IMG/VR virus record: IMGVR_UViG_3300008216_000022
Coordinates: 1-40,782 of that record
DNA from: a virus
Length of the DNA: 40,782 nucleotides
Direction: 5' to 3' (one strand)
A model generated the notes under the pieces. That model was given only the letters and a program-made list of their open reading frames with translations. It had not been told where the DNA came from and searched no databases. Shown here piece after piece: positions 1-40,782 of this stretch. Both the position numbers and the translations under genes were made by a program. Numbering within the stretch: position 1 is the stretch's first letter; the number at the start of each line of letters is the position of its first letter.

Positions 1-41
1 ACGAGCTAGAGTTTCCTGAGGAGGTGCTATTTGAGCTTTAA
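1..41 (+). CDS. 3' end of a small SH3/KOW-like cassette protein (partial)
   Basis: Only the last 12 codons are inside the window. Reading from base 3 gives ELEFPEEVLFEL and then TAA at 39-41. This is the conserved tail (xLEL-xEEVLYEI) shared by the cassette family found repeatedly downstream, so the window begins inside another copy. The GAGGAGGTG encoding EEV also forms the ribosome binding site for the next gene, whose TTG start lies at 31. No function can be assigned beyond family membership. Confidence 0.75.
   Translation, partial: ELEFPEEVLFEL
18..41 (+). promoter_or_regulatory. Overlapping stop/start translational junction
   Basis: GAGGAGGTG (18-26) is both the EEV codons of the upstream gene and a strong Shine-Dalgarno sequence. 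The next gene starts at TTG 31, and the upstream stop TAA falls at 39-41, an 11-base overlap. The same geometry recurs at other cassette junctions. The use of TTG rather than ATG suggests somewhat weaker initiation here. Confidence 0.7.
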
Positions 42-255
42 AGTAGGTGATGAGGTTAGGATTCGTCGGTCCTCCGACTATTACGGTGATGATATGTCTA
101 GTAACCCCAGAGATGTTATAGGGGTGGTAGGAAGCGTAGATACTGGTACCTATCACCGGGACAGCCACTCGATTTACGTAAACTGGCCTGGTTGTTCAAA
201 CAACTACAGGGGAGAGGACCTAGAGAGACCAGAGAAAATATTATTGGAGATATAG
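31..255 (+). CDS. Small SH3/KOW-like (MIB/HERC2-like) cassette protein, copy 1
   Basis: A 74-residue member of the repeated small-protein family. It opens with MSFKVGDEVRIRRSSDYYG, continues with SNPRDVIGVVGSV, then a strand rich in hydroxyl and charged residues ending in YVNWPGCSNNYRGEDLE, and closes with KILLEI. The pattern (GD-x-V-R-I-R, a central G-x-V, then V-x-W-x-G..N-x-Y-R and D-L) resembles a small beta-barrel of the KOW/SH3 class, and most closely the MIB/HERC2 domain consensus. The start is TTG at 31, eight bases upstream of the previous stop and preceded by GAGGAGGTG. Biological role unknown; the fold assignment is inference from pattern. Confidence 0.8.
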   Translation: MSFKVGDEVRIRRSSDYYGDDMSSNPRDVIGVVGSVDTGTYHRDSHSIYVNWPGCSNNYRGEDLERPEKILLEI

Positions 256-259
256 TGAA

Positions 260-937
260 ATGGTTGAGTTTGTTATGATATATAAGAGCGGACACGAGAA
301 GGAGTTTGACGATGTACCTTGCTTTGGTAGCTTGAACGAAGAGCACGACTCTTTCGAGGCTGATGAAGGGGAAGAGATACAAGAGATAGTCTATAACCTA
401 GGGCACGAGCTAGAGAACGATGATCTAATAGAGTTGATGAAGACCCATCCAGTATTGTCCAAGCCTGTAAGGTATGTAGATAAGGGGGGGTATATATCTG
501 TGTCTCCTGATTACCCTGCTGACTTAGTTCTAGGGTGTCTTAGCTTTGCCCGTACCTTATTCACTAATAGACACGGTTTCAAGGTACGTGAACTAATCAG
601 GGTAGGGTTAAAGCCCGTGGTGGCAGCCTTCTTGGTGGACAGCACTACCAACAATGGCAAGCGAATGTTCAGGTACATAGAGGAGAGTCTGGTACAGGAC
701 TGGCCACTAAGGGACTTTATAGATTGGCTAGAGAATCCAGTAGATAGGTCTATCGAAGAGATATACTCTACCTCCCTTACGTATACATCTATAAAGACAA
801 GTCTATCCGGTAAGGACTATAACCTGTATGACTACCGTGAATCCAGAGAGGATACACCTAGTCAGGTAATGGAGTTAATAACCTGGGAAAAAGGCAGAGA
901 TTTTATTTACAACACAGAGGGGAAAGAACTATGTTAG
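260..937 (+). CDS. Hypothetical protein in the amidoligase cluster
   Basis: A 225-residue soluble protein that I do not recognise. The N-terminal 60 residues are very acidic (FEADEGEEIQEIV, HELENDD), followed by a mixed alpha/beta middle section (DYPADLVLGCLSFARTLF) and a C-terminal half rich in Tyr, Ser and Thr. No signal peptide, membrane segment or metal motif is evident. It starts at ATG 260, after a GGAG at 247-250 inside the previous gene, and its stop overlaps the start of the phiEco32-type amidoligase by 7 bases. That tight coupling suggests it works with the ligase, as a partner or a substrate-handling protein. This role is inferred only from position. Confidence 0.8.
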   Translation: MVEFVMIYKSGHEKEFDDVPCFGSLNEEHDSFEADEGEEIQEIVYNLGHELENDDLIELMKTHPVLSKPVRYVDKGGYISVSPDYPADLVLGCLSFARTLFTNRHGFKVRELIRVGLKPVVAAFLVDSTTNNGKRMFRYIEESLVQDWPLRDFIDWLENPVDRSIEEIYSTSLTYTSIKTSLSGKDYNLYDYRESREDTPSQVMELITWEKGRDFIYNTEGKELC

Positions 938-1686
938 ATATACCATTAGTAGGGTGCGATCCAGAGGTATTTTTGAAGCGAGGTAATACTATCATCAGCG
1001 CTATCGGGGTTGTAGGGGGAAGTAAAGAGAATCCCTTACAGGTTGAAGATGGTACGTTGCAAGAGGATAACATCCTCGCGGAAATAGGGATAACACCGGC
1101 ATCCGATAAAGAGTCTTTCGTGAATAGAGTATCCAAAGTACTGGGTATACTTATGGAACGTACTTCCTGTAGTATAGACTATTCAAGCAGTCATGTGTTC
1201 ACTAAAGAATGGTTGAGATCACAAGGAGGTAAGGCTCTTACGTTTGGATGCGATAGGGACTACAATGCATATACCGGGATGGTTAACCCTAAGCCATCAG
1301 GTAAGACCCTTATCAGGAGTGCGGGTGGGCATATACACTTAGGTAGGTCTGACATAGACCTGATCAAGCTAGTGAAGACAATGGATCTGTACCTAGCTGT
1401 ACCCTCCATTCTAGCCGATAAGGATACAGACCGTAGGTCTTTGTATGGTAAGGCAGGGTGCTACAGAGAGAAACCATACGGGGTGGAGTATCGCACTCTC
1501 AGTAATTTCTGGTTGAGAAGTAAGGATAAAATGGGGTGGGCCTACGAGCAATCTGTGAGAGCAGTACTAGAACACAAAGATATTGATCTACCAGAGGAAG
1601 GTATGGTACAGGCGTGTATTAACACCAGCAGTGAGTCTCTGGCTTTAGAACTCATAGGCCAGTTCAACTTGGTTGAATGTCCCTAG
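931..1686 (+). CDS. Phage phiEco32-like COOH-NH2 ligase (amidoligase, type 2)
   Basis: A 251-residue protein recognised as the phage phiEco32-like COOH-NH2 ligase type 2 family, a branch of the glutamine synthetase-like amidoligases that form amide bonds between a carboxylate and an amine using ATP. Visible motifs are GCDPEVF (8-14), the acidic VEDGTLQEDN segment (38-47), SAGGHIHLG (130-138), RRSLYGKAGCYREK (168-181) and VEYRTLSNFW (185-194). The conserved acidic, His and Arg residues are those expected to hold ATP and Mg. Length is normal for the family. ATG 931 follows a GAGGGGAAAG ribosome site. It is the first of two unrelated-looking amidoligases within 3 kb, alongside a glutamine amidotransferase and an ATP-grasp enzyme. 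The substrate is unknown. Confidence 0.9.
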   Translation: MLDIPLVGCDPEVFLKRGNTIISAIGVVGGSKENPLQVEDGTLQEDNILAEIGITPASDKESFVNRVSKVLGILMERTSCSIDYSSSHVFTKEWLRSQGGKALTFGCDRDYNAYTGMVNPKPSGKTLIRSAGGHIHLGRSDIDLIKLVKTMDLYLAVPSILADKDTDRRSLYGKAGCYREKPYGVEYRTLSNFWLRSKDKMGWAYEQSVRAVLEHKDIDLPEEGMVQACINTSSESLALELIGQFNLVECP

Positions 1687-1696
1687 GGAGGTAGCT

Positions 1697-1900
1697 ATGG
1701 AGTTTAAAGTAGGGGATAGGGTCAGACTTTGTAAGGATTCTAGGTACGGGGACCACTCAGATACTCAGGGTAAGGTCGTAGATATCGACGCGTTTAGTGC
1801 CAGTTACCGATATAGGGTAAGGTGGCGGGGTAATTATTGGACGTGGTGCTACAGGGGAGAGGATCTAGAGCTTGCTGAGGAGGTGTTGTATGAGATTTAA
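1697..1900 (+). CDS. Small SH3/KOW-like cassette protein, copy 2
   Basis: A 67-residue family member starting MEFKVGDRVRLCKDSRYG. The start at ATG 1697 is chosen over an upstream in-frame ATG (1673) because GGGAGGT at 1685-1691 is ideally spaced and the other copies begin at the same point in the alignment. The middle is shorter than in other copies, and the second strand reads YRVRWRGNYWTWCYRGEDLEL. The protein ends EEVLYEI at 1900, where its last codons contain the ribosome site and ATG of the next gene. Function unknown. Confidence 0.85.
   Translation: MEFKVGDRVRLCKDSRYGDHSDTQGKVVDIDAFSASYRYRVRWRGNYWTWCYRGEDLELAEEVLYEI
1877..1900 (+). promoter_or_regulatory. Overlapping stop/start translational junction
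   Basis: GAGGAGGTG (1877-1885) encodes EEV and provides the Shine-Dalgarno sequence. ATG 1890 starts the next gene and TAA 1898-1900 ends the previous one, an 11-base overlap identical in geometry to those at 31-41, 5702-5712, 5922-5932 and 6329-6339. A ribosome terminating here would sit over the next start, so coupled re-initiation is likely. Confidence 0.75.
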
Positions 1901-2120
1901 GGTAGGTCAGAGGGTGTTTTTTAACCCTTATTACACAGAGGAGATAGTAGGCATAGGCATTACTTGTGGACATAGAGAGATTTACAATGTAATCTATATG
2001 TCACCTGACGCCACTGACGAAGTGAATATTTCAACGGAGGGCGGATTGTCATGGTATGCAAGGGACCTCTACTTGCTTCCAGTAGAGGAAATTTTATTAG
2101 AGATAGGAGAAGATGAATGA
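1890..2120 (+). CDS. Divergent small cassette protein, copy 3
   Basis: A 76-residue divergent member. It keeps the family opening (MRFKVGQRVFF) and ending (RDLYLLPVEEILLEI), but the centre is different: the VRIRKDSxYYG and W-P-x-G segments are replaced by a sequence containing EIVGIGITCGHREIYNVIYMS and a late W-Y-A-R-D-L. It is translated from ATG 1890 inside the previous gene's end. Its own stop (TGA 2118-2120) overlaps the ATG of the following gene at 2117 as ATGA. A diverged paralogue, or a different small barrel placed between the same translational signals, would both fit. Confidence 0.8.
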   Translation: MRFKVGQRVFFNPYYTEEIVGIGITCGHREIYNVIYMSPDATDEVNISTEGGLSWYARDLYLLPVEEILLEIGEDE

Positions 2121-3001
2121 ACAGAGATGATTTTAACATGTACTTGGCAGGTTCTTTCTTTGCTACAAAGGAAGGGGATCTTATATTCATAGAGGAATGT
2201 GACGATGATGACAATGTTCACTGCGTGGTATATGATACGGAGCATGACACCTACTCAATGACCATTGATATAGAGGGGATTGAGGACACACTGGACTTTA
2301 ACGGCTTTGATCTTAAACCCTTCGAGGTGGACGGGCTTGCGTATAGTCCATCCTACTCCTCCATGAGAGGGATTAAGGACGGAGTTAATAACAGGCGCAT
2401 CACACTGGCACCTATGGGTCACACCCGATCCAGGGACTGTTCACGAAAAGATATTGTGAGGATGTATTTTGATCCAATCGGTACAGTAGAGGATGCCTTG
2501 AATGTTATATCTAGCGGACAAAAACGATATTGTTCCATAGGTGACGGTTTTTACTTGGCTCGTCAGGTATCCACCGAAGAGGATAAAGAACCTTTCTGTA
2601 GTGTACGGGTAACGATGACCGATGAAGGGGATCTCCGTGTAGTCTCGGAAGATTTTGATGCCATCCTTTCCAGTTTTAGCCCTTGTAGTCCTCTACCAAG
2701 CGATAGCTCGGTACAACAGCAGAAAGGGTTTACCAGCATCAAGACACTAGGGGAATGGCTAGAGGGTAAGATTGGCTCCCCTCCTGGCACAGTACCTACT
2801 GTAGTGCTCGATCACTACATGGAATGGGCAGAGAGGAACTTAAATGAAACTCCTAGGCTAGAGCTGTCCCGTCATGGGATGCCTTTGTGTGTCCTAGGAG
2901 AGGAGATACCAGAGTTTTTCAAGGGTTTACCTAAACTTAACAATTACATAGAGGCGCTTACAAATGAATTCACATCAGTTGCTATGCGGAATAGAGCTTG
3001 A
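2117..3001 (+). CDS. Hypothetical protein preceding the second amidoligase
   Basis: A 294-residue protein without a recognised domain. The N-terminus contains an acidic strand-rich segment (GDLIFIEECDDDDNVHCVVYD) suggestive of a small beta domain. The middle has paired Cys and Ser-rich stretches (FSPCSPLPSDSS), and the C-terminus is helical (LDHYMEWAERNLNE). No signal peptide or membrane segment is seen. It starts by ATGA overlap with the preceding cassette gene and its last 38 bases overlap the start of the second amidoligase. The arrangement mirrors the 225-residue unknown that precedes the first amidoligase, so each ligase has an uncharacterised gene directly upstream. A partner or substrate role is inference. 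Confidence 0.8.
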   Translation: MNRDDFNMYLAGSFFATKEGDLIFIEECDDDDNVHCVVYDTEHDTYSMTIDIEGIEDTLDFNGFDLKPFEVDGLAYSPSYSSMRGIKDGVNNRRITLAPMGHTRSRDCSRKDIVRMYFDPIGTVEDALNVISSGQKRYCSIGDGFYLARQVSTEEDKEPFCSVRVTMTDEGDLRVVSEDFDAILSSFSPCSPLPSDSSVQQQKGFTSIKTLGEWLEGKIGSPPGTVPTVVLDHYMEWAERNLNETPRLELSRHGMPLCVLGEEIPEFFKGLPKLNNYIEALTNEFTSVAMRNRA

Positions 3002-3731
3002 GACAGAAGGTAACTACATGGTAGGTGTGTCATCCGATTACTGGGATTTCCACGAAGACGGTACGTTACGTGGTCCACACGCTGAGTTTGTTCTCAAAGA
3101 ACCTACTCTTATGGGTGATCTCGACCCTGCCTTTAGAGAGCTAAGTACCTTCATACATTCTTTCCCTGTCAATGTAACCCCTAGGTGTGGGTTACATGTA
3201 CATATAGATGTTAGGGACTTATCTCATAAGGAGATATATAGTGCCTGCCTTGCATACACTTTACTAGAGAAGTTGTTGTATAAGATATCGGGAGATAGAT
3301 CTAATAATAAGTTCTGTGTACCCGTGCTTAGTTCAGCATACGTAAGGGATGCAATAAGCAGGCTGTATATCGACAGAGACAGCGGTACCAGGGAGAAGCT
3401 GTATTCAGGACTCAACCTAGCCTCTATCCGGGAACTAGGTAGCATTGAGTTCAGGATGCACTCAGGTACGTTGGATACAGAGGAGATACACGACTGGGTG
3501 TACATACTACACACCTTGGTACTACGTGCCTCTGCCTTACCTCCTGAAGATATCATACAGGCAGGACAAACGTACCGTAGCTTCTATTCGTTTGTGGTTG
3601 ATACACTCAGGCTTACAGCCCGTCCCTCTCGTCTGGCAGCCGAACTGGATAAACTGAGAGATTGTTGGAAAACATACGAAACAAAGATAACTGAGCAGAT
3701 ACACTTCCGTGCTCTACAACTAGACAAGTAA
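2964..3731 (+). CDS. Amidoligase_2-family COOH-NH2 ligase
   Basis: A 255-residue amidoligase of the second, more widespread family. Motifs in order are GIELETEG (9-16), HEDGTLRGPHAEFVL (30-44), RCGLHVHIDV (74-83) and IEFRMHSGT (161-169). These are the glutamine synthetase-like ATP/Mg-binding signatures: paired glutamates in the first strand, H-x-H in the central strand and E-F-R at the end of the core. The enzyme is expected to ligate a carboxyl to an amine via an acyl-phosphate. ATG 2964 lies within the end of the upstream gene. Only 10 bases separate its stop from the amidotransferase, suggesting the two act together, possibly with ammonia or an amino acid as the amine donor. The substrate cannot be read from the sequence. 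Confidence 0.9.
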   Translation: MNSHQLLCGIELETEGNYMVGVSSDYWDFHEDGTLRGPHAEFVLKEPTLMGDLDPAFRELSTFIHSFPVNVTPRCGLHVHIDVRDLSHKEIYSACLAYTLLEKLLYKISGDRSNNKFCVPVLSSAYVRDAISRLYIDRDSGTREKLYSGLNLASIRELGSIEFRMHSGTLDTEEIHDWVYILHTLVLRASALPPEDIIQAGQTYRSFYSFVVDTLRLTARPSRLAAELDKLRDCWKTYETKITEQIHFRALQLDK

Positions 3732-3741
3732 GGAAATAATT

Positions 3742-4959
3742 ATGTGTGGATTAATAGGTGTGGTAGGAGATATCACTAAGCTAGACATCTCATTCTTTAG
3801 GCAGGCTCTGGCAGCTAATGTTGTACGTGGGTGGGACAGTACAGGTGTGTCAGCCTTCACAGATGAGTCAACGAACAAGCACCATAACTCTGATTATGTG
3901 TTGTGGTCACACAAAGAGGCTATAACAGGGTCAGAGGCAGCATGTGACAAGGAATTTAATGCAGTGTTTAATGATCTTGGGAACATTGCCATCATGGGAC
4001 ATAACCGTGCAGCTACAGTAGGTGATGTTACACGAGAGAATGCTCACCCTTTTTCTCACGGTAATCTATCCCTCATGCACAACGGTACATTGACCGATAC
4101 CAGCGTACTGGATGGTGATTTTGATACTGACAGTGAACAGATAGCCTATACATTATCTCTCGCTACAGACAAGAAGGCTGTGTTAGAGAAGATAGAGGGG
4201 GCCTTTGCCCTGTCATGGATAGACGTAGGTAATAATACCTTTAACCTAGCCCGTAATGATGAGCGATCCCTGTATATAACCTACAGCAATAAAGGAGACA
4301 CCCTTTACTATGCATCCGAGGCAAAGATGTTGGAGTGGCTACTATCCAGAAACAAGATATTGCATGGAGATATAATCCCTCTCCCGGTAGGGGAGTGGTT
4401 GACTGTAAAACTATCTAACTGTTCACGGGGCGTAGCCTTAGATACTGAGGTAACGAAGTTCACCCCCTTTGTATTACCGTCATGGACAAGCAAGTACTAC
4501 CAACAAGCATACGGTGGGGGTTCATACTTCGGTACAGAGGCAGGAGAGACCGTTAACTTTCAGATTGAGAGTATCCTTAAAAGCCACCACAGTGAGGGTG
4601 CGTACAACATAACAGGTTACTCGATGGAATCTAATGCAGATGTTAAGGGGTATGCTTTCTCTGAGGAGTCTATTAAGGGCTTCTCTATAGGGGATAATGT
4701 CTCTGGTGTCAGCGGGTGTACCAGTTACTACAATCAAACCAGTGGATATGAAACAATTGTCCTTAAGAAGAATGAACTATCTATAGATGGGACAGCAAGT
4801 AATACTATCATAGATACGCACACTTGCTCATACTGTAACACCAAAGTGGCAAATGTTACAAACATTGCAAACTTAGACGTTTGTGATAACTGTATCGACG
4901 AAGTGAAGGACATACTGAATACAGATACACGGGGATCAAACCTAAACACAAGGGGATAA
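3742..4959 (+). CDS. Class II glutamine amidotransferase with C-terminal zinc ribbon
   Basis: A 405-residue protein with an N-terminal Ntn-type glutaminase domain. Cys2 is exposed after Met removal (MCGLIGVVGD), followed by RGWDSTG (29-35), GHNRAATVG (86-94), HNGT (113-116) and DTDSEQ (128-133). These match the Arg, Asn-Gly and Asp positions that bind glutamine in GlmS/PurF-type enzymes, so glutaminase activity is likely. The synthetase domains of PurF, GlmS or AsnB are absent. Instead there is an uncharacterised 200-residue extension ending in a zinc-ribbon-like CSYC...CDNC (Cys362, 365, 381, 384). Flanked by an amidoligase and an ATP-grasp ligase with 10- and 3-base gaps, it may supply ammonia or transfer an amide in a shared pathway. 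Confidence 0.9.
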   Translation: MCGLIGVVGDITKLDISFFRQALAANVVRGWDSTGVSAFTDESTNKHHNSDYVLWSHKEAITGSEAACDKEFNAVFNDLGNIAIMGHNRAATVGDVTRENAHPFSHGNLSLMHNGTLTDTSVLDGDFDTDSEQIAYTLSLATDKKAVLEKIEGAFALSWIDVGNNTFNLARNDERSLYITYSNKGDTLYYASEAKMLEWLLSRNKILHGDIIPLPVGEWLTVKLSNCSRGVALDTEVTKFTPFVLPSWTSKYYQQAYGGGSYFGTEAGETVNFQIESILKSHHSEGAYNITGYSMESNADVKGYAFSEESIKGFSIGDNVSGVSGCTSYYNQTSGYETIVLKKNELSIDGTASNTIIDTHTCSYCNTKVANVTNIANLDVCDNCIDEVKDILNTDTRGSNLNTRG

Positions 4960-4962
4960 CTA

Positions 4963-5712
4963 ATGATATTCATAGCACCGTACCGTATGGCATTCCCGAC
5001 TGCCCGAAGAATACGTGAAGTCTTACCTAACTCACGTATAATCAAGTATCGCAATTCAAGATTTAACTGGAACCGTAGTAGAGGGACCGTATTGAATTGG
5101 GGTAGGTCTGACATACCGCCTACAAACAGACAAGTTATTAATCAACCCCACGCCATCAGTGTGGCAGCTAACAAAAGACGGTTCCTAGCCGGTTGCGAGG
5201 AGAATAATATCCCAGCACCTAGGTTATTGTCCGAGGATCAATGTATAAGCACCTTAGAGGAAGGGAAGGTACTACTAATACGTACACCCTCTTCCTTCGG
5301 AGGGAAGGGTATAAAGGTAGTAAGAGGCACAGAGGAGTTTCATGGTATACCACTTAATCACATGGCAGTACAATTCTTCCCTAAAGAGACTGAGTTTAGA
5401 GCACATGTATGGGGGGATGAGATAATTTTCCTAACGCAGAAGCGGAGTAAACGGGGGGTTGAGAGGGAGAGAGACCAGAAGCTAGTGTGGAGTCATTCTA
5501 ACGGCTATGTACATTGCAGACAAGATGTAGAGTGCCCTGATGGACTAGAGGAGCTAGCTATAAAATCAGTAAAGATGTGTGGTCTACACTTCGGTGCGGT
5601 AGATATTATGTTGAATAAGGATGGGGTACTAAGGGTACTGGAGGTTAATACAGCGCCTGGACTTACAGGTCAGGTATTGGATAAGTATCTGGAGGTTATC
5701 CGTGAAATTTAA
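4963..5712 (+). CDS. RimK-like ATP-grasp ligase
   Basis: A 249-residue ATP-grasp enzyme. It carries LNWGRSDIP (44-52), a probable ATP-binding Lys71 segment (NKRRFL), the glycine loop FGGKGIKVV (112-120), FRAHVW (145-150), GAVDIML (211-217) and the Mg-binding LEVNTAPGLTG (226-236). These place it near RimK-type ligases that add amino acids to carboxyl groups through an acyl-phosphate. It is slightly shorter than typical RimK proteins. It begins 3 bases after the amidotransferase stop. Its final codons (YLEVIREI) mimic the C-terminal peptide of the cassette family and carry the ribosome site and GTG start of the next gene. With two amidoligases and a glutaminase close by, assembly of an amide-linked peptide or a modified cell-wall component is plausible but unproven. 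Confidence 0.9.
   Translation: MIFIAPYRMAFPTARRIREVLPNSRIIKYRNSRFNWNRSRGTVLNWGRSDIPPTNRQVINQPHAISVAANKRRFLAGCEENNIPAPRLLSEDQCISTLEEGKVLLIRTPSSFGGKGIKVVRGTEEFHGIPLNHMAVQFFPKETEFRAHVWGDEIIFLTQKRSKRGVERERDQKLVWSHSNGYVHCRQDVECPDGLEELAIKSVKMCGLHFGAVDIMLNKDGVLRVLEVNTAPGLTGQVLDKYLEVIREI
5689..5712 (+). promoter_or_regulatory. Cassette-type stop/start junction at the end of the ATP-grasp gene
   Basis: CTGGAGGTT (5689-5697) is followed by GTG 5702 (start of the next cassette gene) and TAA 5710-5712 (stop of the ATP-grasp gene). This is the same 11-base overlap as between cassette genes, although the upstream gene is an unrelated enzyme. Either the enzyme's C-terminus was replaced by cassette sequence or it converged on the same junction. 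Confidence 0.65.
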
Positions 5713-5932
5713 TAAAGGTGATATAGTAAGAGTACGTAAGGACTCTCGGTATTATGGAAGGGTTGCCCCACCAGATATTCCAGGCGAGGTCGTAGGTATC
5801 TCCCTGAGTGACCCTATTGTTTACGTAAAGTGGCCACCACAACGTCAACGTGTTGGTGACTTCATGCCTTCTTTCTATGAGGTAACGGAAATGGATATAG
5901 AACTAAATGAGGAGGTGTTGTATGAAGTTTAA
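5702..5932 (+). CDS. Small SH3/KOW-like cassette protein, copy 4
   Basis: A 76-residue member starting with GTG (MKFNKGDIVRVRKDSRYYG). The core reads GEVVGISLSDPIVYVKWPPQRQRVG and then departs from the family (DFMPSFYEVTEMDIEL) before the common ending NEEVLYEV. The N-x-Y-R element is missing or moved, making this one of the more altered copies. It is the first of four tandem copies (5702-6568), each overlapping the next. Function unknown; a nucleic-acid- or protein-binding small barrel is the likeliest fold. Confidence 0.85.
   Translation: MKFNKGDIVRVRKDSRYYGRVAPPDIPGEVVGISLSDPIVYVKWPPQRQRVGDFMPSFYEVTEMDIELNEEVLYEV
5909..5932 (+). promoter_or_regulatory. Overlapping stop/start translational junction
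   Basis: GAGGAGGTG (5909-5917) is the Shine-Dalgarno sequence and the EEV codons. ATG 5922 starts copy 5 and TAA 5930-5932 ends copy 4, again an 11-base overlap. Confidence 0.75.
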
Positions 5933-6137
5933 AATAGGGGATGAGGTTAAGATTAGAAAAGACTTACCTATGATAGGATCAGCCTATAAACCTAGAGATG
6001 TTATAGGTAGGGTAATAGATATCCTAGGTTATGAATACCCTGTAAGGGTAACGTGGCCTAATGGTCGGAGTCGTAATTATAAGGAGTACGAGCTAGAACT
6101 TACTGAGGAGACACTATATGAAATTTCGAGTCGGTGA
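5922..6137 (+). CDS. Small SH3/KOW-like cassette protein, copy 5
   Basis: A 71-residue member starting MKFKIGDEVKIRKDL at ATG 5922, chosen because it is the family start and is correctly spaced from GAGGAGGTG. The core is KPRDVIGRVIDILGYEYPV followed by VTWPNGRSRNYKEYELEL. The end reads TEETLYEISSR: here the usual ATTTAA is ATTTCG, so translation runs nine bases further to TGA 6135-6137 and the overlap with copy 6 is 20 bases instead of 11. Function unknown. Confidence 0.87.
   Translation: MKFKIGDEVKIRKDLPMIGSAYKPRDVIGRVIDILGYEYPVRVTWPNGRSRNYKEYELELTEETLYEISSR
6105..6137 (+). promoter_or_regulatory. Cassette junction with shifted stop codon
   Basis: GAGGAGACA (6105-6113) supplies a weaker ribosome site (GAGGAG) for ATG 6118. 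Because TTTAA has become TTTCG, the upstream gene stops only at 6137. The overlap is 20 bases, the same length as at the cassette/DNA polymerase junction (10615-10634). Confidence 0.65.
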
Positions 6138-6339
6138 TAAGGTTAGGATCAGGAAAGATTCTAAGTACTATGTAGCCGGTCGTAGTAACCCTAAAGACAC
6201 TGCCGGCATTATTGAAGAGATAGGACCTTGCCGTAACTGGCAGAGCCACATGATCACCGTAAAGTGGCCTGATGAATGGAGTAATAATTATAGGGTGTAT
6301 GACCTAGAATTAGATGAGGAGGTGTTGTATGAAATTTAG
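6118..6339 (+). CDS. Small SH3/KOW-like cassette protein, copy 6
   Basis: A 73-residue canonical member, close to the family consensus. It begins MKFRVGDKVRIRKDSKYY, continues AGRSNPKDTAGIIEEIG, and ends MITVKWPDEWSNNYRVYDLEL and EEVLYEI. The order G-D-x-V-R, N-P-x-D-T-x-G, V-x-W-P, N-x-Y-R, Y-D-L is the clearest resemblance to the MIB/HERC2-type small barrel. It starts at ATG 6118 within copy 5, and its last codons hold the start of copy 7. No catalytic residues are apparent, so a binding role is likelier than an enzymatic one. Confidence 0.88.
   Translation: MKFRVGDKVRIRKDSKYYVAGRSNPKDTAGIIEEIGPCRNWQSHMITVKWPDEWSNNYRVYDLELDEEVLYEI
6316..6339 (+). promoter_or_regulatory. Overlapping stop/start translational junction
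   Basis: GAGGAGGTG (6316-6324), ATG 6329 and TAG 6337-6339 reproduce the 11-base overlap seen at four other junctions. Confidence 0.75.
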
Positions 6340-6568
6340 AGTGGGGGATAAGGTCAGGGTTATACATCCAAAGGACAGTGAGGAGGCGGAGTTACGGGAA
6401 CACCAAGCCCCTTACTGGATAAGAAGGATGGGAAGCATGAAAGATGTATATAGTATAAGTAGAATATCGTATGCTGGTTATATACAGGCGGGTGGTGATT
6501 ATTACTTCCATCCCGACTGGCTGAAGTTAAGCGAAGAAATATTGTGGGAGATACAAGATACTGAATGA
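6329..6568 (+). CDS. Divergent small cassette protein, copy 7
   Basis: A 79-residue member that keeps only the ends of the family: MKFRVGDKVRVIHPKDSEE at the start and WLKLSEEILWEI at the end. The interior (HQAPYWIRRMGSMKDVYSIS, AGGDYYFHPDW) lacks the DSxYYG and N-x-Y-R segments and looks like a different small barrel placed between the same flanks. It is the last of the four tandem copies and is followed by a 55-base gap before the reductase, the largest gap in this stretch. Function unknown. Confidence 0.8.
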   Translation: MKFRVGDKVRVIHPKDSEEAELREHQAPYWIRRMGSMKDVYSISRISYAGYIQAGGDYYFHPDWLKLSEEILWEIQDTE

Positions 6569-6623
6569 ACTAATACATGCATCAAAGGTCAAAAAGGGGA
6601 TTACCACTATAAGAGAGGGACAT

Positions 6624-8573
6624 ATGCTAGACACAGATTATCAAAAATTTATACACAAGACACGTTATGCACGATGGATAGATTCTGAGAAACGAAGGGA
6701 GGAGTGGGAAGATACTGTAGATAGGTATGTTGACTTCATATCCGCCCAGGCAACGTCACACGGGTACCAGTTAAATGAAACCGTGTACCACGAAATACGG
6801 GACAGTATATTAAACCTAGAGGTCATGCCCTCTATGCGGGCACTGATGACTGCCGGTACTGCATTAAGCAGGGATAACATTGCAGGATATAACTGTGCCT
6901 TCATCGATATAGATACACCTCGTGCTTTTGATGAGGTAGTGTATGTATTAATGTGTGGTACAGGAGTAGGCTTCAGTGTAGAGGCCAGAAACATAGATAA
7001 ATTACCAATCATATCGGAGGAGATGTATGAAACAGACACAACAATCAGAGTCGTGGACTCAAAGATTGGATGGGCTAAGGCATACCGTGAATTATTGTCA
7101 CTACTCTATGCAGGCCAGATTCCCAGATGGGACACCAGTAAAATCAGACCGGCAGGAGATAGGCTCCGCACTTTTGGTGGCAGAGCGAGCGGTCCAGAAC
7201 CTCTTGAAGACCTGTTCAGGTTTACAATTGAAGTATTCACAAACGCAAGAGGTCGAAGACTAAGACCCATAGAAGTACATGATATTGTCTGTAAGATTGC
7301 AGACATTGTTGTAGTGGGTGGGGTAAGACGCAGTGCCTTGATAAGTCTCAGTGACCTGAATGACAGTGACATGAGGGCAAGTAAGTTTGGTGCGTGGTGG
7401 GAATCTAACGGTCAGCGTAGACTGGCAAACAACTCTGCCATATATCGTTGCACCCCTTCTATGTCTAACTTCCTATCTGAGTGGAGGATGTTATACGAGT
7501 CAAAGTCTGGTGAGAGAGGTATATTCAACAGAGAGGCTTGCGTCAATAAGATAAAAGAGGTAGGGCGGAGAGATCCTGACTACCACTGGGGTACAAACCC
7601 TTGCTCTGAGATTATCCTCCGGTCTTGTCAGTTATGTAACCTAACCGAGGTTGTCATACGAGCTGATGATACCGCTGAGTCACTTAAGAGGAAAACACGT
7701 GTAGCTACAATCATAGGTACTATACAATCTACCCTGACGGATTTTCGTTATGTAAGGAATATATGGAAGAGAAACTGTGAGGAAGAGAGGCTGCTAGGTG
7801 TTAGTTTAACAGGTATAATGGACCATCCTGTGATGAATGGAACTGCTATAAGCAGCCAGTTCTATGATTTCATAGGTCCAGAGGATGAGCCTACCTACAT
7901 CACCTTAGCGGAAGTCTTACAGGATCTACGGGAGATAGCGGTAGACACAAACAAACTATGGGCTGAGAGGTTTAGTATAAACCAATCAACAGCAATCACC
8001 TGTGTCAAACCCAGCGGTACAGTCTCTAAGCTAGTTAACACCAGTAGTGGTATACATGGGAGGTTTGCCCCTCACTATATACAACGCATCAGGAATGATA
8101 TCAAAGACCCTATTACACAGTTCTTTGTTGATCAAGGTATGCCTTATGAAGTAGATGTAATGAACAAAGATAATCTGGTATTTAGTTTTCCCATCAAGTC
8201 TCCTGATACCTGTAGGTTATCAAGAGATATGTCCGCTATAGAGCAGTTGAATATGTGGTTATACTACCAAGACTATTGGTGTGAACATAAGCCTAGTTGT
8301 ACGATCTACTATAAAGAAGAGGAGTTCCTAGCGGTAGGTGATTGGATATACAAGAACTTCGACAAAATCTCCGGGGTTAGTTTTATACCTTTCGATGATC
8401 ATACGTATCAACAGGCCCCTTGGGAAAAGATAGACGAAGAGGAGTATAATAAGATGGTGTCAGAGATGCCAGCAATTGAGTGGGATAGACTACGTGAGTA
8501 TGAAGAGGATGACAATACCACCAGCTCACAAGAACTGGCATGTACAGGAGGTAGTTGTGAAATCAATGTTTAA
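6624..8573 (+). CDS. nrdJ: Class II (adenosylcobalamin-dependent) ribonucleotide reductase
   Basis: A 649-residue monomeric-type reductase that makes deoxyribonucleotides for phage DNA. The active-site pattern fits the B12-dependent RTPR-like class: Cys91 in GYNCAFI, NPCSEI (325-330) with Cys327 and Glu329, and Cys338 eleven residues after Cys327, the same spacing as Cys408/Cys419 in the Lactobacillus enzyme. The C-terminal redox pair is Cys640-x4-Cys645 (CTGGSC). GGVRRSALI (232-240), LLGVSLTGI (390-398) and KPSGTVS (462-468) are further family signatures. No R2/NrdB gene is present, as expected for class II. ATG 6624 follows GAGAGGGA. The last codons contain the GGAGGT and GTG of the next cassette gene, so the two are translationally coupled. 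It implies a cobalamin-using or cobalamin-supplied host. Confidence 0.92.
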   Translation: MLDTDYQKFIHKTRYARWIDSEKRREEWEDTVDRYVDFISAQATSHGYQLNETVYHEIRDSILNLEVMPSMRALMTAGTALSRDNIAGYNCAFIDIDTPRAFDEVVYVLMCGTGVGFSVEARNIDKLPIISEEMYETDTTIRVVDSKIGWAKAYRELLSLLYAGQIPRWDTSKIRPAGDRLRTFGGRASGPEPLEDLFRFTIEVFTNARGRRLRPIEVHDIVCKIADIVVVGGVRRSALISLSDLNDSDMRASKFGAWWESNGQRRLANNSAIYRCTPSMSNFLSEWRMLYESKSGERGIFNREACVNKIKEVGRRDPDYHWGTNPCSEIILRSCQLCNLTEVVIRADDTAESLKRKTRVATIIGTIQSTLTDFRYVRNIWKRNCEEERLLGVSLTGIMDHPVMNGTAISSQFYDFIGPEDEPTYITLAEVLQDLREIAVDTNKLWAERFSINQSTAITCVKPSGTVSKLVNTSSGIHGRFAPHYIQRIRNDIKDPITQFFVDQGMPYEVDVMNKDNLVFSFPIKSPDTCRLSRDMSAIEQLNMWLYYQDYWCEHKPSCTIYYKEEEFLAVGDWIYKNFDKISGVSFIPFDDHTYQQAPWEKIDEEEYNKMVSEMPAIEWDRLREYEEDDNTTSSQELACTGGSCEINV

Positions 8574-8775
8574 CATAGGAGATGAGGTTAAGATTAGAAA
8601 AGATTCTGTGTACTATAGAGATGGCCCCGGTAATCCTACAGACACTGTAGGTAAGGTCGTAGGTCACTACACCCAGAATATATATATTGCTTACGTAAGG
8701 TGGCCTGATGGCCGGGGTAATAGTTATAGGGAGTGTGATCTAGAGAAACCAGAGAAGACACTATTGGAGATATAG
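8557..8775 (+). CDS. Small SH3/KOW-like cassette protein, copy 8
   Basis: A 72-residue canonical copy (MKSMFNIGDEVKIRKDS, NPTDTVGKVV, YVRWPDGRGNSYRECDLE, KTLLEI). The start is ambiguous: GTG 8557 lies 4 bases after GGAGGT (8547-8552), whereas ATG 8566 would have a 13-base spacing and no other ribosome site, so GTG is preferred. This gives a 17-base overlap with the reductase gene. It is separated by one base from the primase-helicase GTG. The ending matches copy 1 (KILLEI) rather than EEVLYEI. Function unknown. Confidence 0.82.
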   Translation: MKSMFNIGDEVKIRKDSVYYRDGPGNPTDTVGKVVGHYTQNIYIAYVRWPDGRGNSYRECDLEKPEKTLLEI

Positions 8776-8776
8776 A

Positions 8777-10414
8777 GTGAAAGTACCTTGTCCAGCATGT
8801 AGAGAGAAAGGGCGTGATCAGTCAGGAGACAACCTAGAGGTATATCCTGATGGTCATGCCCATTGTTTTAGTTGTGGACACCATGTCCCTAAATATACCG
8901 AGGAGATACAACATGAACCAACAGGATATTCAAAGATGAATATAGAAGAGGCAAGTACCTTACCCATCAGGTCACTCTCTCATAAGCCCATATCACGAGC
9001 TGTCTGCGAGAAGTTCGGGGTAAGGGTAGAGATAGGCGAGGAAGGGGGTATTGATAAAGTATACTACCCTTATTTTAATCCTAAAGGGGAGCTTGTAGCT
9101 TACAAAGTTAAGTGCCCAAACAAACCAAAGAAGGAGAGATATTACTGGATAGGTTCACCGGCTGAGGCAACCTTGTTCGGTATGAATGCAGTACGTAGAA
9201 AGGGGAATCTACTTGTCGTTGCAGAAGGGGAGGATGACTGTCTTGCCATATCGGAGATGTTGGCTGGTATGGGTAAGAACTACAACATTGTCTCTATCGC
9301 AAACGGGGCAAGTACCTCCGGTAAACTAGACCCCTCTGTGAAAAAAGGCATAGACTTCTTCAGTAACTACAAAAGTATCGTGTTGAATCTAGACATGGAT
9401 GAGCCGGGCAAGGCAACCACAGAGTCTATGGCTTACTGGCTAGCCCCCTTCTCTAGTGTTAGAGTCATGTCTATCCCTAGGAAAGATGCCGGTGAGTTGT
9501 TAATGAATGGTGAGTCAGGTGTATGGTTTGATTGCCTCTCCGATGCAACAGAATATAAGCCAGATGATATAGTTTCTTTTGGAGATATAAGCCTTGAGGA
9601 GCTTATGAAACCATTAAAGGAGGGGTACTCACTACCCTTCCCTATCTTACAAAAGAAGCTAAGCGGCTTAAGAAAAGGTGAGGTTAGTCTCATAACCGCA
9701 GGGTCTGGGGTAGGTAAGACTACCTGGCTAAGGGAGGTAGCCTACCACCTAGCCTCTGAACATGGTTTACGTGTAGCCCATATATTCTTAGAGGAGCAAG
9801 TGAAGAAGACTGTAGCCAGTTATATCGCTATCGACAACAGTGTACCTATTCCTAAGTTAAGAATAGATCCTACCATTATATCTGAAAAACAATGGAGGGA
9901 TAGCTACGATAAGTTCACCAAGGAAGACAGATTATTCTTTGTTGATCACTTTGGTAGTCTAGCATCTGCTCAGCTCGTTGATAAGATGAGGTACCTCGTA
10001 CACTCCTGTGATTCAGATTTCATCATCTTAGATCACATCTCGATGGTAATATCAGGACAGGAATCTAACAACGAAAGGAAAGATATAGATCTGTTAATGA
10101 CCAATCTAGCTGCGTTTGTTAATGAGACGGGTGTGGGTATAGCTGCCGTAGTCCACCTTAAGCGACCATCTAGTGGTTCTTTTACAGAAGGCAAGGAGGT
10201 CAGTCTGAGTGATCTGAGGGGGTCAGGTGCCTTAGAACAATTAAGCTGGAATGTCATAGGACTGGAACGTAATCAACAAGATCCTGAGAATAAGAACGAG
10301 TCTCAGCTAAGGTTATTGAAGAACAGGGAGTGGGGTTCACTAGGAATATGTGATACTTTAATATTTAACCCGGACACTGGCCGTATGTCAGCTCATAACA
10401 GTGAGGAGTTTTGA
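8777..10414 (+). CDS. T7 gp4-like DNA primase-helicase
   Basis: A 545-residue bifunctional replication protein. The N-terminal zinc-binding primase domain has CPAC (5-8) and CFSC (30-33). The TOPRIM core includes VVAEGEDDCLA (147-157) with Glu150 and LDMDEPG (205-211). A linker leads to a RecA-like DnaB-family helicase with Walker A GSGVGKTT (309-316, Lys314), the Walker B strand DFIILDH (414-420) and VVHLKRPSSG (458-467), followed by GSGALEQLSWNVIGLERNQ. It is expected to form a ring hexamer that unwinds the fork and primes lagging-strand synthesis. It starts at GTG 8777 directly after a cassette gene and is followed, one base past its stop, by another. The length is close to that of T7 gp4 (566). 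Confidence 0.95.
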   Translation: MKVPCPACREKGRDQSGDNLEVYPDGHAHCFSCGHHVPKYTEEIQHEPTGYSKMNIEEASTLPIRSLSHKPISRAVCEKFGVRVEIGEEGGIDKVYYPYFNPKGELVAYKVKCPNKPKKERYYWIGSPAEATLFGMNAVRRKGNLLVVAEGEDDCLAISEMLAGMGKNYNIVSIANGASTSGKLDPSVKKGIDFFSNYKSIVLNLDMDEPGKATTESMAYWLAPFSSVRVMSIPRKDAGELLMNGESGVWFDCLSDATEYKPDDIVSFGDISLEELMKPLKEGYSLPFPILQKKLSGLRKGEVSLITAGSGVGKTTWLREVAYHLASEHGLRVAHIFLEEQVKKTVASYIAIDNSVPIPKLRIDPTIISEKQWRDSYDKFTKEDRLFFVDHFGSLASAQLVDKMRYLVHSCDSDFIILDHISMVISGQESNNERKDIDLLMTNLAAFVNETGVGIAAVVHLKRPSSGSFTEGKEVSLSDLRGSGALEQLSWNVIGLERNQQDPENKNESQLRLLKNREWGSLGICDTLIFNPDTGRMSAHNSEEF

Positions 10415-10415
10415 T

Positions 10416-10634
10416 ATGTTTAGAATAGGAGATAAGGTTAGGATCAGAAAAGATTCTGATTACTATGGGAATGGTCGTAGTAACCCTAAAGGTACTGTAG
10501 GTGTGATCCATCTGGACCAAAGGGATCGCGAGTACTCTTACAGCGTAGACTGGCTCAATGGTTATCTAAACAGTTATAGGGAGTATGATCTAGAGCTTGC
10601 TGAGGAGATATTGTATGAAACAGGCTGTCTTTGA
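10416..10634 (+). CDS. Small SH3/KOW-like cassette protein, copy 9
   Basis: A 72-residue canonical member starting MFRIGDKVRIRKDSDYYG at ATG 10416, preceded by GAGGAG (10403-10408) inside the end of the primase gene. The core is GRSNPKGTVGVIHLD and YSVDWLNGYLNSYREYDLEL. It ends AEEILYETGCL: the family tail runs on into sequence that is also the first codons of DNA polymerase, so the stop lies 20 bases into that gene. It is the last copy in the window. Function unknown, but it is wedged between the primase-helicase and polymerase genes. Confidence 0.87.
   Translation: MFRIGDKVRIRKDSDYYGNGRSNPKGTVGVIHLDQRDREYSYSVDWLNGYLNSYREYDLELAEEILYETGCL
10602..10634 (+). promoter_or_regulatory. Cassette end providing ribosome site and start for DNA polymerase
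   Basis: GAGGAGATA (10602-10610) and ATG 10615 lie within the last codons of the cassette gene. This is the same layout as cassette-to-cassette junctions, but the downstream gene is DNA polymerase. The upstream stop TGA is at 10632-10634, giving a 20-base overlap. Confidence 0.7.
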
Positions 10635-12615
10635 TATAGAAGGAGATGGTTTACTAGATACCATAACTAAGACATGGTGTATTGTTATATATGATGTAGG
10701 TGAAAATAAGGTCCTTAAGTTTCGCCCAGACAATATAGCGGAAGGGGTGGAGATCCTTAGTAAGTATGATTGTCTTATTGGTCACAACATAGTTCACTAT
10801 GATATCCCAGCTATACATAAGCTTACCGGTGTTAGACTGGAGCCTAGCCTTATATACGACACTTTAATACTCAGTAAGTTACTTAACCCAGACAGGGAAG
10901 GAGGCCACTCGTTAGAGTCCTGGGGTAATAGACTGGGGGATCATAAGATAAGCTTCAATGATTTCTCACAATTCTCGGAAGATATGTTAACCTACTGTGT
11001 TCAGGATGTTAAACTTAACTTCAGGGTGTATAATGAGATACTTAAAGAGGCCGGTGATTGGGACTGGTCAGATTCATATCGTAGAGAGTTACGTGTAGCA
11101 CAGATAGTACATACCCAGGAAATGCACGGTGTACTGTTTGATAAAGAACTAGCTGAGAGATGTCTTGAAGAACTTATATCTTATATGCAGGACATAGAGT
11201 CAAAGGTAGAACCCCTACTACCGAATAAGAGGATACCTAACAGTAGACTTAAATACCCACCGAAGAGGAGGTTCAAGAAGGATGGTTCTCCCTCTGCACT
11301 GGCAGAGAGGTTCTTCGGGGATAGACTTAAGAAGGTTATAGATTTTGGGGAGGGAGGCTGGGACAGGTGGTTCGTAACCCACCCTAACGGTCAGGAAGTA
11401 CCTCTAGAGGAGGCCAACGCCCCTCTAGCTACATATGAACCTATGTCCCTATCCAATCAATCAGATCTCAAGGAGTGGTTACAGTCATTAGGATGGGAAC
11501 CCACGGTGTGGAATGTAAGAGTGGACAAGGCAACAGGGCAGAGGAAAAGGACAAGCCCTAAGTTCACTGATCAACAAAAGAACATCTGCCCTAACCTTCT
11601 TAAGCTAGGGGGCAAGGTAGATTTTATCAGGGATGTTGTACTATGGTTGTCATATCGTAGTCGGAAGAACGTCATAAAGTCGGACAATGGTACAGGGTGG
11701 TTACACAACCCTAGGTTAGAGGTAGACGGTAGATTGTCTGCTTCAGCAGATACTATAGGGACTAACACTGGACGTTTTGCTCATAGAGTAGTGGCAAATA
11801 TACCTAGGGTCAGTAGTATATACGGACATGAGATGAGGAGTTTATTCACCGTATCTGAAGGTAAGTACCTGGTTGGATGGGATGCCAGTGGACTAGAGGC
11901 AAGGATAGAGGGACACTATACATCACGTTATGATGAAGGAGAGTACGCCAGGGAGCTATTAGAAGGAGATGTTCACCAGAACAATGCTGATGCGTTTGGA
12001 TGCGACAGGGACACTGCAAAGCCCGTTAAGTATGCACTCTCATACGGAGCTAGAGGACCGAAGGTAGCAGCTACGCTAGGTGTATCAAAAGAGGAGGGAG
12101 AGAGACTGTTCAATGCTTTTTGGGATAAGAACTGGTCACTACGAGAATTGAGAGATAATCTACACAGATACTGGGTGGCAAAGGACAAGAAGTTTATCTT
12201 AGGATTAGATGGTAGGAAAGTAATGACCCGATCAGCCCATAGCCTGATAAATACTCTATTCCAGTCAGGAGGTATTATATGTATGAAGGAGGCTATGATC
12301 TTATGGTATGACTGGGTTAAGGATGAAGGTTTGGATGCCCATCAAGTAATTCATTATCATGATGAGGCTCAGGCAGAAGTTGATGGGAACTTAATTGAAT
12401 TTAAGGTGTATAATACTATAGAGGAGGCAAAAGCATTCACAGATGACCGTATATGGTCAGGGATCATAGAGGAAGGAGACAAGATATATCGAGGTTATTC
12501 CCGAGCAGGAGAGTTAGGTGTATTGAGTATCAGGGAGGCAGGGAAACGTCTAGGGCTTAGTGTCCCCTTAGATGCAGAGTATTGTATAGGTAGAACATGG
12601 GCACAAACACATTAA
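10615..12615 (+). CDS. T7-like family A DNA polymerase
   Basis: A 666-residue replicative polymerase with proofreading. The 3'-5' exonuclease site is VFDIEGDG (5-12; Asp7, Glu9), GHNIVHYDIP (56-65; Asp63) and YCVQDV (127-132; Asp131). The palm has motif A GWDASGLEAR (421-430; Asp423), motif B RDTAKPVKYALSYG (465-478; Arg465, Lys469, Tyr473) and motif C YHDEAQAEV (581-589; Asp583). Tyr473 occupies the position of T7 Tyr526. A GTGWL...GRLSASADTIGTNTGRF segment (359-388) corresponds to the template/primer-binding T-x-x-T-G-R. The start at 10615 (MKQAVFDIEG) is preferred to 10597 because it matches the T7 start and has GAGGAG upstream. It would likely use a host thioredoxin-like factor or work alone; the sequence does not tell. 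Confidence 0.95.
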   Translation: MKQAVFDIEGDGLLDTITKTWCIVIYDVGENKVLKFRPDNIAEGVEILSKYDCLIGHNIVHYDIPAIHKLTGVRLEPSLIYDTLILSKLLNPDREGGHSLESWGNRLGDHKISFNDFSQFSEDMLTYCVQDVKLNFRVYNEILKEAGDWDWSDSYRRELRVAQIVHTQEMHGVLFDKELAERCLEELISYMQDIESKVEPLLPNKRIPNSRLKYPPKRRFKKDGSPSALAERFFGDRLKKVIDFGEGGWDRWFVTHPNGQEVPLEEANAPLATYEPMSLSNQSDLKEWLQSLGWEPTVWNVRVDKATGQRKRTSPKFTDQQKNICPNLLKLGGKVDFIRDVVLWLSYRSRKNVIKSDNGTGWLHNPRLEVDGRLSASADTIGTNTGRFAHRVVANIPRVSSIYGHEMRSLFTVSEGKYLVGWDASGLEARIEGHYTSRYDEGEYARELLEGDVHQNNADAFGCDRDTAKPVKYALSYGARGPKVAATLGVSKEEGERLFNAFWDKNWSLRELRDNLHRYWVAKDKKFILGLDGRKVMTRSAHSLINTLFQSGGIICMKEAMILWYDWVKDEGLDAHQVIHYHDEAQAEVDGNLIEFKVYNTIEEAKAFTDDRIWSGIIEEGDKIYRGYSRAGELGVLSIREAGKRLGLSVPLDAEYCIGRTWAQTH

Positions 12616-12630
12616 CAACGAGGTAATATT

Positions 12631-13107
12631 ATGACAGCTATTGTAAATCAAGAAGTCGAAACAGCTAGCCGAACAGGTAAGGGAGTGAAGATTAACGGTG
12701 AGTGGTATAACTCAAAGTTCCCGGTATTTTTAGATGTATCAAAAGGTACTGTAGTCTCTTTTGAATATACAGAGGGTGCTAGCGGAGGTAAGTTTGTAAA
12801 GGGAGAGGTGTCAGTAGACCAATCATCTGCACCCCCTAAGAAGAAAGGTAAGTCATCTAGTAGCTCTGACTACGGTGTAGGTGCAGCAGCAGGGATGGCC
12901 ATTAATAATGCCGTTACCCTGTGTCTAGCTGAGAAGGGCACCTATGAAGAGGCATACGTCAAACGTAAGGCAGTGGAGATCTATCAACTAGCAGAGGAGT
13001 TCAAATCTCGTGCCATGGCTGGTGAGTTTGATATTAAACGTGAAGAGGAGGTAGTGGAAGAAGCACCTACATCAGATCCTGTTACGGAGTCACCTGCCCC
13101 TTTCTAA
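12631..13107 (+). CDS. Probable single-stranded DNA-binding protein
   Basis: A 158-residue protein in the position expected for an SSB, just after DNA polymerase. The N-terminal 65 residues look like a small OB-type barrel (VKINGEWYNSKFPVFLDVSKGTVV... GGKFVKGEV). A Lys/Ser-rich linker (PPKKKGKSSSSS) follows, then a helical segment (AGMAINNAVTLCLAEKG), and an acidic C-terminal tail finishing in TESPAPF. An acidic tail ending in Pro-Phe is typical of bacterial and phage SSBs and recruits partner proteins. Identity is inferred from architecture and neighbourhood rather than from a diagnostic motif. It has a clear GAGG ribosome site 15 bases after the polymerase stop. Confidence 0.65.
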   Translation: MTAIVNQEVETASRTGKGVKINGEWYNSKFPVFLDVSKGTVVSFEYTEGASGGKFVKGEVSVDQSSAPPKKKGKSSSSSDYGVGAAAGMAINNAVTLCLAEKGTYEEAYVKRKAVEIYQLAEEFKSRAMAGEFDIKREEEVVEEAPTSDPVTESPAPF

Positions 13108-13117
13108 GGTAAATGCA

Positions 13118-13324
13118 ATGAGTAAGAAACATGTTTATATAGAGTATGTGGACTCATCAGCAGAAGTATTTTCTGAAGTAACTATCTCGTGGGGACAACA
13201 GGACCAAGCTCTTGTTGTCACTCATGAGGATGAACACAACGGATATAGCTGGATACCTTACGGGTTTGTTAAAAGGGTGTGGGTTCAAGACAATCCTATA
13301 TGGTTTGAGGAAGAAGAGGAGTAA
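13118..13324 (+). CDS. Small acidic hypothetical protein
   Basis: A 68-residue protein with strand-rich sequence (HVYIEYVDSSAEVF, YSWIPYGFVKRVWV) and a C-terminal run of five glutamates. No known motif. It lies between the putative SSB and thymidylate synthase genes with gaps of 10 and 3 bases, so it is co-transcribed with DNA metabolism genes. Function unknown. Confidence 0.75.
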   Translation: MSKKHVYIEYVDSSAEVFSEVTISWGQQDQALVVTHEDEHNGYSWIPYGFVKRVWVQDNPIWFEEEEE

Positions 13325-13327
13325 ATA

Positions 13328-14014
13328 ATGAGTGATGTGATATCCGTGTTAGATCACGGCCATGTCAGGTTAGTAGAACATATGGGTAGTGATTTATCTA
13401 TTGCGCGTAATGCGAGGATATCATATGATGCTGAGTGGAGAGCGGGAGAAGATAAAGGAAGTGATACTAGACTCATACGGTACTTATATCGTAATGGCCA
13501 TACCAGCCCCTTTGAGTCAGTAGTATTTACTTTCGATGTCAAGGCACCGCTCTTCGTAGTACGTCAGTGGCAGAGACACCGAACACAATCTTATAACGAG
13601 ATCAGTGCTAGGTATAGAGAACTACCCGATGAAATGTATATTCCCGATAAGGAGGTGATCACAAAACAATCCGAAGATAACAAACAGATGAGGTCAGAAG
13701 AGTTAGTAGACAATCCAGAAGTAATTAGGGAACTCATTGAGTCTACAAACAAGGAGTCTTTTGCAGCCTATAAGGAGCTAATCAGGCAGAATTGCCCTAG
13801 AGAGTTAGCCAGATCTGTGTTACCTGTAGGTATTTATAGTCATATGTTCACCACCGTTAACCTGAATAACCTGTTTAAGTTTATTGCAGAACGGACACAT
13901 GAACATGCTCAGTACGAGATTCGGGTATACGCTCATGCGTTACTCGAACTCATTGAACCTATCGTTCCTGTAGCGGTAGCAGCATTTAAGGAGAAGATGA
14001 ATGAAAACTGTTAA
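13328..14014 (+). CDS. thyX: Flavin-dependent thymidylate synthase ThyX
   Basis: A 228-residue ThyX, which methylates dUMP to dTMP using methylene-tetrahydrofolate and FADH2. The family signature RHRTQSYNEISARY (83-96) is intact: the RHR-x2-S core and the S-A-R-Y that follow bind FAD and dUMP. Upstream, TRLIRYLYRNGHTSPFE (47-63) carries the His-x3-PFE motif, and a C-terminal PRELARSVLP segment is also typical. Length is normal. It belongs to the nucleotide-supply group with the reductase, kinase and pyrophosphohydrolase. The last bases overlap the start of a small membrane protein gene. Confidence 0.95.
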   Translation: MSDVISVLDHGHVRLVEHMGSDLSIARNARISYDAEWRAGEDKGSDTRLIRYLYRNGHTSPFESVVFTFDVKAPLFVVRQWQRHRTQSYNEISARYRELPDEMYIPDKEVITKQSEDNKQMRSEELVDNPEVIRELIESTNKESFAAYKELIRQNCPRELARSVLPVGIYSHMFTTVNLNNLFKFIAERTHEHAQYEIRVYAHALLELIEPIVPVAVAAFKEKMNENC

Positions 14015-14192
14015 ATTGATAGGCTCTATTTTGATTTTACTGGGATACACTGCGCTACTCATCATAGATTGGAAGATAGGGCTGGCAGTTATGTCATTAA
14101 CTGTAGGTGTGAATATGGTTAATACTGTTAATCTTACTGAGTCATTAGCAAAGCTTATGGATGAAATAGCTAAAGAATTGGAGAGTGTGTAG
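14001..14192 (+). CDS. Small two-helix membrane protein
   Basis: A 63-residue protein with two predicted hydrophobic segments (LIGSILILLGYTALLII and IGLAVMSLTVGVNMV) separated by a short DWK turn, followed by an amphipathic charged tail (LAKLMDEIAKELESV). AGGAG lies 7 bases before ATG 14001, inside the thyX end. The two-helix hairpin is compatible with a small holin or membrane anchor, but no family is recognised and its place among nucleotide metabolism genes does not favour either. Confidence 0.7.
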   Translation: MKTVKLIGSILILLGYTALLIIDWKIGLAVMSLTVGVNMVNTVNLTESLAKLMDEIAKELESV

Positions 14193-14710
14193 TGAACATA
14201 TTAGTTACAGGGCATGGTCGTCACGGTAAAGATACCTTCTGTGAGGTGTTAAGGTATCATGGCCTTACCTTCACCAGCTCATCCCTTCAAGCAGCAAAGA
14301 ATTATATATTCCCTTTATGGGGTAAGTACCGGTATGATACAATAGAGGAGTGTTATAATGATAGACATACAGGGGACAATAGGGCCATATGGTATAAACT
14401 TATACAGGAGTATAATACACCAGATAAATCCAGACTAGCCAGAGACATATTATATAGGAATGATGTGTACTGTGGAATGAGATGTAAAGAGGAGTTATCT
14501 GCCTGCGATAGGATTTACCTATTTGATATAAAGATATGGGTCGATGCTTCAGACAGGCTCCCCCCGGAGTCTAGTGACAGCATGACAATAACCAAGGACA
14601 TGTGTGATATTATTATAGAGAACAACGGCAGCCTGGATGAGTTCCTGAGCAAAATAGCTTATCTGGCAAATATTCTTGCATGTGCAAACAAAACGGAGGT
14701 TTTAATATGA
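14192..14710 (+). CDS. P-loop (deoxynucleoside monophosphate) kinase-like protein
   Basis: A 172-residue protein beginning MNILVTGHGRHGKDTF, a Walker A loop (GHGRHGKDT, residues 7-15) typical of phage dNMP kinase-like and related small P-loop kinases. Downstream are an Arg/Asp-rich lid-like section (NDRHTGDNRAIW, DKSRLARDIL) and a strand CDRIYLFDIKIWVDAS that could hold the Walker B carboxylate. It would phosphorylate dNMPs to feed the polymerase, consistent with thyX and MazG neighbours. Substrate specificity is not determinable. It starts at GTG 14192, sharing one base with the previous stop. Confidence 0.7.
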   Translation: MNILVTGHGRHGKDTFCEVLRYHGLTFTSSSLQAAKNYIFPLWGKYRYDTIEECYNDRHTGDNRAIWYKLIQEYNTPDKSRLARDILYRNDVYCGMRCKEELSACDRIYLFDIKIWVDASDRLPPESSDSMTITKDMCDIIIENNGSLDEFLSKIAYLANILACANKTEVLI

Positions 14711-15036
14711 AACTAGATGAATACCAAGCTGAAGCAGGTGAGTTTGCGCTATACCATAACCATGACAGTGGAGAGGATGAGATAGCGATGTATCCTTTCC
14801 TTGCCCTATCAGAAGAGGTAGGTGAGGTTAATGGTAAGATAGCTAAGTCCCTACGAGGAGATAAGGAACTAGAAACCTATGATATAGCGAAAGAGTTAGG
14901 GGATGTACTCTGGAATCTATCAGAGTGTGCTAGACAGATAGGATGGAGGATGTCTGATATAGCTCAACTCAACATCAATAAACTTGATGCACGTCAGAGA
15001 GCAAACACCATAAAGGGTGACGGTGATGACCGTTAA
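14707..15036 (+). CDS. MazG-like nucleotide pyrophosphohydrolase
   Basis: A 109-residue all-helical protein with the MazG metal-binding pattern: LALSEEVGEV (E-E-x-x-E) in the first helix pair and AKELGDVLWNL (E-x-x-D) in the next. It should hydrolyse (d)NTPs or related nucleotides to monophosphate and pyrophosphate. ATG 14707 is preferred over an upstream in-frame start at 14680 because ACGGAGG lies at a good distance and the protein then begins MKLDEYQAEAG, as usual for the family. In phages such enzymes may adjust nucleotide pools or alarmone levels; which applies here is unknown. Confidence 0.85.
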   Translation: MKLDEYQAEAGEFALYHNHDSGEDEIAMYPFLALSEEVGEVNGKIAKSLRGDKELETYDIAKELGDVLWNLSECARQIGWRMSDIAQLNINKLDARQRANTIKGDGDDR

Positions 15037-15047
15037 GGAGTACCTGT

Positions 15048-15818
15048 ATGCTAGCACTAATTGATGCTGATATTTTACCTTACGAACTAGGGGCTGTCTT
15101 TGACGAGACAGTCTCTCCCGGTCATGTATATCAAGCAGTTGATGATAAGATCAATACTATCATCAGAGGAGCAAAGGCACATGATGCAGTCTACTTCTTA
15201 ACTAACAGTAAGGCAAACTTCAGGTTGGCACGTGCTACGGTAGCCCCTTACAAGGGACAACGACCTTCAGAGAAGAACTTCTGGTGGCATCATATAAGGG
15301 ATTATATCATATCAATGTATGAGCCTGTGATTGCCGATGGTAATGAGGCTGATGATCTCATCATAGACTACCACAAGAAGGATATCGAAACCGTTATTTG
15401 CTCACGGGATAAGGATCTGGATACGTCACCGGGGTGGCATTACAGATGGAAGTGCGGAGAGAGACAGCCTGAGAGGAGGTATTATGTCCCCCCTCACGAG
15501 GCATGGCAGTTCTTCTATTACCAGTTACTGGCAGGGGATATTGTAGATAACATAAAAGGAGTGTACGGTGTTGGACCTAAGAAGGCAACTAAGATACTGG
15601 CCCCCTTAGAGGATAAACATGCTATGCGTGAAGCTGTCTGTAGAGTCTACATAGATGTGTATGGAGGGGGTAGTAATAAGCATATACACTACGAAGACTG
15701 TAACAAGAACAAGCACTGGAAGAGACCTACAGAGATAATGGAAGAGATGGCAGACTTGCTGTATCTAGGATCTGACAGGTCATATCTAGATGTATTTGAA
15801 CAGTACCATAAGGATTAA
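15048..15818 (+). CDS. 5'-3' exonuclease (T7 gp6/FEN-like)
   Basis: A 256-residue PIN/FEN-type nuclease. Acidic metal-binding positions are visible in LALIDADILPYE (Asp6, Asp8), GNEADDLIIDYH (Glu and two Asp) and CSRDKDLDTS. The helix-3-turn-helix DNA-binding section reads GDIVDNIKGVYGVGPKKATKIL. It should degrade 5' ends and remove RNA primers, as T7 gp6 does, and may help break down host DNA. It lies next to the endonuclease I homologue, an order also known in T7-like phages. The length is slightly shorter than T7 gp6 (300). Confidence 0.92.
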   Translation: MLALIDADILPYELGAVFDETVSPGHVYQAVDDKINTIIRGAKAHDAVYFLTNSKANFRLARATVAPYKGQRPSEKNFWWHHIRDYIISMYEPVIADGNEADDLIIDYHKKDIETVICSRDKDLDTSPGWHYRWKCGERQPERRYYVPPHEAWQFFYYQLLAGDIVDNIKGVYGVGPKKATKILAPLEDKHAMREAVCRVYIDVYGGGSNKHIHYEDCNKNKHWKRPTEIMEEMADLLYLGSDRSYLDVFEQYHKD

Positions 15819-15820
15819 CC

Positions 15821-16204
15821 ATGAGGAATGATTTTGAAAGGGCTGTAGCAAAGAAGTTAAAGAATTGCGAATATGAGCCTAAAGAATATATAAAAGAGTA
15901 CACTTTAAAGGGAACTTATCTACCAGATTTTGTTCCAAAGAATGAAGATCACATTCTTATTGAGGCAAAAGGTAGATTCAGAACTAGGCATGAGGCAAAT
16001 AAGTACATAGCGGTAAGGAAAGATAATCCAGGAGTTACCGTTGTGTTTATATTTTATGATCCGTACAAGCCCATGCCGGGTGCCAGGAAAAGGAAAGATG
16101 GTACCAGGTTCTCGATGGCAGAGTGGGCTGATAAGAATGAGTTTGATTGGTATACGATAAAGACGATACCTACTAGATGGTGCAAAAAAGGGAGAGTTAA
16201 GTGA
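15821..16204 (+). CDS. T7 endonuclease I-like Holliday junction resolvase
   Basis: A 127-residue nuclease resembling T7 gp3. It has an N-terminal helix with Glu6 (RNDFERAVAKKL), followed by YLPDFVPKNEDHILIEAKG, the PD-(D/E)xK core with Asp37, Glu48 and Lys50. FSMAEWADKNEF and the terminal IPTRWCKKG correspond to the C-terminal region of endonuclease I. It resolves branched replication intermediates and helps degrade host DNA. It starts 2 bases after the exonuclease stop, and its TGA overlaps the ATG of the next small gene. Confidence 0.9.
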   Translation: MRNDFERAVAKKLKNCEYEPKEYIKEYTLKGTYLPDFVPKNEDHILIEAKGRFRTRHEANKYIAVRKDNPGVTVVFIFYDPYKPMPGARKRKDGTRFSMAEWADKNEFDWYTIKTIPTRWCKKGRVK

Positions 16205-16365
16205 TGCGGGCTATTTTTGGTTTATTTTTTATGTCGCTAGGGATGTCATTGTTTGTTATGTGTGGTACGGCTACGCTATATGCCCATCCATTTTTTGCCA
16301 TTCCTTCATTAGGTGGTGCATTAATAATGGTGCTCGGTAGTAAAATTATCATAGGGGGTAAGTAA
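16204..16365 (+). CDS. Small membrane protein (53 aa)
   Basis: A short reading frame beginning MRAIFGLFFMSLGMSLFVMC with almost entirely hydrophobic content, two likely transmembrane segments (residues 3-25 and 30-50) and a basic end (SKIIIGGK). It starts by TGATG overlap with the endonuclease gene. Dense packing with neighbours and the absence of any other frame support it as real. It resembles the next small gene in layout, so the two could be tandem paralogues. A holin-type or membrane-anchor role is possible but unsupported by a motif. Confidence 0.6.
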   Translation: MRAIFGLFFMSLGMSLFVMCGTATLYAHPFFAIPSLGGALIMVLGSKIIIGGK

Positions 16366-16367
16366 TA

Positions 16368-16499
16368 ATGGTAATATTATTATTTATAGGTCTTGTATTA
16401 AGCCTGTGTACGGCGATATTATTTCCAGTACATGGTATCATAGGGTCAGTATTTTGTGCTCTGTGTCTAATTGCAGTGGGGAGAGGTAAGATTAAATGA
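16368..16499 (+). CDS. Small membrane protein (43 aa)
   Basis: A 43-residue hydrophobic protein (MVILLFIGLVLSLCTAILF..., then HGIIGSVFCALCLIAVGRGK) with two short membrane segments around a Pro-Val-His turn and a basic C-terminus. It begins 2 bases after the preceding small membrane gene and ends by ATGA overlap with the next gene. GGGGGTAAG upstream could act as the ribosome site. The layout is similar to its upstream neighbour. Function unknown. Confidence 0.55.
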   Translation: MVILLFIGLVLSLCTAILFPVHGIIGSVFCALCLIAVGRGKIK

Positions 16500-16684
16500 T
16501 TAAGGTGATGGATATATACAACGCTGTTCAGTACATAAACCCATACAAGATCCTCAGGATATTACCTTACTCTAGAGGTAGTACTATCCAGTTAGACGAT
16601 AATGAGTGCGTGTCTGTACCTGAAGATTCAGAGTGTCTAGCCAAACGGTGTGACAAGTGGTTTGCTACAGGAGGTAAGAAATGA
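16496..16684 (+). CDS. Hypothetical protein (62 aa)
   Basis: A 62-residue soluble protein (MIKVMDIYNAVQYINPYKIL..., ending WFATGGKK). No motif is recognised; the pattern of short strands with a Gly/Ser turn (YSRGSTIQLDDNECVSV) suggests a small beta domain. It starts by ATGA overlap, with GAGAGG upstream, and its end encodes GGAGGTAAG, the ribosome site of the following gene, whose ATG (16681) overlaps the stop. Confidence 0.7.
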   Translation: MIKVMDIYNAVQYINPYKILRILPYSRGSTIQLDDNECVSVPEDSECLAKRCDKWFATGGKK

Positions 16685-16875
16685 TTACTTTTTCTCACGA
16701 CGAGATAGTAGAGGTGATTGAGAAATTAGGTGAGACTGCTAACCTTATAAATAGCGGAGGGGATATTGATCTAGGTTTAGCCCAGGACAATATCGCGGAT
16801 ATAACAGCTTCCATGGGAACAAACCTTCGTGGTTTTGAGGATATGTTAGATGCAATGGCAGACGAATATAATTGA
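16681..16875 (+). CDS. Hypothetical acidic helical protein (64 aa)
   Basis: A 64-residue acidic protein (MITFSHDEIVEVIEKLGETANL... MLDAMADEYN) expected to be mainly helical. No known family. It is translationally coupled to the upstream gene (4-base overlap), with GGAGGTAAG as ribosome site. The small size and acidity are common among phage accessory or host-takeover proteins, but nothing specific can be claimed. Confidence 0.65.
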   Translation: MITFSHDEIVEVIEKLGETANLINSGGDIDLGLAQDNIADITASMGTNLRGFEDMLDAMADEYN

Positions 16876-16882
16876 GGAATGG

Positions 16883-17035
16883 GTGTTTGATAAAGAATCT
16901 TTTATCGCTTTCATGAATGAAAACATACCTAGTACCAGCCTTGTGTGTGTAGGTAAACCCAGTGAGAGCTTAGATCAGTTTGCAATCACTATAGAAGAGG
17001 AGATAAGTCATAATGAGACAACTGATAATACCTGA
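16883..17035 (+). CDS. Hypothetical small acidic protein
   Basis: A short frame encoding about 50 residues (MFDKESFIAFMNENIPSTSL..., ending HNETTDNT). Two starts are possible: ATG 16850, which overlaps the previous gene by 26 bases without a good ribosome site, and GTG 16883, which lies just after GAGGA (16874-16878). GTG is preferred. The end overlaps the phosphoesterase start by 23 bases. No function recognised. Confidence 0.5.
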   Translation: MFDKESFIAFMNENIPSTSLVCVGKPSESLDQFAITIEEEISHNETTDNT

Positions 17036-17789
17036 TACTCAGGTTAAGCCCGGAGTCCCTATAAACCATATACGATCAGCAGGTAAGTACATGTGTCACA
17101 TACTGCCAGATGTAGTAGTGGTACTAGGGGATTGGTGGGATATGGCCAGCCTCAGTAAGTACAACAGCCCTAAAGAGATAGAAGGCAAGAGAATAACAGC
17201 CGATATCAAAGCAGGTAAGAAGGCCATGGAGGAGTTCTTAAAGCCATTAAATGCATTAAACAAGAGACGTAAGGCAGCAAGAAAAAGGCTATATAGACCT
17301 AGACTTGTATTCTTAACGGGAAATCATGACCCTATGGTACGTATACCACGGCTGATAGAGGAGTTCCCTACACTGGAAGGAGCTATACAGGATGACTGTA
17401 AAGAGTGGTTAGAGGATAAAGGGTTCGAGGTATATGACTTCCTGGATATCCTCACTATCGAAGGTATACGATATAGTCATTACTTCCAGAATATGCATTC
17501 AGCTAAGAAAGGGCCGTTATCGGGTAACATAGTTACTATGATGAAGAATGCAGGGTTCTCCTTTATACAAGGGCATCAGCAAGGTAAGAAGTGTCACTCT
17601 TTCAAGCTAGGTGATGGTACAAGCAGACTGGGTATAGTAGCAGGATCTTTCTACCAACACAAGGAAGCTTATGAAGGACCCCAAGGAGGTAATAACTGGA
17701 ATGGTGTTATTGTACTGAATGAAGTCAAGGATGGTGGAGCCGATATAATGGAGGTTAGTTTAGAATTCCTATTGAGGAGATACAAATGA
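17013..17789 (+). CDS. Calcineurin-like metallophosphoesterase
   Basis: A 258-residue phosphoesterase with the dimetal motifs in order: IIPDTQ (5-10, the family D-x-H with Gln in place of His), VLGDWWD (37-43, GD-x2-D), LTGNHD (GNHD) near residue 107, a central Ser-His in YSHYF, and GHQQGK near 190. These define the catalytic fold of phage-type calcineurin-like enzymes acting on nucleic acid ends, cyclic nucleotides or phosphoproteins. The substrate is unknown. The start is supported by GAGGAGATAAG upstream. The stop overlaps the lipoprotein ATG as ATGA. Confidence 0.85.
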   Translation: MRQLIIPDTQVKPGVPINHIRSAGKYMCHILPDVVVVLGDWWDMASLSKYNSPKEIEGKRITADIKAGKKAMEEFLKPLNALNKRRKAARKRLYRPRLVFLTGNHDPMVRIPRLIEEFPTLEGAIQDDCKEWLEDKGFEVYDFLDILTIEGIRYSHYFQNMHSAKKGPLSGNIVTMMKNAGFSFIQGHQQGKKCHSFKLGDGTSRLGIVAGSFYQHKEAYEGPQGGNNWNGVIVLNEVKDGGADIMEVSLEFLLRRYK

Positions 17790-17962
17790 CCCGATCAGCA
17801 CTACTAATAACCGCAGCCGTATTGACTGGGTGTTGCTACCCAAAGACAGGATTGGATGAGAAAGAGAAAGTAATAATCTATTGTGAAAAGACATTCTATG
17901 CTCCCGATCCTAGACCTACTGATACTACAGAACCAACAAACATTGTGAGGTATGACATATGA
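17786..17962 (+). CDS. Small lipoprotein, candidate outer-membrane spanin (Rz1-like)
   Basis: A 58-residue protein with an N-terminal signal MTRSALLITAAVLTGCCYP. The lipobox LTGC is cleaved before Cys16, giving a mature lipoprotein of about 43 residues. The mature part contains a Pro/Thr-rich stretch (APDPRPTDTTEPTN) as in many Rz1-type o-spanins. It overlaps the upstream and downstream genes by 4 bases (ATGA each). An o-spanin normally pairs with a membrane-anchored coiled-coil i-spanin; the next gene could be that partner, though the order is reversed from the usual. Lipoprotein identity is well supported, lysis function less so. Confidence 0.7.
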   Translation: MTRSALLITAAVLTGCCYPKTGLDEKEKVIIYCEKTFYAPDPRPTDTTEPTNIVRYDI

Positions 17963-18237
17963 TCAACTTAGTCAAAAAGATTATTTATTTCCCCCAGGTG
18001 CTTTTACAGCAGACACTACTCTTCGTTACAGGTACCATGATCTACCTTAAATGCGCTGAGGATTTCAGGATTTCACTATTACACCACCGCATGGTGTTAA
18101 GGATGATAAAAGGGGAGGTACTGGCTTGCTACTACGATGTCAGTAACCTCTCCAGAGAAGAGGTCAAGGACATGTATGCAGAGTTAAAAGAAAAGATAGA
18201 GTCAGATAAAAAACTGCTTGAAGAAGAGTATAAGTGA
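17959..18237 (+). CDS. Membrane/coiled-coil hypothetical protein, possible i-spanin
   Basis: A 92-residue protein with a hydrophobic N-terminal section (IIYFPQVLLQQTLLFVTGTMIYL, about residues 8-30) and a charged helical C-terminus (LSREEVKDMYAELKEKIESDKKLLEEEYK) with heptad-like spacing. This layout would fit a short inner-membrane spanin beside the upstream lipoprotein, but at 92 residues it is small for that role and the gene order is inverted. It is the last gene of the plus arm, and its final 36 bases overlap, tail to tail, the last gene of the minus arm. Confidence 0.65.
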   Translation: MINLVKKIIYFPQVLLQQTLLFVTGTMIYLKCAEDFRISLLHHRMVLRMIKGEVLACYYDVSNLSREEVKDMYAELKEKIESDKKLLEEEYK

Positions 18238-18564
18238 GGGGACAGAGGAGGGATCTAGACTCCCTACTGCCGTTGCTACACCCGCTACAATACTGCTCGT
18301 AATAACAATAAACTTCTTTAGGTTTGCTTCAAGACTATTTATCTTGGAGGTTAAAATGCTCACTTGAGTCTTGAGTGAGCATGTTTCTTCAGTCATCTTA
18401 TCCCTGAAGTCACTAAGCCTATTAGTACTATCTCTCTCAGATAAGGAATCCACATCCAGCCTGTTAGATATATCCTCTACAGCCCTTACTAGATAACCTA
18501 TCTGCCTCTCTAACTCACCTTTCGATGAGTTGCTTTGTCTGTGTTTATTTCTAAGTTCTTTCAT
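18202..18564 (-). CDS. Tail-anchored coiled-coil protein (possible lysis/holin-like)
   Basis: A 120-residue protein with long charged helices (residues 15-80, e.g. LERQIGYLVRAVEDISNRL and VSILTSKINSLEANLKK) followed by one hydrophobic C-terminal segment (FIVITSSIVAGVATAVG) and a short hydrophobic end. Coiled coil plus a C-terminal membrane anchor recalls XhlA-type proteins and some holins, but no diagnostic motif confirms this. It is the last gene of the late operon, starting by ATGA overlap with the HNH-like gene, and its tail overlaps the plus-strand gene 17959-18237. It contains the 18356-18382 inverted repeat. Confidence 0.65.
   Translation of the reverse strand: MKELRNKHRQSNSSKGELERQIGYLVRAVEDISNRLDVDSLSERDSTNRLSDFRDKMTEETCSLKTQVSILTSKINSLEANLKKFIVITSSIVAGVATAVGSLDPSSVPSLILFFKQFFI
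18356..18382. terminator. Inverted repeat, possible bidirectional terminator
   Basis: A perfect 9-base inverted repeat, ATGCTCACT (18356-18364) and AGTGAGCAT (18374-18382), encloses a 9-base loop. On the plus strand the stem is preceded by AAA and followed by GTTTCTT. On the minus strand it is followed by TTTAA. It lies about 120 bases past the last plus-strand stop, where convergent transcription must be ended, but it is inside the coding sequence of the opposing gene and the T-tracts are short. Terminator function is therefore tentative. Confidence 0.4.
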
Positions 18565-18809
18565 TTCTTCTTAGGGCGACCGCCCTTCCCCCTATTATCT
18601 GCTCTGTTTGATGACTTACTTCTGACTCTGAGGTTCTTCCCGCCCTTACTTGTATTCTTGTTCTTATGGTCTACATCCTTCCCATCTCCCTTCTTTACCT
18701 TCCCTTTCTTCTCCATCTCTTTCCGGGATTTATTCCTCTCTGCCCTTCGTTTCTTCTGCTTAGGCTTTTTGTGGTAAGTTTCATACTCACGCTTATAATC
18801 TCTAGGCAT
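18561..18809 (-). CDS. Small basic HNH-like protein
   Basis: An 82-residue, extremely Lys/Arg-rich protein. The N-terminal half (MPRDYKREYETYHKKPKQKK) is a pattern found in a small phage protein family. The C-terminal half, GKDVDHKNKN...GKNLRVRSKSSNR, has the spacing of a minimal HNH nuclease (the D-H, N-L-R and S-x-x-N-R elements) but lacks the zinc-binding cysteines of larger HNH enzymes. It could nick or simply bind DNA. It follows the lysozyme-domain internal virion protein directly (shared base at 18809) and overlaps the next gene by 4 bases. Confidence 0.65.
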   Translation of the reverse strand: MPRDYKREYETYHKKPKQKKRRAERNKSRKEMEKKGKVKKGDGKDVDHKNKNTSKGGKNLRVRSKSSNRADNRGKGGRPKKK

Positions 18810-21073
18810 TACTCTACTCCTATATTTGCTTTGTCTACGGTTGTTTTGAAATCGCTACTAATCGGTCTAGATGTACGGTAGGAGAATATTACCTGCCCAT
18901 CCTCTCCTATGTAGTTAACCTCTACCTTATCTCCCTCTGTACTCATCGCTACCTCGGTAATGACATTATCAGGGAATACTTTATTCCACATAAGTGCCCT
19001 ACGTTTTGCCAGCCCTGGGACAGTGACCTTTTGTCCAGAAGGGGTAGAAGATCCTGCCGTATCCAAGGTCTGACGCATAACTTCCTCTACGTCACCTCCC
19101 TCAGTTATAGCCTTTTTCAATCCTCTACCTACACCCATATTATATTTAAGATCAAGCACTGCTGACTTAACCTCAGTAGGTAGACCCTCCCAGCTATCTT
19201 CCCCTACAGAGGACTTAACCTCTTCCAGATGAGCTTCGACTATCCTGGTCGCATACCCCCTATCAGACTCTCCTTCCTCCTTCTCGATCCCCTTAGTGAA
19301 TGTCACTCCGTAAGGTAATACCTTTGCTCCACTCTCCAGGGCAGAGTGAGCCTCTACACCTTCTCTACCGCCGAGGTCATCCATAAATCCCTCAATAAAT
19401 GAATGGGGCTTATTGGCCCCTTGGGGCTTTGGGGGCTGGGGATCTCCTTCTTTTGTCGGTATTGAAAATAGACTGGTAACGTATTCATCAGCACTCTCAT
19501 ACTTACCTTCCCATAACTCTGGATTCTTCCTTGCAACTTTAAGTGCGTCTAGGACAGAGGTATATACCTTAGACCCGACAGATCCACCATCTTGATCTTT
19601 AACTACAGTCCTCATGGTCTGAGGTACACCCTCTCTGATAGATGACATACCAAACACTTCCTGTTCGATACTAATAGAATTAAGAAGAGAGTTATTCTCA
19701 AATAGATAACCCATCTTCCTCTTCTCAATACCCTTCTTCATGAACCTCTCTATGTCTTGAGGTGTGTAGTCCCCTCTCTCTACCGCCGCTCTCCACTTAT
19801 CTGTAGCGAAGTACACAAAGGCTGCTGGGGTTTCACTAATGATCATGGATAGCTTATCCTGCGTATTCTTAAATATATTAGGGTCTTGTACAAAAGGTAC
19901 TACAGAGTTTTTCTCAAACTCAGTAGGATTCTCATTCTCTGGGTTAAAGAAATTGACTGCTGCGGACCCTGCATTCTGAGATAGACCCCCTTGTGGGAAC
20001 ATGCCCTGGTAGGCTTGCTTGAACAACGGGTTGTTCTCATAGAAGGATTTTACTTGATTACTATTAAGGGCATCAAAGATCTTCGACATCATTTGCTCAC
20101 CATACACTTGCTTCACCGCTATGATGTTCCCAAGGTTCTTCATATTCTCAACATTCATTCTTGAAGACATGACCTCTGCTCGATTTTTTAATGTAGTCTG
20201 TAACTCATTATCCCCTATAACAGCAGCTACATTTTCCTTGAGCGTCCTCATAGAATTATTAAAGTCCTCCATCTGTTTCGGGGTGGGAAGTTTCCCTGCT
20301 TTCTCGAAGTTAGCTAAGAACTGCTTCCTTGCGTTGTTAATATCCTGATCCATCTGGAACTTCAATACCCTGGACTGGTCTTGGTTCAGTGCTCCCTCCC
20401 CTGATTCAGTGAGTGAAGTTACTATACGGGACATGAGATTCTCCTGCATATTCACAGTCGTAGCCGAGGTTAGGTAGGCCACACTACCCTCATCCAGTTT
20501 ATGGGTCTGTTCTATCTGATTTATTCGATGATCCCTATTATTCCTGGCTGTGATAGATCCAAGGGCTTGATCAAAACCCATATTATGGGCCATGGCAAAG
20601 GACCATACCTCTTCCTCGAAAGCAGATCGAGCTTTACTGTAAGGACTCTCTGCATCCTTGAAGAATCCACCACCATCTATGGCAGAATTAAAGAAACCAC
20701 TGAAGGCATCCTTAATCTCACGTGCAAACATACCCCCAGAATCTGACAAGGACTTCTTAAGGAGAGCCTTGGCTCTGGTATTAGCTACCGTCCCGGATAT
20801 GCTTCCTGCCTTTCTCGCGGCTGCTATCTTTCCTAGATTGTCTAAGTTCCCTAGCTCTTTTACAAGTTCCTCTTGGCCAGCATCTTCCTCTGTACCTATC
20901 TCATCAATGGACTGTGCTCCACCTGTAAGCTCACCTACAGCGGCACCAGCAGCTAACTTATAGCCTGCCCCTCCAAGCCCCTCTATAGCACTAGCTGCGC
21001 TGGTATCGACAACTCCTCCCTGTACAGAAGGTTCTATCCTTGGTCGGTCTATCTCACGTGTAAATTTTGGCAT
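18809..21073 (-). CDS. Internal virion protein with C-terminal lysozyme-like domain
   Basis: A 754-residue virion protein. The first 550 residues are helical, Gly/Ala-rich at the start (GLGGAGYKLAAGAAVGELTGG) and lack enzyme motifs, as expected for an internal (ejection) protein. The C-terminal part (about 565-700) resembles a GH24-type phage lysozyme: ESGAKVLPYGVTFTKGIE near its start, LDLKYNMGVGRGLKKAI in the middle, and VPGLAKRRALMWNKVF at the end, matching the N-x-G and GL-x-x-R-R positions of that family. It probably opens peptidoglycan during DNA entry. It is encoded directly after the 1421-residue internal protein (TAATG overlap). The exact catalytic acid is not certain. Confidence 0.8.
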   Translation of the reverse strand: MPKFTREIDRPRIEPSVQGGVVDTSAASAIEGLGGAGYKLAAGAAVGELTGGAQSIDEIGTEEDAGQEELVKELGNLDNLGKIAAARKAGSISGTVANTRAKALLKKSLSDSGGMFAREIKDAFSGFFNSAIDGGGFFKDAESPYSKARSAFEEEVWSFAMAHNMGFDQALGSITARNNRDHRINQIEQTHKLDEGSVAYLTSATTVNMQENLMSRIVTSLTESGEGALNQDQSRVLKFQMDQDINNARKQFLANFEKAGKLPTPKQMEDFNNSMRTLKENVAAVIGDNELQTTLKNRAEVMSSRMNVENMKNLGNIIAVKQVYGEQMMSKIFDALNSNQVKSFYENNPLFKQAYQGMFPQGGLSQNAGSAAVNFFNPENENPTEFEKNSVVPFVQDPNIFKNTQDKLSMIISETPAAFVYFATDKWRAAVERGDYTPQDIERFMKKGIEKRKMGYLFENNSLLNSISIEQEVFGMSSIREGVPQTMRTVVKDQDGGSVGSKVYTSVLDALKVARKNPELWEGKYESADEYVTSLFSIPTKEGDPQPPKPQGANKPHSFIEGFMDDLGGREGVEAHSALESGAKVLPYGVTFTKGIEKEEGESDRGYATRIVEAHLEEVKSSVGEDSWEGLPTEVKSAVLDLKYNMGVGRGLKKAITEGGDVEEVMRQTLDTAGSSTPSGQKVTVPGLAKRRALMWNKVFPDNVITEVAMSTEGDKVEVNYIGEDGQVIFSYRTSRPISSDFKTTVDKANIGVE

Positions 21074-24000
21074 TATAGTTCACCTGTCAATGCTTCTTGT
21101 CTTTTAATATTCCATACACCTTTAGAGGGTGTTGAGAAGTCGTTTTCATTCTTGATAGCAGATTCTAAGAGATTCATCATGTCATCATCTGCCTTGAACC
21201 TGGATATTAGGCTCTTAGTCATCCTATCTATAGTGGCAGGATCTTCTACAAACTGACTCAGAACACCTATAGCACGTGCAGACGCTACTACCATCTCCTT
21301 GTCCCCACCATCTACTGACCTTATGGCCCTAGTATATAGCCTGGATATCCTGTCCAGTATCGCTTTCTCGTGGTCTTTCCTAGACTGTTCATTCATCATC
21401 AGTTCATAGAACTCTTGCTTATCCACTGCCTGGAAACCCATGGCCTGAAACATTACATCAAAGAACTCAGGGTCTTCTGCCCATAAAACCTTACCCGTAC
21501 CGTCCTTTACCAGACCGGAATTAGCGAAGTCATATGCCAGTATAGCATTACGAGTTGAGCTAGGTATTTCAGCTACAGACCAGGCTAGCTGTTCTGCTAC
21601 GAATCCTGCATCAACAAGAGATAAATCACCCCCTTTAGTTGCATATTTATTTGCGTTCATTATAATATCCAGTGGTCCGTCTATAGCTCTTTGCAAGACA
21701 GAACCTGCCGGTCCCATTATTGAAGTAAGGTCATGCTTCTCGAATATACTATCAATGATCATTTCTGTAAACCCACCGGCTACAGCTACCCTTCCTGATA
21801 TCTCAGCATCTATACCTAACAGATTGTTTACAGTCCACCCTACAAATCCACGCTTCAGTCCATTAAGCTCTTCTGGTGTGAGATCACCCTCTATATCCAG
21901 GGCATCTACTAACCATGCAGATCCTTCCTTTGCGAAGGGGATACCCATAGCGCCGAACAACATACCTTGACCAGCAAACAACTTCATCCTTTCCTTTGTT
22001 GTAAAGTGACTTCCAGAACTAATAGCCTCGAAGAACTTTGTATTTACCTGCTGGAACTGTAAGGGTATTGAGAGAGCACCCTTCTGGAATGCTGCCTTGT
22101 TGCCCTGTCCCATATTTAATCTGAACTGCTCAGACCTAGCGAAGATAGCTTTAAGGGCATTGTCATCCAGTGCCTTCCCTTTGTTCAGATCCTTCCACCT
22201 CTCCATGGCTGTAGCAAAGCTGATCCTCATGTTTGCCAGTTCACCCGCCTTGAAGAAGAAAGTACCTTTATCAAATGCTCTACGTAAGAGGTTGCCATCA
22301 TAAGGTAAACCATTCGCTAAGGAAGCGTAGTCACCGTTTGTAACCAGTACAGACTCTTTGTATCCTGATCTCTGCCACAACTTATACTCTTCCTCTAGAT
22401 TCCCTAGGTTCAATGACTTACCTGAAGAAGAGTTAGCTAACTTCTTGAGTACACTTGCCCTTGCAGTAGGATCAGTTATGTTGTCTAGGTAACTGAATGC
22501 TAACCACTTAGATGAACCCTTTGCAGCATAGGTAGGGTTGATACTAAAGGCCACTGTAGCACCTAGTGCCTGTACAGGGAACTGAGCCATAGAATACACA
22601 CCTAACAGTGCATGATGAGCAGCGGCCTTAGCTGCCCCTATAGGGTTCTTATCTGATAGGGTGTACATCCACTTAGCTGCACCTTTCAGGTTAGGTGAGT
22701 ATGCCTCTAGAGATCTACCTAGTGATCTAAACTTACCTTGTAATGCCTGTTCATGTGCATGAGGGATACCGTTTAGCATAGATATCTGCTCATGAGATTT
22801 TTCAAGAAACTTCTTTTGCTGAGCATCATCAACCAAGTCATCAACCTTTGATAAGGAATCCTTGAACGAACCCTCCGGTCTCTTACCTACTATATCCTTG
22901 AATGACTGCATCCACTTCTCTTCTATACCCACCCTGAACTGAGAGACTGGTACTCGATTACCTAGGTGAAACATGTACTGTTGTAGTGCCTCTAAAGGAT
23001 CTACAAGTCTAGCCTCCTCCCCTTCCAGACCAAATTTCAATGCCTCTTTCTTACGTGGGCTTGCAAATAAACCCCCAAACACATCCAGGACATCACTATC
23101 CATATCTGAACTAGAGATAGGCTCTCTGTTGTAGAGTACCCTAACGTCTTCCGGGTCAGTCAGTCCTTCATCAAGCATGATTTGATTACGGAACTTATCT
23201 GCATCGGTACGGTTATCAAAGTATCTAACTGCGTTCTGTACTTTATGGGATTTGTTCCCATCATGGATTGTACCACTAGTCTTACGAACAAACCAGTATG
23301 CATCATCATAGATACGGGGTACATAACCTGTTTTATAGTTAAGAACTGCTGGAGGTAAATCTTTAATACCTGTCTTATCTACAAAGGCCCACTTCGGTCT
23401 ATTACCTCCTAGTCTCCAATACTCATTTGTATTTTCTAACTTAGTAAGCACAAAACCTTTGTTATACAGTGTCTCCATTCTCTTAGGGGATATACTTGTA
23501 ACGGTAGAATCACTTAAAGGGTCGTACACCTTCTTGAAATCTACATCTTCTGTGTAACGTCTAACGGCACTGGCTATGTCATCGAAGGTAGTAGCAAACC
23601 CTCTCTGATCACCAATATATATCAGCTTAGCCCCTCGGGAGAGTAGACGATCCCTGACTTCTTTATTCTTAAGCTTCCACATGTTGTCTATTACACGCCT
23701 AGTACCCAGGTATGCCTTAGCCTCTTTAGATGACACACGAATACCACCTATCCCTTCATCTACTAGCTCAGTATAACTATATACCTTACCATTCTTATCT
23801 CCATGTAGTAGTAGCTTCTCTAGGTTGTGTTTCTCTTTCTTATTCAACCCTTTAGTGGCTATACGTACCTCATCAGTTAGCTTACTCTTGACCTTGGACT
23901 GAGCATTGGCTATCCTCTCAAAAGCCTGGACAAGTAAAGGTCTATCCCCGGAGAATAGCTTGTTGGGACTGTACACACCAGACATGATATCACCCATGAA

Positions 24001-25338
24001 TGTTATACGGTCTGACTTAAACCCACCCTCTATATCGTCTCTTGTGAATACATGGTTGACACTCTTCTGTACAGGGACACCTGCCTGATCGGACCCCATC
24101 TCTATGACCTCAAAATCAAACTTCAATCCTCCAGGTGTATCTGAGATCTGTAGGTGTTCCATGGTGGGATTCTCTGCCTTGATCTTCTCTATGACAGACT
24201 CCTTTATTTCTGTAACCTTCCTAGGGCTACCCTCTACTACAGTTCGTATACCATCTGCTGCGTAGTTCAGGGATTCCTCGTGGACAGCATCTATCTTTGA
24301 CCATACATCTCTTATTTCTGATGCCACACCCTCTGGAGCTTGATTAAGTAGTCTAGCCATCTCATCGGTAGTTGTAGGTAATACAGAGGCAGCGGCATCT
24401 AGCCTGCTAGCCTGTAGTTCTCTAGCCGGTCTATTACCTTTAGCAGCCTCATCTAATATAGTCGCGGCTTTCCCAGCCTCACCTGCTTTAGCTAATGATC
24501 TGGCCATCCTGGTAGCTTTGGTAAGGGAGGTGATTACCTTTCCCACCACACCAGCAACCACTAGCTTATCCATGGTCTGGTTAAAAGCCTCTTCAGCTAT
24601 ACTTGTATCACCGGTAGCACCCATCAACAAGAACATCTGTTGTAGTTCATTGTCTGTTACAGATACGGCAGCATCTTTCATAACCTCGAACATAGCTACC
24701 TGTTCATTCAGATCTAGTTGTTGAAATGCCTGACCTAGACGTATAAGATTATCTGCACTATTAAGTACACCTTCTGCTGTAGTAGCCGTACCCATAACCT
24801 TATTGACAAAATCTACAGAGTTGACTGTCTCGTCGGGTATAAGCATTAAGTCCCCTATGTTAACCGCAGTCTCAGCCAGACCGGACTCATCCCATATCTC
24901 ACTTATCTTTCTCTGTACATACCTGTTGACAACAATACCATCCTGTTGATCTTCCGTCAGATCATTCCAGTTCTCTAGTTGCTCTGCCCACATCCTCTCA
25001 CCTCTAGTGGCCCTCTCAGCAAATATATCTGACTGGACAGACTCTATGTCACGAGGATCAGGAGAGACACCTGTTTCAATGGTTCGTTGTTCAATGGCAT
25101 CTGCAAAAGACTCAGACAACAGTGTTTCACCTTCCCTGTCTAGATCAAGGTTTGTCTGTAGAGGACCATCCTCTATTGCCTTATAGTAGGATTCCTTTGG
25201 AGTGGGACTCACGGCACCTTTTCTTAGGGCTGCCTCGTATGTAGAGAACGTAGGTTCAGGCTGAATGTGTTCTGACTGTATCAGCTCATTCTCATACTGT
25301 TGTTCTTCAGAGAGATCTAACTCATTATCGAATGGCAT
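21073..25338 (-). CDS. Large internal virion protein (T7 gp16-like role)
   Basis: A 1421-residue protein, the largest gene in the window. It is mostly helical with Glu/Gln-rich N-terminal sequence, long helices in the middle, and short hydrophobic patches (LLGVYSMAQFPVQALGATVAF, LFAGQGMLFGAMGIPFA) that could insert into or cross the cell envelope. Size and position between a gp14-like protein and the lysozyme-domain protein match the large ejected internal-core proteins of T7-like phages, though no transglycosylase motif is seen here. ATG 25338 is preferred to GTG 25341 for ribosome-site spacing. Assignment rests on synteny and composition. Confidence 0.8.
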   Translation of the reverse strand: MPFDNELDLSEEQQYENELIQSEHIQPEPTFSTYEAALRKGAVSPTPKESYYKAIEDGPLQTNLDLDREGETLLSESFADAIEQRTIETGVSPDPRDIESVQSDIFAERATRGERMWAEQLENWNDLTEDQQDGIVVNRYVQRKISEIWDESGLAETAVNIGDLMLIPDETVNSVDFVNKVMGTATTAEGVLNSADNLIRLGQAFQQLDLNEQVAMFEVMKDAAVSVTDNELQQMFLLMGATGDTSIAEEAFNQTMDKLVVAGVVGKVITSLTKATRMARSLAKAGEAGKAATILDEAAKGNRPARELQASRLDAAASVLPTTTDEMARLLNQAPEGVASEIRDVWSKIDAVHEESLNYAADGIRTVVEGSPRKVTEIKESVIEKIKAENPTMEHLQISDTPGGLKFDFEVIEMGSDQAGVPVQKSVNHVFTRDDIEGGFKSDRITFMGDIMSGVYSPNKLFSGDRPLLVQAFERIANAQSKVKSKLTDEVRIATKGLNKKEKHNLEKLLLHGDKNGKVYSYTELVDEGIGGIRVSSKEAKAYLGTRRVIDNMWKLKNKEVRDRLLSRGAKLIYIGDQRGFATTFDDIASAVRRYTEDVDFKKVYDPLSDSTVTSISPKRMETLYNKGFVLTKLENTNEYWRLGGNRPKWAFVDKTGIKDLPPAVLNYKTGYVPRIYDDAYWFVRKTSGTIHDGNKSHKVQNAVRYFDNRTDADKFRNQIMLDEGLTDPEDVRVLYNREPISSSDMDSDVLDVFGGLFASPRKKEALKFGLEGEEARLVDPLEALQQYMFHLGNRVPVSQFRVGIEEKWMQSFKDIVGKRPEGSFKDSLSKVDDLVDDAQQKKFLEKSHEQISMLNGIPHAHEQALQGKFRSLGRSLEAYSPNLKGAAKWMYTLSDKNPIGAAKAAAHHALLGVYSMAQFPVQALGATVAFSINPTYAAKGSSKWLAFSYLDNITDPTARASVLKKLANSSSGKSLNLGNLEEEYKLWQRSGYKESVLVTNGDYASLANGLPYDGNLLRRAFDKGTFFFKAGELANMRISFATAMERWKDLNKGKALDDNALKAIFARSEQFRLNMGQGNKAAFQKGALSIPLQFQQVNTKFFEAISSGSHFTTKERMKLFAGQGMLFGAMGIPFAKEGSAWLVDALDIEGDLTPEELNGLKRGFVGWTVNNLLGIDAEISGRVAVAGGFTEMIIDSIFEKHDLTSIMGPAGSVLQRAIDGPLDIIMNANKYATKGGDLSLVDAGFVAEQLAWSVAEIPSSTRNAILAYDFANSGLVKDGTGKVLWAEDPEFFDVMFQAMGFQAVDKQEFYELMMNEQSRKDHEKAILDRISRLYTRAIRSVDGGDKEMVVASARAIGVLSQFVEDPATIDRMTKSLISRFKADDDMMNLLESAIKNENDFSTPSKGVWNIKRQEALTGEL

Positions 25339-25799
25339 CACTTACCTCGGAATATTGATTTTATCTTTGTACCTAACTCTTGATAACCTTTCTCCCCGGC
25401 AAACTGGTTAGCTACACCGGCGACTGCACTACCTATAGCAGCACTACTCTGAGCATCAGCAACCCGTTGATTAAAGATAGAGAGTTGTTTACCGACTACC
25501 TGTTGTTGATCTACAAAGGCTAGGTTACTTGACTCCTGAGCGGTTACATTGGACACACCACCCTGTGCTCCACTAGAGGATAAGGTACCTGTCTGCCCTG
25601 CAAGATTCTCGATAGATGCTCTCTGGGAAAGACCTCTCCGTACCTGGGCACGTCTCTCACGGTTGGCCTGTACATCAGCTACCCGTCTCTTTAACTTATT
25701 TGCCCTCTTCATTTGCTTACTGGCCTTACGTTGTTGAGTGACTGAGTGAGTAGTACCCAGGATAGCGATAGTAGCCGCTATAGCAGAGAATGCAGCCAT
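25338..25799 (-). CDS. Internal virion protein (T7 gp14-like)
   Basis: A 153-residue protein starting with a hydrophobic segment (MAAFSAIAATIAILGTTHSV), followed by a basic coiled-coil stretch (QQRKASKQMKRANKLKRRV) and Gly/Ser/Gln-rich sequence (LAGQTGTLSSSGAQGG). This is the usual build of gp14-like internal proteins that form the first ejected channel in the outer membrane. It precedes the large internal protein with a TGATG overlap. The assignment is based on architecture and gene order. Confidence 0.8.
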   Translation of the reverse strand: MAAFSAIAATIAILGTTHSVTQQRKASKQMKRANKLKRRVADVQANRERRAQVRRGLSQRASIENLAGQTGTLSSSGAQGGVSNVTAQESSNLAFVDQQQVVGKQLSIFNQRVADAQSSAAIGSAVAGVANQFAGEKGYQELGTKIKSIFRGK

Positions 25800-25800
25800 G

Positions 25801-26247
25801 TTATATCTCCTTCATGTATACGTTTTCAACGTGTCTGAAACCAGCACGTTCTACCAATGAGTCATGGGAGAACTCTGTTTTCAATGTAATAAATATCTGT
25901 GATGTACCCGTTGCCTTGAAGTACCTCTCAGCGGTCAGATATAGTTCATCAACAATCCCACACCCTCTATATTCAGGGAGGATGTAAGTTATCTCTGTGG
26001 TGGCTTTTAGGACCCTGGTATGAGTACAGGGAGCTACGGTATATACTACAAATCCTATTACCTCACCCTCTTCCTTGTAGACAAAGATCTTGAGCATGTC
26101 TGCTCTCTCTAGCTGAGCATAAGAGTCGAAGTTTATACATACGTTGTGTGTATCCCTTCTCCCATCTACCTCGTCCCAGTATGCATTTAGTAAAGGCATA
26201 CATTCTCTCTTCATGGAAGAAACACTTCCTATACTTATCTTACCCAT
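25801..26247 (-). CDS. GNAT-family N-acetyltransferase
   Basis: A 148-residue acetyltransferase fold. Strands 4 and 5 with the acetyl-CoA loop are recognisable: IFVYKEEGEVIGFVVYTV, then EITYILPEYRGCGIVDELYL (motif A, with R-G-x-G-I), and the late FYxxx-like section SLVERAGFRHVENVYMKEI. It overlaps the tail tube B gene by 8 bases and ends one base before the gp14-like gene, so it is embedded in the virion operon. The acetylated target may be a virion or host protein. A conserved acetyltransferase in this position is known from some podoviruses, but no role is established here. Confidence 0.85.
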   Translation of the reverse strand: MGKISIGSVSSMKRECMPLLNAYWDEVDGRRDTHNVCINFDSYAQLERADMLKIFVYKEEGEVIGFVVYTVAPCTHTRVLKATTEITYILPEYRGCGIVDELYLTAERYFKATGTSQIFITLKTEFSHDSLVERAGFRHVENVYMKEI

Positions 26248-28531
26248 CTGCTGCTGACTCCTGTGAAAAGGTCATAGCCCATCCGTATATAAACAGATCT
26301 TTACCAGCCTCTGATTCAAACCGTACACGTATAGACCTTCCTTTACCCCTTACCTTGCTTTTAGTTGTTATAATGTCATAACCATAATCGAATGGATCGT
26401 TAACATCCTCCGGTAGATATAACCTATTTAACCGGTATGCCTGGAATGGTGTACTCCACCTACCGCTATTTGAACTGTCAGTGAAACCCCATTTAACTCT
26501 TGCCTGACAGCCACTGGCATTATCAAGAGCAATGTTTCCATTACCATCCAAGACGTAACCAGTCTCGGTTCTCTTGAAGTGAGTGGTTAGGGACTTGATC
26601 GACTTGTCACGTTGAGTATCCCCACCTACTATATACCCTGCCTCTATAAAGGCTGCTGCATCGGTACCTGTACTGTCCGATATGTACCAGTCCAGGAAGT
26701 CATCCCTTCTATATGCTGCCAAGGTAAAATCTATGAATGTAGTACCTGGGACTATGACTAAGTACTTGGTAAATGTCACCCCTCTACTTCTAACCTCGTC
26801 AGTTAAGACTACCGTGTCTGCTCCGTCCACTACTGTGTCTGCTCCATCGACTACGGGTGAAACTGTACTAGCCAATACAAAGTCCGGGGTTATTAGAGGA
26901 GCTGCAACAAAAGGTCCTGCCACTCCAGCAGGGAAAGAGTGCTTTGTCCACCCACCAGTGGTTAGATCGTATATAAGTTCTTTATTATATCGGAATACAT
27001 TCTCATCTCCATCATAAGATGAGTCATCGTTGTATAACCATTTCACTTGCCTAGCAGATAGATCAAAGGTTCCAGTAGCATACAGCTTACCAGGGGAGGG
27101 GATGTCCTCTAGGTACAAGGTACTTATTGACCTCTCCGTTATGTTCGTAGGTGTAAACTGCCCTGTAACCTTATCAGGGGACAGTAGATATATACCTGAA
27201 TCTGCCCAGAAGAATACTGTGTTCTCTACCTCAACGATACTCTGAGCGTTTATGGCCCCTACATTACTTATCCTATCTACTTGATAATTGGTTGCACTGA
27301 AGCTGCTGTCAGACCCCCTAATACCCCATACACCATTCTCTGCAAACACAAACAACTGGGAACCAACAGCAACAAGACGACTTATTGAGCTAGCATCGTT
27401 GATGAATATAATACCTCCATCTGTATCTACCAGCTCTCCCCCGTCCTCTGCTGTGGGGTCTTGTTCTTGATAACACTTGGACAGGTATGAATTATCTTTC
27501 ACTGTCTGCGTGAATATAACAGCACTCTCTAGTCTGGGGGAGGTAGCTATACGCTCTACCGAGGTAAGACTAATACCTGAGTAGAATATTCTCCCTGCAA
27601 AAGAAGCCATTGAGTAGAAACCACCTTGATCAGCATCGGTGTCTCCGGTAGTAATACCAGAAGCACTTTGCCTAGATGAAGACCTAGAGAATGGGTCTAT
27701 TACATAATGACCTTTAGGTGCAGAGGTATTTCCAGCAGCAACATAGCTGAATCTATCGGGATCGAAACTATTGAAGTCAGTCCCTGCTGATTGACTATCT
27801 CTGGCTACCCACCATATGTCTGCATTACTAGGATACTCACCTGTCTCTGTGAACATATGATCATATGGGTTATCTTCACCTACACCTTTACAATACACAT
27901 CATCCTTATACCACCCTTGATTTGATGTATTGTACTTATGCTCAGGATCATCAACAGTAGGTCGTGTGTCAACATTAGCTGCAACGTCTGTGTCATCTAC
28001 ACCCCAGATATCTCTAACTAAGGGAATAAAGGACTCACTAATCATCGTATCAGTACCTTCATCATACGATAGTCTGATGATCGATTGGTTACCTGTGGCT
28101 ATTAATAGATCACCGCCTATAGATGCAAAACTAGCCCTCTTCTCTCCTGAAGTAGTACTAACATTTACAGGACTACCTCCGTTCTTAAGGTTAGCTGAAG
28201 GATTGCTAGTCCCTAGGTCCATGAAATAGAAGTCATCCGATACCTGTACAACCCCAAAAGATAATGAAGGATCATTGTTTACATTATCCCATCTGTATAT
28301 ACCTATAGGAGCTAGTCCACTCTGAACCTGTGCGTTTGCAAGGGAGGTAGTAGTTAAAGCGTAGTTTGATTCGTAATCTAGTCCTAGCCTTCGTTGTCTC
28401 GACCCATCACGTTTCAGAACGAAGTTCTCTTCATCAAAGGAAGAGTTCTCAGGGAAATCTAACGGGCTGGCCTCTGTTATCAGACCATTTATAAAACTTG
28501 TAAACTCTGCTGTAGCTCTAGATCTAGCCAT
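26240..28531 (-). CDS. Tail tubular protein B / nozzle (T7 gp12-like)
   Basis: A 763-residue structural protein with the characteristic N-terminus of podovirus nozzle proteins: FTSFINGLITEASPLDFPENSSFDEENFVLKRDGSRQRRLGLDYE. The rest is beta-rich with repeating strand-turn segments, consistent with the multi-bladed nozzle. Mid-protein sequences such as SRLVAVGSQLFVFAENGVWGI and VENTVFFWADSGIYLLS are typical of the beta-propeller-like part. Two 21-base repeats encode a duplicated VDGADTV. It is translated from a start overlapping the small upstream gene by 8 bases. It forms the distal tail tube. Confidence 0.85.
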   Translation of the reverse strand: MARSRATAEFTSFINGLITEASPLDFPENSSFDEENFVLKRDGSRQRRLGLDYESNYALTTTSLANAQVQSGLAPIGIYRWDNVNNDPSLSFGVVQVSDDFYFMDLGTSNPSANLKNGGSPVNVSTTSGEKRASFASIGGDLLIATGNQSIIRLSYDEGTDTMISESFIPLVRDIWGVDDTDVAANVDTRPTVDDPEHKYNTSNQGWYKDDVYCKGVGEDNPYDHMFTETGEYPSNADIWWVARDSQSAGTDFNSFDPDRFSYVAAGNTSAPKGHYVIDPFSRSSSRQSASGITTGDTDADQGGFYSMASFAGRIFYSGISLTSVERIATSPRLESAVIFTQTVKDNSYLSKCYQEQDPTAEDGGELVDTDGGIIFINDASSISRLVAVGSQLFVFAENGVWGIRGSDSSFSATNYQVDRISNVGAINAQSIVEVENTVFFWADSGIYLLSPDKVTGQFTPTNITERSISTLYLEDIPSPGKLYATGTFDLSARQVKWLYNDDSSYDGDENVFRYNKELIYDLTTGGWTKHSFPAGVAGPFVAAPLITPDFVLASTVSPVVDGADTVVDGADTVVLTDEVRSRGVTFTKYLVIVPGTTFIDFTLAAYRRDDFLDWYISDSTGTDAAAFIEAGYIVGGDTQRDKSIKSLTTHFKRTETGYVLDGNGNIALDNASGCQARVKWGFTDSSNSGRWSTPFQAYRLNRLYLPEDVNDPFDYGYDIITTKSKVRGKGRSIRVRFESEAGKDLFIYGWAMTFSQESAADG
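26808..26849. repeat. Tandem 21-base repeat inside the tail tube B gene
   Basis: Two adjacent 21-base units (26808-26828 and 26829-26849), starting ACTACCGTGTCTGCTCCG and ACTACTGTGTCTGCTCCA, differ at three positions. A third partial unit (ACTACGG) follows. The reading frame is kept, giving VVDGADTVVDGADTVV. This looks like a recent in-frame slippage or duplication in a surface loop. Confidence 0.8.
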
Positions 28532-28832
28532 TATCTCTCTTCTTTAAGTAGATGTCAAGATATTTTTGGGCATCCGTAGATGATGTAAACAGACCTTTTA
28601 ATTTGTCTGGTACTTCACCACCTCCTTCATACCCAATCTTATACATAGAGTAAGGGGCTGACACCACCCTCAATGATCTCTTATGTTTTGTCGAAGTAAG
28701 GGCTTCTTGGGGTTGAGGTGTACTTGGAGTGTTTACGTCCGTAGTCGGGGTATCTGACCCCTCCTTTTGCAACGAAACTTTTTCTACTGAGCCTTCGCTG
28801 GCCTTTTTGCGAGATTTGTTCTGCTTTTGCAT
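28524..28832 (-). CDS. Small protein overlapping the tail tube A gene
   Basis: A 102-residue protein. The N-terminal 50 residues are low-complexity Lys/Ser/Thr/Pro sequence, and the C-terminal 45 residues (YSMYKIGYEGGGEVPDKLKG..., ending DIYLKKRDNG) look like a compact domain. A good ribosome site, AGGTGG, stands 4 bases before ATG 28832. The first half overlaps the end of the tail tube A gene by 152 bases in another frame, and the end overlaps the tail tube B start by 8 bases. Function unknown; position suggests a tail or head-completion accessory. Confidence 0.65.
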   Translation of the reverse strand: MQKQNKSRKKASEGSVEKVSLQKEGSDTPTTDVNTPSTPQPQEALTSTKHKRSLRVVSAPYSMYKIGYEGGGEVPDKLKGLFTSSTDAQKYLDIYLKKRDNG

Positions 28833-29478
28833 TTTCCACCTGCTTTAAGTTTAAGAAGCAAGAGGACTTAACCTCTGCTAGGTATGTAGGGAAAGCATCC
28901 CTTGGTAGATCAGGGGTGAATGTATCTGAGGATGTCCATGTGGGTTCTCTTCTACCTCTACACTGAGTCTTAGAACTCTGTAGTGTACTCTCCGCATCTG
29001 AATCATAGGCATCTGTTACGATATATTCATCATCGAAAGATGTCCAATACTTAGGTGCTCTATCGTTGTAGACACTAAACTTGACCCCGGAACCATCCGT
29101 AACCAAAGTGATGTTTGTATCTGAGTCCTTCAATCTATTGTGCTTGACCAAGAATGTATCCGGGTACATATAGATTAACTCTTTATATATATCATACGTC
29201 CCATCAGACTTCCGGGTATTGTATGCTACAGACTCTAGTTCATGTACGTCCGAGGGTATCTGTAAGTAGTTAGGTCTAGTAGTATCAGACACACTACCTA
29301 ATAGAAACAACTGGTTCAGGTGAGGCCAGTCTCTGTCTGCAAGCATCCAGTAGTATGTATCTTTTGCTATCTGTGCAACCTGAAGTGACTCAAGGGTATC
29401 AGATATACTGTTCACTTCATCTGAATCCATATCACTTAGGACGGATTGCACCACCTCTAAGAGGGTCATTGTAGCCAT
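28681..29478 (-). CDS. Tail tubular protein A / adaptor (T7 gp11-like)
   Basis: A 265-residue protein. It has a helical N-terminus (TLLEVVQSVLSDMDSDEVNSI) and then WMLADRDWPHLNQLFLL, the adaptor family pattern. A mid-section ELESVAYN..., and a long C-terminal region finishing VRYPDYGRKHSKYTSTPRS, follow. The order next to the nozzle gene and the Y-P-D-Y-G-R ending fit the gp11-like proteins that bridge portal and nozzle. GAGGTAATC, part of the preceding gene's last codons, forms the ribosome site for ATG 29478. The last 152 bases also encode the start of the next gene. Confidence 0.82.
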   Translation of the reverse strand: MATMTLLEVVQSVLSDMDSDEVNSISDTLESLQVAQIAKDTYYWMLADRDWPHLNQLFLLGSVSDTTRPNYLQIPSDVHELESVAYNTRKSDGTYDIYKELIYMYPDTFLVKHNRLKDSDTNITLVTDGSGVKFSVYNDRAPKYWTSFDDEYIVTDAYDSDAESTLQSSKTQCRGRREPTWTSSDTFTPDLPRDAFPTYLAEVKSSCFLNLKQVENAKAEQISQKGQRRLSRKSFVAKGGVRYPDYGRKHSKYTSTPRSPYFDKT

Positions 29479-29479
29479 A

Positions 29480-30769
29480 TTAGATTACCTCAGAAATAGT
29501 CATATTCAGGATATAGCTATCCCAGTTATTTGTACCTGTTATATTCTCCAGGTATAACTCTACGTAGTCACCATTAGTTAAAGTCACGATTGCTGAACAA
29601 GGGGCAGGTGAACCTACAGCAGTGGATGCGTACTCTTTCTGGGTCTTGGATGCAGTTATTGTAGTACCATTCTTCGCTAGGTAGTGGTTAATAGTCTGGG
29701 TACCTGATGCCGTTGTACCTGACAAAGCACAGGATATTAGAAACTCTGCCGTTGTGATACCATCGTAGGTAAATCTTCCCCCGGTAGTTATTGTGAACTG
29801 ATCATCATGAGCAGTAACCCAATTTGTACCTCCATTAACTATCTTCGGATTACCTGAGTCTCCATCTCCACCACTTATCGTGGTAGTAGTCGTGGTATGC
29901 ATATAACCCTGAGCATTACGGGTAGTGTTAGATAGATTAAGGTTGTGTAGGGACTCCCATTGTAAATCACCCACATCACTGTTAGTGACTATGTTCGTAG
30001 CACCTGAATCGAAGTTACATCCCAGTATCCTCCCTTCCTTACCTGCATTTAGATTACCTGATGAAGCTGCTATAATTATATGGTTTGTAGCAGAGGCATT
30101 ACCAAACCCACATCTGTTAAAGGTACAGGTGTTGAATGTAGAAGATCCAAGATCCACTCCCGTGGTATACCCGGCAATAAATTCAACCAAATCCAATATG
30201 AATATAGAACATGTACCTGCCATGGTGAGACCGGTAGTGGCCGATGCCACTGCACCTCTATCCCAGAATAGGGAGTACCATCCAGTGAAGGTACCCACAC
30301 TGGAAGCAGAGGCAATTGTAAAGTTATATAGGTAAGCTGACTCTGTAGTACCACCGGTACAGGCAAATACAGTACCACTTGTAGCTACGAGGATGAAATC
30401 ATCGAGAGTGAAACTAGCTGTTGCTGTGAATATATTGCCTGAGCTAGTAGAGGTTAGTGTAGATACTATACCTCCCAGTCCCCGAATGATTGTGTTCGAG
30501 GATAAAACAAATCTGTTTGTACCGACACTTATGTCGCCATCTAATATATATACTGTATCAGAGACTAGAGTAATAACACCTGCTGAAGGTGTAGGGAAGT
30601 CACTAAGGGATTGAACCCTGACTTCTGTTTGTCTAGCACCGCTAGGAGTAGACCATGATCCACTACCTAAACCATCAGCGATGTAGGCAGTCCCAGCCGA
30701 GGCTGTTGAAGCACCTTTTGGTTCGTGTAGACTCGGATCTGTTAAGTTACTGTGTTCTACGTTTGCCAT
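29480..30769 (-). CDS. Fibre- or decoration-type virion protein
   Basis: A 429-residue beta-rich protein. The N-terminus (NLTDPSLHEPKGASTASAGTAYIADGLGSGSW) is a pattern I associate with the particle-attachment end of phage head or tail fibres. A Gly/Ser/Thr-rich central part with repeated short strands suggests a beta-helix, and the C-terminal 110 residues (HDDQFTITTGGRFTYDG..., NGDYVELYLENITG) resemble a trimeric C1q/TNF-like head. It lies between the capsid decoration gene and tail tube A. A hairpin at 30796-30813 separates it from the capsid genes. Exact position on the particle is not known. Confidence 0.7.
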   Translation of the reverse strand: MANVEHSNLTDPSLHEPKGASTASAGTAYIADGLGSGSWSTPSGARQTEVRVQSLSDFPTPSAGVITLVSDTVYILDGDISVGTNRFVLSSNTIIRGLGGIVSTLTSTSSGNIFTATASFTLDDFILVATSGTVFACTGGTTESAYLYNFTIASASSVGTFTGWYSLFWDRGAVASATTGLTMAGTCSIFILDLVEFIAGYTTGVDLGSSTFNTCTFNRCGFGNASATNHIIIAASSGNLNAGKEGRILGCNFDSGATNIVTNSDVGDLQWESLHNLNLSNTTRNAQGYMHTTTTTTISGGDGDSGNPKIVNGGTNWVTAHDDQFTITTGGRFTYDGITTAEFLISCALSGTTASGTQTINHYLAKNGTTITASKTQKEYASTAVGSPAPCSAIVTLTNGDYVELYLENITGTNNWDSYILNMTISEVI

Positions 30770-30795
30770 AGTATCCTCATAGGATGGGTTAGGGA

Positions 30796-30813
30796 AGGGG
30801 GCCGAAACCCCCT
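30796..30813 (-). terminator. Hairpin downstream of the capsid genes
   Basis: On the minus strand AGGGGG (30813-30808), loop UUUCGG, and CCCCCU (30801-30796) form a six-pair GC-rich stem that can gain a U-G pair closing a stable UUCG tetraloop. It begins 5 bases after the stop codon of the decoration gene. No U-tract follows (UCCCUAACCC), so full termination is doubtful. Partial termination, or protection of the capsid mRNA 3' end, is more likely. T7 places its major terminator at the equivalent point after the capsid gene. Confidence 0.5.
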
Positions 30814-30818
30814 AGGTC

Positions 30819-31316
30819 TTACTGCTGGATACGGAAGTAACGAATTGTTACAGTACAGTAACCTGCGGCTGTTACAGTGGGAGTAGTTCCACCAAGTGCA
30901 ATAGATACCTGAGTATCTGCTGCTAACTCGGCAGCCCACGTACCATTAATACCAACACCTGTTTCTTGGTTCTGTTGATCACCGTAGTAAACACCAGCAG
31001 CTTCACCCTGAGCTTCAGCTAGACTGATACCATTAGTGGCTTCAGAACCATCAGTACCGATATTGATGGTAGGAGTAGTACCCCCTAGTACAAATACCTC
31101 TGATACTGCAAAGGCTACATCATGTACACGAGCACCAGCAGGTAATACTGAAAGATTAGAGGAGAATACATCATCGTTGATGTTATCCCCAGTAAACTTC
31201 AAGGTTAGCTCCTGAAGTGAACCTTCAGTCTTGATGCTACCTTCAATACCTTCTCGTGCTGAACGAGGACCATAGTGGTTTCGAGTACCAAGACCCGTAT
31301 TGCTTTCAAAAGTCAT
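30819..31316 (-). CDS. Probable capsid decoration/stabilisation protein
   Basis: A 165-residue beta-rich protein (MTFESNTGLGTRNHYGPR...) with two related segments: LGGTTPTINIGTDGSEA and LGGTTPTVTAAGYCTVTIRYF, suggesting an internal duplication or symmetrical barrel. It is encoded directly after the major capsid gene with an 11-base gap, the position where many podoviruses place a head decoration or stabilising protein. No enzymatic motif. Assignment is from position and composition. Confidence 0.65.
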   Translation of the reverse strand: MTFESNTGLGTRNHYGPRSAREGIEGSIKTEGSLQELTLKFTGDNINDDVFSSNLSVLPAGARVHDVAFAVSEVFVLGGTTPTINIGTDGSEATNGISLAEAQGEAAGVYYGDQQNQETGVGINGTWAAELAADTQVSIALGGTTPTVTAAGYCTVTIRYFRIQQ

Positions 31317-31327
31317 ATAATTTCCCC

Positions 31328-32314
31328 TTATTCAGTATCAGTTGAAGAAGTGCAGATGATACCTAAAGTATCAACACGTTGAGCACCAAGACCCCATCGA
31401 GCACGAGTTACAAACTCATCACGTGCGAGATCTTTATTTCTCTCACCCTCTACACTAGGCATTTGTCTCCAAGCACCCATGATCGGACGACAATTATCAT
31501 CAGATGCACACATGAAGATATTTGATACATACCCAGAGCTAACATCAGTCGAGTTTGCACCTGTCAGTTCCACTAATGCAGTATCTGCCGGTGAAGGTAA
31601 GCGGTTAGAGGTCCAGAAATCAAAACCGAATAAGTTGAATAAGAACTTATGCTGACTAGCAAAGCCCGTCTCCAAGATAGCTCGGAATTTTGGATCATAA
31701 TCTAAAGATCGAGTGCTAGTGAACTGAACAAGTTTGTTCAATGTAGCTTCGACCACCGGATCAACAATAGCTATACGTCCCATCTGAGGTACATTAGCTT
31801 TGTCAAACGCTAGCTTCATCATTACGATGTCGTCTTGAGTAAGTACATCATTAGTACCAGAAGCAACACCACGGTGAGCAAAACTATTTACAAGGTTCTG
31901 ATCATCAGCGGTTTGAGCCGCATTTGCTACTTGAAGAAATCGAGTTTCAAAATGCTCTTGGATTGCTCGGGTTGCTTCCATACCACGCATAGCCATTAAT
32001 GATTCAATCTGGCTACCGTCTTGTCGTAGTATGTCACTTACTGACCATGCATCACCAACGTAATCGGTCATCTCTAAGGTCACGGTGCTTGTATCAATCG
32101 GGTTGTAGACTAGAGGAGTCTCTTCAGCAGTTTCCTGAATAGTCGCCGTACCGATAGTTTTGATGTTTAGTGTAGTACCATTACCAAAGTCAGATACGTT
32201 ACGGTAGAACTGCTCTGGGAGCAAACCATCGTGTAACTGAGATAGGATAAAGGCGCTATACTGTTCAGCTTCTATAAAAGAAGTTGTGTTAATGGTATTT
32301 TGTGAACCAGCCAT
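31328..32314 (-). CDS. Major capsid protein
   Basis: A 328-residue protein expected to adopt the HK97-type fold. It starts MAGSQNTINTTSFIEAEQYSAFIL with the N-arm. An E-loop-like region TLNIKTIGTATIQETAEETPLVYNP follows. AIQEHFETRFLQVANAA is the probable spine helix, and GRIAIVDPVVEATLNKL is typical of phage capsid A-domains. AGGAGATTAACAG is a strong ribosome site, consistent with high expression. It sits between the scaffold and decoration genes. Confidence 0.88.
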   Translation of the reverse strand: MAGSQNTINTTSFIEAEQYSAFILSQLHDGLLPEQFYRNVSDFGNGTTLNIKTIGTATIQETAEETPLVYNPIDTSTVTLEMTDYVGDAWSVSDILRQDGSQIESLMAMRGMEATRAIQEHFETRFLQVANAAQTADDQNLVNSFAHRGVASGTNDVLTQDDIVMMKLAFDKANVPQMGRIAIVDPVVEATLNKLVQFTSTRSLDYDPKFRAILETGFASQHKFLFNLFGFDFWTSNRLPSPADTALVELTGANSTDVSSGYVSNIFMCASDDNCRPIMGAWRQMPSVEGERNKDLARDEFVTRARWGLGAQRVDTLGIICTSSTDTE

Positions 32315-32317
32315 CTG

Positions 32318-33031
32318 TTAATCTCCTGTGATTTTAGCTGTTGCTGATCTCCAGGCATCCAGTACATCGGATGTAGAAGAACCATGCATTATACCCTTAA
32401 TGGGCTTTGTTTGTTGAGGTGATGAATTAAAAGCCTCAGTGTTTACGGATGATACTGTAACCCCAGATGAAGCAGGTTTACTTCCAGATCCAAACAAAGC
32501 AAATACAGCTTGAGGAGATTTAGAGGCTAACTCATTCATATAATCGACACCTACACCTAGATCCTTGGCTTTGTCTACGAATGCTTGCTCTGCTTTATCT
32601 GCCCCACCAAACTGTTCAGTCAGCTTACTGACAACTGAATCAATATTGGATTGACTTGCTTGATGCTGTTCTTTCTGATTTAAACGCTGTTCAATTAGAT
32701 TATCAATCTCACTTAGGCCAAGAGGCTGGCTGGTTGGTGTTCCCTGCTCCTTTTGGCTATTAAACTCTTTTAAGGCTTCTTCTACGGAAGTTTGGGCTTC
32801 CAGCTTGACTCTTGTTTCAGCTAACTCCTGTTCCAGTCTCTCTATGTGGGTCTGAGCATGAGGAATAGATTCTAATGCCTTACTGACATCTGAATACTTC
32901 TTCCCTTCTCCGACTAATACAGATACTGCATCAGGTAACTTAAAAGCGCCAGACTCGTCGCTTGATTGCTTCTGCCCCTGGTCTTGGGGGTTGGCATTTC
33001 CTTCAAAGATGTTGTTGGTTTGGTCAACCAT
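32318..33031 (-). CDS. Scaffolding protein
   Basis: A 237-residue hydrophilic, acidic protein directly upstream of the capsid gene. It is rich in Gln, Glu, Ser and Asp, with a central coiled coil (IPHAQTHIERLEQELAETRV) and disordered ends. No enzymatic motifs. The order portal, small unknown, scaffold, capsid is the usual podovirus assembly module. Scaffold identity is inferred from position and composition, since scaffold sequences diverge quickly. Confidence 0.82.
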   Translation of the reverse strand: MVDQTNNIFEGNANPQDQGQKQSSDESGAFKLPDAVSVLVGEGKKYSDVSKALESIPHAQTHIERLEQELAETRVKLEAQTSVEEALKEFNSQKEQGTPTSQPLGLSEIDNLIEQRLNQKEQHQASQSNIDSVVSKLTEQFGGADKAEQAFVDKAKDLGVGVDYMNELASKSPQAVFALFGSGSKPASSGVTVSSVNTEAFNSSPQQTKPIKGIMHGSSTSDVLDAWRSATAKITGD

Positions 33032-33279
33032 TATTCTACCTCGATTAGTTTCTTCATTTCTTTAATTGCACGTTGATATCCATTACAATCGGCCTGGAAA
33101 TAAGGCCAAGCTGCTTTGTCGTAGACATCCCTATTTTCTCTCCTAGATTCAACCTCAGAGAGTTTATTTTCAAGTAACTGGGTAAGTCGCTTGAAAGCTG
33201 GTAAAGCGGCTAACATACTGGATCTGAGATCTTCTTTCTCTTGACCTGCTAATCCTGCTATCCACTTAGAATTCTTCAT
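33031..33279 (-). CDS. Small helical protein between portal and scaffold
   Basis: An 82-residue mainly helical protein (MKNSKWIAGLAGQEKEDLRSS..., ending MKKLIEVE). ATG 33279 is preferred over 33288 because the upstream GGGAG would otherwise touch the start codon. It overlaps the portal gene's end by 14 bases, and its stop shares one base with the scaffold start. No family is recognised. It may be a small head-assembly factor, by position only. Confidence 0.7.
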   Translation of the reverse strand: MKNSKWIAGLAGQEKEDLRSSMLAALPAFKRLTQLLENKLSEVESRRENRDVYDKAAWPYFQADCNGYQRAIKEMKKLIEVE

Positions 33280-35035
33280 CTGGTACATCTCCCTCAGTAG
33301 GGGTTGCTTGTTCAGTCATAACATCTTCTTGTACTTGGTTAACAAGACGTTGTGTTTCTGCCTGTTCAAAGATATTGACATTATCACTAAACAGTTCAAA
33401 CCTACGTAGACCCAGTACATCCTCTATTAACTTAGACAGTTGTTTAGAGGAGGTATGAGGCATTACCATCTGACCTAGAGGGGAGTTAAGTACACCAGAC
33501 AGGTTCTGTAGTAACTGAGACTGTGCTGCAAAGTGTCTTGCACCTACCGGTCTTATCTTCCCTGTGGATGTAATGTCCTCTTTCGATACAGACATCACTG
33601 TCTCTACACCTAGGTCATCATCCATTACACGGATTATATCTGCTATGTTCATGTTACGACGACCGGTCTCTAGCATGTTGTTCAGAATAGGCTCTAAGAT
33701 ATTGATCTCAAAGTTATTAAGCTTTTCTTGGAATATTCTTCCTGCTGCATTCTGGAGAGATTGTACCTCAAAGGCAGTCTTCTCACCGGGAGTTCTTACA
33801 CCCATTGCCTCTCTAGGGGCACCAGCATACAGTTCCATCTTATCTTCTAGTATCTGGATCTGGAGGTCTGCATTAAGGGCTGTAGTGTCAGGTACAAGCA
33901 TCTGTACATCACCTTCCCCTATATGTATCTCTTCACCAGGACCCCATGAGAACTCATCTACATCACCTATGATCTTCAGAGGGGGGTAAGCTATAAGGTC
34001 AAACACATCAGCCTTAAGGTTCTCTAGGTGGTCTATCCTGTACTGCATCCCTACTAAGTTGTTCAAGGGACCCATAGCCCATAGATTATCGGGTCTTAAC
34101 CTCCAACCTACATGCTCAATTAAAGAACCTTTAGACCAATGAGGAGAGGGAACATCACGTAGTACAGAGGACCTGTCAATTATTGTTATTACCCTATCTC
34201 TCTCTAAGGTATCAGTCATGGGATCATAATAATCACCACGAAACTCCAATATCTCTACGTAGTTAGACTGATAATATTCGTAAAGGTTCCCGAAACCGTC
34301 AACATTATAACCTGTTGCCTTATCAAAGTCCTCTACGGTGTACTGACCAGCTATTTCCTTCATCTTCATTCGTTTATCAAGAGCTTCAGCCACATATCGG
34401 TCATCAGGATTGTCCTGAGCCATGGTCTGTAACTCACCAATAGTCTTTATTGATCTGACTATCTTAGGTGACATATTGATATCAGCAGCGGTAGGGTCTA
34501 TAACTATATCTAGAGGGGAAATCCTCACCACCCTAGGGCCTACATATATCGGGATAGTCTCCCCTGTCTCAGGGTCCTCTTTGACTTCATTTACAAAGTC
34601 TACGGTGGCAAATGCATTACCATAATCGATATAATCATACAATAGTCGAGACACTGTGGTACGTAAGTTGCTCTGTCTAGCCTTATTAGCTATGTATGCC
34701 TCTATAGCCTGAGCCTTAGCCTGTTCTTCTCCTTCTAGGCTATAACTCTCCCACTTAACCCATTCATCGTTAGGGAACAAAGAAGAGATGTAGTTTGCAT
34801 GTAGATTATCTCTGATCTGAGCTAACTTAGGGGTGGTAGTACTATTCTTCCACGGTAGATCACTATTTGACGTGGTAGAGGTATCGGTAGCAAATAGGTA
34901 GTTCCTTAACTCCTTTTGCTCTTCAATCCATCCAGATCGTTGGGTATTCCAGGTATGCCAGAGATCCCCTATGTATTGGGCCATGTTATCTCTGTGACCT
35001 TCTATAGCTCCACGTAGTTCTGCTACTTTATTCAT
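33266..35035 (-). CDS. Portal protein (head-tail connector)
   Basis: A 589-residue podovirus portal. The N-terminal section (LWHTWNTQRSGWIEEQKELRNYLF) leads to a conserved DLPWKNSTTTPKLAQIRDNL and a DYGNAFATVDF strand; RVVRISPLDIVIDPTA is a typical portal-core sequence. Later, GPLNNLVGMQYRIDHLENLKAD and APREAMGVRTPGEKTAFEV are characteristic of this family, followed by a helical barrel region and an acidic tail (EGDVPDEEF). It forms the dodecameric DNA channel. The start overlaps the terminase stop as TAATG. Confidence 0.88.
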   Translation of the reverse strand: MNKVAELRGAIEGHRDNMAQYIGDLWHTWNTQRSGWIEEQKELRNYLFATDTSTTSNSDLPWKNSTTTPKLAQIRDNLHANYISSLFPNDEWVKWESYSLEGEEQAKAQAIEAYIANKARQSNLRTTVSRLLYDYIDYGNAFATVDFVNEVKEDPETGETIPIYVGPRVVRISPLDIVIDPTAADINMSPKIVRSIKTIGELQTMAQDNPDDRYVAEALDKRMKMKEIAGQYTVEDFDKATGYNVDGFGNLYEYYQSNYVEILEFRGDYYDPMTDTLERDRVITIIDRSSVLRDVPSPHWSKGSLIEHVGWRLRPDNLWAMGPLNNLVGMQYRIDHLENLKADVFDLIAYPPLKIIGDVDEFSWGPGEEIHIGEGDVQMLVPDTTALNADLQIQILEDKMELYAGAPREAMGVRTPGEKTAFEVQSLQNAAGRIFQEKLNNFEINILEPILNNMLETGRRNMNIADIIRVMDDDLGVETVMSVSKEDITSTGKIRPVGARHFAAQSQLLQNLSGVLNSPLGQMVMPHTSSKQLSKLIEDVLGLRRFELFSDNVNIFEQAETQRLVNQVQEDVMTEQATPTEGDVPDEEF

Positions 35036-36582
35036 TAGACGGAAACGCCTCCAAAACGCTTGTTAAAAGAAATAATATTCTTCTTCTCTCTTCCTTTTCG
35101 ACTCTTAGGGGGTACTGCTATCTCTACGGCACTGGCTAAACAATCTTTTATATCATCGTGTGCAGGTCTAGCTAATACCAACTCTTCCTCTAGTACCGGG
35201 GTGTAACCTCCTTTGAAGTGGAGTATGGTCTGATTATCATATCGTGGCTCAAGTGCTGCTACAATCCTCTCTTCCTTACATCCATCCCGTCTATTAGGTC
35301 TGTGTTCGTCTATACTGATCCTTAGACCCTCTGCCCGTATCCTATCCTTAAGGTCATTACATATCACCTTCTGAGCGACTGTAACCTCAGCCCTGAGCTT
35401 CTTGAAGTCCCACATAGAGTGTAAGCACAAGAGACGATCAAAGTACTCAGATATCTTATCTGACTTAAATCTCTCTATGTCCATCACATATATGAAACCA
35501 TCCGGGTCTACACCTATGACCACTATAGCTGTGTAATCGGCTTTCTTACTGAGACTGAAAGCAAAATCTATAGCTGCATATACATTGAGTGGTCTATCTT
35601 TAAAGAACCATCGGCCATATTCTTGACGTAAATGCCTCTTATCGTAGTATTGGAACCTGTCATAGCTCAGTCTTCGTGACTCTGGATCATTAGGATCATT
35701 GTAGTACTGAGCAAAGAACTGTGCCTGATCTAGGTACTTAGCCTTCTTACGGGCAAGTTCCTTGTTGTCAAACCCAAATGCCTTACCATCAGCCCTTACT
35801 TCTTTAGGCCACAGGAATCTACCTTCAGTCTCAACCACCTCAGTCTTGAATTCATATACCTCACGTTCTCCTATTATATCCCCTTCTGGATCAAATATAG
35901 GTTCTCTCATCTCCATTAAGGAGTTGTATATGTCAGCAGGGTGGTATCTGGTTCCTACTACCGTTTCTGTAGCACCTGTAGTCTCGATAGAGGCTAACTG
36001 GGAGTATTGTTGTGAGACTCTGAGTCTACCTTCTTCCGTGTAAGCGTTGTTAGGTACAACCATATCGTCAAGAAAAACATCAGTAGCATGGAACCCGGTA
36101 ATATTAGTAGTAAGACCGGCAGCAAATACCGTACTATCCCTGACAGCTTCTTTCTTACGTATTGGATGATCAATACATATCTCGGTTGTTGTCCACTTCT
36201 CACGTTTCCCTTCCTCGGGGTGTATCATGTCTGGCCAGTATCTAGTATACACCTCAGAGGTGAGTATATCCTTTATAGCCTTGAGCTGTTTCTCTGCTAA
36301 TGAACTAGTTGCAGATATATATAGCAATGTCTTACTAGGATCACGGGTTATTAACCAAGCTGCCTTAACCGCAGCACAGTGACTCTTCTGGTGATCACGA
36401 GGTAATAGTAAGCACGTGTTATCTATCTCTCTTTCTTCACAGTCCATCCACCAGCTAAATACCTCCCTATGTATATCGCCGTATACCCTCTGGGGGTTGA
36501 CTAGGTGGGCAAAAACAGCAAGGTTAGCTTCAGCTAATTCCCTTACCTCTTGCCTGTTGGTATCTTTAGGATCTAATCTCAT
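35035..36582 (-). CDS. Terminase large subunit
   Basis: A 515-residue packaging motor. The ATPase domain has a non-classical Walker A segment LLLPRDHQKSHCAAV (58-72; Lys66, Ser67) and Walker B ATDVFLDDMV (166-175) with adjacent acidic residues. YISATSSLAEKQL (88-100) resembles the motif that follows in viral terminases. The C-terminal RNase H-like nuclease includes VYAAIDFAFSLSKKADYTAIVVIG (first catalytic Asp) and later acidic residues around RPAHDDIKDCLASAV. It cuts and packages concatemeric DNA through the portal encoded next. Confidence 0.9.
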   Translation of the reverse strand: MRLDPKDTNRQEVRELAEANLAVFAHLVNPQRVYGDIHREVFSWWMDCEEREIDNTCLLLPRDHQKSHCAAVKAAWLITRDPSKTLLYISATSSLAEKQLKAIKDILTSEVYTRYWPDMIHPEEGKREKWTTTEICIDHPIRKKEAVRDSTVFAAGLTTNITGFHATDVFLDDMVVPNNAYTEEGRLRVSQQYSQLASIETTGATETVVGTRYHPADIYNSLMEMREPIFDPEGDIIGEREVYEFKTEVVETEGRFLWPKEVRADGKAFGFDNKELARKKAKYLDQAQFFAQYYNDPNDPESRRLSYDRFQYYDKRHLRQEYGRWFFKDRPLNVYAAIDFAFSLSKKADYTAIVVIGVDPDGFIYVMDIERFKSDKISEYFDRLLCLHSMWDFKKLRAEVTVAQKVICNDLKDRIRAEGLRISIDEHRPNRRDGCKEERIVAALEPRYDNQTILHFKGGYTPVLEEELVLARPAHDDIKDCLASAVEIAVPPKSRKGREKKNIISFNKRFGGVSV

Positions 36583-36583
36583 A

Positions 36584-37093
36584 TTATTGTATGTACTGTG
36601 ATATTCTGGTTAAGTCTTCATCGTGGGCTGCCTTAGCTCTAGTGGCTAGTTTTAGCTCCCGCTCTTGTTTCTCTTTACTAGGTCTACCTACTTTCCTATC
36701 TATCCATCCCTTCTCAGCTAACCACTTAGCTGCTTGGTAGTTATCTTTGATTGTTGCCTCATCAATAACCCCCTTTATACCTTGAGACATCATATATATC
36801 TCTAACTCTTCTCTCCACTCATCTACATGCTTACGTATACTTGAGTTACCTAGACATCTCTTCCAATGTTGCCACGAGAAGAAGTACTGCTTGGCAAATG
36901 TATATTCTGTAGGGTCTTGACACTCTAGGTACAGTTGCTTAAGAGAGGGGAGTAATCTACCGTTCTCTAGTTTATGATCAAACTCTTTAAGGGTATACAG
37001 TGCTCTCTCATGGTCATGCTGTAACTCATAAAACAGTGCCTGGGTTAGGAATACACCGGTCTTAGGACACTTAAAACGTGAATCATTATTCAT
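36584..37093 (-). CDS. Probable terminase small subunit
   Basis: A 169-residue helical, charged protein directly upstream of the large terminase gene (1-base gap). The N-terminus has paired helices (FYELQHDHERALYTLKEFDHKL). The middle contains TFAKQYFFSWQHWKRCLGNSS, which may form a helix-turn-helix, and AAKWLAEKGWIDRKVGRPSKE near residue 125-145 is a recurring segment in small terminase-like phage proteins. Its role would be to recognise packaging sites and regulate the large subunit. The assignment depends on position and this segment. Confidence 0.72.
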   Translation of the reverse strand: MNNDSRFKCPKTGVFLTQALFYELQHDHERALYTLKEFDHKLENGRLLPSLKQLYLECQDPTEYTFAKQYFFSWQHWKRCLGNSSIRKHVDEWREELEIYMMSQGIKGVIDEATIKDNYQAAKWLAEKGWIDRKVGRPSKEKQERELKLATRAKAAHDEDLTRISQYIQ

Positions 37094-37127
37094 ACGCTTA
37101 CCTCTTAGTATGAGTTGGGTAAGGGGA

Positions 37128-38747
37128 TCATATAGAGTATGTTATCTGAAAAAACATATCATCAGTAGCCCCACTGATATCTGAAACTTTGAGCGATGAC
37201 CTATTACCTGCGTTATTAACATCATAAAAGAATATAGTTGTATCTGTCGTACTCGGATTTGTTACAGCAACTAGATGAGTCCCGCTGACCGTCACGCCGT
37301 TTGTCTGAACTGTACCCGTGGAGTAGTCAGTAGACGCAAATGAAAATGGTAGTCCCTGTATACAGATTGCGTTACCTGCCGTCATACCTGTTGTATCTAT
37401 ATTCTCTATCCTGCCAATAACCGTTACTAAATTACCTCTTTTAAACCATTTCTGGCTAGTCGCGTTAGCGTCAAAAGTACCTGTGTTTCCACCTGTATAG
37501 GCATCTGCTACAACAGGCGTCCAAGTACCTTCGCAATTGTAAACAACATCCGTCCCACCTGCGCCACCGTAGAGCGTACCCGTCGTGTTCCAAAAGTTGG
37601 TATCGGCGTCATCTAGCCCACAATCAGCATCGAGATCATATATATTGTCTGTACCATAATCCCTACAACCTGCAACTAATATTTTAGCGTTAGCACCTTT
37701 CACGACATAGCCGCCGGGAGCGGAAAAGAAACAACCTGTGACATTTAACTGAGTTGGTCTTGTTGTATCGCCCGTAACACCCGTTACATAGATAGCGCCC
37801 TCAGTTGTAGTCACCATACCGTGATCCTCAAACCATGTCCCTATCACATTTACCACGCTTTCACCCCTAATTCTTAGCGCCCAAGATAGAGTATCCTCAA
37901 GTCCTATACCACTCAGATTTAACCCAAAACAACCATTGACATCCATTCCTTCAGTGCAACGATACGCTCTACACGCATCGACATGTACTCCATTACTATT
38001 TGTTCCAAGTACATACCCCTTACCTATGCATTCCTCAACAAAGCAATCTCGAATCGTGTTAAACCAAGTGTTACCAGTAAGCTCTATGCCCGCCGTCAAT
38101 GTTCTTACAACGCGAACTCTTTCAATCAAGAACCCGTTTATCGTTTCGTTTACTCGTATACCGTGAGTAGTGTAGTGCGTATAGTCGTACCAGTTTCCTG
38201 CACCAGTCCTCGTACCAACAATTTTAAGATCTGATATTTTACCCCTATTGTATCTAGTCAATCCTGCGCTATTTATGTCTATAGCTACACCCGTCAATGC
38301 TGTTGAGCATTGTAATGCGGTAGTCTCCATGCACTCACCTATAATAGTTACATCATTACCAGATGCTGTTATGGATGACGTTATTAGGTAATCCCCGCTA
38401 GGTATAAAAGTAGCAACATCGTTATCAACTCCATACGTGACTGCTGCTTGGATAGCCGCTGTATCATCCGCAACATAATCACCTACTGCACCCCATTGCT
38501 TAACATTCATAACCCCAGGAAATAGTCCTTTTGCCTGGTGAGTAGAGAGGTCTATATATTCCCCTCCATCTTCGGTCCCTGTCCCGGCTGCCACTATCTG
38601 GTAGGTATTACCCCCTCCATCTCCGACAGAGGTATACCCCGGTGTCCTGACTGTATCTCCTACCCGTAGAGTGGTATCCGCAATCATTTCCGACACGGTA
38701 TTATGGTGCGAATCAATCTGATCAAAGTTAAATTTTGTTCGTGCCAT
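37128..38747 (-). CDS. Tailspike, beta-helix (pectate lyase-like), second copy
   Basis: A 539-residue receptor-binding protein. The N-terminus (ARTKFNFDQIDSHHNTVSEM, TLRVGDTVRTPGYTSVGDGG) is a particle-attachment region. VKQWGAVGDYVADDTAAIQAAV (about 81-102) is the classic entry of a right-handed pectate-lyase-type beta-helix, followed by many short parallel strands (ITASGNDVTIIGECMETTAL). The C-terminal 130 residues (CEGTWTPVVADAYTGG..., NLVTVIGRIENID) look like a separate trimerisation domain. Catalytic residues for capsule or LPS cleavage are not identifiable. It probably determines host surface specificity. Confidence 0.85.
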   Translation of the reverse strand: MARTKFNFDQIDSHHNTVSEMIADTTLRVGDTVRTPGYTSVGDGGGNTYQIVAAGTGTEDGGEYIDLSTHQAKGLFPGVMNVKQWGAVGDYVADDTAAIQAAVTYGVDNDVATFIPSGDYLITSSITASGNDVTIIGECMETTALQCSTALTGVAIDINSAGLTRYNRGKISDLKIVGTRTGAGNWYDYTHYTTHGIRVNETINGFLIERVRVVRTLTAGIELTGNTWFNTIRDCFVEECIGKGYVLGTNSNGVHVDACRAYRCTEGMDVNGCFGLNLSGIGLEDTLSWALRIRGESVVNVIGTWFEDHGMVTTTEGAIYVTGVTGDTTRPTQLNVTGCFFSAPGGYVVKGANAKILVAGCRDYGTDNIYDLDADCGLDDADTNFWNTTGTLYGGAGGTDVVYNCEGTWTPVVADAYTGGNTGTFDANATSQKWFKRGNLVTVIGRIENIDTTGMTAGNAICIQGLPFSFASTDYSTGTVQTNGVTVSGTHLVAVTNPSTTDTTIFFYDVNNAGNRSSLKVSDISGATDDMFFQITYSI

Positions 38748-38761
38748 TTTGCTTGCCTCTC

Positions 38762-38899
38762 TTATGTGCTTATATCAGAGTAGCGGATTTCTCCAATCTC
38801 AATGCTCATCATTACATCACCCACCGCTCCAAAATCCTTTACACTAACCATATCAGGAGCATAATTAGCATTTTGTACATTTCTACTTATCTCTGTCAT
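38762..38899 (-). pseudogene. Truncated tailspike-like ORF (45 codons)
   Basis: A short reading frame between the two tailspikes, ATG 38899 to TAA 38762-38764. It reads MTEISRNVQNANYAPDM and then VSVKDFGAVGDVMMS, and continues IEIGEIRYSDIST. The VSVKDFGAVGD part matches the beta-helix entry of the upstream tailspike (VSVTDFGAVGDGVTDD), but the helix itself is missing. It could be the relic of a third tailspike after recombination, or a short expressed adaptor with an AAAGGG ribosome site. The 197-base stretch 38748-38944 contains nothing else recognised. Confidence 0.55.
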
Positions 38900-38944
38900 A
38901 ACTATTGCCCTTTATTAAACTTAATTGTGTTTGTGCCACTCTAA

Positions 38945-40782
38945 CTACCCTAGTGTTATTGTACTATTGGAATCATCTGTATAAAACAGTACGTTAACAC
39001 CGTTATATTGTATAACAGACCGCTTCTCTGAATTCGCTACACCATTGGATAGAGAGTTACCAACTGCTGCACCTCCAGCATTGAACCCACGATCCATGTA
39101 GTATCTACCTGCATTTCCCGTGAAATTATTTTCAAATTGCCCTTTTTTAAGGTCGCTTGTTGCGGTGTTTTGCACGTAATCGAGTCTGTTACCTGATATG
39201 TTGTAGGGCATATCTATAGAACTTGCTGTTCCTCCACCTGATGATGTCGCTATCAGGTACTGACACCCATATACATGATTGTTCGTGAAACTAACTTGCT
39301 TAAATGCATCTGTATCAGTTACGTTGCATGATAATACAGCCCACGTATCCATAGACGTACCAGATGTAAACGAAGAGCTACCATCGAACGGTTTTGCAAG
39401 GAAGGTATTACCTGTTATGTTTATAGCTGACGCTAACTCTCCATCGAATCTTATGTGTGTGTTGCAATTTCTAAACGTGTTACCATTGATGGTTATACCA
39501 GACATCTGACCGCCATCATCTATGCTGTATGAGCCGTCTGTAACGTCTGACCAGATGTACATCCCTAAATGCCTGTATGCACTTCCTGATGCAGCCTCCA
39601 AAAACGATACCGTGTTGCCAGTAACGCTTATGTTTTTCATGATCCTACCCGCTGATAAGTAATCAGATCTGCCCGCTAAGATTGATGTGAGACTGTCGGA
39701 CGATATATTGATTCCGCCTGAAGCAGTTGGATTATTGTTTACATTAATAACGTTTGCTGAGACACTTACGTCTGATGCGGGTGCTGATATGTTTATACCT
39801 GCACCATGACCATTCACTTGGTTGCCGATAATTGTCTGGTTAAATCCTACTGTTTTGATCGCTGGCTTATTACAGACCGTATATTCATCGGTAGTAAATA
39901 TATTGCTTGAGCATACATCATCTCTACCAGCAAAATAAACGGGATGTTCTGAGCAGTTAAAACAGTAGTTACCTTTGAATATTATACCCCTACCTGATCT
40001 TTTTACAGCACCACCAGTCCATCCACCAACCGTAGGCGTGTATGTACTGTCTTCTTCTGTGCCAATGTCGTATGTCGTAGCTGTCACCATCGCGTCATCT
40101 GTCCATTCAAACTCACAGTGTGTTACTAGACCACCATCAAGACCCGGAGTTACAATAGCATGTATTAACGCTCTACCTGTCGTCGCATGAGACTGAGCTA
40201 CAAAATTGCAGCCGATAATCTTTGATCTGTAGTTTTTTGTAGTGTTGTAGTATGCTGCGTTTTCATAGTCATAACTCACGGGCGCTTGATACCAAATAGC
40301 CTGAGAATCGATATCATCAAATTCGCAACGAATGACTCTAGTGTTTTTTGTATTTTTAAACTCTATAGCGTGACGACCATCGCTCAATGCTGACCCATCA
40401 GTACTATGCCTACTATCTTCACCTACAAAACGAAAGCCTTTTATCTTGATGTTTTCAACTTGATCATTTATATCATTAGAGTCAGGTTTACCGACTAACA
40501 ATATCGGAAATGATAGTGCATATGTTGATATATCACTAGATAGCCGCCTCAACTGTACCCCACTTTCAGCAACCAGGGTTATATTAGACGAGTCTATATT
40601 TAGTCCATATTTATCATTAGTTCCTTTGGTAACTGATACGCGATAATCACCACCACCACTTGTCATAGGGAATCTGACTACACCACCACCCGCAGCTTTA
40701 ACAGCATCGATAGCTTTTTTAATATCCGTGCTGTCGTCCGTTACACCATCTCCTACAGCTCCAAAGTCTGTAACACTAACAC
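38945..40782 (-). CDS. Tailspike, right-handed beta-helix, first copy (5' end outside window)
   Basis: Open from the window edge to TAG at 38945. An internal ATG at 40666 could be mistaken for the start, but the frame stays open upstream and reads VSVTDFGAVGDGVTDDSTDI then KKAIDAVKAAGGGVVRFP, the beginning of a pectate-lyase-type beta-helix, so the gene starts beyond 40782. At least 612 residues are visible. Repeated short strands (NITGNTFLA, ISGNRLDYV, GITINGNTFRNC) with stacked Asn and Ile/Val are typical of the right-handed helix. The end (NGVNVLFYTDDSNSTITLG) may form a short trimerisation tip. It is probably a receptor-binding or depolymerase spike; active residues are not identified. 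Confidence 0.85.
   Translation of the reverse strand, partial: VSVTDFGAVGDGVTDDSTDIKKAIDAVKAAGGGVVRFPMTSGGGDYRVSVTKGTNDKYGLNIDSSNITLVAESGVQLRRLSSDISTYALSFPILLVGKPDSNDINDQVENIKIKGFRFVGEDSRHSTDGSALSDGRHAIEFKNTKNTRVIRCEFDDIDSQAIWYQAPVSYDYENAAYYNTTKNYRSKIIGCNFVAQSHATTGRALIHAIVTPGLDGGLVTHCEFEWTDDAMVTATTYDIGTEEDSTYTPTVGGWTGGAVKRSGRGIIFKGNYCFNCSEHPVYFAGRDDVCSSNIFTTDEYTVCNKPAIKTVGFNQTIIGNQVNGHGAGINISAPASDVSVSANVINVNNNPTASGGINISSDSLTSILAGRSDYLSAGRIMKNISVTGNTVSFLEAASGSAYRHLGMYIWSDVTDGSYSIDDGGQMSGITINGNTFRNCNTHIRFDGELASAINITGNTFLAKPFDGSSSFTSGTSMDTWAVLSCNVTDTDAFKQVSFTNNHVYGCQYLIATSSGGGTASSIDMPYNISGNRLDYVQNTATSDLKKGQFENNFTGNAGRYYMDRGFNAGGAAVGNSLSNGVANSEKRSVIQYNGVNVLFYTDDSNSTITLG

Follow-up and report, generated by a model that had tools for sequence, protein, structure and literature searches.

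Several phages, among them phiRIO-1, PSA-HP1, phiEco32, LUZ24, PaP3, tf, PA11 and CW02, carry a set of genes already known as the phage "peptidoglycan modification cassette". Iyer 2009 and Hardies 2013 are reported to predict that this cassette modifies peptidoglycan, and Duhaime 2017 (PMC5498523) likewise predicts a peptidoglycan modification cassette. A role in peptidoglycan modification and superinfection, which corresponds to the wall modification among the outputs of the original prediction, is already published, as a prediction. In HP1, transcription of the cassette starts immediately when the phage infects. No product, substrate, mutant phenotype or biochemistry of the cassette was found in the literature, in agreement with the earlier statement that no product is established. 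The product has been guessed at since 2009, although hundreds of sequenced phages that infect Pseudomonas, Escherichia, Vibrio, Aeromonas or marine bacteria carry the module, and one of them expresses it among its earliest genes.

The DNA analyzed here (the window) is a 40,782-nucleotide virus record, IMGVR_UViG_3300008216_000022, of a marine-type phage, and its copy of the cassette is a complete set of the four enzymes. ORF checks, Pfam and PHROGs confirmed the predicted pair of amidoligases, glutaminase and ATP-grasp ligase as four intact ORFs between positions 931 and 5712, and the proposed kinship with phiEco32-type phages holds. The extent originally given to the cluster, 931 to 5712, was right for the enzymes and too short for the module, as it missed two further conserved members, designated UP and MID. 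Judged by the conservation of these two genes, the module begins at 260 rather than 931. Its features are as follows.

260..937, plus strand: UP, a short protein from a phage-specific family (iterated HMM, E 6.6e-7)
931..1686, plus strand: COOH-NH2 ligase type 2, an amidoligase of the GS/GCS superfamily (PF14395, phrog_3815)
1697..1900, plus strand: small SH3/KOW-like protein, from a set of about nine related genes of the window
1890..2120, plus strand: small SH3/KOW-like protein, divergent copy
2117..3001, plus strand: MID, conserved unnamed module protein (phrog_11055/phrog_4877 family)
2964..3731, plus strand: Amidoligase_2, second GS/GCS-type ligase (PF12224, phrog_7469)
3742..4959, plus strand: class II (Ntn) glutamine amidotransferase domain with a phage-specific C-terminal extension (PF13522, phrog_4736)
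4963..5712, plus strand: RimK-like ATP-grasp ligase (phrog_2599, RimK PF08443)
5702..6568, plus strand: four tandem small SH3/KOW-like genes (5702-5932, 5922-6137, 6118-6339 and 6329-6568) of uncertain module membership, in the GGCT slot of LUZ24-like modules

The stop of UP overlaps the start of the COOH-NH2 ligase gene by 7 bp, and the MID and Amidoligase_2 genes overlap by 38 bp. The full set, UP-COOH-MID-AMD-GAT-GRASP, spanning 260 to 5712 in the window, may constitute a phage-specific accessory operon.

The COOH-NH2 ligase matches PF14395 (E 5.9e-13) and phrog_3815 (E 1e-74), and Amidoligase_2 matches PF12224 (E 1e-11) and phrog_7469 (E 9.8e-43). The former keeps the catalytic residues E12, E51, H134, H136, R179, K181, E186 and R188, within a Glu/His/Arg pattern that is invariant in the family, and the latter keeps the invariant residues E11, E13, E15, E41, H78, H80, E162 and R164. 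Sequence searches found no solved relatives of either amidoligase, and profile comparison detected no common origin of the two. The glutaminase matches PF13522 GATase_6 (E 3.4e-14) and phrog_4736 (E 5.2e-58), and its family profile finds PurF and GlmS. It keeps the catalytic residues C2, R89, T92, N114, G115 and D130, which we take to be the counterparts of GlmS Cys1, Arg73, Thr76, Asn98, Gly99 and Asp123; Cys2 and the glutamine-site residues are invariant. The 3742-4959 protein has neither a GlmS isomerase nor a PurF domain and is a stand-alone class II glutaminase, with a CxxC...CxxC motif in its C-terminal extension. The ATP-grasp ligase matches phrog_2599 (E 9e-44) and RimK PF08443 (23.2 bits; cut-off, 21), and its metal- and ATP-binding residues (K71, E144, R146, K160, D214, E227 and N229) are invariant. 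The module proteins are only about 25 to 48% identical to their relatives, yet frames and active-site residues are intact. All four enzymes keep their catalytic signatures, as predicted.

UP and MID are more divergent. The UP of the window was matched at E 6.6e-7 by an iterated HMM grown from L008-type seeds, at a stage when the model did not yet include the window. OM43-type seeds alone missed it (E ~5), and the Zobellviridae-type set linked both. An invariant Cys and an invariant Arg characterize the UP family, which has no significant fold match in the PDB; in the viral fold library, its matches with a phage name (E ≤1e-3) are all from module-bearing phages. MID was identified by hhalign with a profile from which the window had been left out, at a probability of 85 and P 6.6e-6 across 124 columns; a control protein gave P 0.1. 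Its slot, just upstream of Amidoligase_2, is kept in 77 of 99 loci. The family is modeled as two small beta barrels (pLDDT 92), for which no significant PDB match was found. Across the 99 loci the genes are not always in the same order, and MID is missing from the ~100 kb phages, so the core may not need every member.

The roughly nine small SH3/KOW-like genes of the window are interspersed in the module, and relatives sit inside the modules of CW02 and two other loci (L055 and L070). The 1697-1900 protein also matches DUF1918, below the cut-off. In LUZ24 and UFV-P2, GGCT occupies the slot of the 5702-6568 genes. The tandem proteins share an acidic tail, EEVLYEI, and were considered as LysW-like carrier proteins. 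This was rejected, since the tail codons form the Shine-Dalgarno sequence and start of the next gene and their conservation has a cause at the DNA level.

The four enzymes were found in 316, 338, 308 and 315 phage records, and the counts for each genus are almost the same, so their clustering is not due to chance, in line with the original view that they form one pathway. These counts and the synteny of the 99 loci show that podoviruses inherit the module as one block. It is nearly absent from bacterial genomes: the genome collection gave only 7 matches, of which 5 are complete or partial modules, and 3 of those 5 adjoin a phage primase or polymerase. Chromosomal relatives are nearly lacking as a guide to the substrate, and the remaining two matches (L106 and L107) are too distant to inform. 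Among the matches listed, the named hosts of complete modules are all diderm. In relatives, the module adjoins primase-helicase and polymerase genes and lies among genes of nucleotide and DNA metabolism.

A gamma-glutamyl-removing enzyme accompanies the module in all 64 other complete five-gene loci (gamma-glutamyl cyclotransferase, GGCT, in 31; a gamma-glutamyl hydrolase of the peptidase C26 type in 26; both in 7), and the presence of one or the other was confirmed in 11 named phages. At least three switches between GGCT and C26 are seen on the COOH-ligase tree; their complementarity is phylogenetically clumped, and an independent-pairs test has no power here. Of 50,697 phage records, no more than 60 have homologues of C26, mostly module carriers among the matches listed, and the nearest solved relatives are probable glutamine amidotransferases (3fij, 7d4r, 7d50 and 7d53). 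The window is the only complete five-gene locus surveyed without GGCT or C26: neither was detectable in its 40.8 kb, a linear fragment that ends 260 bp upstream of UP, and C26 in relatives lies on the UP side, where the record ends. The presence of a remover in every other complete locus points to gamma-glutamyl amides that would be made and later cleaved.

Our leading reading, a tentative one, is that the 260-5712 operon makes amide (isopeptide) bonds at an early stage of infection through addition and removal of gamma-glutamyl groups, with a peptidoglycan precursor as a slightly preferred acceptor. By family chemistry, the glutaminase would release ammonia from glutamine. The two GS/GCS-type ligases would spend ATP on activating glutamate, or a similar acid, at its gamma-carboxyl and would couple it to amines, and the RimK-like enzyme would add a further amino acid. 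By analogy, GGCT or C26 might then strip a gamma-glutamyl group that had served for activation or protection. More speculatively, if the acceptor were the cytoplasmic stem-peptide precursor, the new wall could be altered such that competing phages are excluded or lysis is prepared. The precursor peptide leads only narrowly as a guess, since proteins and free metabolites are nearly as likely, and peptidoglycan is not singled out by any finding here. Of the outputs in the original prediction, the wall modification and the protein tag gain no support from these results, which do not speak against them either. It is possible, if doubtful, that the same chemistry instead serves a virus-only pathway whose novel product is either attached to a protein or free as a metabolite; UP and MID would then be new folds, dedicated as enzymes or scaffolds.

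Among specific acceptors other than peptidoglycan, a protein is unlikely, though the best placed. The ATP-grasp ligase and amidoligases would build a glutamyl or amide side chain on MID, UP or a host protein such as the ribosome or RNA polymerase, for early host takeover. The nearest solved ATP-grasp relatives are of the RimK type, whose target for glutamylation is ribosomal protein S6. Aravind's group suggested that ATP-grasp ligases of phages modify proteins, and UP and MID are conserved partners with no significant PDB fold match. The immediate expression of the HP1 cassette is also consistent with it, as are the sigma factors encoded by several carriers, which imply use of the host RNA polymerase. 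However, MID has no conserved free C-terminal tail, and simple glutamylation would need nothing beyond one RimK-like gene, so that the four additional enzymes suggest a more elaborate product. A free gamma-glutamyl peptide, thiol or amide for redox, nitrogen or signaling purposes is less probable. A GCS-type ligase that works alongside an ATP-grasp enzyme would mirror GshA/GshB in glutathione synthesis, and GGCT is an enzyme of glutathione-type degradation. Both GGCT and C26 recycle gamma-glutamyl compounds, and the module is early, among genes of nucleotide and DNA metabolism. Nevertheless, the hosts largely make glutathione already, and a pure nitrogen or redox role needs no two ligase families without detectable sequence kinship.

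Hypermodification of DNA, with an amino-acid-like group on a base shielding it from restriction, was among the originally suggested outputs and is now very improbable. Virion DNA of tf, which has all four enzymes, is cut by RsaI, HpaI, EcoRV, SmaI and HaeIII and read by Taq and Klenow; native nanopore sequencing of Rembedalsseter, with a complete module, gave no modification motif against an amplified control; and of 16 enzymes used on U17 DNA, 11 cut it. A genome-wide adduct is disfavoured by these published data in LUZ24 relatives, for which a DNA-base adduct was rejected as the main reading. The proximity to replication genes would fit a DNA role, and the striking restriction-modification resistance in vivo that is described for module-bearing Gordonclarkvirinae, which have no known modification pathway, keeps it barely open, although their dCTP deaminase and nucleotidyltransferase could account for that resistance. 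The least probable reading weighed is a recently acquired cargo island with no function in the window phage. The window terminase is closest to those of Zobellviridae, and among the nearest relatives by terminase the module is patchy (absent from GX1, 61%, and ICP2, 60%; present in T5S1, 59%); the lack of a detectable remover also fits such an island. Yet frames and active sites that stay intact in proteins only about 25 to 48% identical to their relatives indicate long purifying selection. With DNA modification unlikely in LUZ24 relatives, and with two unnamed partners and a remover added to the membership, the search is narrowed to a gamma-glutamyl conjugate.

The suggested add-then-remove logic has parallels in bacteria. 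PuuA (GS fold) adds a gamma-glutamyl group to putrescine and PuuD (C26) removes it; in butirosin synthesis, BtrJ (ATP-grasp) adds the group for protection and BtrG (GGCT-fold) removes it. The GGCT-or-C26 rule would match these systems as an analogy of logic only. The phage ATP-grasp ligase resembles the RimK alpha-L-glutamate ligases (7qyr, 7qys and 5zct are the solved structures nearest to its family profile, E ~3e-7 to 6e-7) and has conserved metal and ATP residues; unlike RimK, it has about 250 amino acids and a divergent N-terminal part. With the published cassette, from phiRIO-1 to CW02, the window shares the gamma-glutamyl amidoligase, second amidoligase, glutamine amidotransferase and ATP-grasp ligase, likewise beside genes for replication; RIO-1 has a protein with the UP fold, and LUZ24 has MID. 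The window copy differs in that neither GGCT nor C26 is detectable on its contig and in having a short UP, a long MID and the interspersed small SH3/KOW-like genes, although CW02 of the Zobellviridae has related small genes within its module. Zobellviridae O4, CVT22, CW02 and T5S1-k141_444551 carry C26 and the order GAT-COOH-MID-AMD-GRASP, unlike the window, whose order COOH-MID-AMD-GAT-GRASP is that of LUZ24.

The four enzymes of the original prediction lie at exactly the coordinates claimed, with curated Pfam cut-offs passed or strong PHROG matches, and their catalytic signatures are kept, the active-site residues being invariant columns in alignments with distant relatives. The four-enzyme set therefore stands, but the limits drawn around it do not, since two unnamed proteins (UP and MID) also belong to the module:

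260-937, UP, 225 aa, second unnamed family
931-1686, COOH-NH2 ligase (COOH)
2117-3001, MID, 294 aa, divergent family member between the two ligases
2964-3731, Amidoligase_2 (AMD)
3742-4959, class II glutaminase (GAT)
4963-5712, RimK-like ATP-grasp (GRASP)

The MID family (phrog_11055/4877) lies directly upstream of Amidoligase_2 in 77 of 99 surveyed loci, and window MID matches a family profile built without it (P 6.6e-6 over 124 columns; control protein, P 0.1). The UP family, with an invariant cysteine and arginine, occupies the upstream position in 58 loci; window UP matches a model not yet containing it (E 6.6e-7). UP matches in a viral model library (E<=1e-3) that bear a phage name all come from module-carrying phages (CVT22, CW02, RIO-1, GAP52, 4_4572, and LAh_8). 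AlphaFold predicts both families with good confidence (UP, pLDDT 82, pTM 0.85; MID, pLDDT 92, pTM 0.84), and neither model had a significant match among solved structures. Aeromonas phage APT65 (L004) has two UP paralogues (2128-2922 and 5126-5971), and Cronobacter GAP52 and Aeromonas LAh_8 have two UP-fold proteins apiece in the viral library.

The module genes are inherited as a block. COOH, AMD, GAT, and GRASP were found by tblastn in 316, 338, 308, and 315 of 50,697 phage records, respectively, and per-genus numbers are almost equal (Pseudomonas, 121/119/119/121; Escherichia, 93/92/93/92; Vibrio, 22/21/22/22). The amidoligase total is higher partly because actinophages (e.g., Arthrobacter) match the AMD family only. 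Gene order is COOH-MID-AMD-GAT-GRASP or GAT-COOH-MID-AMD-GRASP. A second module type, without MID, is found in ~100 kb phages (loci L010-L018 and L076-L080; GAT, 630-700 aa; amidoligase, ~500 aa), usually with both gamma-glutamyl cyclotransferase (GGCT) and peptidase C26 gamma-glutamyl hydrolase (C26); Cellulophaga phage phi14:2 has a COOH ligase of this kind. The module is nearly restricted to phages: one scan of a one-genome-per-species collection gave seven loci, five with complete or partial modules, of which three adjoin a phage primase or polymerase and two come from stretches 4.9 and 13.9 kb long.

The linear, 40,782-base IMG/VR record is probably a fragment, and the phage looks like a podovirus, with a terminase 59-61% identical to those of Zobellviridae. 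The module is dispensable: it is missing from the nearest relatives by terminase, GX1 and ICP2, and present in T5S1. In Vibrio phage ICP2 (L108, 33357-36230), CobT/CobS-like genes upstream of primase occupy the corresponding place. Early and replication genes fill the left half (plus strand) and structural genes the right half (minus strand). A nucleotide metabolism set directly follows the module:

6624-8573, ribonucleotide reductase (phrog_367)
13328-14014, ThyX thymidylate synthase
14680-15036, MazG

Within the virion gene block is a GNAT acetyltransferase (25801-26247), whose slot is occupied in T5S1-k141_444551 by acyltransferase ORF33. A virion protein (18809-21073) has a phage-lysozyme-like C-terminal domain (Pfam score at cut-off), and no separate endolysin was recognised in the window. 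About nine small SH3/KOW-like genes, tandem or single, lie between larger genes:

31-255; 1697-1900; 1890-2120, small SH3/KOW-like
5702-5932; 5922-6137; 6118-6339; 6329-6568, small SH3/KOW-like
8557-8775; 10416-10634, small SH3/KOW-like

They carry the motif M[KR]F[KR]VGD.VRIRKDS and share a conserved tail, (E)EE[VIL]LYEI, which overlaps both the Shine-Dalgarno sequence of the following gene and its start codon (GAGGAGGTG-TTGT-ATG). Relatives occur in the modules of CW02 and two further loci (L055 and L070).

GGCT (60 of 99 loci) and C26 (50 of 99) are the commonest non-core neighbours, ahead of primase (49) and polymerase (46). Among 65 loci with COOH, MID, AMD, GAT, and GRASP, 31 have GGCT only, 26 C26 only, seven both, and one, the window, neither (locus L008 was assigned from its annotation, confirmed by a separate check). 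This GGCT-or-C26 rule holds in LUZ24, O4, CW02, APT65, NJ01, Slicky01, phiM6, CVT22, Rembedalsseter, T5S1, and ZRK32. GGCT and C26 are distributed in clumps on the tree, with at least three switches, and an independent-pairs test was without power. Few phages have a C26 homologue (60 records), and module carriers make up most of the matches listed. GGCT and C26 are unrelated, and both cleave gamma-glutamyl amides; a gamma-glutamyl-removing step therefore seems part of the module pathway. In T5S1 and L101, C26 is found on the upstream side, where the window has just 260 bp of sequence beyond UP; truncation may therefore explain why the window departs from the rule.

Alongside the observed gene content, conservation, and co-inheritance of the module, its enzyme families suggest a pathway in which GAT would yield ammonia, GS/GCS-type ligases would use ATP to form gamma-glutamyl (or similar) amides, GRASP, which among solved structures is closest to glutamate ligases, would lengthen the product, and GGCT or C26 would take off the gamma-glutamyl group. 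Our guess for the acceptor is peptidoglycan precursors, as published, which is compatible with early expression of the module in HP1 and with diderm hosts among the matches listed; a protein acceptor or a free metabolite as product is nearly as likely. A DNA-base adduct had also been proposed, and the remarkable restriction resistance of Gordonclarkvirinae, reported in the BASEL paper with no known pathway behind it, meant that modification of phage DNA by the module deserved a test. However, published data show that RsaI, HpaI, EcoRV, SmaI, and HaeIII cut the DNA of phage tf, which Taq and Klenow read, that native nanopore reads of Rembedalsseter, whose record holds a complete module including GGCT, lack a modification motif relative to an amplified control, and that 11 of 16 enzymes cut U17 DNA. 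These results make a global base replacement unlikely among phages of the LUZ24 group, with room left for a rare or lineage-specific mark.

Four points were not found in the accessible literature and seem new: the GGCT-or-C26 rule in explicit form, the restriction of the module to phages, the novelty of UP at the fold level, and the combined DNA evidence. Parts of these may already be in Hardies 2013 or Iyer 2009. The window module itself is a further member of the seven-gene "peptidoglycan modification cassette" described by Duhaime 2017, following Iyer 2009 and Hardies 2013.
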